Both the position numbers and the translations under genes were made by a program. 64,000 bases of DNA from Loktanella sp. DSM 29012 (lineage in GTDB: Bacteria; Pseudomonadota; Alphaproteobacteria; Rhodobacterales; Rhodobacteraceae): contig NZ_FOEJ01000005.1 in the NCBI RefSeq assembly GCF_900110705.1, positions 62,001-126,000 of the forward strand. The letters are read 5' to 3'. A model generated the notes under the pieces. That model was not told the origin of the DNA. It searched no databases and worked only from the letters and a program-made list of their open reading frames with translations. Within the stretch, counting starts at the first letter, position 1. Each line of letters starts with the position of its first letter. Shown here in pieces: positions 1-64,000 of this stretch.

Positions 1-711
1 CAGAAACAGCGGCACCAGCCGCCAGACCATCCAGATGCGTAGCGGCAGGATCAAGGCCAGAAACAGCGCCAGAACGGCGACCGCCTCGCCGTACTGGGCC
101 TGTTTGAATGCCGTTTCCAGCCGGAACCCCAGCGTCGGCAACCCGATGAACCCCAGCACCGCCGAGGACCGCAGCCCGCATTCCATCCGGTAGAGCGTAT
201 AGGTCCGCATCTGAGGCAGGACCTGCGGCAGGCGCACCCACAGCAGGCGCGTCAAAACGGGCAAGACCTGCGGCACGGGCACCTTGCCCGGCGCATCGTC
301 GAGGTATTCCGAAAACACCTTGGCAAAGATGCCCGCGTAAGGAATGCCGATGGCCAGCACACCAGTCAGCGGCGATAGCCCCGTGACGCTGAACAGCAGC
401 AGCGCCCAGAACAACTCGTGCACGGCGCGCAGGCTGATGCACAGGCCTCTGACAGGACGCAGCCGGTAGAATGGTGCAAGCAACAGACCCGACACCGCCC
501 CCAATGCGACACCGCAGAATGCGAATGCCACGGTCAACACCGTGGCCCAGGCCAGTCCCGCGGGGTCACTGAAATCGGGTGACAGCAGACCACGCCCGAT
601 GGCGGCCAGCGTCAGCCAGGGATCGGTGCGCACAGACCCCAGATCAGCCAGCAGCAACGCAAGGACCGTTGCGGCAGCAAACCCCGCAAGGACATGCCGC
701 CGCCGGATCAT
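1..711 (-). CDS. PhnE-type ABC transporter permease (partial, runs off left edge)
   Basis: Inner-membrane permease of a phosphonate/phosphite/selenate-type ABC importer. I read it from an ATG at 711-709, which overlaps the ATPase stop as ATGA; the frame stays open to base 1, giving about 237 residues. The translation has a hydrophobic N-terminal helix, then a coupling-loop-like stretch containing AVHELFWALLLF and IPYAGIFAKVFSEYLDD. Further on comes YRMECGLRSSAVLGFIG, which resembles the RxE-x-RxAxVLG signature of PhnE proteins. It is the third gene after the binding protein and ATPase, so all three form one importer. The C-terminus lies outside the window. The exact oxyanion is not shown by this sequence. 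Confidence 0.82.
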   Translation of the reverse strand, partial: MIRRRHVLAGFAAATVLALLLADLGSVRTDPWLTLAAIGRGLLSPDFSDPAGLAWATVLTVAFAFCGVALGAVSGLLLAPFYRLRPVRGLCISLRAVHELFWALLLFSVTGLSPLTGVLAIGIPYAGIFAKVFSEYLDDAPGKVPVPQVLPVLTRLLWVRLPQVLPQMRTYTLYRMECGLRSSAVLGFIGLPTLGFRLETAFKQAQYGEAVAVLALFLALILPLRIWMVWRLVPLFL

Positions 712-1367
712 CGGTAAAGCGCCAGAAGTTCGGTTTCCGACAGATCAGCCGCCGCGGCGTCGATCACGACGGCCCCCTGTCGCAGGCCGATGATCCGCGT
801 GGCCACCCGCAGCGCCTGATCGACGTCATGCAAGGTCAGGATCATCGTGGCAAACTCTGTCGTCAGCCGTTCCAGCAGTGCGGCCCCCTGTGCGGGGTCC
901 AGCGCCGTGACAGGTTCATCACCCAGCACCACGTCACCGCCACGCAGCAACGCCCGCCCCAGCGCCACGCGCTGCCGCTGTCCGCCCGACAACTGCGACA
1001 CCGGGCGTCGGCCCAGACCCGACAGGCCCACGATATCCAGCACATGTTCGACCCGCGCCCGTTCCGCGCGCGCAGGCCAGATCAGGGTGCGCAAATTCCG
1101 GGGCGTGCCGAAGTCATCCAGCACACCCATCCAGATATTGTGAAAAACACTTAGACTGCCCACGAGGCCGTGGTCCTGCGGCACCAGCGCCGCACGTCCG
1201 GCGATCCGGTCGTGCAAGGCGGCCAGCAAGGTGCTCTTGCCCACACCGCTGCGGCCCAGCAGGGCTATCCGTTCGCCCGCTGCGACCTGCAACGTGACGC
1301 CGGTCAGCACCGGCCGCCCACCCCAGCTCAGGCTCTGGTCCGTGAGGGCGACCAGCGGTGCGGTCAT
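708..1367 (-). CDS. ABC transporter ATP-binding protein (PhnC-like)
   Basis: Nucleotide-binding subunit that would power the importer formed with its two neighbours. The 219-residue protein has Walker A GRSGVGKST near residues 38-46, signature LSGGQRQR near 126, Walker B leading into GDEPVTALDP, and a switch histidine in LTLHDVDQ. It is shorter than typical PhnC (about 250-260 residues). Its ATG shares bases with the binding-protein stop (TGATG), and its own TGA overlaps the permease start, so the three genes are translationally coupled. The substrate is inferred from the binding protein, not from this subunit. Confidence 0.88.
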   Translation of the reverse strand: MTAPLVALTDQSLSWGGRPVLTGVTLQVAAGERIALLGRSGVGKSTLLAALHDRIAGRAALVPQDHGLVGSLSVFHNIWMGVLDDFGTPRNLRTLIWPARAERARVEHVLDIVGLSGLGRRPVSQLSGGQRQRVALGRALLRGGDVVLGDEPVTALDPAQGAALLERLTTEFATMILTLHDVDQALRVATRIIGLRQGAVVIDAAAADLSETELLALYR

Positions 1368-2215
1368 CAGTCGATCAGGTCCAGCGCGCGCGCGGTATCC
1401 GCGATAGGCTGGTACAACGCATCGTCCGCCCCGATGAACCGGGTGCGCGGGAATGACGCCAGCAGTTCGGGATCATCCATGCCGATCAATGCCGCTTGCA
1501 CCCGGTCCGCAAATCCATCCCCAAAGCGGGCGTCCACATCGCCGCGGATCGTCCAGTTGTAATCGGGATAGGGCGGTGTTTCCCAGATGATCGTGGTCTG
1601 GGCAGCCTCGGGCGCAGCTTCAGCCACGGCCGTGTCGTAGACCGAATAGTTCAACGCGCCGACCTCATAGGCACCCGACGCAACCAGCCGCAGCGTCTGA
1701 CCGTGGTCACCGGAATAGCCCACGCTGTCGAACAGATCGGCGGGGGCCTGACCGGTTTCCTCGCGGATCCAGTATTCCGGCATCAACCGCCCCGAGGTCG
1801 AGGTTTCCGCCCCAAAGGTGAAACTGCGACCCGCGATGTCCGGGAAATCATCAGTCTGGGTCAGGCCGGTGTCCGTATTGGCAATGAAATAGCTGACGAA
1901 TGTCTCGTCCTCGTCGCCCTGAGCGATCGCGCGCGAATTCGGCACGACAATGCGGGCCTGCACGCCTGAAAGGCCACCGAACCAGCCCAGCTGGATCTGG
2001 TCGTTGGCAAAGGCCGTCACGGCGGCGGCATAGCTCTTGACCGGGACGTATTGCACATCGACGTCCAGCGTGTCCGACAGATAGTCGGCCACGACGCTGA
2101 ACCGTTCCACCAGCCGCGATTCGTCATCGTCGGGAATGGCGGAAAAAAACAGTGTCTCGGCGGTGGCTGCGGGGGCCAGCATCATCGCCAGCAAAACGGT
2201 TGTGATCTGACGCAT
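1367..2215 (-). CDS. Periplasmic binding protein, PhnD/putative selenate family
   Basis: Periplasmic substrate-binding protein of the ABC importer. I chose the ATG at 2215 over an upstream in-frame start at 2278, because an AGGAG lies about 9 bases before it and the protein then begins with a clean signal peptide (cleavage after APAATA). The mature part starts ETLFFSAIPDDDES and has LGWFGGLSGVQAR, as in the PhnD-like subgroup annotated as putative selenate binding proteins. Position at the end of a sulfur-metabolism block fits an oxyanion such as selenate or a sulfur compound. Phosphonate or phosphite remains possible. It is 282 residues, normal for the family. Confidence 0.82.
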   Translation of the reverse strand: MRQITTVLLAMMLAPAATAETLFFSAIPDDDESRLVERFSVVADYLSDTLDVDVQYVPVKSYAAAVTAFANDQIQLGWFGGLSGVQARIVVPNSRAIAQGDEDETFVSYFIANTDTGLTQTDDFPDIAGRSFTFGAETSTSGRLMPEYWIREETGQAPADLFDSVGYSGDHGQTLRLVASGAYEVGALNYSVYDTAVAEAAPEAAQTTIIWETPPYPDYNWTIRGDVDARFGDGFADRVQAALIGMDDPELLASFPRTRFIGADDALYQPIADTARALDLID

Positions 2216-2305
2216 CGGGGACACTCCTGTTGGATTCACCTTGCGTCTAGCCAAACTGGGCAGCCGTGAAAACGGCAAACGCAGAATAATCCCCGGGCTG
2301 TGGGT

Positions 2306-4039
2306 TCAGCTGGTCGGTGCCGTCTGCCCGCTGGTGTCGGTGACGGATCGCCAGGCGTCATATTGCGACAGGAATACCTGGCCATTGAGCACGTCCAGCA
2401 GGTGCGACTGCCGCAGCCGGTCCAGAACCGGACCCTTGACCTCTGACAGATGCAGCCCGACCCCCATGTCCGACAGCCGCAGGTTGATCGCCTCCAGACT
2501 TTCGAGTGCTGAAAAATCAACCTCGTTCACCGCCGAGAACATCAAGATCACATGTTCGATCTCGCATCCCTCGGTCACGCGGGACTGCACCAGTTCCTCG
2601 AGGAACCGCGCGTTGATGAAATACAGGCTTTCGTCGACGCGCAGGGTGACGACCTTTGGATTTGTCTCGACCGTATGGCGATGGATGTTGCGGAAATGCT
2701 GGGTGCCCGGCACCAGGCCGACCTCTGCCACATGCGGACGCGAGGTCTTGTACAGATGCAACAACACCGAGATCACGACGCCAGAGGCCACACCGATCTC
2801 GACCCCCATCAACAAGGTCAGCAGGATCGTCACCGTCACGGCCACGAAATCGGACGCGGAATAATCCCAGGTCTTTTTCAGAATCGAGAAATCCACAAGG
2901 CTGAGGACCGCCACGATGATGGTCGCGGCCAGCGTGGCGTTCGGCAGAAAATAGACCAGCGGCGTCAAGGCCATGGCGGCAATCGCCAGACCAACGGCCG
3001 TATAGGCCCCGGCCGCAGGCGTCGCTGCCCCGGCGTCATAATTCACCACGGACCGCGAAAAACCACCTGTCACGGGATAACCGCCGGTAAAGGCCGCACC
3101 GATGTTGGCAGCACCCAGTCCGATCAATTCCTGATCGGGGTCGATGCGCTGCCGCTTTTTCGCCGCCAGTGTCTGTGCCACCGAAACGGATTCCACAAAA
3201 CCGATGACCGAAATCAGGATCGCGGGGATCAGCAGCGCCTGTATCAGATCCGGCGACAGCCCCGGCATCGTCAGCGGTGGCAGGCTTTGCGGGACACTGC
3301 CCACGATCTTGACGCCGCGTTCATCCAGACCGAACAGCCAGACCGACAGGGTCGTGACCACGACCGCGGCCACCGGCCCTGCCTTGGTCGCGAAATCCGC
3401 GACGGTCGGTGTGGCACCCAGCCTGCGCAACAGAGGTTTCAGCCCCTTGCGCACCCAGAACAGGAAACCCGTCGCCAGCACGCCGAGGACCACCGTGATC
3501 CAATTGGTCTGGCCCAGATTTTCCCACAGCTGCATCAGGATTTCCGGCAGGGTATGGCCCTGCGCGCTGATCCCGAGGATATGCTTGAACTGGCTGGCGG
3601 CGATCAGGATGCCAGAGGCGGTGATGAACCCCGCGATCACCGGGTGGCTGAGGAAATTGGCCAGAAAGCCCAGGCGCAGCACACCCAGCAACATCAGGAA
3701 CCCGCCCGACAGGAACGCCAGTGTCAGCGCGGCAACCGCATAGCCTGCGGTCCCCTGCTCTGCCACCTGACCGATGGCACTGGCGGTCAGCAGCGACACC
3801 ACCGCGACCGGACCGACGGCAAGCGCGCGGCTGGTGCCAAAGATGGCATAAAGGATGATCGGCGCAATGGACGCGTAGATGCCCGCCTCCGGCGGGAGTC
3901 CGGCCAGCAGGGCATAGGCCAGTGATTGCGGGATCAGCATGATCGTCACGATGACCGCGGCCACCATATCGTTGGAAAATGCCCCGCGATCATAGGTGCG
4001 ACCCCAGTCGAGGATGGGCAGGTATCGGCGCAAGTTCAT
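2306..4039 (-). CDS. SulP family inorganic anion transporter with STAS domain
   Basis: Inner-membrane anion permease, probably for sulfate or a related anion or bicarbonate. The 577-residue protein has the SulP core with an N-terminal motif MLIPQSLAYALLAGLPPEAGIYAS, about ten to twelve hydrophobic segments up to roughly residue 420, and a C-terminal STAS domain (about 440-560) with VILMFSAVNEVDFSALE. Length is typical. It sits between the sulfide oxidoreductase and the oxyanion ABC importer on the same strand, so export or import of the sulfate/sulfite produced by sulfide oxidation is a reasonable inference. The substrate cannot be fixed from sequence. Confidence 0.88.
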   Translation of the reverse strand: MNLRRYLPILDWGRTYDRGAFSNDMVAAVIVTIMLIPQSLAYALLAGLPPEAGIYASIAPIILYAIFGTSRALAVGPVAVVSLLTASAIGQVAEQGTAGYAVAALTLAFLSGGFLMLLGVLRLGFLANFLSHPVIAGFITASGILIAASQFKHILGISAQGHTLPEILMQLWENLGQTNWITVVLGVLATGFLFWVRKGLKPLLRRLGATPTVADFATKAGPVAAVVVTTLSVWLFGLDERGVKIVGSVPQSLPPLTMPGLSPDLIQALLIPAILISVIGFVESVSVAQTLAAKKRQRIDPDQELIGLGAANIGAAFTGGYPVTGGFSRSVVNYDAGAATPAAGAYTAVGLAIAAMALTPLVYFLPNATLAATIIVAVLSLVDFSILKKTWDYSASDFVAVTVTILLTLLMGVEIGVASGVVISVLLHLYKTSRPHVAEVGLVPGTQHFRNIHRHTVETNPKVVTLRVDESLYFINARFLEELVQSRVTEGCEIEHVILMFSAVNEVDFSALESLEAINLRLSDMGVGLHLSEVKGPVLDRLRQSHLLDVLNGQVFLSQYDAWRSVTDTSGQTAPTS

Positions 4040-4160
4040 CGGTCAATCAATCAGCTTAGGGTATCGAAAACCGGCCCTGCCCGCCACCTTGGCCAGCAGG
4101 ACCAGAAAAATGCGCGGTGCGCGCGCGCGTGTGTTGCGCCCCGCACAGCGCATGGATGCG

Positions 4161-5840
4161 CTATTTTGCGGCAGCTTTCAGTGGTTCGGGCTTTGCCATC
4201 CATTCCTTGCCGCGCAGCATCGCCTGCCAGTAGATCGGCGGCAGCATCCGTTCCTTGAGGAACCAGGCCGCGCGTGTGGGTTTGGTCCCGTCCAGCAGGA
4301 CAGACGGAAAGCTGGGTTTGAGAACGCCCCCATAGCCAAATTCGGCCAGCACGATCTTGCCGCGTTCGACCGTCAATGGGCAGGATCCGTAGCCGTCGTA
4401 TTGCGCGACAGCAGACCGCCCATCCAGATCGGCCACGATATTTTCGGCAACCGTCGGGGCCTGTTTGCGCGCTGCTGCCGCCGTCTTGGCATTGGGGGCA
4501 TTCATCACATCGCCCAGCGCCCAGATGTTGTCGTGGTGCTTGTGTCGCAGCGTGGCCTGATCCACGTCCACCCAGCCTGCTGCATCCGCCAAAGGTGAGA
4601 CGCGGATGAAATCCGGGGCCACCTGCGGCGGACAGACATGGATCATGTCGAAATCGACAGTCACCTCTGTGGCGTCCGTGTCAGGCTTTGCCACGCGGAA
4701 CGTCGCGGTTTTGGCCGGTCCATCGATCGCGATCAGATTGTGAAAGAAATTCAGCGTCGCATCGTATTTGTCGACGTATTTCATCAGCGCCGGCACGTAA
4801 TCCTTGACCCCGAACAGCACGCCGCCCGCGTTCATGAACTGGATGTCGATATTGCCCAGCACGCCGTTGCGGAACCACGCGTCGCCCGACAGATACATCG
4901 CCTTTTGCGGGGCGCCTGCACATTTGATCGGCATCGGCGGTTGGGTAAAGATGGCGCGCCCCTGTTTCAGCTCCTGCACCAACTGCCAGGTGTAGGGGGC
5001 CAGATCGTAGCGATAGTTTGACGTGACACCGTTGCGCCCCAGCGTATCCTTCAGACCCGCGACCTGATCCCAATCCAGTTTCAGCCCCGGGCACACCACC
5101 AGGCGGTCGTATTTCACGACACGGCAACCCTCCAGGATGACGGCGTTTTTGTCCGGCTCAAAGGCTGCGACAGCGGATTTGATCCAGGTGACACCTCGCG
5201 GGATCAGCGATCCCATGGTCTTGGCCGTCTGCTGTGCGTCGAAGACGCCGGCACCGACCATGGTCCAGCCGGGCTGGTAGTAATGCACATCCGCCGGGTC
5301 GATCACGGCGATCTGCAAATCGGGTTTGCGCGACTTGAGGCTTGCCGCCACAGAAATACCGCCCGCACCCGCCCCCACGATCACCACGTCATAGCTGGCA
5401 TCGCCCGTATCGGTCGGCGTCCTGCCACCGTTCGCGATCCGGCGGGCCACACCGTTCATGTCATAGCCCGCCGCCTTGGTCGCTGCCAGAATGTCGGTCA
5501 TGGGTCGCATGCCCGCCGCGTAAAAGGACCACAGGGTCGCGGACCGGGTGCCGGACCGGCAATAGGCCAGCACGGGCCGCGGCAGATCCGCCAACGCCGC
5601 ATTGAATTTCGCCACATCCGCATCGCTGATCTGGCCCGCCGTGACCGGCACATAGCGGGCAACGATGCCTGCGTCGCGCGCGGCCTGTTCGATTTCGGCA
5701 AACCCCGGTTGATCGGATCCTTCGCCATCGGGGCGGTTGCAGATGATCGACCTGAATCCCGCAGCCCTGATCTGGGCGATATCGGCGGGGACGATTTGCG
5801 GACTGGCCGATACCGTGCTATCTAGCATGTTGATTTCCAT
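4161..5840 (-). CDS. Phosphatase-fold sulfurtransferase (DUF442) fused to sulfide:quinone oxidoreductase-like flavoprotein
   Basis: Likely oxidises sulfide at the membrane, passing electrons to quinone, with a sulfur-relay domain attached. Residues 1-140 form a DUF442/TIGR01244 domain with a Cys-x5-Arg loop (AYCRSGTRS, Cys94). A linker leads to a FAD-dependent oxidoreductase beginning at the dinucleotide motif GAGAGG (156-161). The second part keeps VVCPG and KCAGAPQK, matching the two redox cysteines of SQOR-type enzymes, and ends with an ALGD FAD motif. The ATG at 5840 has GGAGGAG 8 bases upstream; an upstream GTG at 5858 is less likely. The two persulfide dioxygenase-like genes directly upstream support the pathway. 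A role on another reduced sulfur species cannot be excluded. Confidence 0.86.
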   Translation of the reverse strand: MEINMLDSTVSASPQIVPADIAQIRAAGFRSIICNRPDGEGSDQPGFAEIEQAARDAGIVARYVPVTAGQISDADVAKFNAALADLPRPVLAYCRSGTRSATLWSFYAAGMRPMTDILAATKAAGYDMNGVARRIANGGRTPTDTGDASYDVVIVGAGAGGISVAASLKSRKPDLQIAVIDPADVHYYQPGWTMVGAGVFDAQQTAKTMGSLIPRGVTWIKSAVAAFEPDKNAVILEGCRVVKYDRLVVCPGLKLDWDQVAGLKDTLGRNGVTSNYRYDLAPYTWQLVQELKQGRAIFTQPPMPIKCAGAPQKAMYLSGDAWFRNGVLGNIDIQFMNAGGVLFGVKDYVPALMKYVDKYDATLNFFHNLIAIDGPAKTATFRVAKPDTDATEVTVDFDMIHVCPPQVAPDFIRVSPLADAAGWVDVDQATLRHKHHDNIWALGDVMNAPNAKTAAAARKQAPTVAENIVADLDGRSAVAQYDGYGSCPLTVERGKIVLAEFGYGGVLKPSFPSVLLDGTKPTRAAWFLKERMLPPIYWQAMLRGKEWMAKPEPLKAAAK

Positions 5841-5858
5841 GATGGTTTCTCCTCCCAC

Positions 5859-6764
5859 TCAGAACTTGTTGACAGGCATTTTCAGATAGCTGTGTCCGTC
5901 CGGTTCCGGGTCGGGCATGCGCCCGTCGCGCAGATTGACCTGAAGTGCGGCGAGCATCCGGTTGGGCAGCGCCAGCGTGGCATCGCGCCCCTCGCGCAGC
6001 GCCACGAAATCCGCCTTGGACACGCCCCCGCCAAGGTGGATGTTCTGCGTCTTTTGTTCGCCGACCGTGCTTTCCCAGCTGGGTAGGTCACGGGTCTTGG
6101 TGCCGTAGTCGTGGCCGACAAAGATGCGGTGGTCATCCGGGCGGTCGAGGATGCGCATGATGCTGTCATAGAGTTCGGATGCCGAACCGCCGGGGAAATC
6201 GGCCCGCGATGATCCCGCATCCGGTTGCATCAGCGTGTCATGGGCAAAGACCGCATCGCCCACGACATAGGTGATCGACCCCAGCGTATGACCCGGTGAC
6301 AGCATCACACTGACCTCCAGATCACCGATCCGGAATGTGTCGCCCTCGGCAAACAGGTGATCGAAATGCGGATCGATCGGAAATGCGTCAGGCAGGTTGT
6401 AGTAGTCCCGCCACAGAACCGCGATGTCGCGGACCTTTTCACCGATGGCCGTCTGCACACCCGTCTTGTCCTTGAGCCAGGCCGCCGCGATGAAATGGTC
6501 GGCATGCGGATGCGTGTCCAGGATCCATTCCAGCGTCAGCCCGTGGTCCGCGATATAGTCCAGCGCCCACTGGGCATGATCGAACCGCGTACCAAAGGAT
6601 TTCGGATCGAACTGCTGCACCACATCGATCAGCGCGCATTTGCCCGTCGCGTCATCGATGCAGATATACTGACAACTGCCGGTGTCCGGCTCGTGGAAAC
6701 CGACCACAGTCGGGCTGCCGGGTCCACGCGATGCAGAGGTCTTGCTGTAGATGTCGGTCGGCAT
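5859..6764 (-). CDS. MBL-fold metallo-hydrolase, ETHE1/persulfide dioxygenase-like (copy B)
   Basis: Probable iron-dependent persulfide dioxygenase that converts glutathione persulfide to sulfite. The 301-residue protein has THPHADHF (HxHxDH), SPGHTLGS, and GHDYGTKTRDLPSWESTVGEQK, as in ETHE1-like proteins. Start at 6764 is set by AAGGAG just upstream; an upstream in-frame start at 6854 would overrun the preceding gene. It lies between its paralogue and the sulfide:quinone oxidoreductase fusion with gaps of only 28 and 18 bases, so co-transcription is likely. It differs clearly from copy A, so this is not a recent duplicate. A hydrolase acting on another thioester or persulfide is possible. 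Confidence 0.85.
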   Translation of the reverse strand: MPTDIYSKTSASRGPGSPTVVGFHEPDTGSCQYICIDDATGKCALIDVVQQFDPKSFGTRFDHAQWALDYIADHGLTLEWILDTHPHADHFIAAAWLKDKTGVQTAIGEKVRDIAVLWRDYYNLPDAFPIDPHFDHLFAEGDTFRIGDLEVSVMLSPGHTLGSITYVVGDAVFAHDTLMQPDAGSSRADFPGGSASELYDSIMRILDRPDDHRIFVGHDYGTKTRDLPSWESTVGEQKTQNIHLGGGVSKADFVALREGRDATLALPNRMLAALQVNLRDGRMPDPEPDGHSYLKMPVNKF

Positions 6765-6792
6765 TGGTCGGACTCCTTGTAGATCGAATGGT

Positions 6793-7677
6793 TCAAAGGC
6801 CGTTGATCGGCACCTTGAGCATGGGGTTGCCGTCGCTGTCGGTCGGGACCGCACCTGCGCGCATGTTCACCTGCAACGACGGGATGATCAGACGTGGCAT
6901 GTCGAGCTGTGCATCGCGTTCCGTGCGGAACGTGATGAAATCCGCCTTGGTCCGGCCACGCCCGACGTGAATGTTGTGTTCCTTTTCCTCGCCCACGGTC
7001 GTTTCCCACTGGATGTCGCGCCCGTTGGGACCGTAGTCGTGGCACATGAACAGGCGCATGGCGTCAGGCAGGGCCAGCACCTTCATGATGCTGTCATACA
7101 GGTCCTCTGCACTGCCGCCGGGAAAATCACAGCGGGCAGATCCGCCGTCGGGCATGAACAACGTATCCCCGACAAAGGCCGCATTACCGATAACATGGAC
7201 CATACAGGCGGGCGTATGGCCGGGCGTGTAGATGGAAAAGCCCTGCATGTTGCCGATCTGGTAGGTATCGCCATCGTCGAACAGGGCGTCGAACTGGCTA
7301 CCATCGCGCTGGAATTCGGTGCCTTCGTTGAACACCTTGCCAAAGGTATCCTGCACGACCATGATTTTTGATCCGATGCCGATCTTGCCACCCAGGCGTT
7401 CCTGAATGTAGGGCGCGGCCGACAGGTGGTCGGCATGAACATGGGTTTCGATGATCCATTCCAGACGGCATCCCATCTGCTGCACCCGCGCGATCATCGC
7501 GTCGGCATGATCATAGGTGATGCGGCCGGCGGCATAGTCGATGTCCATCACGCTATCGATGATCGCACAGGCATCCGAGGTCGGATCCTTGACGATATAG
7601 CTGATGGTGTTGGTCGCGGGATCAAAGAAAGCCTCGACGACCGGGGTGATGTCCATGTTGACGGGATATTGTGTCAT
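6793..7677 (-). CDS. MBL-fold metallo-hydrolase, ETHE1/persulfide dioxygenase-like (copy A)
   Basis: Second ETHE1-like enzyme of the operon, 294 residues. It shows ETHVHADHLSAA (HxHxDH metal site), TPGHTPACMVH, VGDTLFMPDGGSARCDFPGGSA and CHDYGPNGRDIQWETTVGEEK. The ATG at 7677 follows GGAGAAGAAG; an upstream in-frame start at 7839 would overlap the YedE gene and lacks support. The protein belongs to the subgroup often found with DUF442 sulfurtransferases and YeeE proteins. With copy B it would handle persulfides made by the downstream oxidoreductase. The division of labour between the copies is unknown. Confidence 0.85.
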   Translation of the reverse strand: MTQYPVNMDITPVVEAFFDPATNTISYIVKDPTSDACAIIDSVMDIDYAAGRITYDHADAMIARVQQMGCRLEWIIETHVHADHLSAAPYIQERLGGKIGIGSKIMVVQDTFGKVFNEGTEFQRDGSQFDALFDDGDTYQIGNMQGFSIYTPGHTPACMVHVIGNAAFVGDTLFMPDGGSARCDFPGGSAEDLYDSIMKVLALPDAMRLFMCHDYGPNGRDIQWETTVGEEKEHNIHVGRGRTKADFITFRTERDAQLDMPRLIIPSLQVNMRAGAVPTDSDGNPMLKVPINGL

Positions 7678-7745
7678 CTTCTTCTCCAATATGGTCCTGC
7701 CTTGCTCGGGTTGCGGCAGGGCGGTTCCGGGGCGCGGCCTGGGTG

Positions 7746-8177
7746 TCAGGACGCGGCCCGTGCAGTTTGCATCGGGGCCAACAGGCGGCGCAGATAGAAA
7801 CCGGCCGTCACGGCCAGCAGGAACAACGCGACTTCCCATCGGCCTGTGCCCAGCGCGGGGATCGCAGCACCGGGGCAGAACCCGGCGATGCCCCAGCCAA
7901 TGCCGAACAAGGCCGAACCGCCGACCAGATTCCTGTCGATCGCAGTGCCCGTCGGGATCCGGAAACGGGCCTCGAACAACGGGGCGTCCCGCCGCCAGAC
8001 CAGCCGGTACCCCACGAATGTCACGATCAGCGCGCCGCCCATGACAAAGGCAAGACTGGGGTCCCAGGTGCCAGCCAGATCAAAGAAATTCAGAACCTTG
8101 GCCGGGTCCATCATCCCGGAGAGGGAAATGCCGATGCCAAAGACCAGGCCGGTGATCAACGCATAGAATAGTTTCAT
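7746..8177 (-). CDS. YeeE/YedE family protein, second half (DUF6691)
   Basis: Small membrane protein of 143 residues with about four hydrophobic segments. It starts MKLFYALITGLVFGIG, has SLSGMMDPAKVLNFFD, and ends with the conserved GIAGFCPGAAIPALG, where a cysteine sits in a membrane loop. This is the C-terminal half of the YeeE/YedE (TsuA-like) thiosulfate/sulfur transporter fold, encoded here as a separate gene three bases after the first half. The pair would form one channel for thiosulfate or sulfane sulfur uptake, delivering sulfur to the cytosolic persulfide enzymes encoded next. Transported species inferred from family. Confidence 0.85.
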   Translation of the reverse strand: MKLFYALITGLVFGIGISLSGMMDPAKVLNFFDLAGTWDPSLAFVMGGALIVTFVGYRLVWRRDAPLFEARFRIPTGTAIDRNLVGGSALFGIGWGIAGFCPGAAIPALGTGRWEVALFLLAVTAGFYLRRLLAPMQTARAAS

Positions 8178-8180
8178 GGC

Positions 8181-8612
8181 TCAGGCTCCAAAAACATGAC
8201 GGATGATGAAAACGGTGATCGCGGCGGTCACCATGAAGGTCGGCACCGCCACCAGCGACCGGACCGACAGGCGGGACAGGCCGCAGACCCCGTGACCGGA
8301 TGTGCACCCCGACCCCAGACTTGCGCCCAGACCAACGATCACACCACCGATCACGATCATCGTGGGGCTGACGGGCACGTTCAAGACAGGCATCTGACCT
8401 GTCACGAAAAACAGGGTTACAGGGGCCAGGACCATGCCTGCGATCAACGCCAGCCGCCACGACAGTTCCGCCCGGCTGGTGATGAAAACCGCACCGGACA
8501 TGATGCCAGTCGCGCCAAAGATGCGCCCCAGGCCCAGCATCAGCAGCACAGCGCCGAGACCGATGGCGAGGCCGCCGCCAAAGGATGTAAATGGTGTGAA
8601 TGCCGTTTCCAT
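8181..8612 (-). CDS. YeeE/YedE family protein, first half
   Basis: Membrane protein of 143 residues and partner of the following DUF6691 protein. It has about four hydrophobic segments and the family signature GSGCTSGHGVCGLSRLSVRS near residue 100-120, with two cysteines that in YeeE/TsuA relatives line the path for thiosulfate. The start at 8612 lies one base beyond the stop of the DUF2892 gene, and the stop is three bases before the partner start, so the three are tightly coupled. It acts in the inner membrane. Thiosulfate or other sulfane-sulfur import is the likely role. Confidence 0.87.
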   Translation of the reverse strand: METAFTPFTSFGGGLAIGLGAVLLMLGLGRIFGATGIMSGAVFITSRAELSWRLALIAGMVLAPVTLFFVTGQMPVLNVPVSPTMIVIGGVIVGLGASLGSGCTSGHGVCGLSRLSVRSLVAVPTFMVTAAITVFIIRHVFGA

Positions 8613-8613
8613 C

Positions 8614-8829
8614 TCAGCAGTCCTTGCAGGTCTTGAGGCCCAGCAGCGTGTAGACCGGGCACATTTTCAGGGTGGCGGTCGCCAGCATGATCAGGCCGAT
8701 CAGCGCCGCGCCGTATTTGAACAAAGCCGCGTCAAACAACGCCATGCCGCTGAAAAACGCGAGGAACAGCAAAACCACGCCCAGCGCCGCGCGCAGGGTC
8801 CGGTCCAGTTTGCCAACATTGGTCGTCAT
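8614..8829 (-). CDS. DUF2892 (YgaP transmembrane-like) inner membrane protein
   Basis: Small membrane protein of 71 residues with two hydrophobic segments. It begins MTTNVGKLDRTLRAALG and ends with LKMCPVYTLLGLKTCKDC, matching the DUF2892 domain found C-terminal to rhodaneses such as YgaP and as a stand-alone protein in YeeE operons. Start at 8829 follows GGAGACATCAC; the frame is open upstream to 8901 but that leader is arginine-rich and unlike the family. The terminal cysteines are conserved in relatives and may handle sulfur. It is the first gene of the 8829-to-4161 run. Confidence 0.82.
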   Translation of the reverse strand: MTTNVGKLDRTLRAALGVVLLFLAFFSGMALFDAALFKYGAALIGLIMLATATLKMCPVYTLLGLKTCKDC

Positions 8830-8888
8830 GTGATGTCTCCACAGAATCAGGTCTGTGACTTCACTACGCCTGCGGCGGCAATCCTTCA

Positions 8889-8901
8889 GTGATATTGTCA
8901 C
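8889..8901. promoter_or_regulatory. Candidate Crp/Fnr-type operator (GTGA-N5-TCAC)
   Basis: The 13 bases GTGATATTGTCAC form an inverted repeat with 4-base arms and a 5-base centre, in the gap between the Crp/Fnr gene stop (8935) and the DUF2892 start (8829). It resembles half-sites used by Crp/Fnr proteins and is about 60 bases upstream of the sulfur operon. The arms are short, so chance is possible. The link to the adjacent regulator is inference. Confidence 0.35.
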
Positions 8902-8934
8902 CCAACCCGAAAAACAGCATTCGGCGCGGGTGCG

Positions 8935-9597
8935 TCAGCCCTGCGCGATGGCGCGCAGGCCTGCGCGGTCCTTCAGCGTGACGTGGCCACGGGTCTGACT
9001 GATCAATCCCCGCTTGGCGAAATCCTGCAACACGCGCGATATGACTTCGCGCGCGGTGCCCAACTCGCTGGCCAACTGCTGATGCGTGGTGGCGATGTCC
9101 TGATCGTCGCGGGCCAGACCCAACAGACGTTCCGCCAACCGCACGTCGATCCGGCCAAAGGCCACGTCGTCCACGACGCGCAGCAGATCGATCAGGCGAC
9201 GCGAATATGCCGCAAAGACGAAGGACCGGAACGCGGGTTCCTCGGACACCAGTTGATCGAACGACGCGCGTGGCAGAATGATCGCCGTCACGTCCGTCTC
9301 GGCGATGCCTTCGGCGTTATAGGCCTCTTCCGCCAGCATGCAGGCGGTGGTCAGAACGCAGCTTTCGCCGGCTTCGACCCGGTACAGCACAATATCGCGG
9401 CCATTTTCAGAGGTTTGCGATACGCGGATCGTCCCATCCACCAGAAACATCAGGCTGTCGGGAATGTTGCTGGGACCGAACACGGATTTACCGGCGGCAT
9501 AGCGTACGGTCTGGGCGCTGCGCTGCAGCCTGTCACGCACATCACGCGGCAGTGCTGCGGTGCCCTGAAACCGTGCTGTCCAATCCTCGACCTTCAT
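8935..9597 (-). CDS. Crp/Fnr family transcriptional regulator
   Basis: DNA-binding regulator of 220 residues. It has an N-terminal cyclic-nucleotide-type beta-roll, a long dimer helix, and a C-terminal winged helix with TTHQQLASELGTAREVISRVLQDF. There is no Fnr-type N-terminal cysteine cluster. A pair of cysteines, Cys80 and Cys86, lies in GESCVLTTACMLA, a feature seen in Crp/Fnr proteins next to sulfur genes and a plausible persulfide- or redox-sensing site. It sits inside the sulfur gene run, upstream of the DUF2892-YeeE-persulfide genes that it probably controls. The ligand is not shown by the sequence. Confidence 0.9.
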   Translation of the reverse strand: MKVEDWTARFQGTAALPRDVRDRLQRSAQTVRYAAGKSVFGPSNIPDSLMFLVDGTIRVSQTSENGRDIVLYRVEAGESCVLTTACMLAEEAYNAEGIAETDVTAIILPRASFDQLVSEEPAFRSFVFAAYSRRLIDLLRVVDDVAFGRIDVRLAERLLGLARDDQDIATTHQQLASELGTAREVISRVLQDFAKRGLISQTRGHVTLKDRAGLRAIAQG

Positions 9598-9731
9598 CGC
9601 GCGCTCGCGATGGCTGGCGCGGATGTGGCATCGAATGCGGGTGTGAACGGCATGACAGGGTGTTCCTCGGGTGGTGGATACCTGCCATGACGCCGCCCGC
9701 CGGGCAAGTCACCTTGCCGGGATCTGTCCCG

Positions 9732-9911
9732 CTAGTCCGCGGTCGGCAGTGCGGCGCAATGCGCACCCGCCCCTGCGAGGCCGGACCCCAAGGCCAGCGC
9801 AGGTGGTGCCTGAAACGGATCAAGGGGCGCGCTGTTGGCGAGGTCCACGCCCAGCAGCCCGAGCAAAAGCGCGAAGACGGTCACGACCGTCAGTCTGCGT
9901 GTCATCATCAT
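9732..9911 (-). CDS. Small secreted protein of unknown function
   Basis: A 57-59 residue product depending on which of three consecutive ATG codons (9911, 9908, 9905) is used; the first overlaps the YeeE/YedE stop as ATGA. It begins MTRRLTVVTVFALLLGLLG, a signal peptide or single anchor ending near NSA, followed by a short proline/alanine-rich tail with one cysteine (GAHCAALPTAD). I do not recognise the family. The overlap and shared strand argue for co-expression with the thiosulfate-type transporter; the cysteine in a periplasmic tail could carry sulfur, but that is speculation. Confidence 0.55.
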   Translation of the reverse strand: MMMTRRLTVVTVFALLLGLLGVDLANSAPLDPFQAPPALALGSGLAGAGAHCAALPTAD

Positions 9912-11026
9912 CCGTCCAATCCCAATGCCTTGCGGATGCGGATCCCCTGGAATGCCCCGGCAAAGGCTGCCACGAACCAGACCCAGCCGTGCAGGCTGCC
10001 CGTCGAAATCCCCGAAAAGAACGCGCCGACGTTGCAACCAAAGGCAAGGCGCGACGAATAGCCCAGCAGGAACCCGGCAATGATCGTGCCGATCCAGGCC
10101 CGCAGCGGCAGTTGCGGCAGACGGGCGGACAGTCCTGACCGCCATGCGGCGATGATGAACGCGCCACCGATGATGCCGATATTCGTCAGTGACGTGACAT
10201 CGGTCAGCAGGCTTTCCGCGATGCGGGCCTGGTTCGTGGGCAGCGTCCAGAACGCAGACCCCGAAATATCCATGCCCAGCGCCGTGGCACCCTTGGCCGC
10301 CCACAGCCCCAGACCGTAGACGACGCCCCAGGGCTGGCCGGCAACCACGAGGTTCGCCAATGCCAGTGCCGCCAGCAGACCCGCCGCGATCCACAATCTG
10401 CGCGGCAGGCTGCGGGCACCCGGTGCTGCCAAGTACAGCGCCAGTCCTGCGACCGCCGCCAGCCCTGCCAGCGTCAGCACCAGACCGGACGTGCCGGACA
10501 ACACGACGACCGGAGCAGTGCCCAGATTGGTCCACCACAGCAGATGATAGGCCCCGGCAAAGGACCCTATGGCAAAGAACGGCAGCGCCAGCGCGCTGAC
10601 CGGGTTGCCGCTGCCCGCGTTGACCAATGTGCCGGACCCGCAGCCCAGCACGATCTGCATGCAGGCCCCGAACACAAAGGCGCCGCCGATCATGGCATAA
10701 CCCACCGGCGCATGTGCGCCGATCAGTTCGGTGCCGTTATTGGTGATCAGCGGGATTGCCACCAATGCGACCAGCGCAATCGACAACAATTGCGCAATCA
10801 GACCCGCAGGTTCGCGACGCAGGATCATGGCGCGCCACGGTCCTGCGAAACCGAACCTGAACCCCTCGAGGATCAGGCCGAACCCCAGACCCACCGCCAG
10901 CAACAGTCCGTAACGGACCCCCGCTGTGGCAGACAGGGCAAGGATCGCGACCAGCGCGCCGAGGATGAGGCCCGTGCGCGTCAGGGTCGACGACTGGGCG
11001 GGCGCGATTGCGGCAGCACTGGTCAT
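9908..11026 (-). CDS. YeeE/YedE family transporter (full length)
   Basis: Inner-membrane protein of 372 residues with about ten hydrophobic segments, of the YeeE/TsuA thiosulfate-transporter family. It has QIVLGCGSGTLVNAGSGN near residue 115 and SRLAFGCNVGAFFSGIS followed by GSLHGW near the C-terminus; the cysteines in both motifs are the conserved pathway residues. The ATG at 11026 is four bases past the rhodanese stop, so I prefer it to an upstream start at 11083. Pairing with a periplasmic rhodanese suggests that sulfur is transferred outside and then taken up. It is a second, unsplit system in the same locus. Confidence 0.88.
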   Translation of the reverse strand: MTSAAAIAPAQSSTLTRTGLILGALVAILALSATAGVRYGLLLAVGLGFGLILEGFRFGFAGPWRAMILRREPAGLIAQLLSIALVALVAIPLITNNGTELIGAHAPVGYAMIGGAFVFGACMQIVLGCGSGTLVNAGSGNPVSALALPFFAIGSFAGAYHLLWWTNLGTAPVVVLSGTSGLVLTLAGLAAVAGLALYLAAPGARSLPRRLWIAAGLLAALALANLVVAGQPWGVVYGLGLWAAKGATALGMDISGSAFWTLPTNQARIAESLLTDVTSLTNIGIIGGAFIIAAWRSGLSARLPQLPLRAWIGTIIAGFLLGYSSRLAFGCNVGAFFSGISTGSLHGWVWFVAAFAGAFQGIRIRKALGLDG

Positions 11027-11030
11027 CGGA

Positions 11031-11984
11031 TCAGAACACGCTCTTGATCTGGTTCCACATCCGGCGGACCGGACCCGGCACATTTGCCATCTCGTAGCCG
11101 GCGTTCGACCAGCCGACCATCGATTCAGGGTAAAGCTTTACGTTTTCCAGACCGGCCAGCTCGCTCATCGCGAACCAGTTCGTTGCCGCCCAATGGCCCG
11201 TGTTGCAGAAACTGATGATCGGCGCGCCGTCGTCCAGGTTCCCCTCGCTTGCCAATGCGCGGGCCGCATCGGCATCGACGATCACGGGGCCGTTGCTGAA
11301 CCAGTTGGAATGGGTGAAATATTCGGATTGCGGCAGCGTGCCGGGCTTGGCCGCAGCCGGGTGGGCCTGCTCGCCCGCCCAGAAGGATTCGGGGCGTGCG
11401 TCAACCAAGGTCGCCTCTGCCTCGCCATTGACGATGGACAGCACCTCTTCGCGGGTCGCAAGCCACTCGTCGGAATAGGATACCTCGATCATGCTTGGCT
11501 CTGGCGTGACCTCGCCTTCATCCAGCGACAGCCCGGCTTCGGTCCAGGCGTTCATGCCGCCGTTCAGGATCGCCAACTGGCTGACGCCGCTGGATTTCAG
11601 CGTCCAATACACACGCGCCGCCGCGCCAAAGTCGGTCACATCGCTGCCCTGATGCACGATCAGCGTGGGGCGGTCGCGGGTAACGCCCAGGTCGCGCAGC
11701 ACTTCTTGCAGGCGCTCCTCGGGCACAACCTCACCGGGGCTTTCTGCGCTGCCACGGAACAACGCGTAGGGCGCGCTGACCGCACCGGGGATATGCCCCG
11801 CTGCGTGAACGCTGTTGCCGTCGGCATCGGGCGACCGGATGTCGATCACCAGCGGACTGACCTCAGGCTGCACTTCGGCAAATTCGGCCGGTGTCAGCAA
11901 CGGGCCGAAATCATTGGCCTGGGCGAATGCGGGCAGCGGCAAGGCCAGCGCCCCCGCAAGTGTGATAGCTGTAAAGCGTGTCAT
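11031..11984 (-). CDS. Periplasmic tandem-domain rhodanese sulfurtransferase
   Basis: Thiosulfate- or mercaptopyruvate-type sulfurtransferase of 317 residues exported by a signal peptide (MTRFTAITLAGALALPLPAFA). Domain 1 (about 28-155) has the rhodanese signature but carries HQGS where an active cysteine loop would be, so it looks structural. Domain 2 (about 165-315) has SFCNTGHWAA with the candidate active Cys260. The ATG at 11984 is preceded by AGAGGA; an upstream start at 12164 would destroy the signal peptide. It is the first gene of the YeeE/YedE operon and probably mobilises sulfane sulfur in the periplasm for the transporter. Confidence 0.88.
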   Translation of the reverse strand: MTRFTAITLAGALALPLPAFAQANDFGPLLTPAEFAEVQPEVSPLVIDIRSPDADGNSVHAAGHIPGAVSAPYALFRGSAESPGEVVPEERLQEVLRDLGVTRDRPTLIVHQGSDVTDFGAAARVYWTLKSSGVSQLAILNGGMNAWTEAGLSLDEGEVTPEPSMIEVSYSDEWLATREEVLSIVNGEAEATLVDARPESFWAGEQAHPAAAKPGTLPQSEYFTHSNWFSNGPVIVDADAARALASEGNLDDGAPIISFCNTGHWAATNWFAMSELAGLENVKLYPESMVGWSNAGYEMANVPGPVRRMWNQIKSVF

Positions 11985-12103
11985 GGCATGTCCTCTGACA
12001 ACAAAGTTCAGCCCACGAGATACACTGCAAAACAAGGGTTTCAAGGCCGCGGGACTGCCCGACATGTGTCCGCCGAAAACAGAACACAGACGCGATCGCG
12101 GTT

Positions 12104-12116
12104 GCACGGTCCGTGC
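12104..12116. promoter_or_regulatory. 13-bp odd palindrome upstream of rhodanese operon
   Basis: GCACGGTCCGTGC reads the same on both strands except for the central base. It lies about 120 bases upstream of the rhodanese start, in the 216-base gap after the NrsF gene. It could be an operator for the rhodanese-YeeE operon or a small hairpin ending the NrsF transcript. No clear promoter boxes were seen beside it. Confidence 0.3.
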
Positions 12117-12200
12117 GTTTGGGCCTGTGACAGCAGCAGAAACCTTGTTCCAACGACGCGCCACATTCGGAACAGGCGTTCTTTTGTGGATTGTCTCAGG

Positions 12201-12839
12201 TCACCACCGCAGGAAAAAATACCCCAGAATGCCGCCGCAGCCTGCCACGGCCAAGACCGCAAGACTGTACCAACTGGCGTAGAACAGTGGTGAATTCTCG
12301 ATGCAATAGACCGAATAGACCGTCGCCGCCGCGGCACCCGCACCCAGCCCCGCAACGGCACCGCACAGTGCAGGGTGTTCCGGCGCACCGCGCCGCAGCG
12401 CTGCCAACAGGCCGATGAGGATGGGCACAGACAAGACCGGGATCGATATCAGGCAGGTCACGATGGATTTGCCACGCAGCGCCATGGGCCAGGCATCGCC
12501 CGGTGTCGTGACCAGCGTCATGGCCACCAGCAGGATAAGCGCCAGAGGAATACCCCAGATCAGCCGCGTAGCACCGCTGCGCCCCGCCGGGCGCGCCGTG
12601 GCATGCAGCCAGAACAACGCCAGACAGGCCAGCACCAACGGCAGGACCGTTTTCGCAAATAGCGCAAGGTCGCTGACGATCCCAATCAGGTCCGACCGCA
12701 CGCCCCAGAACGCGACAAACAGTGCAGATGTGCCTACCAGCCCCGCCAGAAGGCCCGTCGCGATCTGCCTTGTCAGATAACCGCGCGGCAACGGTGTCAG
12801 TTCTGACCCCAGCGATTTGATCAGGTCATCGGTATTCAT
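12201..12839 (-). CDS. nrsF: NrsF family anti-sigma factor (DUF1109)
   Basis: Integral membrane anti-sigma factor expected to hold the ECF sigma factor encoded just upstream. The 212-residue protein has a short cytosolic N-terminus ([20 protein letters not shown]) and about six hydrophobic segments. Cysteines occur in several membrane segments (TCLIS, ALCGAV, VYCIE, AGCGG); in Caulobacter NrsF conserved cysteines are needed for metal response. The start overlaps the sigma-factor stop as ATGA. In Caulobacter the SigF-NrsF pair responds to chromate, cadmium or copper-type stress and controls DUF2282/DUF692 genes, which here lie across the divergent promoter region. Confidence 0.9.
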   Translation of the reverse strand: MNTDDLIKSLGSELTPLPRGYLTRQIATGLLAGLVGTSALFVAFWGVRSDLIGIVSDLALFAKTVLPLVLACLALFWLHATARPAGRSGATRLIWGIPLALILLVAMTLVTTPGDAWPMALRGKSIVTCLISIPVLSVPILIGLLAALRRGAPEHPALCGAVAGLGAGAAAATVYSVYCIENSPLFYASWYSLAVLAVAGCGGILGYFFLRW

Positions 12840-13426
12840 TCACGCGCCTTTCCGGATTGTTCCGTCTGGTCGGCAACCGCGAGGGCTGACAGTTTCGCCA
12901 TGGCCCGGTGCAATGCAACCCGTACCGCGCCGGGCGTCATGCCCAACGTGCGGCCCACCTCTTCGGCGGTGCGACCCTCCAGCCTGATCTGCCGCACGAT
13001 CAAGGCCGACGTAGCGTCAAGCTTACCCAGCAGACGATCCAGATCAGCCGCAGCCGTGGGGTCATGGCTGGCCTCATCGACGATATCAAGCTCGGTGCCG
13101 TCATAGGATACGGTCGGACGACGCATCGACAGCCGCATCGCGTCCACCGTCTTGTAGCGTGCGATTGCATAGGCCCAGGGGCCGACCGGTTCGCCGTCGC
13201 GCCAGGTGTGACGTTTTTCGTGAATGGCGATCAGCACGTTTTGCAAAATGTCCTCGCAATCCTCTTTTGGGCGGCCGCAGCGTGCGGCGATGATGCCCCG
13301 CAGAACCGGGGCGATGTCGTTCAGAAACTGGACATAGGACGCACGACCGCCTGCATTGGCGTCGCGCAACAAGCTGGCCCAGCGGTCTTCTCTTGTGCGT
13401 CCCATATCATCCAGTTCGTCGGTCAT
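12836..13426 (-). CDS. sigF: ECF RNA polymerase sigma factor, SigF type
   Basis: Extracytoplasmic-function sigma factor of 196 residues from the ATG at 13426. Region 2 includes [18 protein letters not shown] and [16 protein letters not shown]; region 4 ends with [26 protein letters not shown]. It is translationally coupled to the NrsF anti-sigma gene and divergent from the bufferin-type cluster. No ribosome-binding site precedes 13426. A GTAACG-N16-CGAA element on the minus strand places its -10 inside the first codons, so translation may really begin at the next ATG (13405), which gives a 189-residue protein still containing all sigma regions. The start is therefore uncertain. Confidence 0.9.
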
Positions 13427-13440
13427 GGGGCAGACGTTAC
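13415..13440 (-). promoter_or_regulatory. Candidate SigF-type promoter, sigma-factor side (GTAACG-N16-CGAA)
   Basis: On the minus strand GTAACG (13440-13435) is followed by exactly 16 bases and CGAA (13418-13415). As I recall, Caulobacter SigF promoters follow GTAACC-N16-CGAA. The same hexamer, spacing and -10 occur facing the bufA side. The -10 lies within the annotated sigma-factor start region, so transcription would begin close to the ATG at 13405. This would autoregulate the sigma/anti-sigma operon. Confidence 0.55.
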
Positions 13441-13527
13441 ACCCATGTCCGCGAAAAAGTCCGCAGTGTTCGATCACTGGCCGCGCCGTCGCCAAGTGTT
13501 TCATCCGGTCACGACGACGCGAGGGCT

Positions 13528-13553
13528 GTAACGCATCCGGGCCCGGCCGCGAA
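13528..13553 (+). promoter_or_regulatory. Candidate SigF-type promoter for the bufferin-type operon (GTAACG-N16-CGAA)
   Basis: GTAACG at 13528-13533 is separated by 16 bases from CGAA at 13550-13553, about 55 bases before the bufA start. It matches the minus-strand element in front of the sigma gene in sequence and spacing. The neighbouring ECF sigma factor is its expected user. This predicts that bufA, bufB, bufC and doxX respond to the NrsF-sensed stress. Confidence 0.65.
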
Positions 13554-13607
13554 TTGCCCTGCATCGGACGCCACAACGGTGCCGACAGATTGATGGGAGA
13601 ACACCAG

Positions 13608-13901
13608 ATGACGACCAAGACAACGACCCTCGCCCTTGCCCTCATCGGCGCTTGCGTTTCCGTGACCGGCGCATCCGCACAGGATATGGAAAAATGCTTT
13701 GGCATTTCGCTGGCCGGTGAAAACGGCTGCGCCGCTGGTCCCGGCACGACCTGCGCCGGCACCTCGACCATCGACTACCAGGGCAATGCCTGGGCGCTGG
13801 TGCCTGCCGGCACCTGCGAGGACATGGTCATCGACGCTGCCGCTGACGGCGAAAAGCGTATGGGTTCGCTCGAGGCATTGGAGCGCGACCTGCCCGCATG
13901 A
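13608..13901 (+). CDS. bufA1: Bufferin-type RiPP precursor (DUF2282, BufA1)
   Basis: Precursor peptide of 97 residues whose cysteines are expected to be modified to copper-binding thiooxazoles by the next two gene products and exported to the periplasm. It has a signal peptide (to about GASAQ, residue 25) followed by MEKCFGIS, a second Cys41 in [13 protein letters not shown] with Cys49, then DYQGNAW and PAGTCEDM with Cys70. This four-cysteine layout is the DUF2282/BufA1 pattern. The ATG at 13608 follows GGGAGA. It is headed by a sigma-factor-type promoter and followed by DUF692 and DUF2063 genes, the known partners. Confidence 0.9.
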
Positions 13902-13976
13902 CCCTATGGGGCAGCGCGCGGCGGTCCCTGCCGCACGCTGCCCTGCCACCTGCACCCAACCCCGAAGGATTTCGTC

Positions 13977-14822
13977 GTGACACAACTGCCAGAAACAACA
14001 GGCATCGGTTTCAAACGCACCCATTTCGACGCCCTGCGCCAGACGCCGAACCGGTTGGGTTTCATCGAGGTGCATGCCGAAAACTACATGGGTGATGGCG
14101 GCCCGCCCCACGCGCAGCTGACCGCGCTGCGTGAAGAATACGCGCTGTCCGTGCACGGTGTCGGCCTTTCCATCGGCGGGGCAGAGCCGCTGGACCGCGA
14201 ACACCTGAACCGCCTGAAACAGCTGTGCAACCGCTACGCGCCCGACAGTTTTTCCGAACATCTGGCATGGTCCAGTCATGGTGGCGCGTTTTTGAATGAC
14301 CTCTTGCCCCTGCCCTATGACGCAACAACGCTGACTGTCGTTTGCGACCACATCGATCAGGTTCAGGACACGCTGGGCCGCCGAATGCTGCTGGAAAATC
14401 CGTCGACCTATGTGACCTTCGAGACCTCGACCCTGGCCGAGACCGATTTCCTGACGCAGATCACGGCCCGCACCGGATGCGGGTTGTTGCTGGACATCAA
14501 CAATGTCTTTGTCAGTTGCACCAATCACCGCACCGATCCGCGTGCCTATCTGGCCGACTTCCCACTGCATGCGGTGGGCGAAATCCACTTGGGCGGACAC
14601 GACGCCGAGGACCTGCCCTCTGGCCCCTTGCTGATCGACGCGCATGGATCACCCGTCGCGGACCCTGTCTGGACCCTCTATGCCGAGACAATCATGCGGA
14701 TCGGGCCACGGGCCACGCTGATCGAATGGGACACGGATGTGCCTGCCCTGTCGGTGCTGCTGGACGAGGCGGACCGGGCGGACGCAATTCTGGAGGGCGC
14801 TCGCCATGCACGCGCATCGTGA
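13977..14822 (+). CDS. bufB: DUF692 multinuclear iron oxidative enzyme (BufB)
   Basis: MNIO family enzyme that would oxidatively modify cysteines of the DUF2282 precursor. The 281-residue TIM-barrel protein starts at a GTG with AAGGA upstream. Metal-ligand-type motifs are present in order: [13 protein letters not shown] (about 32-45), [42 protein letters not shown] and IDAHG. These His/Glu/Asp residues match the iron-binding set of DUF692. It overlaps the next gene by 17 bases, suggesting a coupled BufB-BufC complex. Length is normal for the family. Confidence 0.92.
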
Positions 14823-15546
14823 CACGCAGGCGGCATTTCGCAACGGGTTGAAAACGGGGGCGGTGCCGCCGGGCGTGACCGCTGTGGGCGATGTCGCGCG
14901 CCGGTTTTCGGTCTATCGCAACACGGTCGCGCATTCGCTGACGGACGCGCTGTGCCAGCGGTTTCCGACCGTGCTCCGCCTCGTGGGGGATGCGTTTTTC
15001 AAGGCGACCGCCGGTGTCTTTGTCGCCGACAACCCGCCCCGGTCTGCCATCCTGCATGACTATGGCGCGGCGTTTCCCGAATTTCTGTCCGGTTTTCCGC
15101 CAGCGGCGACACTGCCCTACCTGCCCGACATTGCCCGGATCGAGGTGCTGCGCGGACAGGCCTATCACGCAGCCGACGCCCTGCCGATGACCGCGCAATC
15201 TGTTAGCGACGCCTTTGCCGCGGGACCAGAGGAACGCGGCCTGACGCTGCACCCTTCGGTGCGTGTCATCACGTCGGACCACCCGGTCGTGGCGATCTGG
15301 GCGATGAACCAGCCCGGTGCGCGCCCCCGGCCCGTCACGCCCGAACCGCAGGCGGCCCTGATTTTCCGGCTGGGGGAAAACATCCCTGTGGTCAGCATCA
15401 CGGCAGATACCGCACGCATCGTCACGCGGCTTTTGGCGGGTGAACGGCTGGGGACAGCCTGCTCCGACGTCCCGCCACAGATCGCAAGCGTGGCGATCGA
15501 ACTTCTGATCCAACACGAGCTGATTATCCAAGTGACCCAAACCTGA
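14806..15546 (+). CDS. bufC: DUF2063 family protein (BufC, precursor-recognition partner)
   Basis: Partner of the MNIO enzyme, thought to bind the precursor leader. I start it at the ATG 14806, inside the end of bufB, with GGAGGGC upstream, giving 246 residues. The N-terminal helical DUF2063 domain is recognisable from [42 protein letters not shown] and LPDIARIEV. The C-terminal half has the RRE-like fold expected in these proteins ([14 protein letters not shown]). A 12-base gap leads to the DoxX gene. Identification rests on gene order and these motifs. Confidence 0.9.
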
Positions 15547-15558
15547 CGGGAGAATCCC

Positions 15559-16035
15559 ATGACAGACCTGACAGCCACAAGCACCACCGCCCCCGCGACC
15601 GGCCCCATGCGAAAGGCTATTCAGGCCGGCAACGCCTTGGTCGGACGCCTGCCGTGGGCCGTGCCTGCGCTGCTAGCCCGGTTGATCCCCGCATGGGTTT
15701 TCTGGGCCTCGGCCCGGACCAAGGTCGATGGCTTTGTCATTGCCGACAGCACATGGTGGCTGTTCGAGAACGAATACGCCTTGCCGCTGATCCCCGCTGC
15801 ACTGGCCGCCGTTCTAGCCACGGTGGCCGAACACGTCTTTGCCGTGCTGCTGGCACTGGGATTGGCGACGCGCCTGTCGGCAGCGGCGCTGCTGATCATG
15901 ACGGTGGTCATTCAGGTTTTCGTCTATCCCGGTGCATGGGTCACGCATGGCCTGTGGGCCGTCTGCTTTGTGGTCCTGATCGCGCGCGGACCGGGGGCCC
16001 TGTCGCTGGACCGGGCGTTAAAGCTGGATTGCTGA
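15559..16035 (+). CDS. DoxX family membrane protein
   Basis: Inner-membrane protein of 158 residues with four hydrophobic segments. It has [19 protein letters not shown] and an acidic membrane-edge motif [16 protein letters not shown], matching DoxX proteins. DoxX homologues commonly end DUF2282-DUF692-DUF2063 operons, and here the gene is 12 bases after bufC with a GGGAGA ribosome-binding site. Its job in the system is not established; redox coupling to quinone or a membrane role in export or maturation are both possible. Confidence 0.88.
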
Positions 16036-16102
16036 CGCGGCGGCGTACGGAACTGATCCGGCTTGCGGGCGGTTGGTCGCATGAACACCGCAAGGAGACA
16101 TC

Positions 16103-17479
16103 ATGTCCACGATCACCACCACCAACCCCGCAACCGGCGAGACGATCAAGACCTACCCGCTGATGTCCGAACAAGAGGCCACCGCCAAGATTGAGGCGGC
16201 CCATGCTGCGTTTCTGGATTGGCGCAGCCTCTCCCACGCAGAACGCGCACCCTATCTGACCGCCATCGCGCAGGAACTGCGCGACAACGCGGACGAGCTG
16301 GCCGCCCTGATGACCCGCGAAACCGGCAAACTGCTCAAGGACGGGCACCGCGAAGTAGAAATCTGCGCCGCGATCTTTGACTACACAGCCGAACATGGCC
16401 CGGATCTGTTGGCCGACGAGGAACGCACCCACGGCACCAACGGCGCGCGCGGCGTCGTTACCTATCAGCCCGTCGGCGTGATCTATTCGATCCAGCCCTG
16501 GAACTTCCCGCTGTACCAGCCCGTGCGCGTGCTGGCGGCCAACCTGATGACAGGCAATGCCTGCGTCCTGAAACATGCCGAAATCTGCACCGGGTCAGGT
16601 TTGCGCCTGCGCGAATTGTGCATCGCCGCCGGCCTGCCCGAGGATCTGTTTCAGGTCATCGTAATCGATCACGACACCAGCGATACGCTGATTGAGAACT
16701 CGCTTGTGCGCGGTGTCACGCTGACAGGCAGTGACGGTGCAGGTCGCCACGTCGGTGCCGTTGCGGCCAAGGCGCTGAAGAAAACGGTGCTGGAGCTGGG
16801 ATCGAACGACGCCTACCTCGTGCTCGAGGATGCGGATATCGAGACGGCGGTCAAATACTCTGTCATGGGACGTCTGTATAACAACGGCGAAACCTGTGTC
16901 GCGGCCAAGCGGTTTGTCGTGACCGATGCGGTCTATGACGCATTCGTGCAGGCCTATGTCGCCCAGATGGAGGGGATCACGATGGGTGATCCGACCGATG
17001 ACGACAGCCAACTGGGACCGCTGTCCAGTCAGGAACAGTTCGACACGGTCAAGACCCAGGTCGACGAGAGTGTCGCCAAAGGGGCCAAGGTCCTCTGCGG
17101 CGGCAACCCGCCCGACAGCAAGGGGGCCTATTATCCCGCGACGGTGCTGGCCGATGTATCGCCCGGCATGCCCGCCTATGACGACGAAATCTTTGGCCCG
17201 GTCGCCGCGATCATCCGTGCCAAGGATGACGCGGATGCGATGCGGATCGCCAACGACAGCCGTTACGGGCTGGGCGGCGGTATCTTTAGCCGCGACGAAG
17301 ACCGCGCGCTGAAACTGGCACGCGACCATTTTGATACGGGCATGGTCCGGATCAATTCCTTCGGTGCCGCTGATCCCAACATGCCCTTTGGCGGGGTCAA
17401 GGATTCCGGCTACGGGCGCGAACATGGCGGATTCGGGATGAAAGAGTTCGTCAACGTCAAGGCGATCTTCTTGCCATGA
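16103..17479 (+). CDS. NAD(P)-dependent aldehyde (succinate-semialdehyde-type) dehydrogenase
   Basis: Oxidises an aldehyde to its acid with NAD(P). The 458-residue protein has the ALDH fold with PWNFPLYQPVR, LTGSDGAGRHVG, catalytic Glu in LELGSNDAYLV, and nucleophilic Cys in NNGETCVAAKRF. Closest in layout to succinate-semialdehyde dehydrogenase-like enzymes of about 455 residues. The ATG at 16103 follows AAGGAGACATC, and the stop overlaps the next start as ATGA. It lies 67 bases after doxX on the same strand, so it may be part of the stress regulon or a separate unit. The natural aldehyde is not known. Confidence 0.88.
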   Translation: MSTITTTNPATGETIKTYPLMSEQEATAKIEAAHAAFLDWRSLSHAERAPYLTAIAQELRDNADELAALMTRETGKLLKDGHREVEICAAIFDYTAEHGPDLLADEERTHGTNGARGVVTYQPVGVIYSIQPWNFPLYQPVRVLAANLMTGNACVLKHAEICTGSGLRLRELCIAAGLPEDLFQVIVIDHDTSDTLIENSLVRGVTLTGSDGAGRHVGAVAAKALKKTVLELGSNDAYLVLEDADIETAVKYSVMGRLYNNGETCVAAKRFVVTDAVYDAFVQAYVAQMEGITMGDPTDDDSQLGPLSSQEQFDTVKTQVDESVAKGAKVLCGGNPPDSKGAYYPATVLADVSPGMPAYDDEIFGPVAAIIRAKDDADAMRIANDSRYGLGGGIFSRDEDRALKLARDHFDTGMVRINSFGAADPNMPFGGVKDSGYGREHGGFGMKEFVNVKAIFLP

Positions 17480-18090
17480 TCACGCTGCACGCCCTGCAAT
17501 ATTCGCGTGCGCTGCGCGTATTATGGTTGCTGGCCGATCTGGGCCAGCCGTGCAACCGGGTCGACTATGACCGGACGGCGGATTTTCATGCGCCAGACAG
17601 TCTGTCCAGGGTTCACCCCCTGGGCAAGTCACCGGTGATCGAGGACGGTGGCGAGGTCATCGCGGAATCTGCGACGATCCTGCGCTATCTCGCCGCCAAA
17701 TTCGACGACACCACACACAGCCCGCCGCCCGGCAGCGCTGCCTATTGGCGCCAGGAGGCACTGCTCGACTATGTGGAATCCTCTTTTGCAGAGGTTGCAG
17801 CGGGCGGGATCATGCCTGCATTCCGTGGCGACCCCGTGCCGCAGGACGCCAGCGACGCCATCGACCGTCATCTTGCCTATCTCGCGCAGGCATTGGGTGA
17901 CGGGCCATTGCTGTTCGGTGACCGTGCGATGCTGGCCGATATCCAGTTTTCCTACATCATCGCCATGCTGGACCGGGTCGGCCTGCTGAAAAACCATCCC
18001 CGGATCGCGGCCTATTGGGACGTATTGCAACAACAACCAGGCTACATCGCAGCCGTCGACGCGGCAGGGCCCATGGCCCCGCCCGCATAA
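17476..18090 (+). CDS. Glutathione S-transferase family protein
   Basis: Cytosolic 204-residue protein with an N-terminal thioredoxin-like domain (SRALRVLWLLADLG, HPLGKSPVIEDGG, ESATILRYLAAKF) and a C-terminal helical domain. The G-site ESA motif is intact. It probably conjugates glutathione to electrophiles or has peroxidase activity. Its ATG overlaps the stop of the aldehyde dehydrogenase, so both are co-translated, which suggests a detoxification module. No metal or RiPP link can be seen directly. Confidence 0.9.
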   Translation: MITLHALQYSRALRVLWLLADLGQPCNRVDYDRTADFHAPDSLSRVHPLGKSPVIEDGGEVIAESATILRYLAAKFDDTTHSPPPGSAAYWRQEALLDYVESSFAEVAAGGIMPAFRGDPVPQDASDAIDRHLAYLAQALGDGPLLFGDRAMLADIQFSYIIAMLDRVGLLKNHPRIAAYWDVLQQQPGYIAAVDAAGPMAPPA

Positions 18091-18112
18091 CCCAGACCTA
18101 AGGATCACATCC

Positions 18113-18715
18113 ATGCCATTGAACATTCTCATCGCCGGCGCGACCGGCAAAACCGGCCTGATACTGACGCAAGACCTGTTGGATCAGGGCCACAACGTGA
18201 CCGCGCTGGTGCGCGAAAGTTCCGACACTTCGTCCCTGCCGCAGGGCGCATCGTTGCGCCACGGCGACCTGACCGACCTGCAACCCGGTGTGTGCGACGG
18301 TGCGGATGTCGTCGTCTTTGCAGCCGGATCGGGTGGTGCCACGGGACCGGACATGACCGACAAGGTCGACCGCGACGGCGCAATGCGCCTGATTGATCTC
18401 GCCAAGGCGGCGAATGTCGACCGCTTTGTCATGCTCAGTTCCATCGGTGCGGACCAATCCGACCCGTCAGGCGATCTGGCGCATTACCTCAAGGCCAAGC
18501 ACGACGCTGATGAACATCTCAAGGCATCGGGGCTGACATACGCCATTCTGCGGCCGGTCGCGCTGACCGATGACGGACGCAGCGATGACGTGATCCTGGG
18601 CGATGACGTCGATCCGCGCGCGCAGGCCAGCCGCGCCGATGTGGCGGCAGTCCTCGCGCAGGCCGCAACCACCGCGACCCACGACGGTCAGACCCTGAAC
18701 ATGCAATCCGCCTGA
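18113..18715 (+). CDS. NAD(P)-binding atypical SDR (NmrA/YwnB-like)
   Basis: A 200-residue Rossmann protein with the N-terminal motif IAGATGKTG (residues about 6-14), then ALVRESSD and FVMLSSIGADQ. It belongs to the short atypical SDR group related to NmrA and biliverdin reductase B-like proteins that bind NAD(P)H without a classical YxxxK site. It follows the GST by 22 bases with AAGGATCAC upstream. The function is unknown; a redox-sensing or reductase role in the same detoxification block is inference. Confidence 0.85.
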   Translation: MPLNILIAGATGKTGLILTQDLLDQGHNVTALVRESSDTSSLPQGASLRHGDLTDLQPGVCDGADVVVFAAGSGGATGPDMTDKVDRDGAMRLIDLAKAANVDRFVMLSSIGADQSDPSGDLAHYLKAKHDADEHLKASGLTYAILRPVALTDDGRSDDVILGDDVDPRAQASRADVAAVLAQAATTATHDGQTLNMQSA

Positions 18716-18730
18716 CGGGGCCAGCCCCAG

Positions 18731-18757
18731 CCCCCGCCGCGTTGGTCGCGGTGGGGG
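18731..18757. terminator. Convergent-gene hairpin terminator
   Basis: An 11-base stem CCCCCGCCGCG / CGCGGTGGGGG (one G-T pair) encloses the loop TTGGT. It sits in the 78-base gap between two convergent genes (stops at 18715 and 18794). There is no long T run, so it may work as a simple bidirectional hairpin. Confidence 0.65.
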
Positions 18758-18793
18758 TGCCGGGACACCCTGCCCCGGCCCATCGTGACCTGC

Positions 18794-19258
18794 CTATAGC
18801 CCCAGTTCGGACAGGCCGCCGTGATCCGGCGGTCTTGGTCCCTGAGGCCAATGAAATAGCCGATCCGCCTGCGTGATCGCCACTTCATTGATGGATGCGT
18901 GGCGGGCCGACATGTAGCCGCCCAAGTCAAACTCCCAGTTTTCATTGCCATGCGCCCGGAACCATTGCCCGTCCGCATCGTGATATTCGTAGCAAAAACG
19001 CACGGCGATCCTGTTGTCGCCGTGCGCCCAGATTTCCTTGATCAGCCGGTATTCTGTTTCGACCGACCATTTCCGCACCAGAAAGTCGCGCACCGCGTCA
19101 CGGCCCTGCAGAAATTCGGACCGGTTGCGCCATGTCGTATCCGGCGTATAGGCCAGTGCCACTCTTTCCGGATCGCGGGTATTCCACGCGTCCTCGGCCA
19201 TGCGCACCTTTTGGATCGCGTCAGCCCGGGAAAAGGGTGGCACCGGCATGCGGGTCAT
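18794..19258 (-). CDS. DUF1348 (NTF2-like) protein
   Basis: A 154-residue soluble protein of the SnoaL/NTF2-like superfamily. Diagnostic stretches are [39 protein letters not shown] and [24 protein letters not shown], which match DUF1348. Its start at 19258 is seven bases past the cyanase stop, so it is the last gene of the cyanate operon. The biochemical role of DUF1348 is unknown to me; NTF2-like folds often bind small molecules or act as isomerases. Confidence 0.85.
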
Positions 19259-19265
19259 CGTCGCA

Positions 19266-19733
19266 TTACCAGGCGTTATAGCCGAGGTATTTGCCCGACA
19301 TCTCGACCTTGACCCGGTCCCCCTTCGGGTTTTCGACGCGCGTCACGGTCATGTCGAAATCGATTGCCGACATGATCCCGTCGCCGAATTTTTCCTGGAT
19401 CAACGCCTTGAGCGTGGGGCCGTAGACGCCCACGATTTCATAGAAACGATAGATGCAGGGATCGGTCGGCACGGCCTGTTCCCAGATTTTCGTGGGGCTT
19501 TCGGCCAGAACGCTTTCTGCCTCTTGCGGCAGGCCCATGACGCTGACCATCAGCTTGGCCTTTTCCGGCGGAAAGGCGTTCATCCCCATCGCGGCCGAAT
19601 GGGTCCAGACTGGTGACATGCCGATTTTTTCGGCGATCCCTTCCCAGGTCATGCCGGCCTGTTTCTTGGCCGACAGGATCATGGCTGTGACGTCTTCCTT
19701 GGTCATCATCTCGGTCATTTGGAGGTCTTTCAT
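19266..19733 (-). CDS. cynS: Cyanate hydratase (cyanase)
   Basis: Converts cyanate and bicarbonate to ammonia and carbon dioxide via carbamate; a cytosolic decamer in known cases. The 155-residue product has an N-terminal helix-turn-helix-like domain and the C-terminal catalytic domain [24 protein letters not shown]. With the start at 19733 the active-site residues fall at Arg96, Glu99 and Ser122, identical in numbering to E. coli CynS. An AGGAG precedes this ATG. It follows the ABC transporter genes by 18 bases, which points to cyanate as a transported substrate. Confidence 0.96.
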
Positions 19734-19751
19734 GCTTTTGCTCCTGTGGTG

Positions 19752-20657
19752 TTAGCTGTTGACCGCCTTGAGGGCGGGCCGCGTGTCGGCGGGATCGTCG
19801 TTGGTCTGGGTAGTGTCGATCCGGACGGTTTCGGGCGCGTTGGGCTGTCCGGGTGTGGCAGGCTGGCCCGCCAGTTCCTTGGACCGTTTGCCCAGAAACT
19901 GCACCAGATGGTTGCGGATCGCGTAATAGTTCGGATGTTCGACGATTTCGGTCCGACTGCGCGGGCGCGGGATCGTGATTTCGACGCTTTCCGCAACGCG
20001 GGCATGGGGTCCGTTCGTCATCAACAGAATACGGTCGGCCAACAGGATCGCCTCGTCGATATCATGGGTGATCATGAAAACGGTCTGCTCCATCTGGCCC
20101 CAGATCTTGAGCAGCTCGTCCTGGATCGTCCCGCGTGTCAGCGCATCCAGCGCGCCAAAAGGTTCGTCCAGCAACAACAGCTTGGGGTGATTGGCAAAGG
20201 CCCGTGCGATGGACACCCGTTGACGCATCCCGCCCGACAGCTGACTGGGTTTGCGGTGGATCACATCGCCTTCCAGACCGACCATCGCCAGAAACTTTGT
20301 CGCGTGTTCGTCGATCTGCGCCTTGGTCCATTCCGGATGGCGCGCCCTGACGCCAAAGGTGACGTTTTTCAGCGTCGTCAACCACGGCAGCAGCGAATAG
20401 TTCTGAAAGACGACACCCCGGTCCAGACTGGGTCCCTTGACCTCTTGGCCGTCCATGATGACGCTGCCGCTGGTCGGGTCTGCCAGTCCCGCCAGAATGT
20501 TCATGATCGTGGATTTGCCACAGCCCGAATGGCCGAGGATCACCACGAACTCGCCTTTTTCGACACCAAAGGTGGCGTTTTCGAAAACAGTCAGCTGCCC
20601 TCCCGATCCGTCGGGAAATCGTTGGGTCAGCTGTTCGATGCTCAGATACGGCTTCAT
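19752..20657 (-). CDS. cynD: Nitrate/cyanate ABC transporter ATP-binding protein
   Basis: ATPase of the NrtD/CynD/TauB family, 301 residues. It has Walker A GHSGCGKST (near 45), LSGGMRQRVSIARA, Walker B LLLLDEPFGALDALTR and the H-loop MITHDIDEA. The ATG at 20657 follows AAGGAAAT and matches the family N-terminus (MKPYLSIEQLTQRF). A C-terminal extension of about 30 residues is rich in Pro and Thr. It lies between the permease and cyanase genes, so cyanate uptake is the natural inference; nitrate or bicarbonate would be alternatives if seen alone. Confidence 0.9.
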   Translation of the reverse strand: MKPYLSIEQLTQRFPDGSGGQLTVFENATFGVEKGEFVVILGHSGCGKSTIMNILAGLADPTSGSVIMDGQEVKGPSLDRGVVFQNYSLLPWLTTLKNVTFGVRARHPEWTKAQIDEHATKFLAMVGLEGDVIHRKPSQLSGGMRQRVSIARAFANHPKLLLLDEPFGALDALTRGTIQDELLKIWGQMEQTVFMITHDIDEAILLADRILLMTNGPHARVAESVEITIPRPRSRTEIVEHPNYYAIRNHLVQFLGKRSKELAGQPATPGQPNAPETVRIDTTQTNDDPADTRPALKAVNS

Positions 20658-20668
20658 TGGGATTTCCT

Positions 20669-21502
20669 TTATTCGGCGTAGGTGACACGGCGTTGCAGCA
20701 GGCCGAACATGGCATCCAGCAACATGCCCACGACACCGATCATGAGGATGGAAAACACGACCGAGGTCAGGTCGAGGTTGTTCCATTCGTTCCAGACGTA
20801 GTAGCCAATCCCGGTGCCACCCACGAGCATCTCGGCTGCGACGATGACCAGCCAGGCGATACCGATCGAGATCCGCATACCGGTGACGATGGTGGGTGCG
20901 GCCGCAGGCAGGATGACGCTGAACGCCGTCCTGATCGGACCCAGTTCATGCGTGCGGGCCACGTTGATCCAGTCTTCGCGCACCGCCGCCACGCCAAAGG
21001 CGGTGTTGATCAACATGGGCCAGATCGAGCAGATAAAGATCACAAAAATGGCCGATGCTTCGCTGTCACCGATGATGAACAGCGCAAGCGGCATCCATGC
21101 CAGTGGCGAAATCGGCCGCAACACCTGAATGAACGGATTGAATGCCTTGTAGGCGACCTGGCTCATCCCGATCAGGAATCCAAAGGGAATGGCGATGAGT
21201 GCGGCAAGGAAATATCCCGTCAGAACGCGGTAGATCGAGTAGCCGATCTGGATGCCGATCCCCTTGTCGTTGGGGCCTGCGTCATAGAACGGATCGCTCA
21301 GTTGTTCCCAGGCCTTGGCGATCACCTGGCTGGGCGGCGGCACACCGGCCTTGGGCGCGCCGCCTCCGGTCAGCAATTCGTATTCGGTCAGTTCGCCCGC
21401 CGCCTGCTGGGCCGGGATGGCGGCCTCCCAGATCAGGAGGCCGACGACAAGCATGATGACCGACAGCAGGGCAGCGCGTAGGTTGAGGGACAGTTGATAC
21501 AT
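20669..21502 (-). CDS. cynB: Nitrate/cyanate ABC transporter permease
   Basis: Inner-membrane permease of 277 residues with about six hydrophobic segments and the NrtB/TauC-type coupling loop VARTHELGPIRTAFSVILPAAAPTIVTGMRISIGIAW. It starts three bases after the binding-protein stop and ends 11 bases before the ATPase start, so the transporter genes form one operon. With the binding protein and ATPase it would import cyanate, the substrate of the cyanase encoded downstream. Confidence 0.9.
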   Translation of the reverse strand: MYQLSLNLRAALLSVIMLVVGLLIWEAAIPAQQAAGELTEYELLTGGGAPKAGVPPPSQVIAKAWEQLSDPFYDAGPNDKGIGIQIGYSIYRVLTGYFLAALIAIPFGFLIGMSQVAYKAFNPFIQVLRPISPLAWMPLALFIIGDSEASAIFVIFICSIWPMLINTAFGVAAVREDWINVARTHELGPIRTAFSVILPAAAPTIVTGMRISIGIAWLVIVAAEMLVGGTGIGYYVWNEWNNLDLTSVVFSILMIGVVGMLLDAMFGLLQRRVTYAE

Positions 21503-21505
21503 CCC

Positions 21506-22888
21506 TTAGCCCTTCTTGATGGCGAAGCTGTCGACATAGGCCTCGGGTGTGGCCGGATCAAAGGTCTTGCCCATGATCATGTGCGATTTGTAGGTGACGT
21601 CAGGGGCGTCGTACCCGAGGTCTTCCATCACCTTCTTGCAATCGGCAGCGAGGTACACCTGCTCAGCAACGCCGCGGTAATCTACATCGCCTTCGATATA
21701 GCCCCAGCGTTTCATCTGGGTCAGGATCCAGACCCCCATCGAATGCCAGGGGAACGGGTCGAAATCGATGCGGTCCGGCACGCGCTGCACATTGCCCAGG
21801 CCGTCGGCGTAGGTTCCGGTCAGCACCTGCTCGATCACCGTGACCGGTTGATTGAGATAGTTGGTCGGCGCGATGGCGGCAGAGATTTCCTTGCGGTTTT
21901 CGGGGTTTGACGCGTATTGCGTCGCATCGATGATCGACTTGAGCAGGGCACCGTAGGTGTTGGGCAGTTCCGTTGCAAAGGACAGCGGTGCTGCAAAGGC
22001 GCAGCAGGGATGACCTTCCCAGATCTCCTTGGTCAGCAGGTGGATGAAACCGATGCCTTCGTAGACGGCCCGCTGATTGAACGGATCGGGCGACAGATAG
22101 CCGTCCAGATTGCCCGCACGCAGGTTGGCGACCATTTCGGGCGGCGGCACGACGCGGATCTGGATGTCCACATCCGGGTCCAGACCGAATTCCGCCACGT
22201 AGTAGCGCAGCAGGAAATTGTGCATGGAATATTCAAACGGCACGCCAAAGGTGAAACCTTTCCACTGGGTCGGATCACGCTTGTCCAGGTGTTCGTTCGA
22301 CAACACGATCGCCTGTCCGTTGATGTTTTCCACCGCAGGCATGATGTAGGGTTCTGCAACAGATCCCGCGCCCAGCGTCATCGCCAGCGGCATCGGCGTC
22401 AGCATGTGCGATGCGTCGTATTCGCCGTTCAGTGACTTGTCCCGCGCCACGGCCCAGCCTGCGGTCTTGATGACCTGCGCATTCAAGCCATAGCGTTCAT
22501 AAAATCCCAGTGGCTGCGCCATGATGATCGGGGTTGCGCAGGTGATCGGCACGAAACCGATGTTCAGATCGGTTTTTTCAGGCGGCCCGAGGTTGTCGAG
22601 GATCGCAGCCTTTGCTTCGTTCAGGGGAAAGACAGACGCCAGTGCCGCCGCCATTGTCGAGCCGCCCATCATCCCCATGAACGACCTGCGCCCGATGTCG
22701 CTTTGCCCGAAAACAGACCGGACGATCGCGCTTTCGACCGCGCGTTCCAGCATCCCCTCCGAGGTGGACAGGTCGATGCTGTCCGCGACCTCTGGTGCTG
22801 CGGCCTTGCAGGTGTGGCACCCGCATTCCGCAGCATGGCGAAGATCGGTTTTCGACGAAAATGGATTTCCCAGAGACTTGATAGACAT
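21506..22888 (-). CDS. cynA: NrtA/CmpA/CynA-type substrate-binding protein with Tat signal and N-terminal CxCxxC leader
   Basis: Periplasmic binding protein for cyanate (or nitrate/bicarbonate), 460 residues. It is unusual in that about 65 residues precede the twin-arginine signal (IGRRSFMGMMGG, Arg67-Arg68). That leader holds a cysteine cluster, ECGCHTC (Cys22, Cys24, Cys27). After the hydrophobic stretch the mature domain begins near KTDLNIGFVPITCATPIIMAQPLGFY, typical of NrtA/CmpA. The ATG at 22888 follows AGGAG; an upstream start at 23008 would reach into the operator region. First gene of the cyanate operon, divergent from the enhancer-binding-type regulator. Confidence 0.88.
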   Translation of the reverse strand: MSIKSLGNPFSSKTDLRHAAECGCHTCKAAAPEVADSIDLSTSEGMLERAVESAIVRSVFGQSDIGRRSFMGMMGGSTMAAALASVFPLNEAKAAILDNLGPPEKTDLNIGFVPITCATPIIMAQPLGFYERYGLNAQVIKTAGWAVARDKSLNGEYDASHMLTPMPLAMTLGAGSVAEPYIMPAVENINGQAIVLSNEHLDKRDPTQWKGFTFGVPFEYSMHNFLLRYYVAEFGLDPDVDIQIRVVPPPEMVANLRAGNLDGYLSPDPFNQRAVYEGIGFIHLLTKEIWEGHPCCAFAAPLSFATELPNTYGALLKSIIDATQYASNPENRKEISAAIAPTNYLNQPVTVIEQVLTGTYADGLGNVQRVPDRIDFDPFPWHSMGVWILTQMKRWGYIEGDVDYRGVAEQVYLAADCKKVMEDLGYDAPDVTYKSHMIMGKTFDPATPEAYVDSFAIKKG

Positions 22889-23020
22889 TATGCGCTCCTG
22901 CTGGTGATTTCCCTCATGGTGACAGCGGAAACAGACCAGTTGAAGCGACGCACAAAATTTAGGATCACTGATTTTTACGTTTACTCGCAATATGTTAACG
23001 AAATTCATCTGCGGGAATAC

Positions 23021-23036
23021 TTACGAGATTTCGTAA
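23021..23036. promoter_or_regulatory. Operator-like palindrome 1 in the cynA/regulator gap
   Basis: TTACGAGATTTCGTAA is a near-perfect 16-base palindrome (one mismatched pair). Its centre is 17 bases from that of a second palindrome. It lies in the AT-rich 199-base gap between divergent genes, so it is a good candidate binding site for the regulator encoded at 23088. Confidence 0.6.
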
Positions 23037-23038
23037 AT

Positions 23039-23052
23039 TACGAAATTTCGTA
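23039..23052. promoter_or_regulatory. Operator-like palindrome 2 in the cynA/regulator gap
   Basis: TACGAAATTTCGTA is a perfect 14-base palindrome sharing the core of palindrome 1, ending 35 bases before the regulator start codon. Tandem palindromes with this spacing suggest cooperative binding. Being this close to the start of the regulator gene, it may also serve autoregulation. Confidence 0.62.
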
Positions 23053-23087
23053 TTGCGTTTGATCGCGTTTGTCCCTCGCATGACCGG

Positions 23088-24944
23088 ATGCAGACCACAG
23101 ACAGCCTACACGATTCCCTGCTGGCCGGTGCCTTTGGCCCGACGCTTGTGATCGACCTCGCGCAGGACCGTATCCTAGCGGCAACCCCCGAAGCGGTCGC
23201 GCTGCTAGGTGACCCCGCGCTGGTGGGGACGCATTTTGCGCGTTTCATCGCGTCCGGTCTGGATACATTTGTCGTCTTTATCGCCGAGGTTCAGCACCGC
23301 CAGACGGCATGGACGCGCCGTGTGTCCTTGCAAAACGCGGGTGGTGATCCACTGCTGTGCGAGGTGACCGGGCGGGCCCTGCGCCACGACGGCAGGGACA
23401 TGCTGTTGTTGCATGCACTGGATCTGGGCGCGCTTGACCGACACGCAGCCGAGGTCGCCGCAGGAAATTTCTACCAGGGCGGCCTGATGGAATGGCAGCG
23501 CGCCCAAAGTTTCTTTGCGGATCTGGAACGTGAAAATCAGTTGATCCTGAATGCCGCAGGCGAAGGCATCTATGGCGTCAATGCCGATGGCAAGACGACA
23601 TTCGTGAACCGCGCGGCGCAGGAAATGCTGGGGTGGACCACCGATGACCTGCTGGGACACGATATCCATGCGAAAATCCACCATCACCACCTGAACGGTG
23701 ACCGCTATCCCTCTCATGAATGTCCGATCTACCAGTCGTTCCGGTTCGAAGAGGTCAACCGGATCGAGGACGAGGTGTTCTGGCGCAAGGACGGCAAGCC
23801 GATCCGCGTCGAATATGTCTCGACCCCGATCTATGACGGCCCGCAGCTGGTCGGGGCGGTCGTGATATTTCGCGACATCACGGAACGCTGGGAAAACGAA
23901 CGCAAACTGCGTGAAGCAATGGAACAGGTCGCGGCCCTGCGCGACCAGCTGGAAGAGGAAAACGCCTACCTGCAAGAGGCGATCAGCATCGAACGCGCAC
24001 ACCACGACATCATCGGGCGTTCGGATGCTATTCGGCGGATCATCACGCAAATCGAACTTGTGGCACCGACCGACACGACAGTGTTCATCCGTGGCGAAAG
24101 CGGCGTGGGCAAATCGCTGGTGGCCTCGGCCATTCACAAGGCCAGCCCGCGCAAACGGCGGCCCATGATCCATTTCAAGGCCGGGGCAATCACCCCCGAA
24201 AAAGTGGAAAGCGAATTGTTCGGCCAGATGCGCGGGGCATTTGAAGGCGCGCTCAAGGATCGCCCCGGCAAACTGGAACTGGCCCATGGCGGCACATTGT
24301 TCATCGAGGAAATCGCCGACATTCCCGTCGAACTGCAGGGGCATCTGCTGGATGCCTTGCAAAACCGGCAGGTTGTCCGTCTGGGCGATGATCGCACCCG
24401 CAGTCTGGACCTGCGCGTCATCGCATCGACCAACCGCGACGTGGACCGCGAGGTGCAGGCAGGCCGCCTGCGGCAGGACCTGCTTCTGCACCTTGGGGTT
24501 TTTCCCATCCTGTGCCCGCCGCTGCGGGATCGGCCAGAGGACATACCGATCCTGACGGCGCACCTGCTGCGGCTGGTCTGCAAAAGACTGGGCCGCAAGG
24601 TGCCGGTCGTCACCGAAGGCGCCATGCGCAAGCTCCAACACTATCACTGGCCCGGAAATGTCCGTGAACTGGCCAATGTGATCGAACGCGGTGCCATCGT
24701 GTCGCAGGCGGACAAGCTGCAAATCGAAATCCAGAGTCAGATCGCCCCCGGCGCCTTGCCGAAATCCACCCTGCTGACCGAGGCAGAAGTCGAACACCTG
24801 CGCCGGGCCAACATCATCGCCTGCATGAAAGAGGCCGGCGGCCGGGTGTCGGGCGCACAGGGTGCGGCGGCCTTGCTGGGGATCAAGCCAACGACACTGT
24901 ATTCACGGCTGAAAAAACTGGGCCTGAAAGAGGATGACTGGTAG
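23088..24944 (+). CDS. PAS-AAA-Fis transcriptional regulator with altered GAFTGA loop
   Basis: A 618-residue regulator shaped like a sigma-54 activator. Residues about 10-130 form a PAS-like domain, 150-265 a second PAS with NAAGEGIYGVNADGK, 266-300 a coiled linker, 305-530 an AAA domain and 570-618 a Fis-type helix-turn-helix. Walker A GESGVGKS is at 336-343. The loop that normally reads GAFTGA is GAFEGA (383-388), and Walker B reads TLFIEEI instead of the usual LDEI. These changes make sigma-54 activation doubtful. It is divergent from the cyanate operon and probably controls it. No -24/-12 promoter was seen before cynA. Confidence 0.88.
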   Translation: MQTTDSLHDSLLAGAFGPTLVIDLAQDRILAATPEAVALLGDPALVGTHFARFIASGLDTFVVFIAEVQHRQTAWTRRVSLQNAGGDPLLCEVTGRALRHDGRDMLLLHALDLGALDRHAAEVAAGNFYQGGLMEWQRAQSFFADLERENQLILNAAGEGIYGVNADGKTTFVNRAAQEMLGWTTDDLLGHDIHAKIHHHHLNGDRYPSHECPIYQSFRFEEVNRIEDEVFWRKDGKPIRVEYVSTPIYDGPQLVGAVVIFRDITERWENERKLREAMEQVAALRDQLEEENAYLQEAISIERAHHDIIGRSDAIRRIITQIELVAPTDTTVFIRGESGVGKSLVASAIHKASPRKRRPMIHFKAGAITPEKVESELFGQMRGAFEGALKDRPGKLELAHGGTLFIEEIADIPVELQGHLLDALQNRQVVRLGDDRTRSLDLRVIASTNRDVDREVQAGRLRQDLLLHLGVFPILCPPLRDRPEDIPILTAHLLRLVCKRLGRKVPVVTEGAMRKLQHYHWPGNVRELANVIERGAIVSQADKLQIEIQSQIAPGALPKSTLLTEAEVEHLRRANIIACMKEAGGRVSGAQGAAALLGIKPTTLYSRLKKLGLKEDDW

Positions 24945-25096
24945 CGGTTGGCAAAATGTCGGGGCGGTCTGTCCGCCGGTCCGGAAATGCCCCCGCATGA
25001 CGATGCCACGCCTGACCGACGACATACGGGACGAAATCGTGGCAGCAGATACGCAAGCCCGTGAATTCCGGGCAAAGCCTGCTATCTGAGCACTTG
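24945..25096. other. Short intergenic stretch, no gene supported
   Basis: The 152 bases between the regulator stop and the next chosen start hold no convincing gene. A 30-codon frame starts at 24998 but has no family features. A GTG at 25061 is an alternative start for the next gene. No clear terminator was found. Confidence 0.4.
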
Positions 25097-26590
25097 ATGC
25101 GGGGCGATCGTGCCGGTCCCCACGCCAAGATCGCCAAGGAGACCGCCATCCGCTTTTCAGTCACCATCGCCCTCATCCTGGTCCTGTCCGCGCTGGGACT
25201 GACCTACGAGATCGCGGCAGGCCGCGTTCTGGCCCCATATTTCGGTACATCCCTGCTAACCTGGACAACCGTGATCGCGACGGTTCTGGGCGGGTTTTCG
25301 TTGGGCAGCGCCCTTGGCGGGATCGTGGCGGAACGGCCGCGCGACGTGGCGTTGCGCAATGTGCGCGGCGCACTGGTCGCGACCGCCGTACTGATGGCGG
25401 CATCGCCGACGCTGCTCTCGATGGTCTATTCCTGGGGCGCGCGCGGCACGGGGGGCATGTTTTTCAGCGTGCTGATCGTGTTCTTTCCGGCCTCGGTTCT
25501 GGTGACACTGCCGTCCCCGCTGCTTGCAAAGCTCGCGATGGAGGCGCGGCCGGGCCGCGAAGGATCGTCATTGGGTTTCGTGCTGGCTGCGGGGTCCGTC
25601 GGGGCCATTTTCGGCGCCATCCTCGCCGGTTTCGTGACCTTGCCCCTTATTGGCTCGACGGCGACCTTTGCAGCCTGCGGGGTGATCGCCCTGCTCTGCC
25701 TGCCGTGGGTGCGCGGCGGCGCTGCCGGTGACACCGGGGTCACACTCGCTGCTGCGGGTTTCGTGGGCTTTGCCGGTCTCGCTGGTTCCTCGGTCTGCCA
25801 GTACGAATCCGGCCTGTCCTGCCTGACCGTCGTCCAGCGCGGGGGCGAGGTTCAGCTGGTGTCCGATGGCACCATGCAAGCCGCAGAACAACGCGCGTCG
25901 GCCCAAGGGTCGGATGGCACCGTCGGCCTTGCGCTGGATTATGCCCAATGGATCTGGGATCGGATGGACCGCGATCTGGGACCCGATCCGTCCGTGCTGT
26001 TTGTCGGTGGCGGTGGCTATACGCTGCCGACCAAACTGCTTGCCACGCGACCGCAATCGCATGCGACGGCCGTCGAGATTGATCCATTGGTCACCGATGT
26101 CGTGCGCCGGCACATGCCACGCGCCTCCGAAATGATCGCGCAGACCGGATATGACGCGTCACAAGGCGGTGCCGACGGTCGGCTGGGCATCGTTCATGCA
26201 GACGGACGCATCTATCTGAACGAAACGGATCAGCGTTTCGATGCCGTCGTGATGGATGCGTTTTCGTCCGGTTCGGTCCCCGCGCATCTGGTCACGCGCG
26301 AGGCGTTTGCCCGCCTGCGCACAATCGTCGACGGCCCGGTTTACGTCAATTTGCTGGACCGGCCCGATGGCCCGCTCGCGCGCGGCGTCTACGCGATCCT
26401 CAAAGAACTCTACCCTCAGGTCGAAGCCGTGCAGGGCGAGGTTTATGACTCGGGCCGCGCCAACATCCTGTTCGCAGCATCGCTGCGACCGATGGCACCG
26501 CTGGACAGCCTGCCGGACGGCTATGGCGCGACACGCATTTCTGACGCACGCGCCTTTACCGATGATCGCGGCTGGGTCGGGCACCGGTGA
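25097..26590 (+). CDS. Membrane protein fused to spermidine synthase-like domain
   Basis: A 497-residue fusion protein. The N-terminal half (to about residue 225) has seven or eight hydrophobic segments including LGLTYEIAAGRVLAPYFGTSLLTWTTVIATVLGGFSLGS split across helices. The C-terminal half is a methyltransferase-fold polyamine-synthase-like domain with VLFVGGGGYTLPTKLL, AVEIDPLVTDVVRRH, VHADGRIYL and VVMDAFSSGSVP. Known fused proteins of this kind are called spermidine synthases, but the aspartate-rich active site of true enzymes is only partly present, so the reaction is uncertain. The start is either ATG 25097 or GTG 25061; neither has a good ribosome-binding site. Confidence 0.82.
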   Translation: MRGDRAGPHAKIAKETAIRFSVTIALILVLSALGLTYEIAAGRVLAPYFGTSLLTWTTVIATVLGGFSLGSALGGIVAERPRDVALRNVRGALVATAVLMAASPTLLSMVYSWGARGTGGMFFSVLIVFFPASVLVTLPSPLLAKLAMEARPGREGSSLGFVLAAGSVGAIFGAILAGFVTLPLIGSTATFAACGVIALLCLPWVRGGAAGDTGVTLAAAGFVGFAGLAGSSVCQYESGLSCLTVVQRGGEVQLVSDGTMQAAEQRASAQGSDGTVGLALDYAQWIWDRMDRDLGPDPSVLFVGGGGYTLPTKLLATRPQSHATAVEIDPLVTDVVRRHMPRASEMIAQTGYDASQGGADGRLGIVHADGRIYLNETDQRFDAVVMDAFSSGSVPAHLVTREAFARLRTIVDGPVYVNLLDRPDGPLARGVYAILKELYPQVEAVQGEVYDSGRANILFAASLRPMAPLDSLPDGYGATRISDARAFTDDRGWVGHR

Positions 26591-26639
26591 TACGCAACTG
26601 TAGGTAACGGTCTCAAAATACGCCCGCGCCCACATCATT

Positions 26640-26670
26640 GGGGGCAGCCCGGACTGCCGGGTCTGCCCCC
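26640..26670. terminator. Bidirectional hairpin terminator between convergent genes
   Basis: GGGGGCAGCCCGG and CCGGGTCTGCCCCC pair with one bulged base around a 4-base loop. It lies between the fused membrane protein stop (26590) and the proB stop (26687), which point at each other. The stem is long and GC-rich. Confidence 0.7.
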
Positions 26671-26686
26671 CATAACGGCACCAGCC

Positions 26687-27847
26687 CTAGGCTGGAACGA
26701 CAATCTTGGGGTCTTCTGCCGGTGCGTCCAGCGGCAGGTGATTTTCGGCAAGAACCAACAGGTTCTCGATCCCGATCACGTCACTTTGCGTCTTGTAGCC
26801 AATCAGATCCTCGACGGCCATGTCGCTGTGTCGGGCCATGAGCATCGTCTCTTCCGAGGAAAAGTTGGTCAGCCCGCGCGCGACCTCTGCCCCGCGTTCG
26901 TCATAGACGTGCAGCACATCGCCCTTGGTGAAATCACCCTGAATGGACAGGATGTCATGGCGCGATACCCCGCAATCGCCCGCAGCCACGGCTGCCGCGA
27001 CATTATCCGGCACCACCAGCGTTCCCGACACCTGCAACCGGTTGCTGAGCCAGACCATCAGCGGCGATGCCGCCTTGCCGGTGACGCGGCAGCGGGTGAA
27101 ACGCCTCTCGTTCGCCAGAACAGAGGAAATCGGGCGTTCGATGATCCCCTCGGCGATGATCGTCTCAACCCCTGCGTTCTGAGCCATGTTCGCGGCCTGC
27201 ATCTTGGTCAGCATACCACCACTGCCCAGCGCGCTGATCGCGGTCGTTGACTCCAGATGTTCGCTGACATCGTCGATTTCGGCGATGAACTGCGCGCCGG
27301 GTTCCGCCGGATTACGGTCATACAGGCCGTCCACGCTGGTCAGGATCACCAGCAGATCGGCGTCGACCATCTGGGCCACCTTGGCCGACAACCGGTCGTT
27401 GTCGCCCACGCGCAGGTCGCGGGTAGCCACGGAATCGTTTTCATTGATGATCGGCAGGATGTCGTTTTCGAACAAGCGCAGCATCGTGTTCTTGATGTTC
27501 AGGAACCGGCGGCGTTCTTCCATGTCGCCGACGGAAACAAGCATCTGCGCGACGTCCATGTTATGTTCTGACGCGATCTGCCGGTAGGCGTTCATCAGCA
27601 GCGGCTGGCCACATGCAGCGGCCGCCTGCTTGTCCAGAATACCCGCATCCTCGGGCCGTTTGCCAACCATATTGAGGCCCAGCGCCACCGAACCCGACGA
27701 TGTCAGAATGACGTCATGGCCCTCTTTCTTGAGCCGCGCCAGATCGCTGAGCAGGCCGTTGATAAACGCGTAGCGCAGCGTCAGATTTTCGTCATTGGCC
27801 AGCAGGCTTGATCCGATCTTGACGACGATTTTCTTGTTCTTCGGCAT
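26687..27847 (-). CDS. proB: Glutamate 5-kinase with PUA domain
   Basis: Phosphorylates glutamate in the first step of proline synthesis. The 386-residue protein begins MPKNKKIVVKIGSSLLAN, carries the amino-acid-kinase motifs TSSGSVALG, INENDSV, VGDNDRLSAKVA and ILTSVDGLYDRNP, then GSGGMLTKMQAA. From about residue 285 a C-terminal PUA domain follows (RHDILSIQGDFTKGDVLHVYDERGAEVARGLTNFSS in pieces). Length fits PUA-containing ProB. It is divergent from proC-proA, so all three proline genes share a control region of 273 bases. A nearby obg gene, usual in relatives, is absent. Confidence 0.94.
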   Translation of the reverse strand: MPKNKKIVVKIGSSLLANDENLTLRYAFINGLLSDLARLKKEGHDVILTSSGSVALGLNMVGKRPEDAGILDKQAAAACGQPLLMNAYRQIASEHNMDVAQMLVSVGDMEERRRFLNIKNTMLRLFENDILPIINENDSVATRDLRVGDNDRLSAKVAQMVDADLLVILTSVDGLYDRNPAEPGAQFIAEIDDVSEHLESTTAISALGSGGMLTKMQAANMAQNAGVETIIAEGIIERPISSVLANERRFTRCRVTGKAASPLMVWLSNRLQVSGTLVVPDNVAAAVAAGDCGVSRHDILSIQGDFTKGDVLHVYDERGAEVARGLTNFSSEETMLMARHSDMAVEDLIGYKTQSDVIGIENLLVLAENHLPLDAPAEDPKIVVPA

Positions 27848-28120
27848 GGGTGCCTCCGGTAATTTCCTGTTTTGACTGGCAAAATAGCGATCGGTTTGCG
27901 TCGCGTGACGCAGCCCTGTAGCACTGCCAACTCAATGATTCGCCGACGTGTAACACAGACTGGCCCCCCTAGCGCAAACAGGTTGCCGGGCGGGCCGGCA
28001 GGTTGGCAGGCCAGCGCCACAAGCGCGGCAAGCGTCGATTTACCGGCGCAGCAAGGGCCGCGATGCTGCATTGCAGCGCCAGCGGACCTCGGCCTGGAGG
28101 CAAGCTTGAAGGAGACGAAG
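27848..28120. promoter_or_regulatory. Divergent proB / proC-proA control region
   Basis: This 273-base gap must hold promoters for both directions. It contains TGCGTC-GCGT-GACGCA (27897-27912), a perfect inverted repeat with 6-base arms, which could be an operator. A TTGACT stands at about 27873 on the plus strand without a convincing -10. The part close to proC is GC-rich with short self-complementary runs. No gene was supported. Confidence 0.45.
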
Positions 28121-28900
28121 ATGAACATACTTTTGATCGGCTGCGGCAAGATGGGCGGCGCCATGCTGCGCCAATGGGTGCGCCACGGTGAACATAGCTT
28201 TACGGTCGCCGATCCGGCTGCAGACGACCTGCCGTCCGGCGTGCGCCATGTGTCAAAAGCGACAGATCTGCCGTCACAAGCCTTTGATGTCGTCATGATC
28301 GCGATCAAGCCGCAGGCCATCGCTGACGTCCTGCCGGATTACGCGCATGCGCTGAAGGAGGATGGTACTTTCGTGTCCATCGCGGCGGGCACCAGCGTCG
28401 CATCGCTGGAAAACGTCGTGGGCGACGCGGCCATCGTGCGCGTCATGCCGAATATGGCGGCACTGGTCGGGATGGGCGTGTCGGGGCTGTATGCCAACGC
28501 CCGGTGCACAGCCGACCAGACCCGCCAGATCGTGGCGCTGATTGACCAGACCGGGACCTGTATTCCCGTCGACAGCGAAGACAGGATCGACCGGCTGACC
28601 GCCGTCAGCGGCAGCGGGCCGGGCTATGTGTTCGAATTGTTGCGCAGCTATGTCGCCGCCGCCGAAGAGCTTGGCTTTGACCACGATACCGCGCGCACGC
28701 TGGTCTTTGACACACTCTCGGGCACGGTCGAGGCCGCGCGTCAGTCGGACCAGACGCTCGAGGCACTGCGCAATTCTGTCACTAGCAAGAACGGCACCAC
28801 GCAAGCCGGCCTGTCCGCACTCATGCGCGAAGGCCAACTGGACGCCCTTTTCCAGGACACCCTGCAATCAGCCTACGCACGCGCCGTTGAACTGAAGTAA
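28121..28900 (+). CDS. proC: Pyrroline-5-carboxylate reductase
   Basis: Reduces pyrroline-5-carboxylate to proline with NAD(P)H. The 259-residue protein starts MNILLIGCGKMGGAM (Rossmann motif) after AAGGAGACGAAG, has VRVMPNMAALVGMGVSG, and the family signature TAVSGSGPGYVFELL plus SKNGTTQAGLSAL near the C-terminus. It is followed by proA after 36 bases. Longer in-frame starts back to 27872 lie in the control region and lack support. Length is slightly short but within the family range. Confidence 0.93.
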   Translation: MNILLIGCGKMGGAMLRQWVRHGEHSFTVADPAADDLPSGVRHVSKATDLPSQAFDVVMIAIKPQAIADVLPDYAHALKEDGTFVSIAAGTSVASLENVVGDAAIVRVMPNMAALVGMGVSGLYANARCTADQTRQIVALIDQTGTCIPVDSEDRIDRLTAVSGSGPGYVFELLRSYVAAAEELGFDHDTARTLVFDTLSGTVEAARQSDQTLEALRNSVTSKNGTTQAGLSALMREGQLDALFQDTLQSAYARAVELK

Positions 28901-28936
28901 ATTGAAGCGGTCAGATGACCGCAGAAAGGATGCAAG

Positions 28937-30217
28937 ATGAACACCATGCACCCCGATCCGAAAACCACCGACATCACCGCCGTCATCGATGACCTTGGCC
29001 GCCGGGCCAAGGCAGCTGCCCGTGACCTGTCGATGGCCAGCACACAAGACCGCAACCGCGCCCTGACCGAGGCAGCCGCAGCCCTGCGCGCCGCAACGGA
29101 CGATATTCTGGCCGCGAATGTCAAGGACCTCGACAGCATCAAGGGCAGCGACAAGGACGCGGCATTCGTCGACCGGCTGACCCTGACCGACGACCGCGTC
29201 GCGGCAATGGCCGACGCGCTGGACGCAATTGCAGCGCAGGACGATCCCCTTGGCCGGACGCTGGCCACCTTTGACCGCCCGAATGGGCTGAAAATCGACC
29301 GCGTCAGCGTACCCATCGGCGTCATCGCGATGATCTATGAATCGCGCCCCAACGTCGGGTCCGACGCCGGTGCGCTTTGCATCAAGTCAGGTAATGCCGT
29401 CATTCTGCGCGGCGGATCCGAAAGCCTGCATTCCTCGCGCGTGATCGTTGATTGTCTGGCACGCGGACTAGCGGCGGCAGGTCTGCCGCAGGACGCCGTG
29501 CAGCTGGTCGACACACGCGACCGCGCCGCGGTCAAGGCGCTGCTGCACAGCATCGACACAGTCGATCTTGCGATTCCGCGTGGCGGCAGGGGCCTCGTGT
29601 CGCTGGTCCAGCGCGAGGCGCGGGTGCCGACCCTGCTGCATCTGGACGGCAACAACCACACCTATGTCCATGCAAGTGCCGACCTCGAAAAGGCAATTGG
29701 CCTTGTCCGGAACGCCAAGATGCGCCGCACCGGCATTTGCGGTGCCACGGAATGCGTGGTCGTCGATGCAGCGATCGCGGAGACCTTTTTGCCCAAGCTG
29801 GCCGCCGCGATGCAGGACTGTGAACTGCGCGGCGATGATGCCGCACGGCGCATCCTGCCTGACATCACCCCCGCAAGTGATGACGACTGGCACACCGAAT
29901 ACCTCAGCAACATCATGTCCGTCAGGGTTGTCGATGACGCGGCAGTGGGGATCGCTTTTGTACAGGGACATTCATCTGGGCATACGGATGCCATCGTGGC
30001 CGAGGACAAGGCGACAGCGCGACGTTTCATGGCGGCAGTCGATTCCGCCGTGGTGATGCACAATGCCTCGACCCAGTTTTCCGATGGCGGTGAATTCGGC
30101 ATGGGTGCAGAAATCGGGATCGCAACGGGCAAGATGCACGCCCGCGGCCCCGTTGGCGCAGAACAGCTGACCAGCTTCAAATACTTTGTCTATGGCGACG
30201 GTCAGCAGAGGGACTAG
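28937..30217 (+). CDS. proA: Glutamate-5-semialdehyde dehydrogenase (gamma-glutamyl phosphate reductase)
   Basis: Reduces gamma-glutamyl phosphate to the semialdehyde with NADPH, the middle step of proline synthesis. The 426-residue protein shows [30 protein letters not shown] in segments, [21 protein letters not shown], catalytic Cys in [16 protein letters not shown], and the C-terminal [18 protein letters not shown]. Start at 28937 follows AAAGGATGCAAG. Together with proC and divergent proB it makes a complete glutamate-to-proline set, which could also serve osmoprotection. Confidence 0.95.
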
Positions 30218-30235
30218 GATCCTCTGCCGCTGGTA

Positions 30236-30262
30236 GCGGTGGCTGCCTTTGGTTGCCACCGC
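30236..30262. terminator. Hairpin terminator after proA
   Basis: GCGGTGGC and GCCACCGC form a perfect 8-base stem around an 11-base loop, 19 bases after the proA stop. The next gene is convergent (stop at 30384). No T run follows. Confidence 0.55.
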
Positions 30263-30383
30263 CGGTGATGCGCGCCTGTCGCGTCTTGCGTCGGGCGATG
30301 CCGCAGGAACACCGGTCGCAGATCGATCCGGACTTGCGACCGGTGACAACGCAGGCTTGGTCGGGGCGAGGACAGGACCGGTG

Positions 30384-31436
30384 TTATAAGCCCAGCATCT
30401 TTCGGTTCATCGCATCGTCCGTGCCGCCAACGGCAAAATCGTCAAAGGCATGCGGCGTGACCCGAATGATATGATCGCGCACGAATTGCGCCCCTTCGCG
30501 TGCACCATCCTCTGGATGTTTCAGCGCACATTCCCATTCTACCACGGCCCAGCCGTCGAAATCATTGGCCGCCATCTTGGAAAACACGGCCCCGAAATCG
30601 ACCTGACCGTCGCCCAGTGACCGGAACCGACCAGCGCGGTCCACCCACGACTGATAACCGCCATAGACACCCTGCCGCCCGGTCGGATTGAATTCTGCGT
30701 CCTTGACGTGAAACATGCCGATCACGTCGCGATAGATGTCGATGTTGTCCAGATAATCGAGGCACTGGAGAACATAATGCGATGGATCGTAAAGCATCTT
30801 GGCCCGTGTGTGGTTGTTCACCCGTTCCAGAAACATCTCGAACGTCACGCCGTCATGCAGATCCTCGCCCGGATGGATTTCATAGCACAGATCGACGCCG
30901 CAGCTGTCGGCATGATCCAGAATGGGCCGCCATCGCGCGGCGAGTTCATCGAACGCCGCTTCGACCAGCCCAGCCGGGCGCTGTGGCCACGGATAGACAT
31001 AGGGCCAGGCCAGCGCGCCGGAAAAGGTCGCCTGCGCCGTCAGACCCAGTTTGGCAGAGGCATCCAAAGCCTTTTTTACCTGATCCACCGCCCAGGCCTG
31101 CCGTGCCTTGGGGTCGCCATGAACGGACGGTGCTGCAAAACCGTCAAACGCCAGATCGTAGGCGGGGTGAACGGCGACCAATTGCCCCTGAAGGTGGGTG
31201 GACAGTTCCGTGACCGTGATACCGTTGTCGGCGGCCTGACCTTTCCATTCGTCGCAGTAGGTCTGGCTTGTCGCGGCCTTGTCCAGATCAATCAGGCGGG
31301 TGTCCCAACTGGGGACCTGCACACCGTCATAGCCGACCTCCTTGGCCCACTTGGTGATGCTGTCCCAGCTGTTGAAGGGGGCTTCGTCACCCGCGAATTG
31401 CGCCAGAAACAGCGCCGGTCCCTTGATCGTTTTCAA
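30384..31436 (-). CDS. Sugar phosphate isomerase/epimerase family TIM barrel (1)
   Basis: A 350-residue xylose-isomerase-like TIM-barrel protein. It has VGYDGVQVPSWD, LSTHLQGQLVAVHPAYD, CYEIHPGEDLHDG and MLYDPSHYVLQ, with metal-ligand-type Glu, Asp and His residues, then GMFHVKDAEF and VVEWECALKHPEDGA. It is the last gene of the glycan operon and its start overlaps the GH43 stop region (ATGA). With the Gfo/Idh/MocA oxidoreductase it probably processes a 3-keto sugar or epimerises a released monosaccharide. The exact substrate is not readable. Confidence 0.86.
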   Translation of the reverse strand: MKTIKGPALFLAQFAGDEAPFNSWDSITKWAKEVGYDGVQVPSWDTRLIDLDKAATSQTYCDEWKGQAADNGITVTELSTHLQGQLVAVHPAYDLAFDGFAAPSVHGDPKARQAWAVDQVKKALDASAKLGLTAQATFSGALAWPYVYPWPQRPAGLVEAAFDELAARWRPILDHADSCGVDLCYEIHPGEDLHDGVTFEMFLERVNNHTRAKMLYDPSHYVLQCLDYLDNIDIYRDVIGMFHVKDAEFNPTGRQGVYGGYQSWVDRAGRFRSLGDGQVDFGAVFSKMAANDFDGWAVVEWECALKHPEDGAREGAQFVRDHIIRVTPHAFDDFAVGGTDDAMNRKMLGL

Positions 31437-33043
31437 CGGTCTTCTCCCTTGGTGCGGTCAAATTCTTGGGGCGTGTAGGCGAACCGGGTGTACCGCGCCT
31501 CGGCCCCCATGCCGGTGATGTCATAGGCCATCATGCCGACGAAGGCCCCGGTGAACGACGCATGTTCCCCTTGCGCGCCCTCATCCGAGATATGCGAGGC
31601 ATCGCGCGGTGGGCCCAGCGGCTGCGCACCGTTGCCGGTATCAAAGTAAAACTGCTGATGCGCGCCTGTGACCTGTACCGACAGCGTAACCGGGCCGTCT
31701 GGGATCGGGATGGGGGTGATCGGATGGTCTAGCGCGCCCGTAGGCCAGTCGCCGTTGCAAGAAATCAGGGTCAGACACCGCTGGCCGTCCTCATAGGTGA
31801 TGAACGCACCGTGGAATTTGTGCCGGTTGTAGTAGGTGATCAGGCCCGCGCCCTGCTGATAGGACTGCGGCGCGAAATCAAGTGTGGTTTCGACGGTGTA
31901 GGCCGGGTCCTCTTGCCTGCGCGCGACGAGGGATTGTTCAAACCAGCTTCCGATACTTTCGCGGCCCGTCAGGACCAGTGCACCGTCGTCGACGCGGAAC
32001 AGGCGGTCCGGTTCTGGCGTGCGCAGCCATTGGAATTCGGAGGGCAGGTTATCGAAGCGGTCGTGGATGACCGCGTCCCGAGGTTTTTGCGTGACGTCAA
32101 TGTCGACGGTTTCCGGCGGCAGCAGACCACCGTGTTCCAGATACAGCCAGTCGTCGCGCCAGACGCAGCGGGCAATGCCCGTTTCGCGGCCCGTGGCGCA
32201 GAACGGCTTGCCATCGTGCATGACGGGGCGGCCCATCAGATAGGTGTGCCACCCCGTGCCGTCGGGTGCCTCGACATACTGGCCGTGGCCTGCCCGCTGG
32301 ATCGGATGATCCGGCACGCCCTTGGTCGAGATCACGTGTTTGTCCGGGTGATCCTCATACGGGCCGTCGATCTGGCGGGACCGGGACAGGGTGACAGCAT
32401 GGTCATATCCCGTGCCGCCCTCTGCCGTGGTCAGGTAATACCAGCCGTTGCGTTTGAACAGATGCGGGGCCTCTGTCAGGCCGCGGTCAGTGCCGTGGTA
32501 GATATTCGTCACGGGGCCGAACAGCCCGCGTGCAGGCGACCATTCCTGCAGCAGGATACCATCGAAACGGTCGTTTGCCGGGTTCACGCCGGACCCCGCC
32601 TGCCGGTGGTTCCACTGCATGTTCACGAACCATTTGCGGCCGTCGTCATCGTGGAACAGCGATGGATCGAACCCGCTGGAATTCACATACCACGGGTCGG
32701 ACCAGTCGCCGTCGATAGTCCCACAAGTGGTGATGTAATTGTGGGCGTCCTTCCAGTCGCCCTCCAGCCGTTTGACATCGGTGTAGACCAGCCAGAACCG
32801 CTTGTCCGCGTAGGACAGACAAGGGGCCCAGATGCCGCAACTATCGGGATTGCCGCGCATGTCCAGCAGGGCCGCGCGGTTCAGCGGGCGCGACACCAGC
32901 GTCCAGTTCACCAGATCGCGGCTGTGGTGGATCTGCACGCCGGGATACCATTCGAATGTCGAGGTCGCGATGTAGTAGTCATCGCCGACGCGGCAGATCG
33001 AAGGGTCAGCGTTAAAGCCGGGCAGGATCGGGTTGCGGATCAT
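31433..33043 (-). CDS. Glycoside hydrolase family 43, beta-xylosidase-like
   Basis: Cytosolic enzyme (no signal peptide) expected to release xylose or arabinose from imported oligosaccharides. The 536-residue protein has a five-bladed propeller with the three catalytic carboxylates in family positions: Asp13 (FNADPS), Asp126 (GFDPSLF) and Glu191 (LTEAPHL). A C-terminal beta-sandwich (about 330-536) is typical of GH43 beta-xylosidases. It overlaps neighbours on both sides by four bases. In a locus with beta-mannosidase it could act on mixed algal or plant hemicellulose fragments. Confidence 0.9.
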   Translation of the reverse strand: MIRNPILPGFNADPSICRVGDDYYIATSTFEWYPGVQIHHSRDLVNWTLVSRPLNRAALLDMRGNPDSCGIWAPCLSYADKRFWLVYTDVKRLEGDWKDAHNYITTCGTIDGDWSDPWYVNSSGFDPSLFHDDDGRKWFVNMQWNHRQAGSGVNPANDRFDGILLQEWSPARGLFGPVTNIYHGTDRGLTEAPHLFKRNGWYYLTTAEGGTGYDHAVTLSRSRQIDGPYEDHPDKHVISTKGVPDHPIQRAGHGQYVEAPDGTGWHTYLMGRPVMHDGKPFCATGRETGIARCVWRDDWLYLEHGGLLPPETVDIDVTQKPRDAVIHDRFDNLPSEFQWLRTPEPDRLFRVDDGALVLTGRESIGSWFEQSLVARRQEDPAYTVETTLDFAPQSYQQGAGLITYYNRHKFHGAFITYEDGQRCLTLISCNGDWPTGALDHPITPIPIPDGPVTLSVQVTGAHQQFYFDTGNGAQPLGPPRDASHISDEGAQGEHASFTGAFVGMMAYDITGMGAEARYTRFAYTPQEFDRTKGEDR

Positions 33044-34179
33044 GGCGCGTCCGCCAGCAATGCGCGGGCATCATCGGGGGACAGGGCCGCAGGACGCTCA
33101 CAGGTGGTGGTCATGTCGATGAATTTGCCGGTTTCACCGGATTTCAGGATGCTGGTCATCACGTCGGTCACATGCACTGCCAGATCGAGTGCGCAGCGAT
33201 GCGGGCGATCCGCCTCAATCGCCGCTGCCATATCAGCCAGACCCGCCGTGCGGTAATTGGCGCGGGGATTTTTGCCGTCCAGTTCCCAGTTCACGCGGCC
33301 AAAGGGATGATCCCAGACCGGCACTTCGGTGATCGTGCCGGCGGCATCGGATTGTTCCAGCGCGCCACCAAAGTGGTTGGGGTCCGGCACGAACAGCGTG
33401 CCATCGCTGCCATACAGTTCCATGTTCGCGTGGCGGTGCGCCTTGACGTCCCAGCTGACGTTCAGTGTGATCGCGGCCCCGTTTTCAAATTCCAGCAACG
33501 CGTGAATCGTCGTAGGCGTCTGCACCGGGATGGTTTCCCCGGCACGTGGCTGCGACGTGATCGTCCGTTCAGTCTGGGCTGCGGTCGCTAGCGCACCGAC
33601 CCTTTTCACCGGGCCGATCAGCTGCACAAGGTTCGTGATGTAGTACGGCCCCATGTCCAGCACCGGACCGCCGCCGGGTTTGAAGAAGAAATCAGGGTTA
33701 GGATGCCACATCTCCATCCCCGGCCCCATAAAATGGGCGGTGCCTGATGTGACGCGCCCGATGCCGCCGTCATCGATGATCTGCCGCGCCTGTTGGTGCG
33801 CGCCGCCCAGGAATGTATCGGGTGCGGACCCGATGCGCAGGCCCTTTGCCGCCGCCAGATCGGTCAGCGACTTGCCCTGTTTCAGCGTCAGCACTAGCGG
33901 TTTTTCGGTATAGGCATGTTTGCCCGCGTCCAGAATGCGTTTGGTGACGTCGTAATGCGCATCAGGGATCGTCAGGTTGACGATGATGTCGATGTCGTCT
34001 GACGCCAGCAGGTCGGTCACGGTCCGCGCCTTGACCCCGAATTCAGCGGCCCGCGCAAGGGCCACCTCCTCGTTCATGTCTGACACCGCGACAAAGCGGA
34101 TGTCCTTGAAGGTCGGCGCAAGGCCCAGGTAGGCGGCAGAGATGTTGCCGCAGCCGATCAGACCGATGTTCATGGTCAT
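33040..34179 (-). CDS. Gfo/Idh/MocA family oxidoreductase
   Basis: NAD(P)-dependent sugar oxidoreductase of 379 residues. N-terminal Rossmann motif MNIGLIGCGNISAAYL, followed by AVSDMNEEVALARAAEFG, the EKP motif in AYTEKPLVLTLKQGK, and the C-terminal alpha/beta domain with a GGGPVLDMGPYYITNLVQLIG split motif. ATG 34179 has AAGGAC upstream. It stands between two sugar isomerase-like genes, an arrangement seen in pathways with 3-keto-glycoside or inositol-type chemistry. The substrate is inferred to be a sugar from the imported oligosaccharide. Confidence 0.9.
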   Translation of the reverse strand: MTMNIGLIGCGNISAAYLGLAPTFKDIRFVAVSDMNEEVALARAAEFGVKARTVTDLLASDDIDIIVNLTIPDAHYDVTKRILDAGKHAYTEKPLVLTLKQGKSLTDLAAAKGLRIGSAPDTFLGGAHQQARQIIDDGGIGRVTSGTAHFMGPGMEMWHPNPDFFFKPGGGPVLDMGPYYITNLVQLIGPVKRVGALATAAQTERTITSQPRAGETIPVQTPTTIHALLEFENGAAITLNVSWDVKAHRHANMELYGSDGTLFVPDPNHFGGALEQSDAAGTITEVPVWDHPFGRVNWELDGKNPRANYRTAGLADMAAAIEADRPHRCALDLAVHVTDVMTSILKSGETGKFIDMTTTCERPAALSPDDARALLADAP

Positions 34180-34190
34180 GGGATGTGTCC

Positions 34191-34934
34191 TTACAATGAA
34201 TTCATGTAGGTCAGCGCGCGTTCGGCGAACCGTTGGTCAGAGGATGGCTTGTCGTGTTCCATGATGAACAGATCGCAGCCAGCGGCCTTGAGTCCGGCGA
34301 AATGCGCAGGCCAGTCCAGCGTTCCGTGACCGGCATCGGCCCAGCCGTCCTCGTCCGCGTTGTCGCCGTCGGGCGCGCGATCCTTGACGTGGGCAGAGAT
34401 CAGTCGGTCGCCATATTGATCGATGACACTGCCCGGATCGGTGCCTGCAACGGCGGCCCAGGCGACATCGAATTCGAAACCGACAGCAGGGTCGGCCAGG
34501 ATCAGATCAATGGGGCGTTCACCCGTGGGCAGCGCCTTGAATTCGAAATCGTGGTTGTGCCAGCCGAATTCAAACCCGTCGTCCTGCAACGGTTTGCCCG
34601 CTGCGGCCAAGCGCTTGCCGAAATCGGTCCAGCCTGCCGCATCGGTGGGGCGGTCGTCGGGCATCAGGAACGGCACGACGATCTTGTTGATGCCCAGACC
34701 GCGGGCGATGCGTGTGACCTCTTCGCGGTTGTTCTCGACCAGATCGAACGCAAAGTGGCCCGACGGCATGGTCAACCCGGTGTCGGCCATCGCCTTGCGC
34801 GTCGCGTCGAGGTCCTCATACACGGGGCCATAGCCTTCGATGTGGGCGTAGCCCAGATCGGCCAGCATTTTCAGCGTATCGGCCAACGGACCAAAATTGC
34901 GGGAACTGTAGAGTTGGTAGGAAAATCCGGTCAT
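34191..34934 (-). CDS. Sugar phosphate isomerase/epimerase family TIM barrel (2)
   Basis: A 247-residue xylose-isomerase-like TIM barrel, distinct from the longer relative at 30384. It has FSYQLYSSRNFGPLADTL, YGPVYEDLDATRK, GWHNHDFEF, FEFDVAWAAVAG and SAHVKDRAPDGDN, giving the usual His/Glu/Asp metal site. I start it at the ATG 34934, which has AAAGG nine bases upstream. An ATG at 34949 overlaps the beta-mannosidase stop as ATGA and is the alternative. Probable role: epimerisation or isomerisation of a sugar or keto-sugar in this catabolic operon. Confidence 0.86.
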   Translation of the reverse strand: MTGFSYQLYSSRNFGPLADTLKMLADLGYAHIEGYGPVYEDLDATRKAMADTGLTMPSGHFAFDLVENNREEVTRIARGLGINKIVVPFLMPDDRPTDAAGWTDFGKRLAAAGKPLQDDGFEFGWHNHDFEFKALPTGERPIDLILADPAVGFEFDVAWAAVAGTDPGSVIDQYGDRLISAHVKDRAPDGDNADEDGWADAGHGTLDWPAHFAGLKAAGCDLFIMEHDKPSSDQRFAERALTYMNSL

Positions 34935-34945
34935 GTCGGGGCCTT

Positions 34946-37327
34946 TCATGGATGATAGGTCGCGCTGTGCAGGTCGCGCAGCGTGAATGTTGGGGTGATG
35001 TCAGTATCGGCCGGGGTGAACCGCAGGGTTGCGGTGTGGCCGGGGCCAAGGTGAATTGCGTTACAGTCGAACCGACCGGGGGTGTCGGCCTCTGCCGTGA
35101 CGAAAAACGCCATCGCCTGCGCCGTGATCGACAGGACCCAATTGTCACCGTCGCGTTCGGTCTGGCAGTTCAATGCGGCGGGCAGCAGATCATAGGCCTT
35201 GTAGGGTTTCGGGGCAAAGACATCGCCACCCTTGCTGCCGTCGCTGGCCGTCCAGCCGAACGACAGCATCTCTTGCGGTTTCAGATCAGCGGCTTTGACG
35301 CGCAGCAATTCTGTTGCATGGTCATCGACCTGACCGGCCCCCTGCCCCAGTGCGCGCGCTGTCCCGTCCATCGCGCAGGCATAGGCCGTGATCGACAGGT
35401 CCAATGGACTGCCGGTATCGTTGATCCCGCGCAGCACGAGGTCGTCACTGTCCGGCATCACGACAACGGTAACGGGGGCGTAGAAATCGCGGCTCAGATG
35501 GTGAAGGACCTTCCATCCGCCGCCATAATCAAGCGAGGCCCATGAACACACCGGCCACGTATCATTGAGCTGCCAGATCAGCGTGCCCATGCAATGCGGT
35601 TTCAGCCCGCGCCAGTGCGTCACGGCGGTCTTGATCGCCAGCGCCTGCTGCACCTGAGAGACATAAACGAAATTCTCGAAATCCACGGGAAAGCGGAAAT
35701 AGCGGAACATGGTTTCCGCGATGCGGGCGTTGCCGCCATCGTTTTTTTGATGCGCCTCCATCACCGGGGCGGCGATGTTGAAATCGGCCGGATCGGCGAA
35801 TTGGCGGATCACATCCATCGAGGGATAGCTTTGGAACCCGAATTCGGAGCAAAACCGGGGCGACACGTCGCGATAGTGGTCGAAATCGCGGCCTTCGTGC
35901 CAGACCGACCAGAAATGCATGTCGCCGCTGCTGTCATCGTGCCACGCATCGCCAAATGACAGCGGTCCGGTCGAGGGGCTGGACGGCCACCAGTTCGCAT
36001 GGGGATCAGTGTCGCGCAGCGCGTCCTCGATACAGCGGTTCAGCCGGTCGTAGTTCACTAGGTAACGGTCGCGGTCATTGATGCTGACGTCATACCACGT
36101 CAGCGCGCCGACCAGTTCATTGTCGCCGCACCACAGCGCCAGGCAGGCGTGATGATGCATCCGCGCGACGTTGTCATGCACCTCGGCCCGGACTTCGGTC
36201 AGATAGGCGGGATCGGACGGGTAAAGGTTGCAGGCGAACATGAAATCCTGCCAGACAAGCAGGCCCATCTCGTCGCAGGCATCGTAGAAACTGTCAGGCT
36301 CGTACCGGCCGCCGCCCCAGATGCGGATCATGTTCATGTTCGCATCGACGGCGGATTGCAGCAGGTCGCGCGTCTTGGCGTCGGTGATCCGCCCCGGCAG
36401 CGCATCGGCGGGGATCCAGTTTGCCCCCTTGCAGAAAACGTCGCGCCCGTTGACCCGGATCTTGAACCCCAGCCCGGCGGCGTCGGGCGCGGCGACCAGT
36501 TCCATCCGGCGCAAGCCGATGCGCCGGTGTGCCGTGGCCGTTCCCACCGTCACGACCAGATCATAAAGCGGCTGGCCACCCTGCCCGGCGGGCCACCAAA
36601 GCTGCGGGTCGTCGATCCGAACCGTTACCTCGGCAAAGCCGTCGTCGGCCTGTGCGGTTACGGTTTGCCCGTCCAGTTCAACCGTGACCGAGCCCGCGTG
36701 ATTGCTGGTGTGGACGCCGACCGTGACAGTCACGCCGTCGCTATGATCCTGCGCGATGGCCAGACGGTCGATGCGCGGTGCCGCGCCGGGTTCCAGACGC
36801 AGCGCGCCATAGACGCCAGAGGTCGCCAGCGCGATGTTCCAATCCCAGCCGAAATCGCAGGCCGGTTTGCGCAGAAAGTTTCCGTAGGGGATCGGGCAGT
36901 TCTTGGACCACGGCACGGGAAACGGATGCGCGTCGGACAGCGCTTTGCCCGCCGCGACTGGCGAATGGAAGGTGATCGCGATCTCGTTGGTCCCGACCCG
37001 GGCCACATGACCCAGCGCAGCGCGGTAGGTGCGAAATGCATTCGCGGCCTCCAGCACCACCGTTCCATTCACGCGTATCGTCGCAACGGTGTCGAGTTCC
37101 GATATCACCAGATCGACATCGGTATCGTCCAGCTCGAACGATCTGTGGGCCGTCCAATCCTGTTCGCAGATCCAGCGCAGATCGTTTTCGTTCTGACCTG
37201 CATAGGGATCAGGGATCGCGCCCGCAGTGTGCAGCGCCGTCACGATGTCACCCGGCAGGGTCATCGGGACGGCATGCCTGCCATCCACGGATTGCAGGGT
37301 CCAGCTGCCAGACAGGTCGCGTGGCAT
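34946..37327 (-). CDS. Glycoside hydrolase family 2, beta-mannosidase-like
   Basis: Large cytosolic glycosidase of 793 residues that should remove terminal beta-mannose from imported mannooligosaccharides. It starts LSGSWTLQSVDGRHAVPMTLPGDIVTAL in pieces, with the WICEQDWTAHR stretch typical of beta-mannosidases. The catalytic acid/base is Glu404 in LWCGDNEL and the nucleophile Glu495 in RFCSEFGFQS. MNMIRIWGGGRYEPDSFYD is also present. It is joined to the ABC ATPase upstream by a TAATG overlap. Beta-mannosidase is preferred over beta-galactosidase by these motifs. Confidence 0.91.
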   Translation of the reverse strand: MPRDLSGSWTLQSVDGRHAVPMTLPGDIVTALHTAGAIPDPYAGQNENDLRWICEQDWTAHRSFELDDTDVDLVISELDTVATIRVNGTVVLEAANAFRTYRAALGHVARVGTNEIAITFHSPVAAGKALSDAHPFPVPWSKNCPIPYGNFLRKPACDFGWDWNIALATSGVYGALRLEPGAAPRIDRLAIAQDHSDGVTVTVGVHTSNHAGSVTVELDGQTVTAQADDGFAEVTVRIDDPQLWWPAGQGGQPLYDLVVTVGTATAHRRIGLRRMELVAAPDAAGLGFKIRVNGRDVFCKGANWIPADALPGRITDAKTRDLLQSAVDANMNMIRIWGGGRYEPDSFYDACDEMGLLVWQDFMFACNLYPSDPAYLTEVRAEVHDNVARMHHHACLALWCGDNELVGALTWYDVSINDRDRYLVNYDRLNRCIEDALRDTDPHANWWPSSPSTGPLSFGDAWHDDSSGDMHFWSVWHEGRDFDHYRDVSPRFCSEFGFQSYPSMDVIRQFADPADFNIAAPVMEAHQKNDGGNARIAETMFRYFRFPVDFENFVYVSQVQQALAIKTAVTHWRGLKPHCMGTLIWQLNDTWPVCSWASLDYGGGWKVLHHLSRDFYAPVTVVVMPDSDDLVLRGINDTGSPLDLSITAYACAMDGTARALGQGAGQVDDHATELLRVKAADLKPQEMLSFGWTASDGSKGGDVFAPKPYKAYDLLPAALNCQTERDGDNWVLSITAQAMAFFVTAEADTPGRFDCNAIHLGPGHTATLRFTPADTDITPTFTLRDLHSATYHP

Positions 37328-38415
37328 TACAGACGCGCCTCTGTTTCCTTGTCAAAGAGTGATGCAGCACCGGGATCGATCCCGATCATCAACCTGTCAC
37401 CGGGTTTGACCTGTGCCTGGCCGTCCATGCGCACCCGCATCGTCTGCCCGCCAAAGGCGCAGTGCACCAGCGTGTCGGACCCCATCGGTTCCACTAGATC
37501 GGCCGTGACCTCTGCCGTATAGGGCGCGGAACGCAGGTTATCGCCCGTCATGACGTGTTCCGGACGGATGCCGATGATTGCAGGCCGCCCGGTCGCGGGC
37601 CGCTGGGAAAATTCATAGGTGCCAAGCGGTAAATCGTGATCGGGAATGCGGATCACGTCACCCTCGACCGTGCCGTCAAAGAATGTCATCGACGGCGATC
37701 CGATGAAATCGGCCACATACAGGTTCTGCGGTTTGCCATAGATTTCGGCGGGCGTTCCCAGCTGCATGATCTTGCCGCCTTTCATGATCGCGATGCGATC
37801 AGCCAGCGTCATCGCCTCGACCTGATCGTGCGTGACGTAGATCATCGTGTTTTTCAGGTTGTTGTGCAGACGTTTCAGTTCGACGCGCAGATCGGCGCGC
37901 AGTTTCGCATCCAGATTGGACAGCGGTTCGTCGAACAGGAAAACCTCGACATCGCGCACCAGCGCCCGCCCGATGGCAACCCGCTGGCGCTGACCGCCGG
38001 ACAGCGCCCCCGGCTTGCGTTTCAACAGTGGTTCGATTTGCAGAATTTCGGCCGCACGGGCGACGCGTTTGGCGATCTCGGCCTTGGGCACCTTGGCATT
38101 GCGCAGGCCGAACGTCAGGTTCCCCTCGACCGTCATCTGCGGATAAAGGGCGTAGCTTTGAAACACCATGCCGATCCCGCGTTCGCTGGGTTCGGCCCAG
38201 GTCACGTTGCGGCCCTTGATCCAGACCTGTCCGTCGGTCGGCTCCAGCAGCCCCGCAATGACATTCAGCAGCGTGGATTTCCCACAGCCGGACGATCCCA
38301 GCAGCACCAGAAATTCACCATCACCGATATCGAGGTTCAGGTTTTGCAGGACCTTGACCGCGCCAAACGACAGGTCGAGGTTCTTGATCGAGACAGACGG
38401 ATTGAGAAGGGTCAC
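37327..38415 (-). CDS. Sugar ABC transporter ATP-binding protein (UgpC/MsmK type)
   Basis: Energising ATPase of the oligosaccharide importer, 362 residues. It has Walker A GSSGCGKST, LSGGQRQRVAIGRA, Walker B FLFDEPLSNLDAKLR and MIYVTHDQVEAMTLADR, followed by the OB-fold regulatory domain (EHVMTG, GDRLMIGIDPGAASLFD). I prefer the GTG at 38415, four bases past the permease stop with AAAGGA upstream, to a GTG at 38436. It acts with the two permeases and binding protein encoded just upstream. Confidence 0.92.
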   Translation of the reverse strand: MTLLNPSVSIKNLDLSFGAVKVLQNLNLDIGDGEFLVLLGSSGCGKSTLLNVIAGLLEPTDGQVWIKGRNVTWAEPSERGIGMVFQSYALYPQMTVEGNLTFGLRNAKVPKAEIAKRVARAAEILQIEPLLKRKPGALSGGQRQRVAIGRALVRDVEVFLFDEPLSNLDAKLRADLRVELKRLHNNLKNTMIYVTHDQVEAMTLADRIAIMKGGKIMQLGTPAEIYGKPQNLYVADFIGSPSMTFFDGTVEGDVIRIPDHDLPLGTYEFSQRPATGRPAIIGIRPEHVMTGDNLRSAPYTAEVTADLVEPMGSDTLVHCAFGGQTMRVRMDGQAQVKPGDRLMIGIDPGAASLFDKETEARL

Positions 38416-38419
38416 CAGA

Positions 38420-39364
38420 TTATCCTTTGACAGCACCCGCAGCGATGCCGCGCACGAAAAGTTTGCCGGACGCGAAATAGATCACGAGCGGGACGAGACC
38501 GGTCAGCAAGGTCGCTGCCATGTTGACGTTGTATTCCTTGACCCCTTGAACGGAGTTGACGATGTTGTTCAGCTGCACCGTCATCGGGTAGCGCTCTGGG
38601 GACGAGGTGAACGTCACCCCGAACAGGAAATCGTTCCAGATACCCGTCACCTGAATGATCAGTGCGACCACAAAGATCGGCAGCGACATCGGCAACATGA
38701 TCCGAAAGAAGATCGCCCAGAACCCGGCCCCGTCGACGCGGGCTGCCTTGAACAATTCCTCTGGGATGGACGCGAAATAATTGCGGAACAGCAAGGTGTT
38801 GATCGGCATGCCGAACGCCACGTGCACCAGAACCAGACCCGTCAGCGACCCATAAAGACCCGCCTCGCGCAGCATGATGACGATGGGGTACAGCATCACC
38901 TGATACGGGATGAACGCGCCGATCATCAGCAGCGTGAAAAACACCTCGGACCCGCGGAATTTCCACATCGACAGCGCGTAGCCGTTCACTGACGCGATGG
39001 CGACCGACAGGATCACGGACGGGATCAGAATCTGAAACGAATTCCAGAACCCGCGCGACAGGCCGTCACAGTTGATGCCGGTGCAGGCTTCTTGCCAGGC
39101 CTTGACCCAAGGCTGAAACGTCACTTCGAGCGGTGGGGCAAAGATATTGCCGACACGGATTTCGGGCATCCCCTTCAGAGATGTGACGATCATCACATAA
39201 AGCGGCAGCGCATAATAAAGGGCGACCACGAACAGCGTGCCGTAGATGATGATGTTGCTGCGGCTGAACCGCCGGACAGGTTTGGGGCCGCGCGGGCCAT
39301 CCAGCAGTGCGGCGACTGGTTGCTCCGCCGCCTTGGTCGTTGCAAGGATACCGACATCAGCCAT
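38420..39364 (-). CDS. Carbohydrate ABC transporter permease (MalG type)
   Basis: Inner-membrane permease of 314 residues with six hydrophobic segments after a cytosolic N-terminus. The coupling loop EELFKAARVDGAGFWAIFFRIMLPMSLPIF carries the EAA motif (here written as read across the helix pair, in parts). The gene overlaps the preceding permease by eight bases. Together they form the channel for an oligosaccharide, likely mannose- or xylose-containing judging by the glycosidases in the operon. Confidence 0.91.
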   Translation of the reverse strand: MADVGILATTKAAEQPVAALLDGPRGPKPVRRFSRSNIIIYGTLFVVALYYALPLYVMIVTSLKGMPEIRVGNIFAPPLEVTFQPWVKAWQEACTGINCDGLSRGFWNSFQILIPSVILSVAIASVNGYALSMWKFRGSEVFFTLLMIGAFIPYQVMLYPIVIMLREAGLYGSLTGLVLVHVAFGMPINTLLFRNYFASIPEELFKAARVDGAGFWAIFFRIMLPMSLPIFVVALIIQVTGIWNDFLFGVTFTSSPERYPMTVQLNNIVNSVQGVKEYNVNMAATLLTGLVPLVIYFASGKLFVRGIAAGAVKG

Positions 39365-40286
39365 GCTTTTTGCCCCCGAATTCCAGATAGGCCCACGGGA
39401 TCAGAATGATCACGACCATCACCAACATCATGGTCGAAGCGGCAAAGCCCTGACCCAAATTCTGACCGCCGAACATGGCGGTCATCACATATTTCGCCGG
39501 AACCTCTGAACTGATGCCCGGACCGCCAGATGTCTGCGCGACCACCAGATCATAGAGTTTCACGATCCCCGCACCGATCAGAACCAAAGAGGTGACGAAC
39601 ACCGGCCGCATCATCGGGATGATCACGCGGATGTAGGTTTTCACGGTGCCGATGCCGTCGACGCGGGCGGCCTTCCAGATGTCCTCGTCAATGCCGCGCA
39701 ACCCGGCCAGCATGATGCACATGATCAGTCCGGTCCCCTGCCACAGACCTGCGATCAGCAGACCGAACATCACGATGTCGGGGTTGTTCAGGGGGTCGAA
39801 ACTGAAACCCGTCCATCCCATCTCCCGCACGACGTTCTGCAGGCCCAGTTCAGGGTTCAGGATCCATTGCCACACCAGCCCCGTGACGATGAATGACAGC
39901 GCAAAAGGATAGAGGAAAATGGACCGGAACACCGCCTCGCCCCGGATCTTGCGATCCAGCAGCGCCGCGAGCGTAAAGCCGATGACAAGCGTCCCGATCA
40001 GGCTGAAAAACCCGTAAATCGCAAGGTTTTCGATCGACACGATCCATTTGCGGCTGGACCACAGGCGTTCGTATTGATCGAGGCCAGCCCACGACAGGCG
40101 CGGCAGCAGTCCGGATTTCGTGAACGAATAGACAACCGTCCATATCGTTCCGCCCAAAAAGACGACGACGGCGGTGAAAATCAGCGGCAGCATCGCAATC
40201 TTTGACGGCAGATTGCGGAAAAGGCGCGACGGACGGCGCGCTGCAGCGCGATCCCCGGCATCGGGGCGGGTGTCGGAAATGGTCAT
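39357..40286 (-). CDS. Sugar ABC transporter permease (MalF type)
   Basis: Inner-membrane permease of 309 residues with six hydrophobic segments and an EAA-type loop DIWKAARVDGIGTVKTYIRV. The N-terminal region is short, as in MalF-like permeases of oligosaccharide importers. It partners the MalG-type permease with which it overlaps. The solute-binding protein gene ends 91 bases upstream. Confidence 0.91.
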   Translation of the reverse strand: MTISDTRPDAGDRAAARRPSRLFRNLPSKIAMLPLIFTAVVVFLGGTIWTVVYSFTKSGLLPRLSWAGLDQYERLWSSRKWIVSIENLAIYGFFSLIGTLVIGFTLAALLDRKIRGEAVFRSIFLYPFALSFIVTGLVWQWILNPELGLQNVVREMGWTGFSFDPLNNPDIVMFGLLIAGLWQGTGLIMCIMLAGLRGIDEDIWKAARVDGIGTVKTYIRVIIPMMRPVFVTSLVLIGAGIVKLYDLVVAQTSGGPGISSEVPAKYVMTAMFGGQNLGQGFAASTMMLVMVVIILIPWAYLEFGGKKHG

Positions 40287-40377
40287 GATGTGCCCTCAGG
40301 GGTCGTTGGCATCGCGAATTGGCCACATGGCCGCAAATGCGAACGGACGGCGCAAGGGCCGTCCGTTCAAAGACGCT

Positions 40378-41607
40378 TTATTCAGCGGATGCGATGATGT
40401 CGGAGTATTGCTCCTGAACCTCTGCCGCGGTCATGGCAGGGGTATTCCAGAATTCCGTCATCAGGTCGTTCAGCTGGCTGATCGTGTCGGGCGCAAGAAA
40501 GGATTCCCCGTTAGGCACGATGTTGCCATTGGCCAGCAGGTCCAGACCCTTTTGCGTGCACTCGTTCACGGATGTCAGATCGACGTCACCACGGACCGGC
40601 AGCGATCCCTTGGCCGAGTTGAACGACACCTGAACTTCGGGGCTCAACAGCATGGCGGCAAGTTCCTTTTGGCCAGCCTCGATTTCGGGGTCATCCTGCT
40701 TGGGGAAATAGAACGCGTCGCCGCCCGTATCCAGGATCGCCACCTCGCCCAGACCCGGCAGGCAGGAATAATCCTCGCCTGCGACTTCGCCTGCCATGGC
40801 GAATTCACCCTGCGCCCAGTCGCCCATGATCTGCGCACCAGCCGTGTCGTTGATCACTGCTGCCGTGGCCTGGTTCCAGTCCTGCACGTTCAGACCGTCG
40901 GAAAATTCGCGGGCCGCGCCAAATGCCTCGAACACGCGGGTATATTCCGGTCCCATGACAGTTTCCGCATTCTTGTCGCGGTTGACCGACAGCCAGGCCT
41001 CTTCACCAGCCAGTGCCAGCGCCATGACGCCAAAGGCGCCGTTCTGCTGCCAGGACTGTCCGCCCATCGCCAGCGGCGTCAGACCCGCCTCTTGCAGCGC
41101 GGGCGCGCTCTCGGCGAATTCGGTCCAGGTGGTTGGCACGGCTAGACCGGCGTTTTCATAAGCGGCATTCGAAAGCCACATCCACTGCCAGGAATGAATG
41201 TTCACCGGCGCGCAATAAATGCGACCATCGACGGTGCAGGCGTCCAGCAGCGACGACGGGTTCACGATGTCGGCCCAACCTTCGGCCTCGGCCACATCGG
41301 TGAGGTCCAGCAAGAGGCCAGCCTCGATCAGTTCTTCTGCCTGACGCCCGTGATTGAACTGGAACGCAGCGGGTGGATCGCCACCGATGATCCGGCTGAC
41401 CATGACGGGACGCGCGGTGTCGCCACCACCGGCGATTGCACCGTCAACCCATGTGTTGCCAGTGGCCGTCCAGGCCTCTGCAAACTTGGCGACAGCATTG
41501 GCTTCACCACCGGATGTCCACCAGTGCATCACCTCGAGGTCGACTGCGCCAGCGGTGGTCGCCGCGCAAATCGCAGTGGCCGAAAGTAGTTTTATCCTTA
41601 GCTTCAC
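40378..41607 (-). CDS. Extracellular solute-binding protein for sugars
   Basis: Periplasmic binding protein of 409 residues (family 1 type) with a signal peptide ending near ATTAGA and a mature start DLEVMHWWTSGGEANAVAKF. Aromatic residues such as WWTSGGE, HSWQWMW and GDWAQGEF suit carbohydrate stacking. Start is GTG at 41607 with GGGAGGAGAAG just upstream. It is the first gene of the operon running to 30384, and a perfect LacI-type palindrome lies 50 bases before it. Confidence 0.92.
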   Translation of the reverse strand: MKLRIKLLSATAICAATTAGAVDLEVMHWWTSGGEANAVAKFAEAWTATGNTWVDGAIAGGGDTARPVMVSRIIGGDPPAAFQFNHGRQAEELIEAGLLLDLTDVAEAEGWADIVNPSSLLDACTVDGRIYCAPVNIHSWQWMWLSNAAYENAGLAVPTTWTEFAESAPALQEAGLTPLAMGGQSWQQNGAFGVMALALAGEEAWLSVNRDKNAETVMGPEYTRVFEAFGAAREFSDGLNVQDWNQATAAVINDTAGAQIMGDWAQGEFAMAGEVAGEDYSCLPGLGEVAILDTGGDAFYFPKQDDPEIEAGQKELAAMLLSPEVQVSFNSAKGSLPVRGDVDLTSVNECTQKGLDLLANGNIVPNGESFLAPDTISQLNDLMTEFWNTPAMTAAEVQEQYSDIIASAE

Positions 41608-41656
41608 GATCTTCTCCTCCCAGAATCTAAATCGTTATAGAAAGGCTAACCTGAAG

Positions 41657-41672
41657 TTGTTTGCGCAAACAA
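41657..41672. promoter_or_regulatory. LacI-family operator (perfect 16-bp palindrome)
   Basis: TTGTTTGCGCAAACAA reads identically on both strands and has the central CG of LacI-family operators. It lies in the 171-base gap between the divergent binding-protein gene and the LacI-type regulator gene. It is positioned to repress the transport/glycosidase operon and perhaps the regulator itself. Confidence 0.75.
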
Positions 41673-41703
41673 GACTATTTTTTTTGGTCAACAAAATTTA
41701 CGA

Positions 41704-41716
41704 TTTGTCGCACAAA
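41704..41716. promoter_or_regulatory. Possible second, weaker LacI-type operator
   Basis: TTTGTCGCACAAA forms an inverted repeat with 5-base arms around CGC and shares the TTTG/CAAA arms of the perfect operator. Its centre is about 45 bases from that of the first site, roughly four helical turns. It may support looping or regulate the regulator gene. Confidence 0.45.
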
Positions 41717-41778
41717 CACCTTGCGCCAGATTGCGTTTTTATTGATCGGCACACAGGGGATCGAAGGGGGGGACGGAT

Positions 41779-42807
41779 ATGGACGACGCCACGCGACCAA
41801 GGCAGCGCGCACCGACGCTCAAGACCATTGCCGGGCTGACCGACCTCGCGGTGCCGACCGTTTCCCGCGCCCTGTCCGGCGCATTGGACATCAGCGAAGA
41901 TACCCGCGCGCGCGTCCGCGCGGTTGCCGACGAAATCGGTTATGTGCCCAATCGTGCGGGCGTGCGCTTGCGCACCGGACGGACGAATGTGATCTCGCTC
42001 GTGATGTCGACAGAACACGACATCATGAACCATACAGCCAAGCTCATCTCTTCGGTATCCGCCGGTCTGCGCAACACACCGTTCCACTTGATCATCACAC
42101 CCTATTTCCCCGACGAGGACCCGATGAAGCCGATCCGCTACATCGTGGAAAGCCGGTCAGCCGATGCCGTCATCTTCAATCAGATCCAGCCGCAGGATCC
42201 GCGCGTGCGTTACCTGCTCGATCGCAAGTTTCCGTTTGCCACACATGGACGCTCGAACTGGGCCAAGGACCATGCCTGGTTCGATTTCGACAATTTCGCC
42301 TATGGTCGCATCGCCGTCGAAACCCTGGCCGCGCGCGGCAGGCGTCATTTGCTGTTGGTGCCGCCCCCTGACAAGCAATCCTATGGTCAGGAAATGATCG
42401 CGGGCTGCAGCGACACCGCGCGCAGGCTGGGGATTGATTTGCAGATCGTGGTCGGGTTCGACAGCGACTCCGCGATCGAAGATGTCCAGCGCGGCGTTTC
42501 AGATTTGCTTGATCGGCAACCCGCACCCGATGGCATCATCACCGGATCCACCAATTCCGCCTTGGGTGCTGGTGCCGCACTGCGCACCGGCGGTATCGCC
42601 ATTGGCCGTGACATCGACGTTTTCACCAAGGAAGCGATGGTGTTCTTGCGCCGGGTCTGGCCGGAAATCCTTACCGTGTCGGAAAATGTCGTGGCCGCCG
42701 GTGACTTTCTGGCCCGTGCGGCCATCGCTCAGGTCACCCACCCAAAGGAGGACCTGATGCAGAAACTCGACGCGCCGACCTGGCAGCTTGACGACGAGGC
42801 AAGCTAG
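41779..42807 (+). CDS. LacI family transcriptional regulator
   Basis: Sugar-responsive repressor of 342 residues. The N-terminal helix-turn-helix reads LKTIAGLTDLAVPTVSRALSG with the hinge region RVRAVADEIGYVPNRAG; the rest is a periplasmic-binding-protein-like effector domain. It lacks the usual start TIKDVA but keeps the A-V-P-T-V-S-R-A-L recognition helix. Divergent transcription from the oligosaccharide operon and the intervening palindromes make it the local repressor. The inducer is probably a mannose- or xylose-containing sugar. Confidence 0.93.
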   Translation: MDDATRPRQRAPTLKTIAGLTDLAVPTVSRALSGALDISEDTRARVRAVADEIGYVPNRAGVRLRTGRTNVISLVMSTEHDIMNHTAKLISSVSAGLRNTPFHLIITPYFPDEDPMKPIRYIVESRSADAVIFNQIQPQDPRVRYLLDRKFPFATHGRSNWAKDHAWFDFDNFAYGRIAVETLAARGRRHLLLVPPPDKQSYGQEMIAGCSDTARRLGIDLQIVVGFDSDSAIEDVQRGVSDLLDRQPAPDGIITGSTNSALGAGAALRTGGIAIGRDIDVFTKEAMVFLRRVWPEILTVSENVVAAGDFLARAAIAQVTHPKEDLMQKLDAPTWQLDDEAS

Positions 42808-43115
42808 TCTCCGTCCTGCGCCTGCCTCCGCCAATCGTGCAAATCATGTCACACAAATGCGAATCCGCAGGTTCGGCCACAACTGCATCTGTCGGGCGCT
42901 TTTGAACCGATTACCCAGTGCAGCAGTTTTGCGGTCTGCGCGAGGCATTCGGGCAGCATCACGCCGGGCTGCTCCACCAAATGCGGGACTGAACACCTAA
43001 CTGTTCCGGCGGATTGCACAAAGAAACCTTTGCCTGATCCGGTCTGATGATGGTAACGCCTTTTGCGTCCTGTGCTTTAAGGATGTCCCTGCAGTTCAAG
43101 TTCTGGACGACCGAT
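42808..43115. other. Intergenic, nothing identified
   Basis: About 308 bases between the LacI regulator and the L,D-transpeptidase gene. I see no family-like reading frame, RNA gene or strong hairpin. The transpeptidase frame is open from 43047 but the product up to 43116 does not look like a signal peptide. Confidence 0.4.
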
Positions 43116-43781
43116 ATGCTGACCCGACGACATTTCATCCAAACGACGGCCGCGCTGTTCTCCGTCCCGATTGCCGGTCCCGCTTTTGGGGCGCCGACGT
43201 CGAATAGGTCGCGCTGGGCTGAATGGGACGCTCGCGTCACACCCCCCAACTACGACCCGGCGACGACAAATCCTTGGGGATTCCACGACCGGTTCCTGCC
43301 ACAGCTGGTTCAGGCCAATGACGGTCTGGTGCCGGGTGATATCCATGTCGATGCGGTGGCCAGATACCTTTATCACATCCGCGCAGACGGCATGGCCATG
43401 CGCTACGGCGTGGCGATTGCGAAAGGCAACCTATACGAACCCGGCCGCTACAACATCCGCCGAAAGGCAAAGTGGCCGGTCTGGACACCGACATCCGCGA
43501 TGATCGAACGCGATCCTGGTTCCTACGCCCAATACAAAGACGGTATGGATGGCGGCCCGACGAATCCTTTGGGTTCACGCGCGCTGTATCTCTACGTAGG
43601 CGACCGCGACACCTATCTGAGGATACACGGCACCCCATCGCCTCGGTCAATCGGAAGTCGGGCCAGTTCGGGATGCGTCCGCATGGTGATGGCACATATC
43701 ATCGGGCTCTACGATCAGGTGGCAACCGGATCGAACGCCATTCTCTATCCCGCCGAGGACGGCGTCACGGCGCGCAGTTAA
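43116..43781 (+). CDS. L,D-transpeptidase (YkuD domain), Tat-like signal
   Basis: Periplasmic peptidoglycan-modifying enzyme of 221 residues. It starts MLTRRHFIQTTAALFSVP, a twin-arginine-like signal ending near AFGA. The YkuD catalytic motif is present: His171 in RIHGTPSP and Cys187 in SRASSGCVRM. The upstream part (MRYGVAIAKGNLY) matches ErfK/YbiS-type proteins. It probably forms 3-3 cross-links or attaches proteins to peptidoglycan. Its stop overlaps the stop of the convergent lipoprotein gene. Confidence 0.9.
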   Translation: MLTRRHFIQTTAALFSVPIAGPAFGAPTSNRSRWAEWDARVTPPNYDPATTNPWGFHDRFLPQLVQANDGLVPGDIHVDAVARYLYHIRADGMAMRYGVAIAKGNLYEPGRYNIRRKAKWPVWTPTSAMIERDPGSYAQYKDGMDGGPTNPLGSRALYLYVGDRDTYLRIHGTPSPRSIGSRASSGCVRMVMAHIIGLYDQVATGSNAILYPAEDGVTARS

Positions 43782-44101
43782 CCGCCGGCGGCGACCGCGG
43801 CTGTCTCTGCCACCGTCGGTTCCGGACCGCAGAGGTGCCTACCGTCTTTCGTCAGCAATGGCAGTTCTGTCGTCTCGACCGGACCAACGTAGCTATACCA
43901 GAAACAGTTGTCGTCCGCCCGCAGTCGCGCAGACGCGATGTCCTGATTCGGTGCGGAGCGCGCGACGATCTGATCCTTGATCTGTTGTTCCACGCTGGGA
44001 ACCTTGACCGCGGAGGGCGGCACAACTGCCTCGGGACCGATCCCGGCGCATGACGCCATCGTCGAAATCCCCGCGATTGCGCAAAACATTCTGATCGTCA
44101 T
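43778..44101 (-). CDS. Small putative lipoprotein of unknown function
   Basis: A 107-residue protein with a lipoprotein-type signal: MTIRMFCAIAGISTMASCAG, lipid attachment expected at the cysteine in MASC. The rest is polar, with LRADDNCFWYSYVGPVET, where CFWYSYVGP looks like a conserved core, and a C-terminal alanine-rich tail. I do not recognise the family. It is convergent with the L,D-transpeptidase gene, sharing stop-codon bases, so a joint envelope role is only a guess. Confidence 0.65.
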   Translation of the reverse strand: MTIRMFCAIAGISTMASCAGIGPEAVVPPSAVKVPSVEQQIKDQIVARSAPNQDIASARLRADDNCFWYSYVGPVETTELPLLTKDGRHLCGPEPTVAETAAVAAGG

Positions 44102-44796
44102 TGGGGCACTCTTTTTATTGGCAAGGCGTGGCTGGAGAGGACATCGACGGCTTTAACGTCCTTCACCCGCTGCGCCGTGGCTTTCTTCGTTATCGCGTTC
44201 GTTTTCGGGTCAGGAAACGATATTCTTTCGCGTTCCGGCGGGCAAGCGGGTCGGCTGATTATCTAGTCCCTTCAGGCACATCCGGGGCACGTTCCGAAGC
44301 GTTTGGTTCTAGAGCGATTGTTGTCGGCCCACAAACCACCGACAGGTGGTAGTCATAAGGCGTCTTCCGTGCGATCCGAAAGGCCACGTTCGGTTTAAGA
44401 CGTCCCCGTCGCCCGGCTGCCATCGCCGCTGGTCTTCGGCCCGTCTCGGACCTCTAAGACGATGAAGCTTTCCGTGGCGCGGGATTCCCAACCCTGTCAT
44501 TTTTTTCCGTGTATAATCGACTGCCCTCTGACGTCGGCTGTCCGGCGGAAGCCGCCTTTGCCGCGACAACTGGCTCCACCAATGAGGTGTATAGAAACGC
44601 GCTGCGCACGGGGCATGATAGAGGAAGTCCGGGAAGTAAACCTGAACAGTTCGAGGTCCTGATCCTCTTCAAGCCGACAGATGGAGGGACCGCGCATAAT
44701 TGTGCGCACCGTTAGCGCTTTCGACTGAGACTTTCCCCCTGCACCTTGCATCCCCGCTTAGAGCAGCCATATACCATCCATACAGATGGAGATTGG
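44102..44796. other. Long non-coding stretch, contents unidentified
   Basis: Nearly 700 bases without a supported gene, unusually long for this window. Reading frames exist but have no recognisable domains or ribosome-binding sites. A TATAAT lies at 44512-44517 without a well-spaced -35. The last part includes CCATC-N6-GATGG around 44774-44789 just before the ribbon-helix-helix gene, possibly its operator. It may hold remnants or a small RNA; I could not show either. Confidence 0.4.
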
Positions 44797-45216
44797 ATGA
44801 TGAGCAACGTCAGGAATATTCGGGACAAGACGCCAGAAAGCGAAAAAATCACAATCAACCTTGGCTACGTTGATCTGGGCAGGATCGACCTGCTTGTGCA
44901 GGAAGGGTTCTATTCCAATCGTAGCGATTTCATTCGCACCGCGATCCGCAATCAGTTGGATACCCAAGGCGATACGGTCTCAAGGTCTATCGACCGGCAT
45001 ACGATGGAGCTGGGACTGCGCGACTACGCGGTCGCGGATCTGGAGGCGATCAAAGACGCCGGAGAAATGCTTCACGTCAAGGTTGTCGGCCTTGCCCGGA
45101 TCCATCCCGATGTCACACCCGAACTGGCGCTGGCGACCATCGGCTCCATCACCGTCCTTGGCGCGCTTCAGGCGAGCGCCGAGGTGAAGACGGCCCTCGC
45201 CGATCGAATTAAGTAA
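44797..45216 (+). CDS. Ribbon-helix-helix (CopG-like) regulator
   Basis: A 139-residue protein (ATG 44797 or 44800, both served by GGAG). The N-terminal RHH fold reads ITINLGYVDLGRIDLLVQEGFYSNRSDFIRTAIRNQL (in parts), typical of CopG/ParD-like DNA-binding proteins. The C-terminal half (LRDYAVADLEAIKDAG, HVKVVGLARIHPDVTPELA) is a separate domain I do not recognise. The gene is 20 bases before the PHB-depolymerase-type esterase, so it probably autoregulates that pair. It is not followed by a toxin gene. Confidence 0.8.
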   Translation: MMSNVRNIRDKTPESEKITINLGYVDLGRIDLLVQEGFYSNRSDFIRTAIRNQLDTQGDTVSRSIDRHTMELGLRDYAVADLEAIKDAGEMLHVKVVGLARIHPDVTPELALATIGSITVLGALQASAEVKTALADRIK

Positions 45217-45236
45217 CCTCCTTTAGGATTGAAATC

Positions 45237-46340
45237 ATGATACGTCTGAACGCTGGCGCACCGCGCCCGGCGACCGGTGACGCACGTCTCACCGCCGCCA
45301 ACGCTCTTGTCCGCCGCACGCTGGCACAGCACGGGCTGATACCTGGGGCGGACACTGACCCCGGCCCGATGGCACATTTCCGCAGCCAGATGCAGAAGTT
45401 GGACTTTGCCAATCCCCTCGCTCGTTTATCCGGTACAGCTCAGTCCGGTGTAATGGCCGGGTTCGGCGCATCCGCCGAGCCGACAATCCCCCCAGGAGCG
45501 GTCTTTGAGACGGGCACGTTCTCAAATGGGTCGGGCAGCCGTGAATATCGTCTTTATGTGCCGTCAAAGACCGACGAGATCGCGGGCGTTGTCATGATGC
45601 TGCACGGCTGCACACAAAATCCCGAGGATTTTGCCGTCGGCACGGGCATGAACGCGCTGGCCGAAGACCGTGGTTTCGTCGTGGTCTATCCGCGCCAGTC
45701 GCGGGGCGACAATGCACAGTCCTGCTGGAACTGGTTTTCACGAAATGACCAAAACCGGGATCGTGGAGAGCCTGCGATTCTTGCGGGCATGGCGCAAAAG
45801 GTTGCCGCCCGCTTTGATGTAGGCGCGGACCGTATGTTTGTCGCTGGCCTATCGGCCGGTGCCGCAATGGCGGTGATCCTGGGCGAGACTCACGGCGATA
45901 CCTTCGCCGCAGTCGGCGCGCATTCGGGCCTGCCTTACGGGGCAGCACGTGACGTCCCATCCGCTTTCGCAGTAATGAGAGGGAGCGGCGACCAGCGCCT
46001 GGTATTGCCTGCCAAAGGTCGCGCCCGGACCATCGTTTTCCACGGCACCGGCGATACCACCGTGCATCCGTCCAACGGTCAGACCATCGGGTCTGACCTG
46101 CTGACCAACATGGGCGGCCAGACCATCCAGACCGAAACCACGGGCACCTGCAATGGCCGCAGCTGGACCTGCGAAACCACGACCGACACGACCGGCACCC
46201 CGCTGCTGGAACACTGGACCATCGAGGGGCTGGGCCACGCGTGGTCCGGCGGACAGCCGGCAGGCACCTATACCGATGCGAAAGGCCCCGACGCCAGCGG
46301 CGAAATGGTGCGGTTCTTCTTTAACACTGAAAGCAACTGA
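45237..46340 (+). CDS. PHB depolymerase family esterase
   Basis: Alpha/beta-hydrolase of 367 residues. It has the oxyanion-region MMLHGCTQNPEDF, ENP-type residues WNWFS, the nucleophile Ser206 in AGLSAGAAM, and a C-terminal catalytic His in EGLGHAWSGG, matching the LpqC/poly(3-hydroxybutyrate) depolymerase family. The first 85 residues look like a low-complexity cytosolic leader rather than a signal peptide. Likely an intracellular polyester or feruloyl-type esterase; the substrate is not proven. It is paired with the RHH regulator. Confidence 0.87.
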   Translation: MIRLNAGAPRPATGDARLTAANALVRRTLAQHGLIPGADTDPGPMAHFRSQMQKLDFANPLARLSGTAQSGVMAGFGASAEPTIPPGAVFETGTFSNGSGSREYRLYVPSKTDEIAGVVMMLHGCTQNPEDFAVGTGMNALAEDRGFVVVYPRQSRGDNAQSCWNWFSRNDQNRDRGEPAILAGMAQKVAARFDVGADRMFVAGLSAGAAMAVILGETHGDTFAAVGAHSGLPYGAARDVPSAFAVMRGSGDQRLVLPAKGRARTIVFHGTGDTTVHPSNGQTIGSDLLTNMGGQTIQTETTGTCNGRSWTCETTTDTTGTPLLEHWTIEGLGHAWSGGQPAGTYTDAKGPDASGEMVRFFFNTESN

Positions 46341-46341
46341 T

Positions 46342-47460
46342 ATGACTGACATGACACTCACCTTCGATGCGGTTTCCGAACCGACACCCGGCCCCAAGTG
46401 GCGCGCCCGCTGGGAACGGTCATGGCCCGCTTACGAGGCGTGGTTCGTGGCCCGTGGCGGCGACAACGGCCCCACGGCCTCCGAAAGTCGCGCAGCGCTG
46501 AAGCAGCACATGCCAGAGCTTGTGCCGACCTACGACCGTCTGGCTGAACTGGCAGGCGGCACCGATCGGGCCAAGCAGTTTTTATCGACCTGGTGCCCAC
46601 CGACATACTTGGGTGGCTGCTCTCTCGCGGCGGTCGCGGACGCCGAAGATGTACGGCTGGTGCGGAACTATGATTTGTCGCCCACGCTGAACGAAGGATT
46701 GCTTTTGCGGACCGAATGGACCGGCCGCGCGGTGATGGGCATGGTCGAATTCCTCTGGGGCCTGTCTGACGGGATCAACCAAGCGGGGCTATCGATCGCG
46801 CTGGCATACGGCGGGCGTTCTGAAAGCGCTGAAGGCTTCGGCATCACCACAATCTTGCGCTATGTGCTGGAAACCTGTGACACCGTGGATCAGGCGCTGA
46901 CCGTACTGCATCGGGTCCCATCCCACATGGCCTACAACGTTGTGCTGGCCGATGCCTGCGGGGCCACGGCAAGTGTGGAGCTGTCTCCCGGTGGCGGTGC
47001 CAAGGTGATGGACAAGGCCATTGCCACCAATCACCAAAGCGGGGCAACCCGCGCCGACCGGCCCGATTTTACCAAGACCGAGGAGCGTCATGCGCATCTG
47101 TCGGGGCTGCAGACGCCCGCGCGGGATCTGGCAAAGTCGTTCCTCGCGGCCCCGCTGATCCAGACCCGCTATGGCGAGGGTTTCGGGACATTGTTCACGG
47201 CGGACTATGATCCCAAGGCAAGGACGCTGGCACTGACCATCGCGGGCGACCGCTGGGAGCAATCGCTCGGCGGCTTTGCCGAAGGCCAGCGGACGGCGAA
47301 CTACGCAAGCGGTGCGCTGACAGCCGCCACGGATGCGACCGGCGTGCGCGCTGGCATCGACTGGGCTGCTGCCGTACGGGTTGACTGGTCGCGCGTCGGT
47401 CGCGACTACGCCGAAGGGAATGGCCGATCGGTCGAGGACTATATCGCAGAATATGCGTGA
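46342..47460 (+). CDS. C45 family acyltransferase/peptidase-like Ntn hydrolase
   Basis: A 372-residue protein of the acyl-CoA:6-aminopenicillanate acyltransferase (C45) type. The candidate nucleophile Cys93 in YLGGCSLAAV would become N-terminal after self-cleavage at Gly-Cys. Conserved downstream parts include VRNYDLSP, MGMVEFLWGLSDGINQAGLSIAL (read in segments), HMAYNVVLADACG and ATNHQ. It likely hydrolyses an amide bond of a small molecule. It begins one base after the esterase stop, so they may be co-expressed. The start could also be nine bases later (46351). Confidence 0.85.
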   Translation: MTDMTLTFDAVSEPTPGPKWRARWERSWPAYEAWFVARGGDNGPTASESRAALKQHMPELVPTYDRLAELAGGTDRAKQFLSTWCPPTYLGGCSLAAVADAEDVRLVRNYDLSPTLNEGLLLRTEWTGRAVMGMVEFLWGLSDGINQAGLSIALAYGGRSESAEGFGITTILRYVLETCDTVDQALTVLHRVPSHMAYNVVLADACGATASVELSPGGGAKVMDKAIATNHQSGATRADRPDFTKTEERHAHLSGLQTPARDLAKSFLAAPLIQTRYGEGFGTLFTADYDPKARTLALTIAGDRWEQSLGGFAEGQRTANYASGALTAATDATGVRAGIDWAAAVRVDWSRVGRDYAEGNGRSVEDYIAEYA

Positions 47461-47466
47461 CATATC

Positions 47467-47491
47467 GCTGGCCCTGTTGAACGGGGCCAGC
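47467..47491. terminator. Hairpin terminator after the C45 gene
   Basis: GCTGGCCC and GGGCCAGC make a perfect 8-base stem with a 9-base loop, seven bases after the stop codon. No T run follows, so the call rests on stem strength and position. Confidence 0.6.
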
Positions 47492-47799
47492 ACGCAAGGC
47501 GAACAGCGGTATGCTGTTACCGTCTGACCATGAAAACACGCAGAGGAAATGTGTGCGCCGGGCGTTCAGGAAACGACGGGCACCTCAAGGCAATCGGCAC
47601 CATTCGACGTAAAGGCGCAGTCGCTTTTGCCAACTATGGACTACACGTCCTCCGTTCCAAGTCGTCTACGAACAGCCCTCAATAGTCATTGAACGCACAC
47701 CCGCCCGCTGCTGCCCGGAAGCTGGCCGACCCGCTGTGTGCCATTGTCATTCGGGCTGCTGATGCCCAGTCTGGATGAAACGCCATTCGAAGGATTCCC
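47492..47799. other. Intergenic, nothing identified
   Basis: About 308 bases before the oligopeptidase gene. No convincing gene, RNA or operator was seen. The promoter of the oligopeptidase is expected here. Confidence 0.4.
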
Positions 47800-49908
47800 A
47801 TGCCACGTCCGTTCCCTGCCCTGCCCAATGCACCTGCCGCCGCACGCAAGTCGACCGTGACGACCGTTCACGGCGTTGATCTGCATGACGATTACGGCTG
47901 GCTGCGCGCCGACAACTGGCAAGAGGCGATGCGCGCCCCCGACCGGCTACCCGCAGAGATTGCCGCCTACCTGACGGCCGAGAACGCCTACTACGACGCC
48001 GCGATGGCCGACACCGCCGACCTGCAGACGCGTCTGGTGGCCGAGATGCGCGGCCGCATCAAGGAAGACGACAGCAGCGTGCCGCGCGAGAACGGACCCT
48101 ACGCCTACAGCGTGCGCTACGACGACGGCGCGGAATATCCGGTTTTCATTCGCACGCCCCGCCACGGTGGCGCCGCTGAAACCATGCTGGACGTCAATGT
48201 CATGGCCGCGACGCAGGATTACTTTCAGCTTGGCACGACGCAGGTCAGCCCCGATCACGCGACACTGGCCTGGGCTGCGGATGTGAACGGGTCGGAATTT
48301 CATCGCCTGACCTTTCGCGATCTGACGACGGGTAAGGACTTCAACTATCACATTCCCGATGTGGCCTCTGTCGCCTGGGCGGACGGGCAGACCCTGTTCT
48401 ATGTGCGCGTCGATGCGCGACACCATCCGAACCGCGTCTATCGCCATACCCTTGGCACGGACCCTGCCACCGACACGCTGGCCTATACGGAAGACGACAT
48501 GCGCTACCACGTCAATGTGTCCCGTCTACGGTCAGGTGCCTATGTCGCCTTGTCCACCGGCATGAACGACGAAAACGAGATCAGCATCATCCCGACGGCC
48601 AACCCGACGGCGACTCCGCAGGTGATCGAGCCGCGCACGACGGGACTGGAATACGATATCGAACATCAGAGCGATGCATTTCTGATCCTGACGAATGCCG
48701 ACGGGGCACATGATTTCAAGGTGATGAAGACGCCTGTGGCGACACCGTCACGGGACAACTGGCGCGACCTGATCCCGCACGAGGATGGCCGCATGATCAT
48801 AGGCCTTGCCGCCCACAAGGGTTGGACGATCTGGACAGAGCGGCGCGACGCCCTGCCCCACATCTGCTATGTCCGCGCGGGCGCGCCGATCGAGACCGCG
48901 CGGAGCATCAGCTTTGACGAGCAGGCCTACAGCCTCGGCAGCGATCCCAGCCCGGAATATGAAACCGACAGTTTTCGCTTCACATACGCGTCGCCAACCA
49001 CGTCGCCACAGGTGTTCGACTACGACCTGTCCACCGGCACCCGGACCCTGCGCAAGACGGTGGAAATCCCGTCGGGGCACGATCCGGCGGATTACGTCAC
49101 GATCCGCACGACGGCCCCGTCGCATGAGGGCGCACAGGTGCCGGTGACGATCCTGTATCACAAGGACACGCCGCTGGACGGCACGGCACCCTGTCTGCTG
49201 TATGGTTACGGATCATACGGCGCGACCATGCCCGCATCCTTTTCGGCCAATCGGTTGTCACTGGTGAACCGCGGCTTCGTCTATGCCATCGCCCACGTCC
49301 GGGGCGGAGAGGAGCTGGGTCGCAACTGGTATGAGGCTGCGAAATTCGCAGGCAAGCCGAACACGTTCCATGACTTCATCGCCGCAGCGCACAAGTTGAT
49401 CGCCGATGGCTATACCGACCGGTGCCGCATCGTGATTCAGGGCGGATCGGCGGGTGGCCTGCTGGTCGGGGCCGTTCTGAACATGGCACCGGACCTGTGG
49501 GCGGGGGCCATCGCCGATGTGCCATTTGTCGACGTGCTGACGACGATCCTTGACGACACACTGCCCCTGACGCCGGGCGAATGGTCGCAGTGGGGCAACC
49601 CGATCGCAAGCCGTCAGGCCTTTGACGATATCCGCAGCTATTCGCCCTATGACAACGTCACCGCGCAGGCCTATCCGCCGATTTTGGTGACTGCTGGCGT
49701 GTCGGACCCACGCGTGACCTATTGGGAACCCGCCAAATGGGTCGCCCGACTGCGCGCGACCAAGACTGACGACAATATCCTGCTGTTGCGCACGAATATG
49801 ACGTCGGGCCATTTCGGCAAATCCGGGCGGTTCGCGGCATTGGAGGATGCCGCGCGGTCCTATGCCTTTGCGCTGAAGGTAACGGGTGCCGATCTATCGG
49901 CAGGCTGA
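47800..49908 (+). CDS. S9A prolyl oligopeptidase / oligopeptidase B-like
   Basis: Cytosolic serine peptidase of 702 residues that cleaves short peptides. An N-terminal region and beta-propeller (to about residue 415) precede an alpha/beta-hydrolase domain. The catalytic triad is Ser550 in GGSAGGLL, Asp636 in GVSDPRV and His671 in SGHFGKSG. GGEELGRNWYEAAKF is the oligopeptidase B-type signature. No signal peptide is seen. Oligopeptidase B (Arg/Lys specificity) is the closest match, but substrate preference needs testing. Confidence 0.92.
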   Translation: MPRPFPALPNAPAAARKSTVTTVHGVDLHDDYGWLRADNWQEAMRAPDRLPAEIAAYLTAENAYYDAAMADTADLQTRLVAEMRGRIKEDDSSVPRENGPYAYSVRYDDGAEYPVFIRTPRHGGAAETMLDVNVMAATQDYFQLGTTQVSPDHATLAWAADVNGSEFHRLTFRDLTTGKDFNYHIPDVASVAWADGQTLFYVRVDARHHPNRVYRHTLGTDPATDTLAYTEDDMRYHVNVSRLRSGAYVALSTGMNDENEISIIPTANPTATPQVIEPRTTGLEYDIEHQSDAFLILTNADGAHDFKVMKTPVATPSRDNWRDLIPHEDGRMIIGLAAHKGWTIWTERRDALPHICYVRAGAPIETARSISFDEQAYSLGSDPSPEYETDSFRFTYASPTTSPQVFDYDLSTGTRTLRKTVEIPSGHDPADYVTIRTTAPSHEGAQVPVTILYHKDTPLDGTAPCLLYGYGSYGATMPASFSANRLSLVNRGFVYAIAHVRGGEELGRNWYEAAKFAGKPNTFHDFIAAAHKLIADGYTDRCRIVIQGGSAGGLLVGAVLNMAPDLWAGAIADVPFVDVLTTILDDTLPLTPGEWSQWGNPIASRQAFDDIRSYSPYDNVTAQAYPPILVTAGVSDPRVTYWEPAKWVARLRATKTDDNILLLRTNMTSGHFGKSGRFAALEDAARSYAFALKVTGADLSAG

Positions 49909-50004
49909 TCGAACAGGAACATTTTGGTCTGGACGACTGACTGGGAACGCCCCAATCATCCGGAGTTTCCAACCATAAAACTTCAATCAAGAGGGCGCCA
50001 AGCC

Positions 50005-51132
50005 ATGCAGACCGCAAACGTGACAGGGACGATATCCTACCTGACCCGCATCGAGTTCGGTGAAGGTCGCATCGCGGAACTGCCGGCCATGCTGGAACAG
50101 ATTGGCGTCACCAAACCCCTGATCGCGTCCGACAAAGGGCTGATGGCCACCGGCATGATCGACAAGGTCACAGCCGGGTTGGGCAGTTTTGCCACCTTCG
50201 ACGGCACCCCGGCCAACCCGACCGAGGCCGCCGTGATGGACGCCTTCGCCGTTTATCAGGCAGAAGGTTGCGACGGGATCGTCGGGATCGGCGGCGGATC
50301 CTCGCTTGATCTGGCCAAGGCGGTGCGCATCCTGTCCGGTCATCCGGCCCCGCTGGACCAGTATGCCGCTGTCAACGGCGGCGTCGCGCGCATCCACGGC
50401 AACATCTGCCCGCTGATCGCCGTTCCCACGACATCCGGCACCGGGTCAGAAGTGGGCCGCGCCGCGGTCATCATCACGGCTGCGGGCCGCAAGCTGGGCA
50501 TCCTGTCGCCGCACAACCTGCCCACCATCGCGCTCTGCGATCCGACCCTGACCTATGGTCTGCCACCGATGCTGACGGCGGCGACGGGGATGGACGCGAT
50601 CTCGCACTGCCTGGAAACCTACATGGCACCGTCCTTCAACCCGCCGGGCGAGGCGATGGACCTGCACGGTCTGGACTGCGGCCTGCGCAGCATCGAGGTG
50701 GCAACGATGGACGGTCAGAACGCCGGCGCACGGCGCGACATGATGACCTGCGCGCTGGAAGGTGCAATGGCGTTCCAGAAGGGACTTGGCGCCGTCCATG
50801 CCCTGACACACCCCCTGGGCGCGATCCGGTCGCTGAACCTGCATCACGGCACGCTGAATGCCGTGCTGATGCCCGCGGTGCTGCGGTTCAACCGCGACGC
50901 CATCGGGGCGAAATGGGATGTGCTGGCCGACCGCATGGGCGGCGATCCGGCAGACGCGTGTGCCGCCCTGAACGACCGCCTTGGGATGCCAAGTGGACTG
51001 GCCGCGATGGGCGTGACCGAAGAGATGATGATCGACGTGTCCCACGCCGCGATGAAGGACCACTGCCACGGCACCAATCCACGCATCGCCACGCAAGGGG
51101 AATATCTGGATATCTTGAAGCAGTCGGCCTAG
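50005..51132 (+). CDS. Iron-containing alcohol dehydrogenase
   Basis: A 375-residue group III alcohol dehydrogenase. The NAD-binding GIGGGSSLDLAKAV and TTSGTGSEVG motifs are present, and metal-ligand positions appear in TGMDAISHCLE (Asp, His), AVHALTHPLGA (His) and LHHGTLNAV (His). ATG 50005 with GAGG upstream is chosen over an in-frame start at 49924. It could oxidise or reduce a short alcohol, lactaldehyde or 4-hydroxybutyrate-type substrate. It stands alone between the oligopeptidase and a convergent UvrA paralogue. Confidence 0.91.
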   Translation: MQTANVTGTISYLTRIEFGEGRIAELPAMLEQIGVTKPLIASDKGLMATGMIDKVTAGLGSFATFDGTPANPTEAAVMDAFAVYQAEGCDGIVGIGGGSSLDLAKAVRILSGHPAPLDQYAAVNGGVARIHGNICPLIAVPTTSGTGSEVGRAAVIITAAGRKLGILSPHNLPTIALCDPTLTYGLPPMLTAATGMDAISHCLETYMAPSFNPPGEAMDLHGLDCGLRSIEVATMDGQNAGARRDMMTCALEGAMAFQKGLGAVHALTHPLGAIRSLNLHHGTLNAVLMPAVLRFNRDAIGAKWDVLADRMGGDPADACAALNDRLGMPSGLAAMGVTEEMMIDVSHAAMKDHCHGTNPRIATQGEYLDILKQSA

Positions 51133-51166
51133 TCAGCGGCCTGCAGCACTGACGCATGTCATGATC

Positions 51167-51192
51167 CGCGACCGGTGCGGTCTGCGGTCGCG
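51167..51192. terminator. Hairpin between convergent adh and uvrA-like genes
   Basis: CGCGACCG and CGGTCGCG form a perfect 8-base stem with a 10-base loop in the 147-base gap between convergent stops. It could terminate either transcript. Confidence 0.55.
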
Positions 51193-51279
51193 CGGCGAAT
51201 GGGCTTGCTAATCTCTTCAGCCCTGTCGATCCGCTTCAAGATCAGCAGACTGCCGGACAGCGTGACACGATTGCGCCCA

Positions 51280-53763
51280 TCATGACGCATCCGTCTTTGG
51301 AAAAAGGAACGGCGCTGTCTTGCTGTTCGCAGACTTTGCCACGACCGCAGGCGGGCCTTGGGCGACAACCTGGCCGCCATCGTCGCCCGCACCGGGACCG
51401 ATATCGACGATCCAGTCACTTTGCCGCGCCACAAGCATGTTGTGTTCGACCATGATCACCGAATTTCCGGCATCGACAAGACGGTCAAGCTGCGCCAGCA
51501 GCAGGGTCACATCCGCCGGGTGCAGACCCGTCGTCGGTTCGTCCAGAATATAAAGCGTGTCTTTGCGCTGTGCGCGTTGCAACTCCGTCGCAAGCTTGAT
51601 CCGCTGTGCCTCTCCCCCCGACAGTTCCGTCGCGGGCTGCCCGAGGCGCAGATAGCCCAGACCGACCTGCCGCAAGGCTTCGATGGCGCGCAGGATCGCA
51701 GGATCGTCGGCAAAGAATTCCTGCGCCCGGTCCACTGTCAGATCAAGAACCTCTGCGATGGTCTTGCCGCGGTAGCGAATGTCGAGTGTTTCGTCGTTGT
51801 AGCGTTGCCCGCGACAGACAGGACAAGGGGCAAATACGCTGGGCAGGAACAGCAGTTCGACGCTCACGAACCCCGCACCTTCGCAGTGCGGGCAGCGCCC
51901 CTTGGCCACGTTGAACGAAAAGCGCCCGGCGTCATAGCGCCTTGCCCGCGCGTCGTCCGTCGCAGCGAAAAGTTTTCGCACATGGTCGAACAGTCCGGTG
52001 TAGGTCGCCAGATTGGACCGCGGTGTGCGACCGATGGGTTTCTGATCCACCACGCCCAGACGCCGGACATGCTGCATGCCATCCACGATCTGCCCGTCGG
52101 TCGGGGTGTCGACCTCCTGCTCCAGCAGCTCGGGTTCGTTTTCAGCCGTTTCAACAGGTGGCTTCTGCCCCAGCGCATCGCCTACAAGCGCAACCAACGC
52201 CTGACTGACAAGGCTGGATTTACCGGACCCCGACACGCCGGTCACGGTCGCCAGAACGCCCAGCGGCAGGTCAACGTTCACCCCCTGCAGGTTGTTGCGC
52301 GTCACATCGGCCAACCGCAGCCAGCCGGATGGCTCTCTGGGTGTGCGGGTGCCCGCACGCGCGTCGGCGAACAGATGCCGCGCGGTATGCGAGGTTTCGA
52401 CCTGTTGCAGCCCATCGACCGGGCCGCTGTAGACGACCCTGCCGCCTTTGGTGCCCGCGTCGGGGCCAATGTCCACGATCCAGTCCGCGTGCCGGATGAC
52501 ATTGACGTCATGTTCCACCACGAACAGCGAATTGCCCGCCCCTTTCAGATCATCCAGCGCGCCGAGCAATGCCTGCGTGTCGGAGGGATGAAGCCCTGCC
52601 GATGGCTCATCCAGCACGTAGACCACGCCGAACAGCTGCGACCTGATCTGTGTGGCCAGACGCAAGCGCTGCATTTCCCCCGGCGACAGGGTGGCGGTAT
52701 TGCGGTCCAGCGACAGGTAGCCAAGGCCGAGCCGCGTCAGCGCCGCTACACGGGCCATGATGTCACGCGTGATGCGCTGCGTGACGATGGTCTTTTCAGG
52801 GCTCTGGTCATCCGCCACCGGGTCGTGTTCCGCCCGCTCGTGGAGCAAACTGGCCAGATCGCCCAGCGTCAGCCGCGAGATCGCGCCGATATCCAGCCCT
52901 GCGAAAGTGACCGAAAGCGACTCGCGCTTCAGTTTCTTGCCGTCGCACAGCGGGCAGACTGAAATATCCATGAATTGAGAGACGCGCTTTTTGGTGCGCG
53001 CACTTTGCGTCGTGGCAAATGACTGCAGCACATAGTTCCGCGCAGAGGTGAAAGTACCCATGTAGGTGGGCGAACGGTTCTCCTCGCGGGCGTTTCGCGT
53101 CTCCTGCGGAGTCATGCGGGCATAAACGGGCACTTCCGGTGTATCGTCGGTGAAAAGTATCCAGTCGCGGGTGTCGCGTGGCAGATCCTGCCAGGCCACA
53201 TCGATGTCATATCCCAGAGAGATCAGGATATCGCGTAGGTTCTGCCCACCCCATGCAGGCGGCCACCCGGCGATGGCACCGTCGCGGATCGTCTTTGCCG
53301 GGTCGGGAACCAGCAGATCCTCGGTCACATCGAACACGCGTCCGATGCCGTGGCAGCGCGGGCAGGCACCATCCGGCGTGTTGGGCGAAAACGCATCCGC
53401 GTAAAGGATCCCCTGCCCTTCTGGATAATCACCCGCACGCGAATACAACATCCGCAATCCGTTCGAGATCGTCGTGACACTGCCGACCGAAGATCTGGCG
53501 GACGGCGCGCCCCGTTGCTGTTGCAAGGCAACCGCAGGTGGCAGGCCTTCGATGCTGTCGACATCGGGTTCGCCCACCTGATCGATCAACCGCCGCGCAT
53601 AGGGTGAAACGGAATCCAGAAACCGTCGCTGCGATTCAGCGAACAGCGTCCCAAAGGCCAGCGACGATTTGCCGGACCCCGAAATGCCGGTAAAGACGAC
53701 CAACGCGTCGCGCGGCACATTAATGTCGATATCCTTGAGGTTATGGACACGCGCGCCACGCAC
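51280..53763 (-). CDS. UvrA-like excinuclease ATPase (UvrA2-type paralogue)
   Basis: Double ABC-ATPase of about 827 residues, shorter than standard UvrA (about 940). It has [12 protein letters not shown], Walker [10 protein letters not shown] and GVSGSGKSS, signatures [13 protein letters not shown] and [14 protein letters not shown], Walker [13 protein letters not shown] and [12 protein letters not shown], and zinc-type clusters CPRCHG, CPLCDG and CPHCEG...CPVCRG. This fits UvrA2-like paralogues linked to DNA-damage or DNA-binding-drug tolerance. The only usable start is a GTG at 53763. The frame is open for about 20 further codons up to a stop, with a GAGGTG before an ATC, so the true start is uncertain. 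Confidence 0.9.
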
Positions 53764-54182
53764 CCGAACGCTGTTCTCGACCTTGGCAGGGCCGGACTCA
53801 AATTTACTCTTTGGGATAAATTCACCTCTTCAGCCGCATGGGCTGTTTTTAGACAATCGGCTCTACAATCAGACGGCTATCACACTTTGCCCAGAGCGAA
53901 AGGCCGGGTCTCTTCGACGCGCAAATTCTGACAGGAGGGCCAGACATCTGCGACAATCGGCTTGCTCCGCGCCAGGGCGGCCAAGAAATTTATAAAACAA
54001 CGACAAAAGCGTTGGCGGTCGCACCGTGATTTTTTTTCCCGTCGGCACTGGCCGCCATGCGCGCAAGTCGCAGCGAAGGTCAGGTTCGGGCCCACTTTGC
54101 AGGCCTTTTGTCCCGCAATGAAAGTCCGCCTCCGGCTCCAAACTGCCGTTCGTCACAAGCGTCGTACGCCGTAGCGCAGAGC
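53764..54182. other. Intergenic, no gene supported
   Basis: About 420 bases upstream of the uvrA-like gene and downstream of the SDR terminator. Short frames on both strands lack family features. It is more AT-rich in parts, and must contain the uvrA-like promoter. Confidence 0.4.
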
Positions 54183-54210
54183 GCCGAAGCGGAGGTCACG
54201 CCGCTTCGGC
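54183..54210 (-). terminator. Hairpin terminator for the SDR gene
   Basis: GCCGAAGCGG and CCGCTTCGGC form a perfect 10-base stem around an 8-base loop, 12 bases beyond the stop of the minus-strand SDR gene. Confidence 0.68.
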
Positions 54211-54221
54211 TGATCAGGCCA

Positions 54222-55031
54222 TCACTCGTTCATCAACGCCTTGATTCCGCCAATGAAGGTTGCGTCGTCCTGTGTTTTGCGCCGGTCCAGCAGGTCTGTG
54301 GCGTCCGATCCGGCGCGGAAGCGCAGCTGGTCGCCGGGGACCGTCACCGCCTGCCAGATGACATCCGCGACCAGTTCGGGGGCTGAAGGGTTCGATGCCA
54401 GCCTGCCGAACAGCCGTCCCATGGCGGCTGCCGTGGGGGCGTAGTCGGTTAAATCCTCGCCCATGGCAAAGTCGAAGGAGCGCCCGCCGAAATCGGTCCT
54501 GATCATGCCCGGTTCGACGATGCGAACACGGATGCCCAGCGGTTCCAGTTCGTAGTGCAGCGCCTCGGATAGGCCTTCGACGGCGAACTTGGTGCCGTGA
54601 TACAGCGTGCCCAGCGGTAAGGTGATCTGCCCGCCGATGGAGGAAATGTTGACGATGGTGCCCGCGCGGCGCGCGCGCATCTGTGGCAGGACCGCCTTTG
54701 TCACCTCCAGCAAGCCGATTACATTGGTATCGAACTGGCGGCGGATGCGGTCGGTTGAAAACGCCTCCAAGGGGCCATAGGCGCCGTAGCCCGCATTGTT
54801 CAGCAGGACGTCGATGCTGCCGAAACGGTCGGTTCCCGCGCGGATGGCCTCCGTGATCGACGCCGGTTCCGTGACGTCCAGCGATGTGACCAATACGTTG
54901 TCGAGCTCGCCGAGGTCCGAAACGGAGGGATCACGCATGGTGGCTATGACATTCCAGCCTTCAGACTGAAAGCGCAGGGCGGTGGCTTTGCCAATGCCGG
55001 AGGACGCGCCGGTGATGAGGATGGTGGACAT
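54222..55031 (-). CDS. Short-chain dehydrogenase/reductase
   Basis: Classical SDR of 269 residues. It shows ILITGASSGIGKATA (cofactor site), LLNNAGYGAYG, NISSIGG, and the active-site YHGTKFAVEG with Tyr and Lys intact. An acidic-poor loop after beta-2 (ATMRDPS) suggests NADPH. Its start is 12 bases from the stop of a damaged SDR gene, and an AraC-type regulator is divergent, a common arrangement for alcohol or aldehyde stress genes. The substrate is unknown. Confidence 0.91.
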   Translation of the reverse strand: MSTILITGASSGIGKATALRFQSEGWNVIATMRDPSVSDLGELDNVLVTSLDVTEPASITEAIRAGTDRFGSIDVLLNNAGYGAYGPLEAFSTDRIRRQFDTNVIGLLEVTKAVLPQMRARRAGTIVNISSIGGQITLPLGTLYHGTKFAVEGLSEALHYELEPLGIRVRIVEPGMIRTDFGGRSFDFAMGEDLTDYAPTAAAMGRLFGRLASNPSAPELVADVIWQAVTVPGDQLRFRAGSDATDLLDRRKTQDDATFIGGIKALMNE

Positions 55032-55043
55032 GAGAGGACTCCT

Positions 55044-55589
55044 TTAGGCGTTGAGGTGCAGCATGCCGGCGATGCCGAAGCGGGTCAGGACGGTGCGCGT
55101 TACGTCCTGCAGCACGGTGTTGTAGCGCTCGATCTTGGGCGCGACGCCGGTGTGATCGACCACGGTGCGGAAGGGTTTCTGGCTAAAGGGCAGAGCGAGC
55201 AGGGCGACGACAGCCTCGGCGATGCGCTCGGCGCGTTGGTTCGTCGTGGCGTCCAGTATCTGCGCCTGACCTCGCGCCGACAGTGCAGGAACGGCTGCTA
55301 AATCGCCGTATTGGGCCTCAACCGTCGGGTGGTTCGGCGTCACCATCCCGTCCAAGAAGGCCGTGGGCATGTTGCCCGGCGCGATGATGCAGGCCTCGGT
55401 GCTGGCGGTGTCGGTCACGTCCATCTCGACGATCCATGAACCTTCGGCCTCCAGCGCGGCAACAGAGTCTGCGTTGCGGCCGGTGCGGCTCCGCACACTG
55501 CCCGCCACCATGTGCCCCCGCGCCATCAGCGCCCGCGCCGTGGACTGACTAAAACCGCCTGCGATCCCGGTGATGAATACCTTTGCCAT
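55044..55589 (-). pseudogene. SDR with internal deletion of the catalytic core
   Basis: A 181-codon frame that joins the beginning and end of a normal SDR. Residues 1-64 have KVFITGIAGGFSQSTARALMARG and end at MDVTDTAST. The reading then jumps directly to CIIAPGNMPTAFLDGM, a C-terminal loop of SDR proteins. The NNAG segment, the Ser and the YxxxK pair, about 100 residues, are missing. The frame is kept and there are no stops. The first glycine motif is also altered (GIAGGFSQ). The protein cannot be an active SDR, so I treat it as a remnant; the junction is near 55390. Start ATG 55589 follows GAGGAC. Confidence 0.75.
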
Positions 55590-55749
55590 GTATCGTTGTC
55601 CTCGCTTGCTGATAAGAGGACGATACTCCGCGTAGGACACCGTATCTTTCTCGATTGTCCGAAAAATTTGCCCGATCCTCCGGAACTTGGAAATTTTCGT
55701 CATTGGTCGGGGAACCGTCATGCTATCAGATCTGCAAAGGGAGGACGGC

Positions 55750-56634
55750 ATGACAGGTTTGCTGGAACGCGCGGTGGCGCTGTTGGATGAAGCGCGGGTG
55801 CCGCAGGGCGCATTGGCCCATGCACCCAGCGGATTGCACCTTTTGCGGCACGCCGCCGCGACACCCCAGAGCGCCACAGTCTATCGCCCGCTGTTGTGTC
55901 TTGTGCTGCAGGGGGCCAAGCAGGTCAGCACCGGCACCCGCAGCCTGACGGTGACCCGGGGACAGTCGTTGATCGTCAGTCACGCGCTGCCAGTCGTCTC
56001 GCGCATAACAGAGGCCACGGCTGCGACGCCCTATCTTGCGCTGGTCCAGCCGCTGGATCTTGACCTGTTGCGTGGGCTGGCCCCGGCGGTTCCGCCCGCG
56101 CGGGCATCTCATGTGAAAGACCCGTTCTCGATCACGCTTTGCCCGACGGACCCCGGCATGGAAAACGCGCTGGTCCGCCTGATCGACCAATGCGCGCGGG
56201 ATGACACCCGTCACCTGCTCTCGCCGATCACCCGGCAGGAGATACATGCACGGCTGCTGCTGGGGCCGCATGCGGGCGCCCTCCAAAGGCTGATGTGGCA
56301 CGAGACTACCGCCAGCCGCATCTTCCGCGCCACGCGCGAGATCCAGTCCGACTTGTCGCGTGCCCTGGTCGTCGGCGCGCTTGCCGAAAGCATCGGCATG
56401 AGCCCCTCGGCCTTCTTCGAGCATTTCAAGGCCATCACCGGCACCTCGCCCCTTCAATACCAAAAGGACCTGCGCCTGTTGCAGGCCCGAAGCGCGCTGC
56501 ACGCCTCGGGAGCCAAGGTCTCGGACATCGCCTTCCGCGTCGGCTACGAAAGTTCGGCCCAATTCTCGCGCGAGTATGCAAGAAAATTTGGCCTGTCTCC
56601 CCGTCAGGACCGGGCTGCACTGGCCGCCGAGTGA
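55750..56634 (+). CDS. AraC family transcriptional regulator
   Basis: A 294-residue regulator with an AraC_N-type sensing domain (YRPLLCLVLQGAKQVSTGTRSLTV, in parts, residues about 45-110) and C-terminal double helix-turn-helix (ALAESIGMSPSAFFEHFKAITG and VSDIAFRVGYESSAQFSREYARKFG, in parts). ATG 55750 follows the strong GGGAGGACGGC; earlier in-frame starts at 55687 and 55720 have none. It is divergent from two SDR genes and is their likely controller. The inducer is unknown. Confidence 0.91.
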   Translation: MTGLLERAVALLDEARVPQGALAHAPSGLHLLRHAAATPQSATVYRPLLCLVLQGAKQVSTGTRSLTVTRGQSLIVSHALPVVSRITEATAATPYLALVQPLDLDLLRGLAPAVPPARASHVKDPFSITLCPTDPGMENALVRLIDQCARDDTRHLLSPITRQEIHARLLLGPHAGALQRLMWHETTASRIFRATREIQSDLSRALVVGALAESIGMSPSAFFEHFKAITGTSPLQYQKDLRLLQARSALHASGAKVSDIAFRVGYESSAQFSREYARKFGLSPRQDRAALAAE

Positions 56635-57011
56635 CCGCCGGGATGATCAAGCCCGGCCCTTAGCTGCCGTTCATCGCCGCACCTGACGCTGCAATGCAGC
56701 TTCCCAGACCAGCCAATCATGCATTGCGCAGTATTTTCGGGTGCCCAAGGTCAGCTATGATCCCAAGGCGACCACGCGGGCTCAGACTGTCGACGAATGC
56801 TGCCCGTCCGAAAATGAAACTCTTGTCGAGCGCCGAAACGCCTGTTGCAGGGCATTCCGAACCGTTGGGACGCCGACAGATCCGTCCCTTGCCGCTGGCG
56901 AATGCAAATCGGTCGCAAAGCTGTCTACCTAGCCGGGTCTTGCGTGTTATCGTAGTCGGAACCAGCGGTGTGCCACCGCAAGAACCTTAATGCATTGCGG
57001 ATAGCCGAAGA
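56635..57011. other. Intergenic, nothing identified
   Basis: About 377 bases between the AraC-type and Lrp-type regulator genes on the same strand. I found no gene-like frame or clear hairpin. It must carry the promoter of the Lrp-type gene. Confidence 0.4.
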
Positions 57012-57503
57012 ATGAAAAGGATTGGCCTCGACGCGACCGATATTCGAATCCTTTGCGCGGTGCAGCAATATGGGCAGCTGAGCAAGGCAAAGCTTGCCGA
57101 GATTGCCAACATATCGGCGACGCCGTGCTGGGTCCGTCTGGATCGGCTGAAGGCGGCGGGTCTGATCCGGGGTTATCAAGGTGACATCGCGATCGACCGT
57201 GTCTGCGATGTGACCCAGGTTATTGTCACCGTATCCCTGACCCACCATCGCAAGGCCGACTTTGACAGATTCGAGGCCTTCGTCACGGCCCGGGACGAGA
57301 TCACGGAATGCATCGCCACAGGAGGCGGCATGGATTACGTGCTGAAGGCCGTCAGCTCCAGTCTCACGTCGTTTCAAGCGTTGATGCAGGCGATGCTGGA
57401 TGCTGAACTCGGCGTGGACCGATACATGACCTACATCGCGACTCGCATCGTCAAGGCAGGTCGGCCCAACCTTGCCAAGCTGGCGGCAAAAGACGTCGGC
57501 TGA
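57012..57503 (+). CDS. Lrp/AsnC family transcriptional regulator
   Basis: A 163-residue regulator. The N-terminal helix-turn-helix (LDATDIRILCAVQQYGQLSKAKLAEIANIS in parts) is followed by the RAM ligand-binding domain with TECIATGGGMDYVLKAV, where G-G-x-D-Y matches the effector-binding turn. It is 161 bases upstream of the DmdA-like gene on the same strand, and repeated TCAGACC half-sites lie between. It is the probable regulator of that operon, perhaps sensing DMSP, a derivative or an amino acid. Confidence 0.92.
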   Translation: MKRIGLDATDIRILCAVQQYGQLSKAKLAEIANISATPCWVRLDRLKAAGLIRGYQGDIAIDRVCDVTQVIVTVSLTHHRKADFDRFEAFVTARDEITECIATGGGMDYVLKAVSSSLTSFQALMQAMLDAELGVDRYMTYIATRIVKAGRPNLAKLAAKDVG

Positions 57504-57550
57504 CCCGCTCAGACCAAACGGTACAATTTCTGCCCAAAAATCAGCCTGTC

Positions 57551-57579
57551 CGGTCTGAAACCGCCGATTTTTCAGACCG
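57551..57579. promoter_or_regulatory. Inverted repeat, likely Lrp-type operator of the DmdA-like operon
   Basis: CGGTCTGAAA-N9-TTTCAGACCG is a perfect inverted repeat with 10-base arms. A third TCAGACC half-site is at 57509-57515, exactly 63 bases (six helical turns) before the matching one at 57572. This phasing suits an Lrp octamer. A transcription terminator for the Lrp gene is the alternative reading, as the repeat could fold into a hairpin, but no T run follows. Confidence 0.6.
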
Positions 57580-57664
57580 AACATAGCCATCTCTCGAGCC
57601 TAAATTCGCTGCAGGTTCAATCGTCCCGGCCCATCCAGCCGGTGACGCACAAGGGGGGAAGAAT

Positions 57665-58804
57665 ATGAACGCAGACGACTTCGGCTTTGGTACACAGATC
57701 CGGAAATCACCCTATTTCGACGCCACTGTGCGGTGGGGTGCAAAGGGTTTTTCCGTCTACAACCACATGTATATCCCGCGCGATTTCGGCGATCCGGAAC
57801 AGAACTTCTGGACCCTCGTCAACGATGCGATCTTGTGCGACGTGGCCGTGGAACGTCAAGTCGAAATCACCGGCCCCGATGCGGCCCGTTTCGTGCAGAT
57901 GCTGACACCGCGCGATCTGTCAAAGATGGCGGTAGGCCAGTGCAAGTATGTCCTGATCACCAACGCCGAGGGTTGCATCCTCAACGATCCGATCCTGCTG
58001 CGCCTCGCCGAAAACCACTTTTGGATTTCGCTGGCCGACAGCGACATCCTGCTGTGGGCACAGGGCGTCGCCGTCCATTCCGGCCTTGACGTCACGATCG
58101 GTGAACCGGACGTGTCGCCGTTGCAGCTTCAGGGGCCGAGGTCCGGCGAAATCATGCAGGCCTTGTTCGGTGACAGCATCCTTGATCTGAAATACTACTG
58201 GCACCGCGAACTTAAACTGGACGGCATCCCGCTGCTTGTGTCGCGAACCGGATGGTCCAGCGAGTTGGGCTACGAGATCTATCTGCGCGACAGTACGCAT
58301 GGGGATGCGTTGTGGGAGCGCATCATGGCAGTGGGCATGGCCTTCGGCCTGAAGCCGGGCCACACCTCCTCGATCCGCCGGATCGAGGGCGGGATGCTGT
58401 CCTACCATGCGGATGCGGACATCACGACGAACCCCTTCGAGCTCGGGCTCGACCGCCTTGTGGACCTCGACATCGAGGCCGATTTCATCGGCAAGGCCGC
58501 GCTGCGCCGCATCCGCGATGAGGGTGTGACCCGCTTGCAGGTCGGAGTAATCATCGAGGGTGCACCACTGAAAGGACCGAACACGATGTTCTGGCCGATC
58601 AAAAGTGACGGCGCGCAGATCGGCAAGGTCACATCGGCGGTCTATTCGCCCCGGCTGGAACGGAACATCGCCTTGGCAATGGTAGAGGTCGGCCATGCGC
58701 AGATCGGAACCGAAGTCGAGGTCATGACCCCGTCCGGCCCGGCGCGCGCCACCGTGGTCGAGCGTCCGTTCTACGACCCCAAGAAGAAACTCGCCGCCGC
58801 GTAA
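57665..58804 (+). CDS. DmdA-like GcvT-family demethylase (probable DMSP demethylase)
   Basis: Tetrahydrofolate-dependent methyltransferase of the GcvT fold, 379 residues. It carries VYNHMYIPRDFG, CDVAVERQVEITGPDAARFVQML (in parts), TPRDLSKM and LNDPILLRLAENHFWISLADSD, which align well in my memory with Ruegeria DmdA (NHMLLP, DVACERQVSI, SPRDLDRM, LNDPVAVKLA). The C-terminal barrel has GKAAL, GKVTSAVYSP and VVERPFYD. True GcvT has a different catalytic DDL region. Start follows GGGGGAAGAAT. The neighbouring CoA ligase and broken methanethiol oxidase support DMSP chemistry, though a related methylated substrate is possible. Confidence 0.82.
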   Translation: MNADDFGFGTQIRKSPYFDATVRWGAKGFSVYNHMYIPRDFGDPEQNFWTLVNDAILCDVAVERQVEITGPDAARFVQMLTPRDLSKMAVGQCKYVLITNAEGCILNDPILLRLAENHFWISLADSDILLWAQGVAVHSGLDVTIGEPDVSPLQLQGPRSGEIMQALFGDSILDLKYYWHRELKLDGIPLLVSRTGWSSELGYEIYLRDSTHGDALWERIMAVGMAFGLKPGHTSSIRRIEGGMLSYHADADITTNPFELGLDRLVDLDIEADFIGKAALRRIRDEGVTRLQVGVIIEGAPLKGPNTMFWPIKSDGAQIGKVTSAVYSPRLERNIALAMVEVGHAQIGTEVEVMTPSGPARATVVERPFYDPKKKLAAA

Positions 58805-58833
58805 GCGTTCCGGCCCAGCAAGAGACCTGACCC

Positions 58834-59304
58834 ATGTCCGACCTTTCGATCCAGTTGCACTGGCAACGTGGGGAACCCGCGCTGCTGACCGGCAAGTATT
58901 CCAATACGCATACCGTCCAATTCAACAGCGATTGCGACATTCAGGTTGATGCCGCCCCGGATTGGGGCGGCGATCCGGCCCATACCAACCCCGAACAGGC
59001 GCTCGCCTCGGCACTGTCCAGCTGTCACATGATGACCTTTCTGGCGCTGGCGGCCAAGGCGGCTTGGCCGGTCGCAAGCTACAGCGATTATGCGGTCGCA
59101 CATCTGGGCAAGAATGCGCCGGGGCAGATGTCGGTGACGCGCATTGATCTGCACCCGGTCGTGCGGTTCGACACCGGATTTTCGCCGTCAGATGCCGAGC
59201 TGGACAAGATGCAGCACCGCGCGCACCGCTACTGCTTTATCGCCAACACCTTGGCCGACAGCGTGGAGATCAATATCATGCAGCCCGCACGCGAGGGGGC
59301 CTGA
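58834..59304 (+). CDS. OsmC family protein
   Basis: A 156-residue OsmC/Ohr-fold protein. The two reactive cysteines are in LSSCHMMTF (about residue 65) and HRYCFIAN (about 133), as expected for thiol-dependent peroxide reduction. It sits 29 bases after the DmdA-like gene and four bases before the crotonase gene, inside the operon. It may deal with organic peroxides or reactive sulfur species formed when methanethiol is released; that role is inference from context. Confidence 0.88.
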   Translation: MSDLSIQLHWQRGEPALLTGKYSNTHTVQFNSDCDIQVDAAPDWGGDPAHTNPEQALASALSSCHMMTFLALAAKAAWPVASYSDYAVAHLGKNAPGQMSVTRIDLHPVVRFDTGFSPSDAELDKMQHRAHRYCFIANTLADSVEINIMQPAREGA

Positions 59305-59308
59305 TGCC

Positions 59309-60109
59309 ATGCTGAAGGCCGAGATCCTGACACGCGAACTGGACGCCGACGGCATCCTGCGTCTGACCCTGAACGACCCCGCGCGACGCAACGCGCTGTC
59401 AGAGGAGATGCTGGCGCAACTGGCGGCCGCCTTCGCACAGGCCGCTGCCGACCCTGCGGTCCGGGTTATTGTCCTTGCCGCGAAGGGCCCCGCGTTCTGT
59501 GCAGGTCACGACCTGAAGGAAATGACCGCCGGCCGCAGCGGTCCGGACGAAGGGCGCGCCTATTTCGCGCGGGTCCTCACGCAGTGCTCCGGGGTCATGC
59601 AGGGTATCGTCACCTGCCCGAAACCCGTCATCGCCGAGGTGACGGGCGTGGCCACCGCCGCAGGCTGCCAGCTTGTAGCCAGCTGCGACCTTGCCATCGC
59701 CGCCGACACGGCGACGTTCAGCACCCCGGGCGTTCACATCGGGCTGTTCTGCTCGACCCCCATGGTCGCCCTGTCGCGCAACGTGGCCGCCAAACATGCG
59801 ATGGAAATGTTGCTGACCGGCGACATGATCCCGGCGGACCGCGCGGCAGACATGGGGCTGATCAACAGGACCGTCGCCGTCGACGATCTGCGAGACGCCA
59901 CGATGGATCTGGCGCGCACGATCGCGTCAAAGTCCAGCATGACGCTGGCGACAGGCAAACGCGCCTTCTACGCGCAGCGCGACATGATGTTATCAGACGC
60001 CTACGACTACGCCACGCAGGTCATGGTCGAGAACATGCTGGCCCGCGACGCAGCGGAAGGCATTGATGCCTTCCTTGCCAAACGCGCCCCCGCTTGGCAG
60101 GATGCATAA
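59309..60109 (+). CDS. Crotonase-fold protein, ECHDC3-like
   Basis: A 266-residue member of the enoyl-CoA hydratase/isomerase superfamily. It begins MLKAEILTRELDADG and has NDPARRNALSEEML, FCAGHDLKEM (oxyanion hole), and AAGCQLVASCDLAIA. At the two positions where hydratases carry catalytic glutamates it has Gln (GCQL) and Gly (STPGVHIGLF), the pattern of vertebrate ECHDC3. It is therefore unlikely to be a standard hydratase or a DmdD copy. ATG 59309 with GAGGGGG upstream is chosen. It may act as a thioesterase, isomerase or CoA-binding partner for the next enzyme. Confidence 0.88.
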   Translation: MLKAEILTRELDADGILRLTLNDPARRNALSEEMLAQLAAAFAQAAADPAVRVIVLAAKGPAFCAGHDLKEMTAGRSGPDEGRAYFARVLTQCSGVMQGIVTCPKPVIAEVTGVATAAGCQLVASCDLAIAADTATFSTPGVHIGLFCSTPMVALSRNVAAKHAMEMLLTGDMIPADRAADMGLINRTVAVDDLRDATMDLARTIASKSSMTLATGKRAFYAQRDMMLSDAYDYATQVMVENMLARDAAEGIDAFLAKRAPAWQDA

Positions 60110-60110
60110 C

Positions 60111-61802
60111 ATGACGGACGTGGACCCTTACAACACCGGGCTCGACCGCAATCCCGCGAACCATCAGCCGCTTTCTCCGCTGACTTTTCTGGAACGCGCG
60201 GCCAGCGTGTTTCCAGAGCATACGGCCATCGTGCACGGTGCGCTGCGGCGCAGCTACGCTGAGTTCTACCGAAGGTCGCGGCAGTTGGCCTCGGCGCTGA
60301 CGCAGGCGGGGATCGGGCGCGGGGATACGGTCTCGGCCCTGCTGGCCAACACGCCCGCGATGTTGGAATGCCATTACGGTGTGCCAATGTGTGGCGCGGT
60401 GCTGCATTCGATCAATACGCGACTGGATGCAGCGATCATCGCGTTCCAGCTGGATCACGCCGGCGCAAAGCTGGTGATCGTGGACCGCGAATTCATGCCT
60501 TTGATGCAGGATGCGCTGGCGCTGGCGACAGTGAAATCGGTTCTGATCCAATACGACGACCCGGAATTCACTGAACCGATCCCCGCTGTAGATGCCCTCG
60601 ACTACGAAGCTTTCGTGGCGGGAGGCACCCCGGATTTTGCCTGGCTGATGCCACTGGATGAATGGGACGCGATCGCGATCAACTACACCTCTGGCACGAC
60701 GGGCGATCCAAAGGGCGTGGTGTCGCACCATCGCGGGGCCTACCTGCTGGCACAGGGGAACGCGCTGACTGCGTCGATGCCGAAACATGCGGTCTATCTC
60801 TGGACCCTGCCGATGTTTCACTGCAACGGCTGGTGTTTTCCCTGGACGCTGTCCGCCATCATCGGCACCCATGTCTGCCTGCGACAGGTCAGGGCCGAAC
60901 CGATCTGGACAGCCCTCGCAGATGAGGGCGTGACCCACTTGTGCGGCGCTCCGATCGTCATGTCGCTGATGATCCAGGCCCCCGCGGCGGCGAAACGCAA
61001 CCTGCATCGTACTGTCCAGTTTTTCACCGCCGCCGCCCCGCCCCCCGAAAAGGTGTTGGCGGACATGAAGACGGCGGGTTTCGATGTCGTCCATCTTTAC
61101 GGGCTGACCGAAACCTATGGTCCCGCCGTCGTGAATGACTGGCACGACAGCTGGTCCGATCTGCCGCTTGCCGAACAGGCGCGTCTGAAATCCCGGCAAG
61201 GCGTGCGCTATCTTCCGCTGGAACAGCTCGACGTGCTGGACCCTGATACGATGATGCCCGTTCCACGCGACGGCCGGACGATGGGCGAGGTCATGTTTCG
61301 CGGCAACGTCGTGATGAAAGGCTATTTCCGCAATCCGCAGGCAACGCAGGAGGCCTTCGCCGGGGGCTGGTTCCATTCAGGCGACCTCGGCGTGATGCAC
61401 CCTGACGGATATATCCAGCTCAAGGATCGGTCCAAGGACGTCATCATCTCTGGCGGAGAAAACATCTCCTCGATCGAGGTCGAGGAGGTGTTGTATCGTC
61501 ACCCCGACGTAGCCGTCGTGGCCGTCGTGGCCATGCCGCACGACCGCTGGGGCGAAACGCCCTGCGCCTTCGTCGAACTGTCAGCGGGTGCTAACGTGGA
61601 CCCGGACCAGCTTCGGGATTGGTGCCGCAGCAATCTGGCGGGATACAAGGTGCCGGGACGGATCGTCTTCATGCCGATCCCGCGCACCACGACGGGAAAG
61701 ATCCAGAAATTCGTGCTGCGCGAACAGGCGCGTGCGCTGGCGGCAGAGGTCGCGTCGGCACCATCCGGACCGACAAACAAGAACAGGCATCCTGCACTTT
61801 AA
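60111..61802 (+). CDS. Acyl-CoA synthetase (AMP-binding), DmdB-like
   Basis: Activates a carboxylic acid to its CoA thioester using ATP, 563 residues. Signatures are YTSGTTGDPKGVV (P-loop), MFHCNGWCFPW, HLYGLTETYGP, GDLGVMHPDGYIQLKDRSKD and the C-terminal catalytic lysine in TTGKIQKF. It resembles the medium-chain/DmdB group that ligates CoA to methylmercaptopropionate, the product of DmdA, and its place in this operon fits. The ATG at 60111 follows AGGA and is one base from the crotonase stop. A fatty-acid substrate remains possible. Confidence 0.87.
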   Translation: MTDVDPYNTGLDRNPANHQPLSPLTFLERAASVFPEHTAIVHGALRRSYAEFYRRSRQLASALTQAGIGRGDTVSALLANTPAMLECHYGVPMCGAVLHSINTRLDAAIIAFQLDHAGAKLVIVDREFMPLMQDALALATVKSVLIQYDDPEFTEPIPAVDALDYEAFVAGGTPDFAWLMPLDEWDAIAINYTSGTTGDPKGVVSHHRGAYLLAQGNALTASMPKHAVYLWTLPMFHCNGWCFPWTLSAIIGTHVCLRQVRAEPIWTALADEGVTHLCGAPIVMSLMIQAPAAAKRNLHRTVQFFTAAAPPPEKVLADMKTAGFDVVHLYGLTETYGPAVVNDWHDSWSDLPLAEQARLKSRQGVRYLPLEQLDVLDPDTMMPVPRDGRTMGEVMFRGNVVMKGYFRNPQATQEAFAGGWFHSGDLGVMHPDGYIQLKDRSKDVIISGGENISSIEVEEVLYRHPDVAVVAVVAMPHDRWGETPCAFVELSAGANVDPDQLRDWCRSNLAGYKVPGRIVFMPIPRTTTGKIQKFVLREQARALAAEVASAPSGPTNKNRHPAL

Positions 61803-61869
61803 ATCCGTGATAGGATCGGACCGAGGAGATCGAGAAAGACCATAGACGTTTTCAAGGGAGAAAGGACCA

Positions 61870-62349
61870 ATGGACCTGAGACCGGACCCAACGTTTCACG
61901 CGCCTTCGAAACTCGCAATGGACGCCCCGCCAGAAACGCTGGCTTTCACACTGATGCTCAGCCCGGACGGGTCGCAACCTGTCGGGCTGGCAGTCGTCGA
62001 CGTGGACCCCGCGTCCGACACCTACGGCCGGATCGTCCATCAGGTGATCACGCGCAACACTGGCGACGAGTTGCACCATTTCGGCTGAAATGCCTGTTCC
62101 TCGTCCCTGTCGCCGCTGTCTGGCAACGCCTTTCTGGAACGCCGCTACCTGATCATTCCCAGCATCCGTTCGTCGCGCATCGACATCATCGACGTGAAGG
62201 ACCCGCTGAAGGCGAAAATCCACTAGATCATCGAGCCCGAGGAGGTCTTTTCCAAGACCCGCTGTTCGCGCCCCCACACGATCCACTGCGGACCCAAGGT
62301 CATCTATGTCTCGACCCTTGGCGGCGGCCCCGCAGTCAGAAAAGCATAA
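61870..62349 (+). pseudogene. Broken methanethiol oxidase / selenium-binding protein (SELENBP-like) gene
   Basis: The first third of an SBP56/methanethiol oxidase gene. It starts well (GGGAGAAAGGACCA then ATG; MDLRPDPTFHAPSKLAMDAP, LSPDGSQPVGLAVVDVDP). It is stopped by TGA at 62086-62088, where relatives have Trp (HHFG-W-NACSS), and by TAG at 62224-62226, where relatives have Lys (IH-K-IIEPEE). Readable family sequence continues to YVSTLGGG near 62330, then is lost; about 300 residues are missing. It lies 67 bases after the CoA ligase. The intact enzyme would oxidise methanethiol, the end product of DMSP demethylation. Confidence 0.88.
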
Positions 62350-62603
62350 GCCTTTCGCGCGGCCAGATCGCGCGCTGCCCGAAACCGGGCCTCCGCGTTT
62401 CCGTCACACCCAGCAAGCCGCGCTTCCATCCATCGATGGTATCCCGCCCAAACACATTCCACCTTCGAATGTGCAATCGCGCGAGAATCTGTTTTCAAGC
62501 TGTGCCAGATAACAGGCCGCGGCTCCACATCAGCAAACCGCGCTGGCACGCGTCGCTTCGGGTAAACCGTCCTGCCGCGTGGGGTAAGGTTGTCTGAGAT
62601 CGC
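62304..62603 (-). pseudogene. N-terminal remnant of a tyrosine-type integrase
   Basis: On the minus strand the frame reads GGRTVYPKRRVPARFADVEP (about 62588-62520), then VIWHSLKTDSRAIAH, RWMEARLAGCDGNAEARF and AARDLAARKAYAFL. This is the N-terminal pattern of phage-type integrases common in rhodobacters (RRVP-xRF ... SLKTD). There is no proper ATG at the front; a GTG at 62549 is the first start-like codon. The catalytic domain is missing: the frame ends in sequence shared with the methanethiol oxidase remnant. It lies next to tRNA-Ser, a typical island attachment gene. Family call is from memory of such proteins. Confidence 0.6.
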
Positions 62604-62741
62604 ACATCTCCGAAACCCTCGGGTCGCAAAATGTGGTTCGAAATGGGTAGCAAATCAAGATGACCATCCCGACACGTCCCAATTCAATCGCCTTAATCAA
62701 TTGAAACGAACGGGCAACTGACTTGTTGAATGGAACTCGTC

Positions 62742-62831
62742 TGGCGGAGGCTCAGGGATTCGAACCCTGGGAGGACTTTCACCCTCGTCGGTTTTCAAGA
62801 CCGGTGCATTCGACCACTCTGCCAAGCCTCC
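62742..62831 (-). tRNA. tRNA-Ser (anticodon UGA)
   Basis: The minus strand reads GGAGGCTTGGCAGAGTGG and continues as a class II tRNA. The acceptor arms GGAGGCT and AGCCTCC pair over 7 bases, the anticodon loop CTTGAAA gives UGA, a long variable arm follows (GAGGGTGAAAGTCCTC), and the T loop GGTTCGAATCC is standard. CCA is encoded (62744-62742). Length is 90 bases. An integrase remnant begins about 140 bases from its 3' end. Confidence 0.96.
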
Positions 62832-63054
62832 GCGCAGGCACCTCATAATCCGGCCAAGACGTCAGGACAAGCCACTTCACACTCTGGGGAATTCCGCCGA
62901 GACCGCACCTGCTTTGGCTTTCTTTCACGGCGCAGTGACGCTAGACTCCGCTCAGGATTTCGGGGGGTTGCTTCGGTCACGCCCCATACAATGACGCATC
63001 AGCGCAAGTGCCGTGCAAAACGGCCACGGTGCGACCTGCAAGAGAGGGCGAGCA

Positions 63055-63888
63055 ATGGCATTTGAATTCCGGCGTGTTTCCAGACCTGCAATCTGGCTGG
63101 CAATGACAGTCAGTGCGGTCGCACTGGCGGCATGCGAAAACCTGCCCAGTTTCGGTGCCGCGGCCGATGACGGGGCTGCCGCGCCCATCGTGACGCCGGC
63201 GGACGCCGCCAATGCCCGCGACATCGAAGCGCCCGAGGTTTTCAACCTGACCGAGGCCGGATTGTGGGACGGACGGCCTTCGCTGGGTGGCGTCTGGGTC
63301 GCGCATCCCTCCGTGACCGACCCCGAACGCGTGATCATCCGCAACACTTCCAACGGGCGTTTCGTGATCGGTGCCCTGTTCCGGCGTGAACGTGAAAATC
63401 CCGGGCCAGCGCTGCAGGTGTCGTCAGATGCGGCCGAAGAGCTGGGCATGCTGGCTGGCAGCCCGGCGCAGTTGAACGTCATCGCCCTGCGCCGCGAAGA
63501 GGCACCTGCCCCCACCGAAACAGCGATCACCGATTTTGACGCGCCAGAGGTGATCGCCGCCGAACCACTGGATGACGCCCCCGCCGCGGTCGCAGCGGCG
63601 ACACCGGACGCCGTGGCCCCTGCCCCCGTGGTACAACCCGCCGCGACCTCTACGCTGGACAAACCGTTCATCCAGATAGGCATTTTCAGCATCGAGGAAA
63701 ACGCCAACAATACCGCGACCGCACTGCGCGGCGACGGGCTTTCGGCAAACGTCATCGCACAGGAAAGCCAGACCAAGACGTTCTACCGTGTCACCGTCGG
63801 GCCCGCGCCCACGGCCGCCGACCGCAGCGCCGTTCTGGACAAGGTCAAGGCGCTGGGTTTCAACGATGCCTATGCCGTGACGAACTGA
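63055..63888 (+). CDS. SPOR domain lipoprotein
   Basis: Envelope protein of 277 residues. It begins MAFEFRRVSRPAIWLAMTVS and reaches a lipobox ALAAC (Cys at about 29). The middle is proline- and alanine-rich. The last 75 residues form a SPOR domain (KPFIQIGIFSIEENANNTATALR, in parts, and YRVTVGPAPTAADRSAVLDKVK), which binds peptidoglycan glycans. ATG 63055 follows AGAGGGCGA; an upstream start at 63013 would spoil the signal. It is 18 bases before a probable carboxypeptidase gene, as in many rhodobacters. Confidence 0.9.
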   Translation: MAFEFRRVSRPAIWLAMTVSAVALAACENLPSFGAAADDGAAAPIVTPADAANARDIEAPEVFNLTEAGLWDGRPSLGGVWVAHPSVTDPERVIIRNTSNGRFVIGALFRRERENPGPALQVSSDAAEELGMLAGSPAQLNVIALRREEAPAPTETAITDFDAPEVIAAEPLDDAPAAVAAATPDAVAPAPVVQPAATSTLDKPFIQIGIFSIEENANNTATALRGDGLSANVIAQESQTKTFYRVTVGPAPTAADRSAVLDKVKALGFNDAYAVTN

Positions 63889-63906
63889 TACCAAAAGGAT
63901 TTCACC

Positions 63907-64000
63907 ATGACTCAAGCCCTGCGTATCGCAGCACTCGCACTCTCACTGCTGGGCAGCACTGCCATGGCACAGCAGTTCGAGACAAGCGCGGGTTCGGGGT
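63907..64000 (+). CDS. Probable D-alanyl-D-alanine carboxypeptidase (partial, runs off right edge)
   Basis: The first 31 codons of a gene that leaves the window. They encode a signal peptide (MTQALRIAALALSLLGSTAMA) and QQFETSAGSG, similar to the mature start of DacA-type carboxypeptidases that follow SPOR lipoproteins in rhodobacters. AAAAGGATTTCACC precedes the ATG. The product name relies on this context, as no catalytic motif is inside the window. Confidence 0.6.
   Translation, partial: MTQALRIAALALSLLGSTAMAQQFETSAGSG

Follow-up and report, generated by a model that had tools for sequence, protein, structure and literature searches.

Does a bufferin operon that lies divergent from the genes for an ECF sigma factor and its anti-sigma factor answer to this pair alone, or does a second regulator take part? 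We addressed this question for a module of six genes in a 64,000-nucleotide stretch of DNA, hereafter the window (Table 1). A sequence-only reading had described this module as a bufferin-type cluster beside a SigF/NrsF pair. The six genes were found where that reading placed them, with nrsF and sigF divergent from the precursor operon, and each product scores above the curated cut-off of its Pfam family. The nrsF start overlaps the sigF stop codon, bufB and bufC overlap by 17 bases, and family searches of the whole genome returned one match each for the MNIO, DUF2282, and NrsF families. Neighboring genes for a rhodanese, a YeeE-like transporter, a Crp-type regulator, and an aldehyde dehydrogenase were rejected as parts of the module: of the five Loktanella relatives, only the closest has them beside it, in a flank comparison where the stretches of two relatives (L071 and L075) lack most of one flank.

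Table 1 Genes and regulatory elements of the module, in window positions.
Feature	Position	Strand	Evidence or remark
nrsF, membrane anti-sigma factor, 212 aa	12201..12839	-	PF06532, E 3.6e-48, above curated cut-off
sigF, ECF sigma factor, 189 aa from the revised start	12836..13405	-	Sigma70_r2/r4 above cut-off; open frame reaches ATG at 13426
SigF-type promoter of sigF-nrsF, GTAACG-N16-CGAA	13415..13440 (read 13440-13415)	-	Motif scan
CenR-type palindromic box, TCACG-ACGA-CGCGA	13509..13522		Differs from TCACG-N4-CGTGA at one base; ends 5 bases ahead of the -35 of the precursor promoter
SigF-type promoter of bufferin operon, GTAACG-N16-CGAA	13528..13553	+	Motif scan
bufA1, four-cysteine precursor of the DUF2282 family, 97 aa including an apparent signal peptide	13608..13901	+	PF10048, E 1.2e-22
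bufB, MNIO (DUF692) bufferin maturase, GTG start	13977..14822	+	MbnB_TglH_ChrH PF05114, E 3.5e-106
bufC, DUF2063 partner protein	14806..15546	+	PF09836, E 8.6e-22
doxX, DoxX-family membrane protein	15559..16035	+	PF07681, E 7.1e-16

The cluster, correctly called bufferin-type, is more precisely of the bufferin-1 (Buf1) type. Its maturase scores 386.5 bits against the NCBIfam model MNIO_BufB (NF050167, cut-off 310) and is adjacent to a four-cysteine DUF2282 precursor, with DUF2063 and DoxX genes in the same operon. The equivalog cut-offs of the oxazolin/HvfABC cluster are not reached (HvfB, 241 of 360 bits; HvfC, 39 of 142; HvfX, 56 of 80). We take the module to be a Buf1 operon from a Loktanella-like bacterium within the Rhodobacteraceae, and the earlier interpretation to be largely right. 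The Buf1 clusters of Antoine et al. 2025 (PMC12452194) have the same core genes and four cysteines and include sigma and NrsF genes; the terms promoter, CenR, two-component, and response regulator do not occur in the main text of that paper.

The four-cysteine pattern of the precursor is borne out by the aligned relatives, each cysteine of the DUF2282 domain being kept in at least 118 of 120 (C30 in 120/120, C41 in 119/119, C49 in 119/120, and C70 in 118/120). A fifth cysteine, C16, lies within the apparent signal peptide and is kept in just 4 of 120 relatives, for which reason a lipoprotein anchored through it was rejected. Judged by eye, the N-terminus is hydrophobic and carries an ASA-Q site, so that the mature peptide would be shorter than the 97 residues first assumed for the product. 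In Buf1 peptides modification is reported for the two central cysteines, with a disulphide joining the outer pair (PMC12452194), and 5-thiooxazoles at the central cysteines as well as copper binding are reported for Caulobacter bufferin 1 (PMC13097082; PMC12452194). By analogy with these homologues, the proposed conversion to thiooxazoles would hold in this organism for the central pair, but not for the outer pair, where a disulphide is expected.

The regulatory side has the features of a SigF-NrsF (ECF16) pair: an NrsF-family anti-sigma factor with two regulatory cysteines adjoins the ECF sigma factor, and SigF-type promoters precede both the target operon and sigF. C129 is kept in all 65 relatives and C179 in 64 of them. 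NrsF reaches 89.8 bits against the 300-bit equivalog cut-off of NCBIfam AntiSigF_NrsF, and for this reason we do not claim it as an exact equivalog of the Caulobacter protein. The paired promoters seen earlier are both present and are the only GTAAC-N17-CG(A/T)(A/C) sites of the window. A wider SigF regulon in the genome was considered and discarded, since exact hits number 6 versus 11 for the backward pattern and the other four exact GTAACS-N16-CGAA sites all lie inside open reading frames predicted by a simple gene caller; the nearest relative has five hits, and none of these four recurs there. The surroundings of the stronger of the two Oxidored_molyb matches in the genome contain no SigF motif. 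As a promoter, the motif was found in this module only.

The -10 element of sigF itself is upstream of 13405 and falls inside the longer sigF reading, which is why sigF probably starts at 13405 rather than at 13426, nearly leaderless. The first sigF start codon lies outside the 7-20 bases of a near-leaderless reading in 11 of 55 loci.

To see these elements in relatives, we assembled 133 loci including that of the window, of which 121 remained (65 with SigF, 56 without) once three exact duplicates and nine loci without a precursor hit were removed; as the loci share ancestry, their counts are not independent events. L106-L113 had been picked for an adjacent NrsF and L114-L123 because their genomes contain NrsF. 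L138 (NrsF present, SigF undetected) and L140 (short contig) were counted as SigF-less despite promoter-like sequence. A sigF gene occurs near the precursor in 65 of the 121 loci (57 on the opposite strand, seven on the same strand, and one not anchored), so this neighborhood is not due to chance. The SigF motif is found upstream of the precursor in its strict form in 33/65 SigF loci versus 1/56 SigF-less loci, and with up to one mismatch in 53/65 versus 3/56, compared with 4/65 and 2/56 for the pattern read backwards with one mismatch. The 12 SigF loci without a precursor promoter at up to one mismatch and fixed spacing are to be read beside a looser motif, which is present in 64/65. Before sigF, the motif is found in 55/57 opposite-strand loci and in none of the seven same-strand loci.

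The module is not new, the same system and promoter type having been published for Caulobacter crescentus CC3252-CC3257 and Sinorhizobium rpoE7, and its SigF-controlled bufferin cluster is a further, clean example. The Caulobacter locus comprises the same six families (NrsF, SigF, DUF2282, DUF692, DUF2063, DoxX), GTAAC-N17-CGAA promoters, and both NrsF cysteines, and its divergent orientation is deduced from the gene numbers and operons given there (PMC3511200). There, the operon and promoter were placed under SigF by experiment, and replacing C131/C181 of NrsF increases basal expression of the genes that depend on SigF (PMC3511200). One difference is that the Caulobacter SigF regulon also includes a YedY gene and another bufferin operon (PMC3511200), whereas SigF-motif promoters were found here in this module only. 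In Sinorhizobium meliloti, the four genes SMb20530-SMb20527 (DUF692 and DUF2063 being named) are divergent from the sigma/anti-sigma pair rpoE7-ecfR7 (ECF16), are called orthologous to CC3254-CC3257, and have GTAAC-N16/17-CGAA promoters (PMC6180224).

These homologues also bear on the signal. Copper, the metal first proposed, is likely, because the Caulobacter SigF regulon is copper-induced and a sigF mutant is copper-sensitive (PMC8224329). Another thiol-active stress (chromate, cadmium, gold, or hypochlorite), with the peptide as a general scavenger, seems to us a rather unlikely natural signal. It would accord with the response of Caulobacter SigF genes to chromate and cadmium (PMC3511200) and with a homologous Cupriavidus cluster that gold, silver, and copper induce (cited in PMC8224329). 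Nevertheless, inactivation of Caulobacter sigF severely affects growth with copper, while chromate and cadmium sensitivity of the mutant is reported as similar (PMC8224329), and for the S. meliloti homologue no increase is reported with H2O2, cadmium, or chromate (PMC6180224). This last result makes chromate and cadmium, both earlier suggested, weak candidates for general signals.

The precursor promoter has a second conserved element, a palindromic box in agreement with the motif published for CenR, an envelope regulator. The CenR pattern (TGA-N8-TGA / TCAC-N6-GTGA directly upstream of the -35) is found in the window with one mismatch. In R. sphaeroides, 28 of 31 CenR boxes are directly upstream of the -35 (PMC9275681), as is that of S. 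meliloti srlA (PMC9561847); the box of this module agrees in sequence and place with these CenKR regulons, but its -35 is of the SigF type. With a matrix built from the 31 published R. sphaeroides CenR sites, the box scores 12.2 on the minus strand and 8.3 on the plus strand (ranks 5 and 77 of 127,972 positions). The stronger orientation faces sigF; published activating CenR sites are oriented with transcription (PMC9275681).

The spacing of the box is sharp. Among SigF loci, TCACG-N4-CGTGA stops 5-6 bases short of the SigF -35 in 31 of 36 belonging to the Rhodobacteraceae, in 2 of 26 belonging to other groups, and in both of two unclear ones, family membership being taken from family code or record title; of the five Rhodobacteraceae loci that fail, one does so solely through a spacing of 4. 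With up to two mismatches, the box ends 5-6 bases before GTAAC in 35 of 64 SigF loci, compared with two matches at 24 other spacings together. Among the five Loktanella relatives, two mismatches occur in L073 and three in L071. Bufferin operons without SigF have the box upstream as well, in some cases as a tandem; exact copies occur there only in L138 and L140, whose SigF-less status is doubtful. A class-wide composite of box and GTAAC was rejected, as its exact form occurs in 3 of 386 genomes including that of the window, and no bufferin gene was detected within the fetched stretch of the other two.

The box was discovered in the same loci on which these counts rest, and its count upstream of precursors used single-base shuffles; the matrix is the only box test using outside sites, at a threshold of 8 of our own choice. 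One further SigF-less locus, with too short an upstream stretch, was left out of the box and matrix counts. At this threshold a site is present in 33 of 37 Rhodobacteraceae SigF loci versus 45 of 358 random stretches of the same loci, and in 46 of 55 SigF-less loci versus 75 of 532. Of the other 28 SigF loci (two unclear ones included), the matrix finds 13 at score 8 (background 39/276) but four at score 10 (background 15/276), indicating a weaker signal. Taken together, SigF loci have sites in 46/65 (dinucleotide shuffles, mean 12.1, highest of 20 runs 18; reversed sequence, 10), and SigF-less loci in 46/55 (mean 12.4, highest of 20 runs 17; reversed sequence, 10).

The control proposed for the SigF/NrsF pair is supported by the promoter motif (53/65 versus 3/56) and by both NrsF cysteines. 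SigF probably does not act alone, however, because a conserved box of the CenR type stands right beside the promoter of the precursor. We consider it unlikely that SigF/NrsF acts alone, as in the Caulobacter model, with the box as a passive relic or a product of chance. Indeed, SigF is given as the sole regulator of CC3254 by the Caulobacter authors, and the box is absent from 24 of 26 SigF loci outside the Rhodobacteraceae, rhizobial ones included; compared with Caulobacter, it may be an addition here. However, the six Loktanella loci largely keep the arms of the box while its four central and the five spacer bases vary, the spacing is sharp, and operons without SigF have the box too.

Sites of OmpR-family regulators can resemble one another. 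That the box is genuine but bound by a member of this family other than CenR is nevertheless improbable: six fasciclin and three EF-hand/ECF loci with a box are not matched by name in the R. sphaeroides CenKR paper (its main text has no occurrence of either "fasciclin" or "EF-hand"), but the box is picked up by a matrix derived from ChIP-seq sites of CenR, and of the 31 CenR units in R. sphaeroides, 29 code for products of the envelope or periplasm, with msrA among the other two (PMC9275681). Bufferin domain names are absent from that main text, and SMb20530 and RpoE7 from the S. meliloti CenKR paper (PMC9561847). A palindromic box as second element of SigF bufferin promoters was not found in print.

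Overall, we judge a Buf1 operon under SigF/NrsF and probably also CenR to be the best reading, and a probable one. By analogy with the homologues, NrsF in the inner membrane would hold SigF until a thiol-reactive metal, most likely copper, disables it, probably via C129/C179. Released SigF would then transcribe sigF-nrsF and bufA1-bufB-bufC-doxX, the MNIO and its partner would oxidize the central cysteine pair of the precursor, and after export the peptide would bind copper outside the cytoplasm. Given that the box resembles CenR sites and keeps a fixed register before the -35, the envelope-stress two-component regulator CenR, or a close relative, most likely activates or primes the bufferin promoter as well.

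On a wider view, to which we lean slightly, the bufferin operons of Rhodobacteraceae may belong to the CenKR envelope-stress regulon. Their frequent form would have tandem CenR boxes and no neighboring SigF, and the minority form, seen here, a single box set at a fixed distance against a SigF promoter. SigF and a second CenR box look like alternative inputs to one and the same copper-peptide operon. The tandem pattern (one mismatch) occurs in 149 genomes at 35 places near DUF2282 and 28 elsewhere, versus seven in all for the backward pattern, and one tandem pattern is found in 35 of 93 DUF2282 genomes without an adjacent NrsF. CenR might also reach fasciclin/MsrB and EF-hand/ECF operons, forming one periplasmic protection program. 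If so, a second switch would tie copper-binding peptides to a regulator guarding the envelope, bufferins should be expressed under envelope disturbance without metal, and the control of the many Rhodobacteraceae bufferin operons that lack a neighboring SigF would find a possible explanation. The docked box would imply an OmpR-type response regulator acting on an ECF-sigma promoter and offer a testable case of such action. Among the neighbor clusters recurring in at least five SigF-less loci, no regulator gene was recognized by eye; one recurrent cluster, present in 33 loci, looks like threonyl-tRNA synthetase.

The module is made up of the six genes listed below, and family searches of the genome gave a single match each for MNIO, DUF2282 and NrsF. 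The closest named relatives belong to Loktanella, the nearest listed locus being that of Loktanella sp. 3ANDIMAR09 (MNIO identity 93%). A Crp-type regulator, a YeeE-like sulphur transporter and a rhodanese adjoin the module (window 8935-12000), and these neighbours were found beside it in only the closest of five Loktanella relatives.

Genes of the bufferin module and the palindromic box before the bufferin promoter (window coordinates)
Feature	Position	Strand	Remarks
nrsF	12201-12839	-	Pfam cut-off passed
sigF	12836-13405	-	Pfam cut-off passed; frame open to 13426
box TCACG-ACGA-CGCGA	13509-13522		ends five bases before GTAAC
bufA1/DUF2282	13608-13901	+	Pfam cut-off passed
bufB/MNIO	13977-14822	+	Pfam and NCBIfam bufferin-maturase cut-offs passed
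bufC/DUF2063	14806-15546	+	Pfam cut-off passed
doxX	15559-16035	+	Pfam cut-off passed

We compared 121 precursor loci, 65 with a SigF gene nearby (SigF loci) and 56 without (SigF-less loci). The cysteine pattern described for the precursor in the sequence-only reading is upheld, each of the four cysteines being retained in 118 to 120 relatives. The regulatory cysteines of NrsF are retained in 65/65 and 64/65 relatives; in MNIO, conservation of 97% or more is reached at 26 positions holding His, Asp, Glu, Asn or Cys. Of 149 genomes surveyed in the family, DUF2282 is present in 106 and NrsF, above the cut-off, in 22; both occur in 17, and because they lie within 5 kb of each other in only 13, bufferins linked to SigF/NrsF are a minority form in Rhodobacteraceae.

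The published SigF motif is GTAACC-N16-CGAA (PMC3511200). In the window, GTAACG-N16-CGAA has just two sites, one on either side of the intergenic region, in agreement with the paired promoters noticed earlier. Upstream of the precursor, strict GTAAC-N17-CGAA is present in 33/65 SigF loci versus 1/56 SigF-less loci, and with one mismatch in 53/65 versus 3/56, where the backward pattern gives 4/65 and 2/56. The strand of sigF relative to the precursor could be anchored in all but one of the 65 SigF loci. A looser motif precedes sigF in 55 of the 57 loci where it is opposite in strand to the precursor, and in none of the seven (L059, L141-L144, L147 and L148) where sigF-nrsF lies 3' of the bufferin operon on the same strand. 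Same-strand sigF would thus be transcribed from the bufferin operon promoter, giving SigF a feedback loop that runs through the entire operon.

The first in-frame start codon falls 7-20 bases past the -10 element in 44 of the 55 loci with a sigF motif. In the window, the ATG at 13405 follows the -10 by nine bases, whereas with a start at 13426 the -10 element would fall within the gene, which suggests that the sigF message is nearly leaderless. Genome-wide, exact GTAACS-N16-CGAA occurs six times versus 11 for the backward pattern; two sites belong to the module, and the other four, all inside predicted ORFs, are absent from the five matches of the nearest relative. Judged by these exact sites, the SigF regulon may here consist of the module alone, unlike that described for Caulobacter, which also includes a second bufferin operon and a YedY gene (PMC3511200).

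A second element, the palindrome TCACG-N4-CGTGA, emerged from a count of spaced word pairs in the sequences before the precursor, in loci both with and without SigF. With at most one mismatch, this box is found in 32/65 SigF loci and 27/55 SigF-less loci. By single-base shuffles the expected numbers are 0.65 and 0.6, respectively, and the reversed pattern gives no match. When two mismatches are allowed, 35 of the 64 SigF loci with a promoter have a box whose end is 5 or 6 bases ahead of GTAAC, while the other 24 spacings together give two matches. This placement is seen in 31/36 Rhodobacteraceae, 2/26 loci of other groups and 2/2 of unclear affiliation. Five Loktanella relatives keep the spacing; three of them have one mismatch, one has two and one has three, box centre and spacer varying. 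L172 (Novosphingobium sp. MW5) and L156 (Pararhodobacter) have almost the same sequence in their bufferin and sigF promoter regions, even though the hosts named for them are distant; this points to recent transfer or to wrong labelling of a contig.

A tandem box with a 16-base period occurs near DUF2282 in 35/149 genomes (34 matches lie 154-226 bases before the domain and one lies after it), and in none of the 13 with adjacent NrsF. Elsewhere there are 28 further matches, versus seven in all for the backward pattern. A perfect tandem CenR-type box at G094:C9:6221-6251, in one searched genome, is placed on the downstream side of the DUF2282 domain, some 160 bases away, not upstream.

CenR, the response regulator of the CenKR envelope-stress system, is the leading candidate for binding the box, because a matrix of published sites finds it. 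The ChIP-seq motif of R. sphaeroides CenR is TGA-N8-TGA, and its sites include ACACGAGCGCGTGAG, preceding cenR itself, and TCACCTCCTCGTGAG, preceding the gene of an outer-membrane protein (PMC9275681); S. meliloti CenR binds AGTCAC-N6-GTGACT, adjoining the srlA -35 element (PMC9561847). Our matrix, built from 31 R. sphaeroides sites and used at a score of 8, matched 33/37 Rhodobacteraceae SigF loci, 13/28 other SigF loci and 46/55 SigF-less loci, versus 45/358, 39/276 and 75/532 random stretches from the same loci. In its minus-strand orientation the window box ranks fifth among all 127,972 positions of the window, and on the plus strand its score of 8.3 is close to the leave-one-out median of published sites (8.8). 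Its place upstream of the -35 argues for activation by CenR; 28 of the 31 R. sphaeroides sites lie directly upstream of a -35 (PMC9275681).

By analogy with Caulobacter and related clusters, SigF would be kept at the membrane by NrsF until a metal attacks its two cysteines, and free SigF would then transcribe both operons. MNIO and its partner would oxidise the two central precursor cysteines, and the peptide would bind copper outside the cytoplasm. At the bufferin promoter, CenR would supply a further input, either activating or priming. The bufferin cluster and its SigF control are already published (PMC12452194, PMC3511200, PMC8224329, PMC6180224). The literature searched, outside which many subscription papers lie, gave no report linking CenR with bufferins or pairing it with DUF692; among the matches listed for CenR and copper, the one CenKR paper mentions copper only as a microscope grid. 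In its main text, the paper on CenKR of R. sphaeroides (PMC9275681) contains no DUF692, DUF2282, DUF2063, DoxX, copper or metal, nor does the one on S. meliloti CenKR (PMC9561847) contain copper, RpoE7 or SMb20530.

Across 37 genomes, the exact box occurs in at least 115 places versus at least 44 for the backward pattern, and 81 of the box places were fetched. Six of these (L226, L235, L260, L269, L281 and L284, from five Rhodobacteraceae genomes) share a fasciclin protein, with an MsrB-type protein common to three and an adjacent ECF sigma with an RskA-type anti-sigma in two. Three others (L228, L258 and L278, each from a different genome) have in common an EF-hand protein or its ECF sigma; the two genes lie in this order, divergent from a DUF983 gene, with the box in between (families from L258). 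Family names for both sets were taken from the representatives L258, L260 and L269. Members of the CenR regulon in R. sphaeroides are msrA and many envelope proteins, among others (PMC9275681), and, as a lead only, the fasciclin and EF-hand loci would fit one envelope programme.
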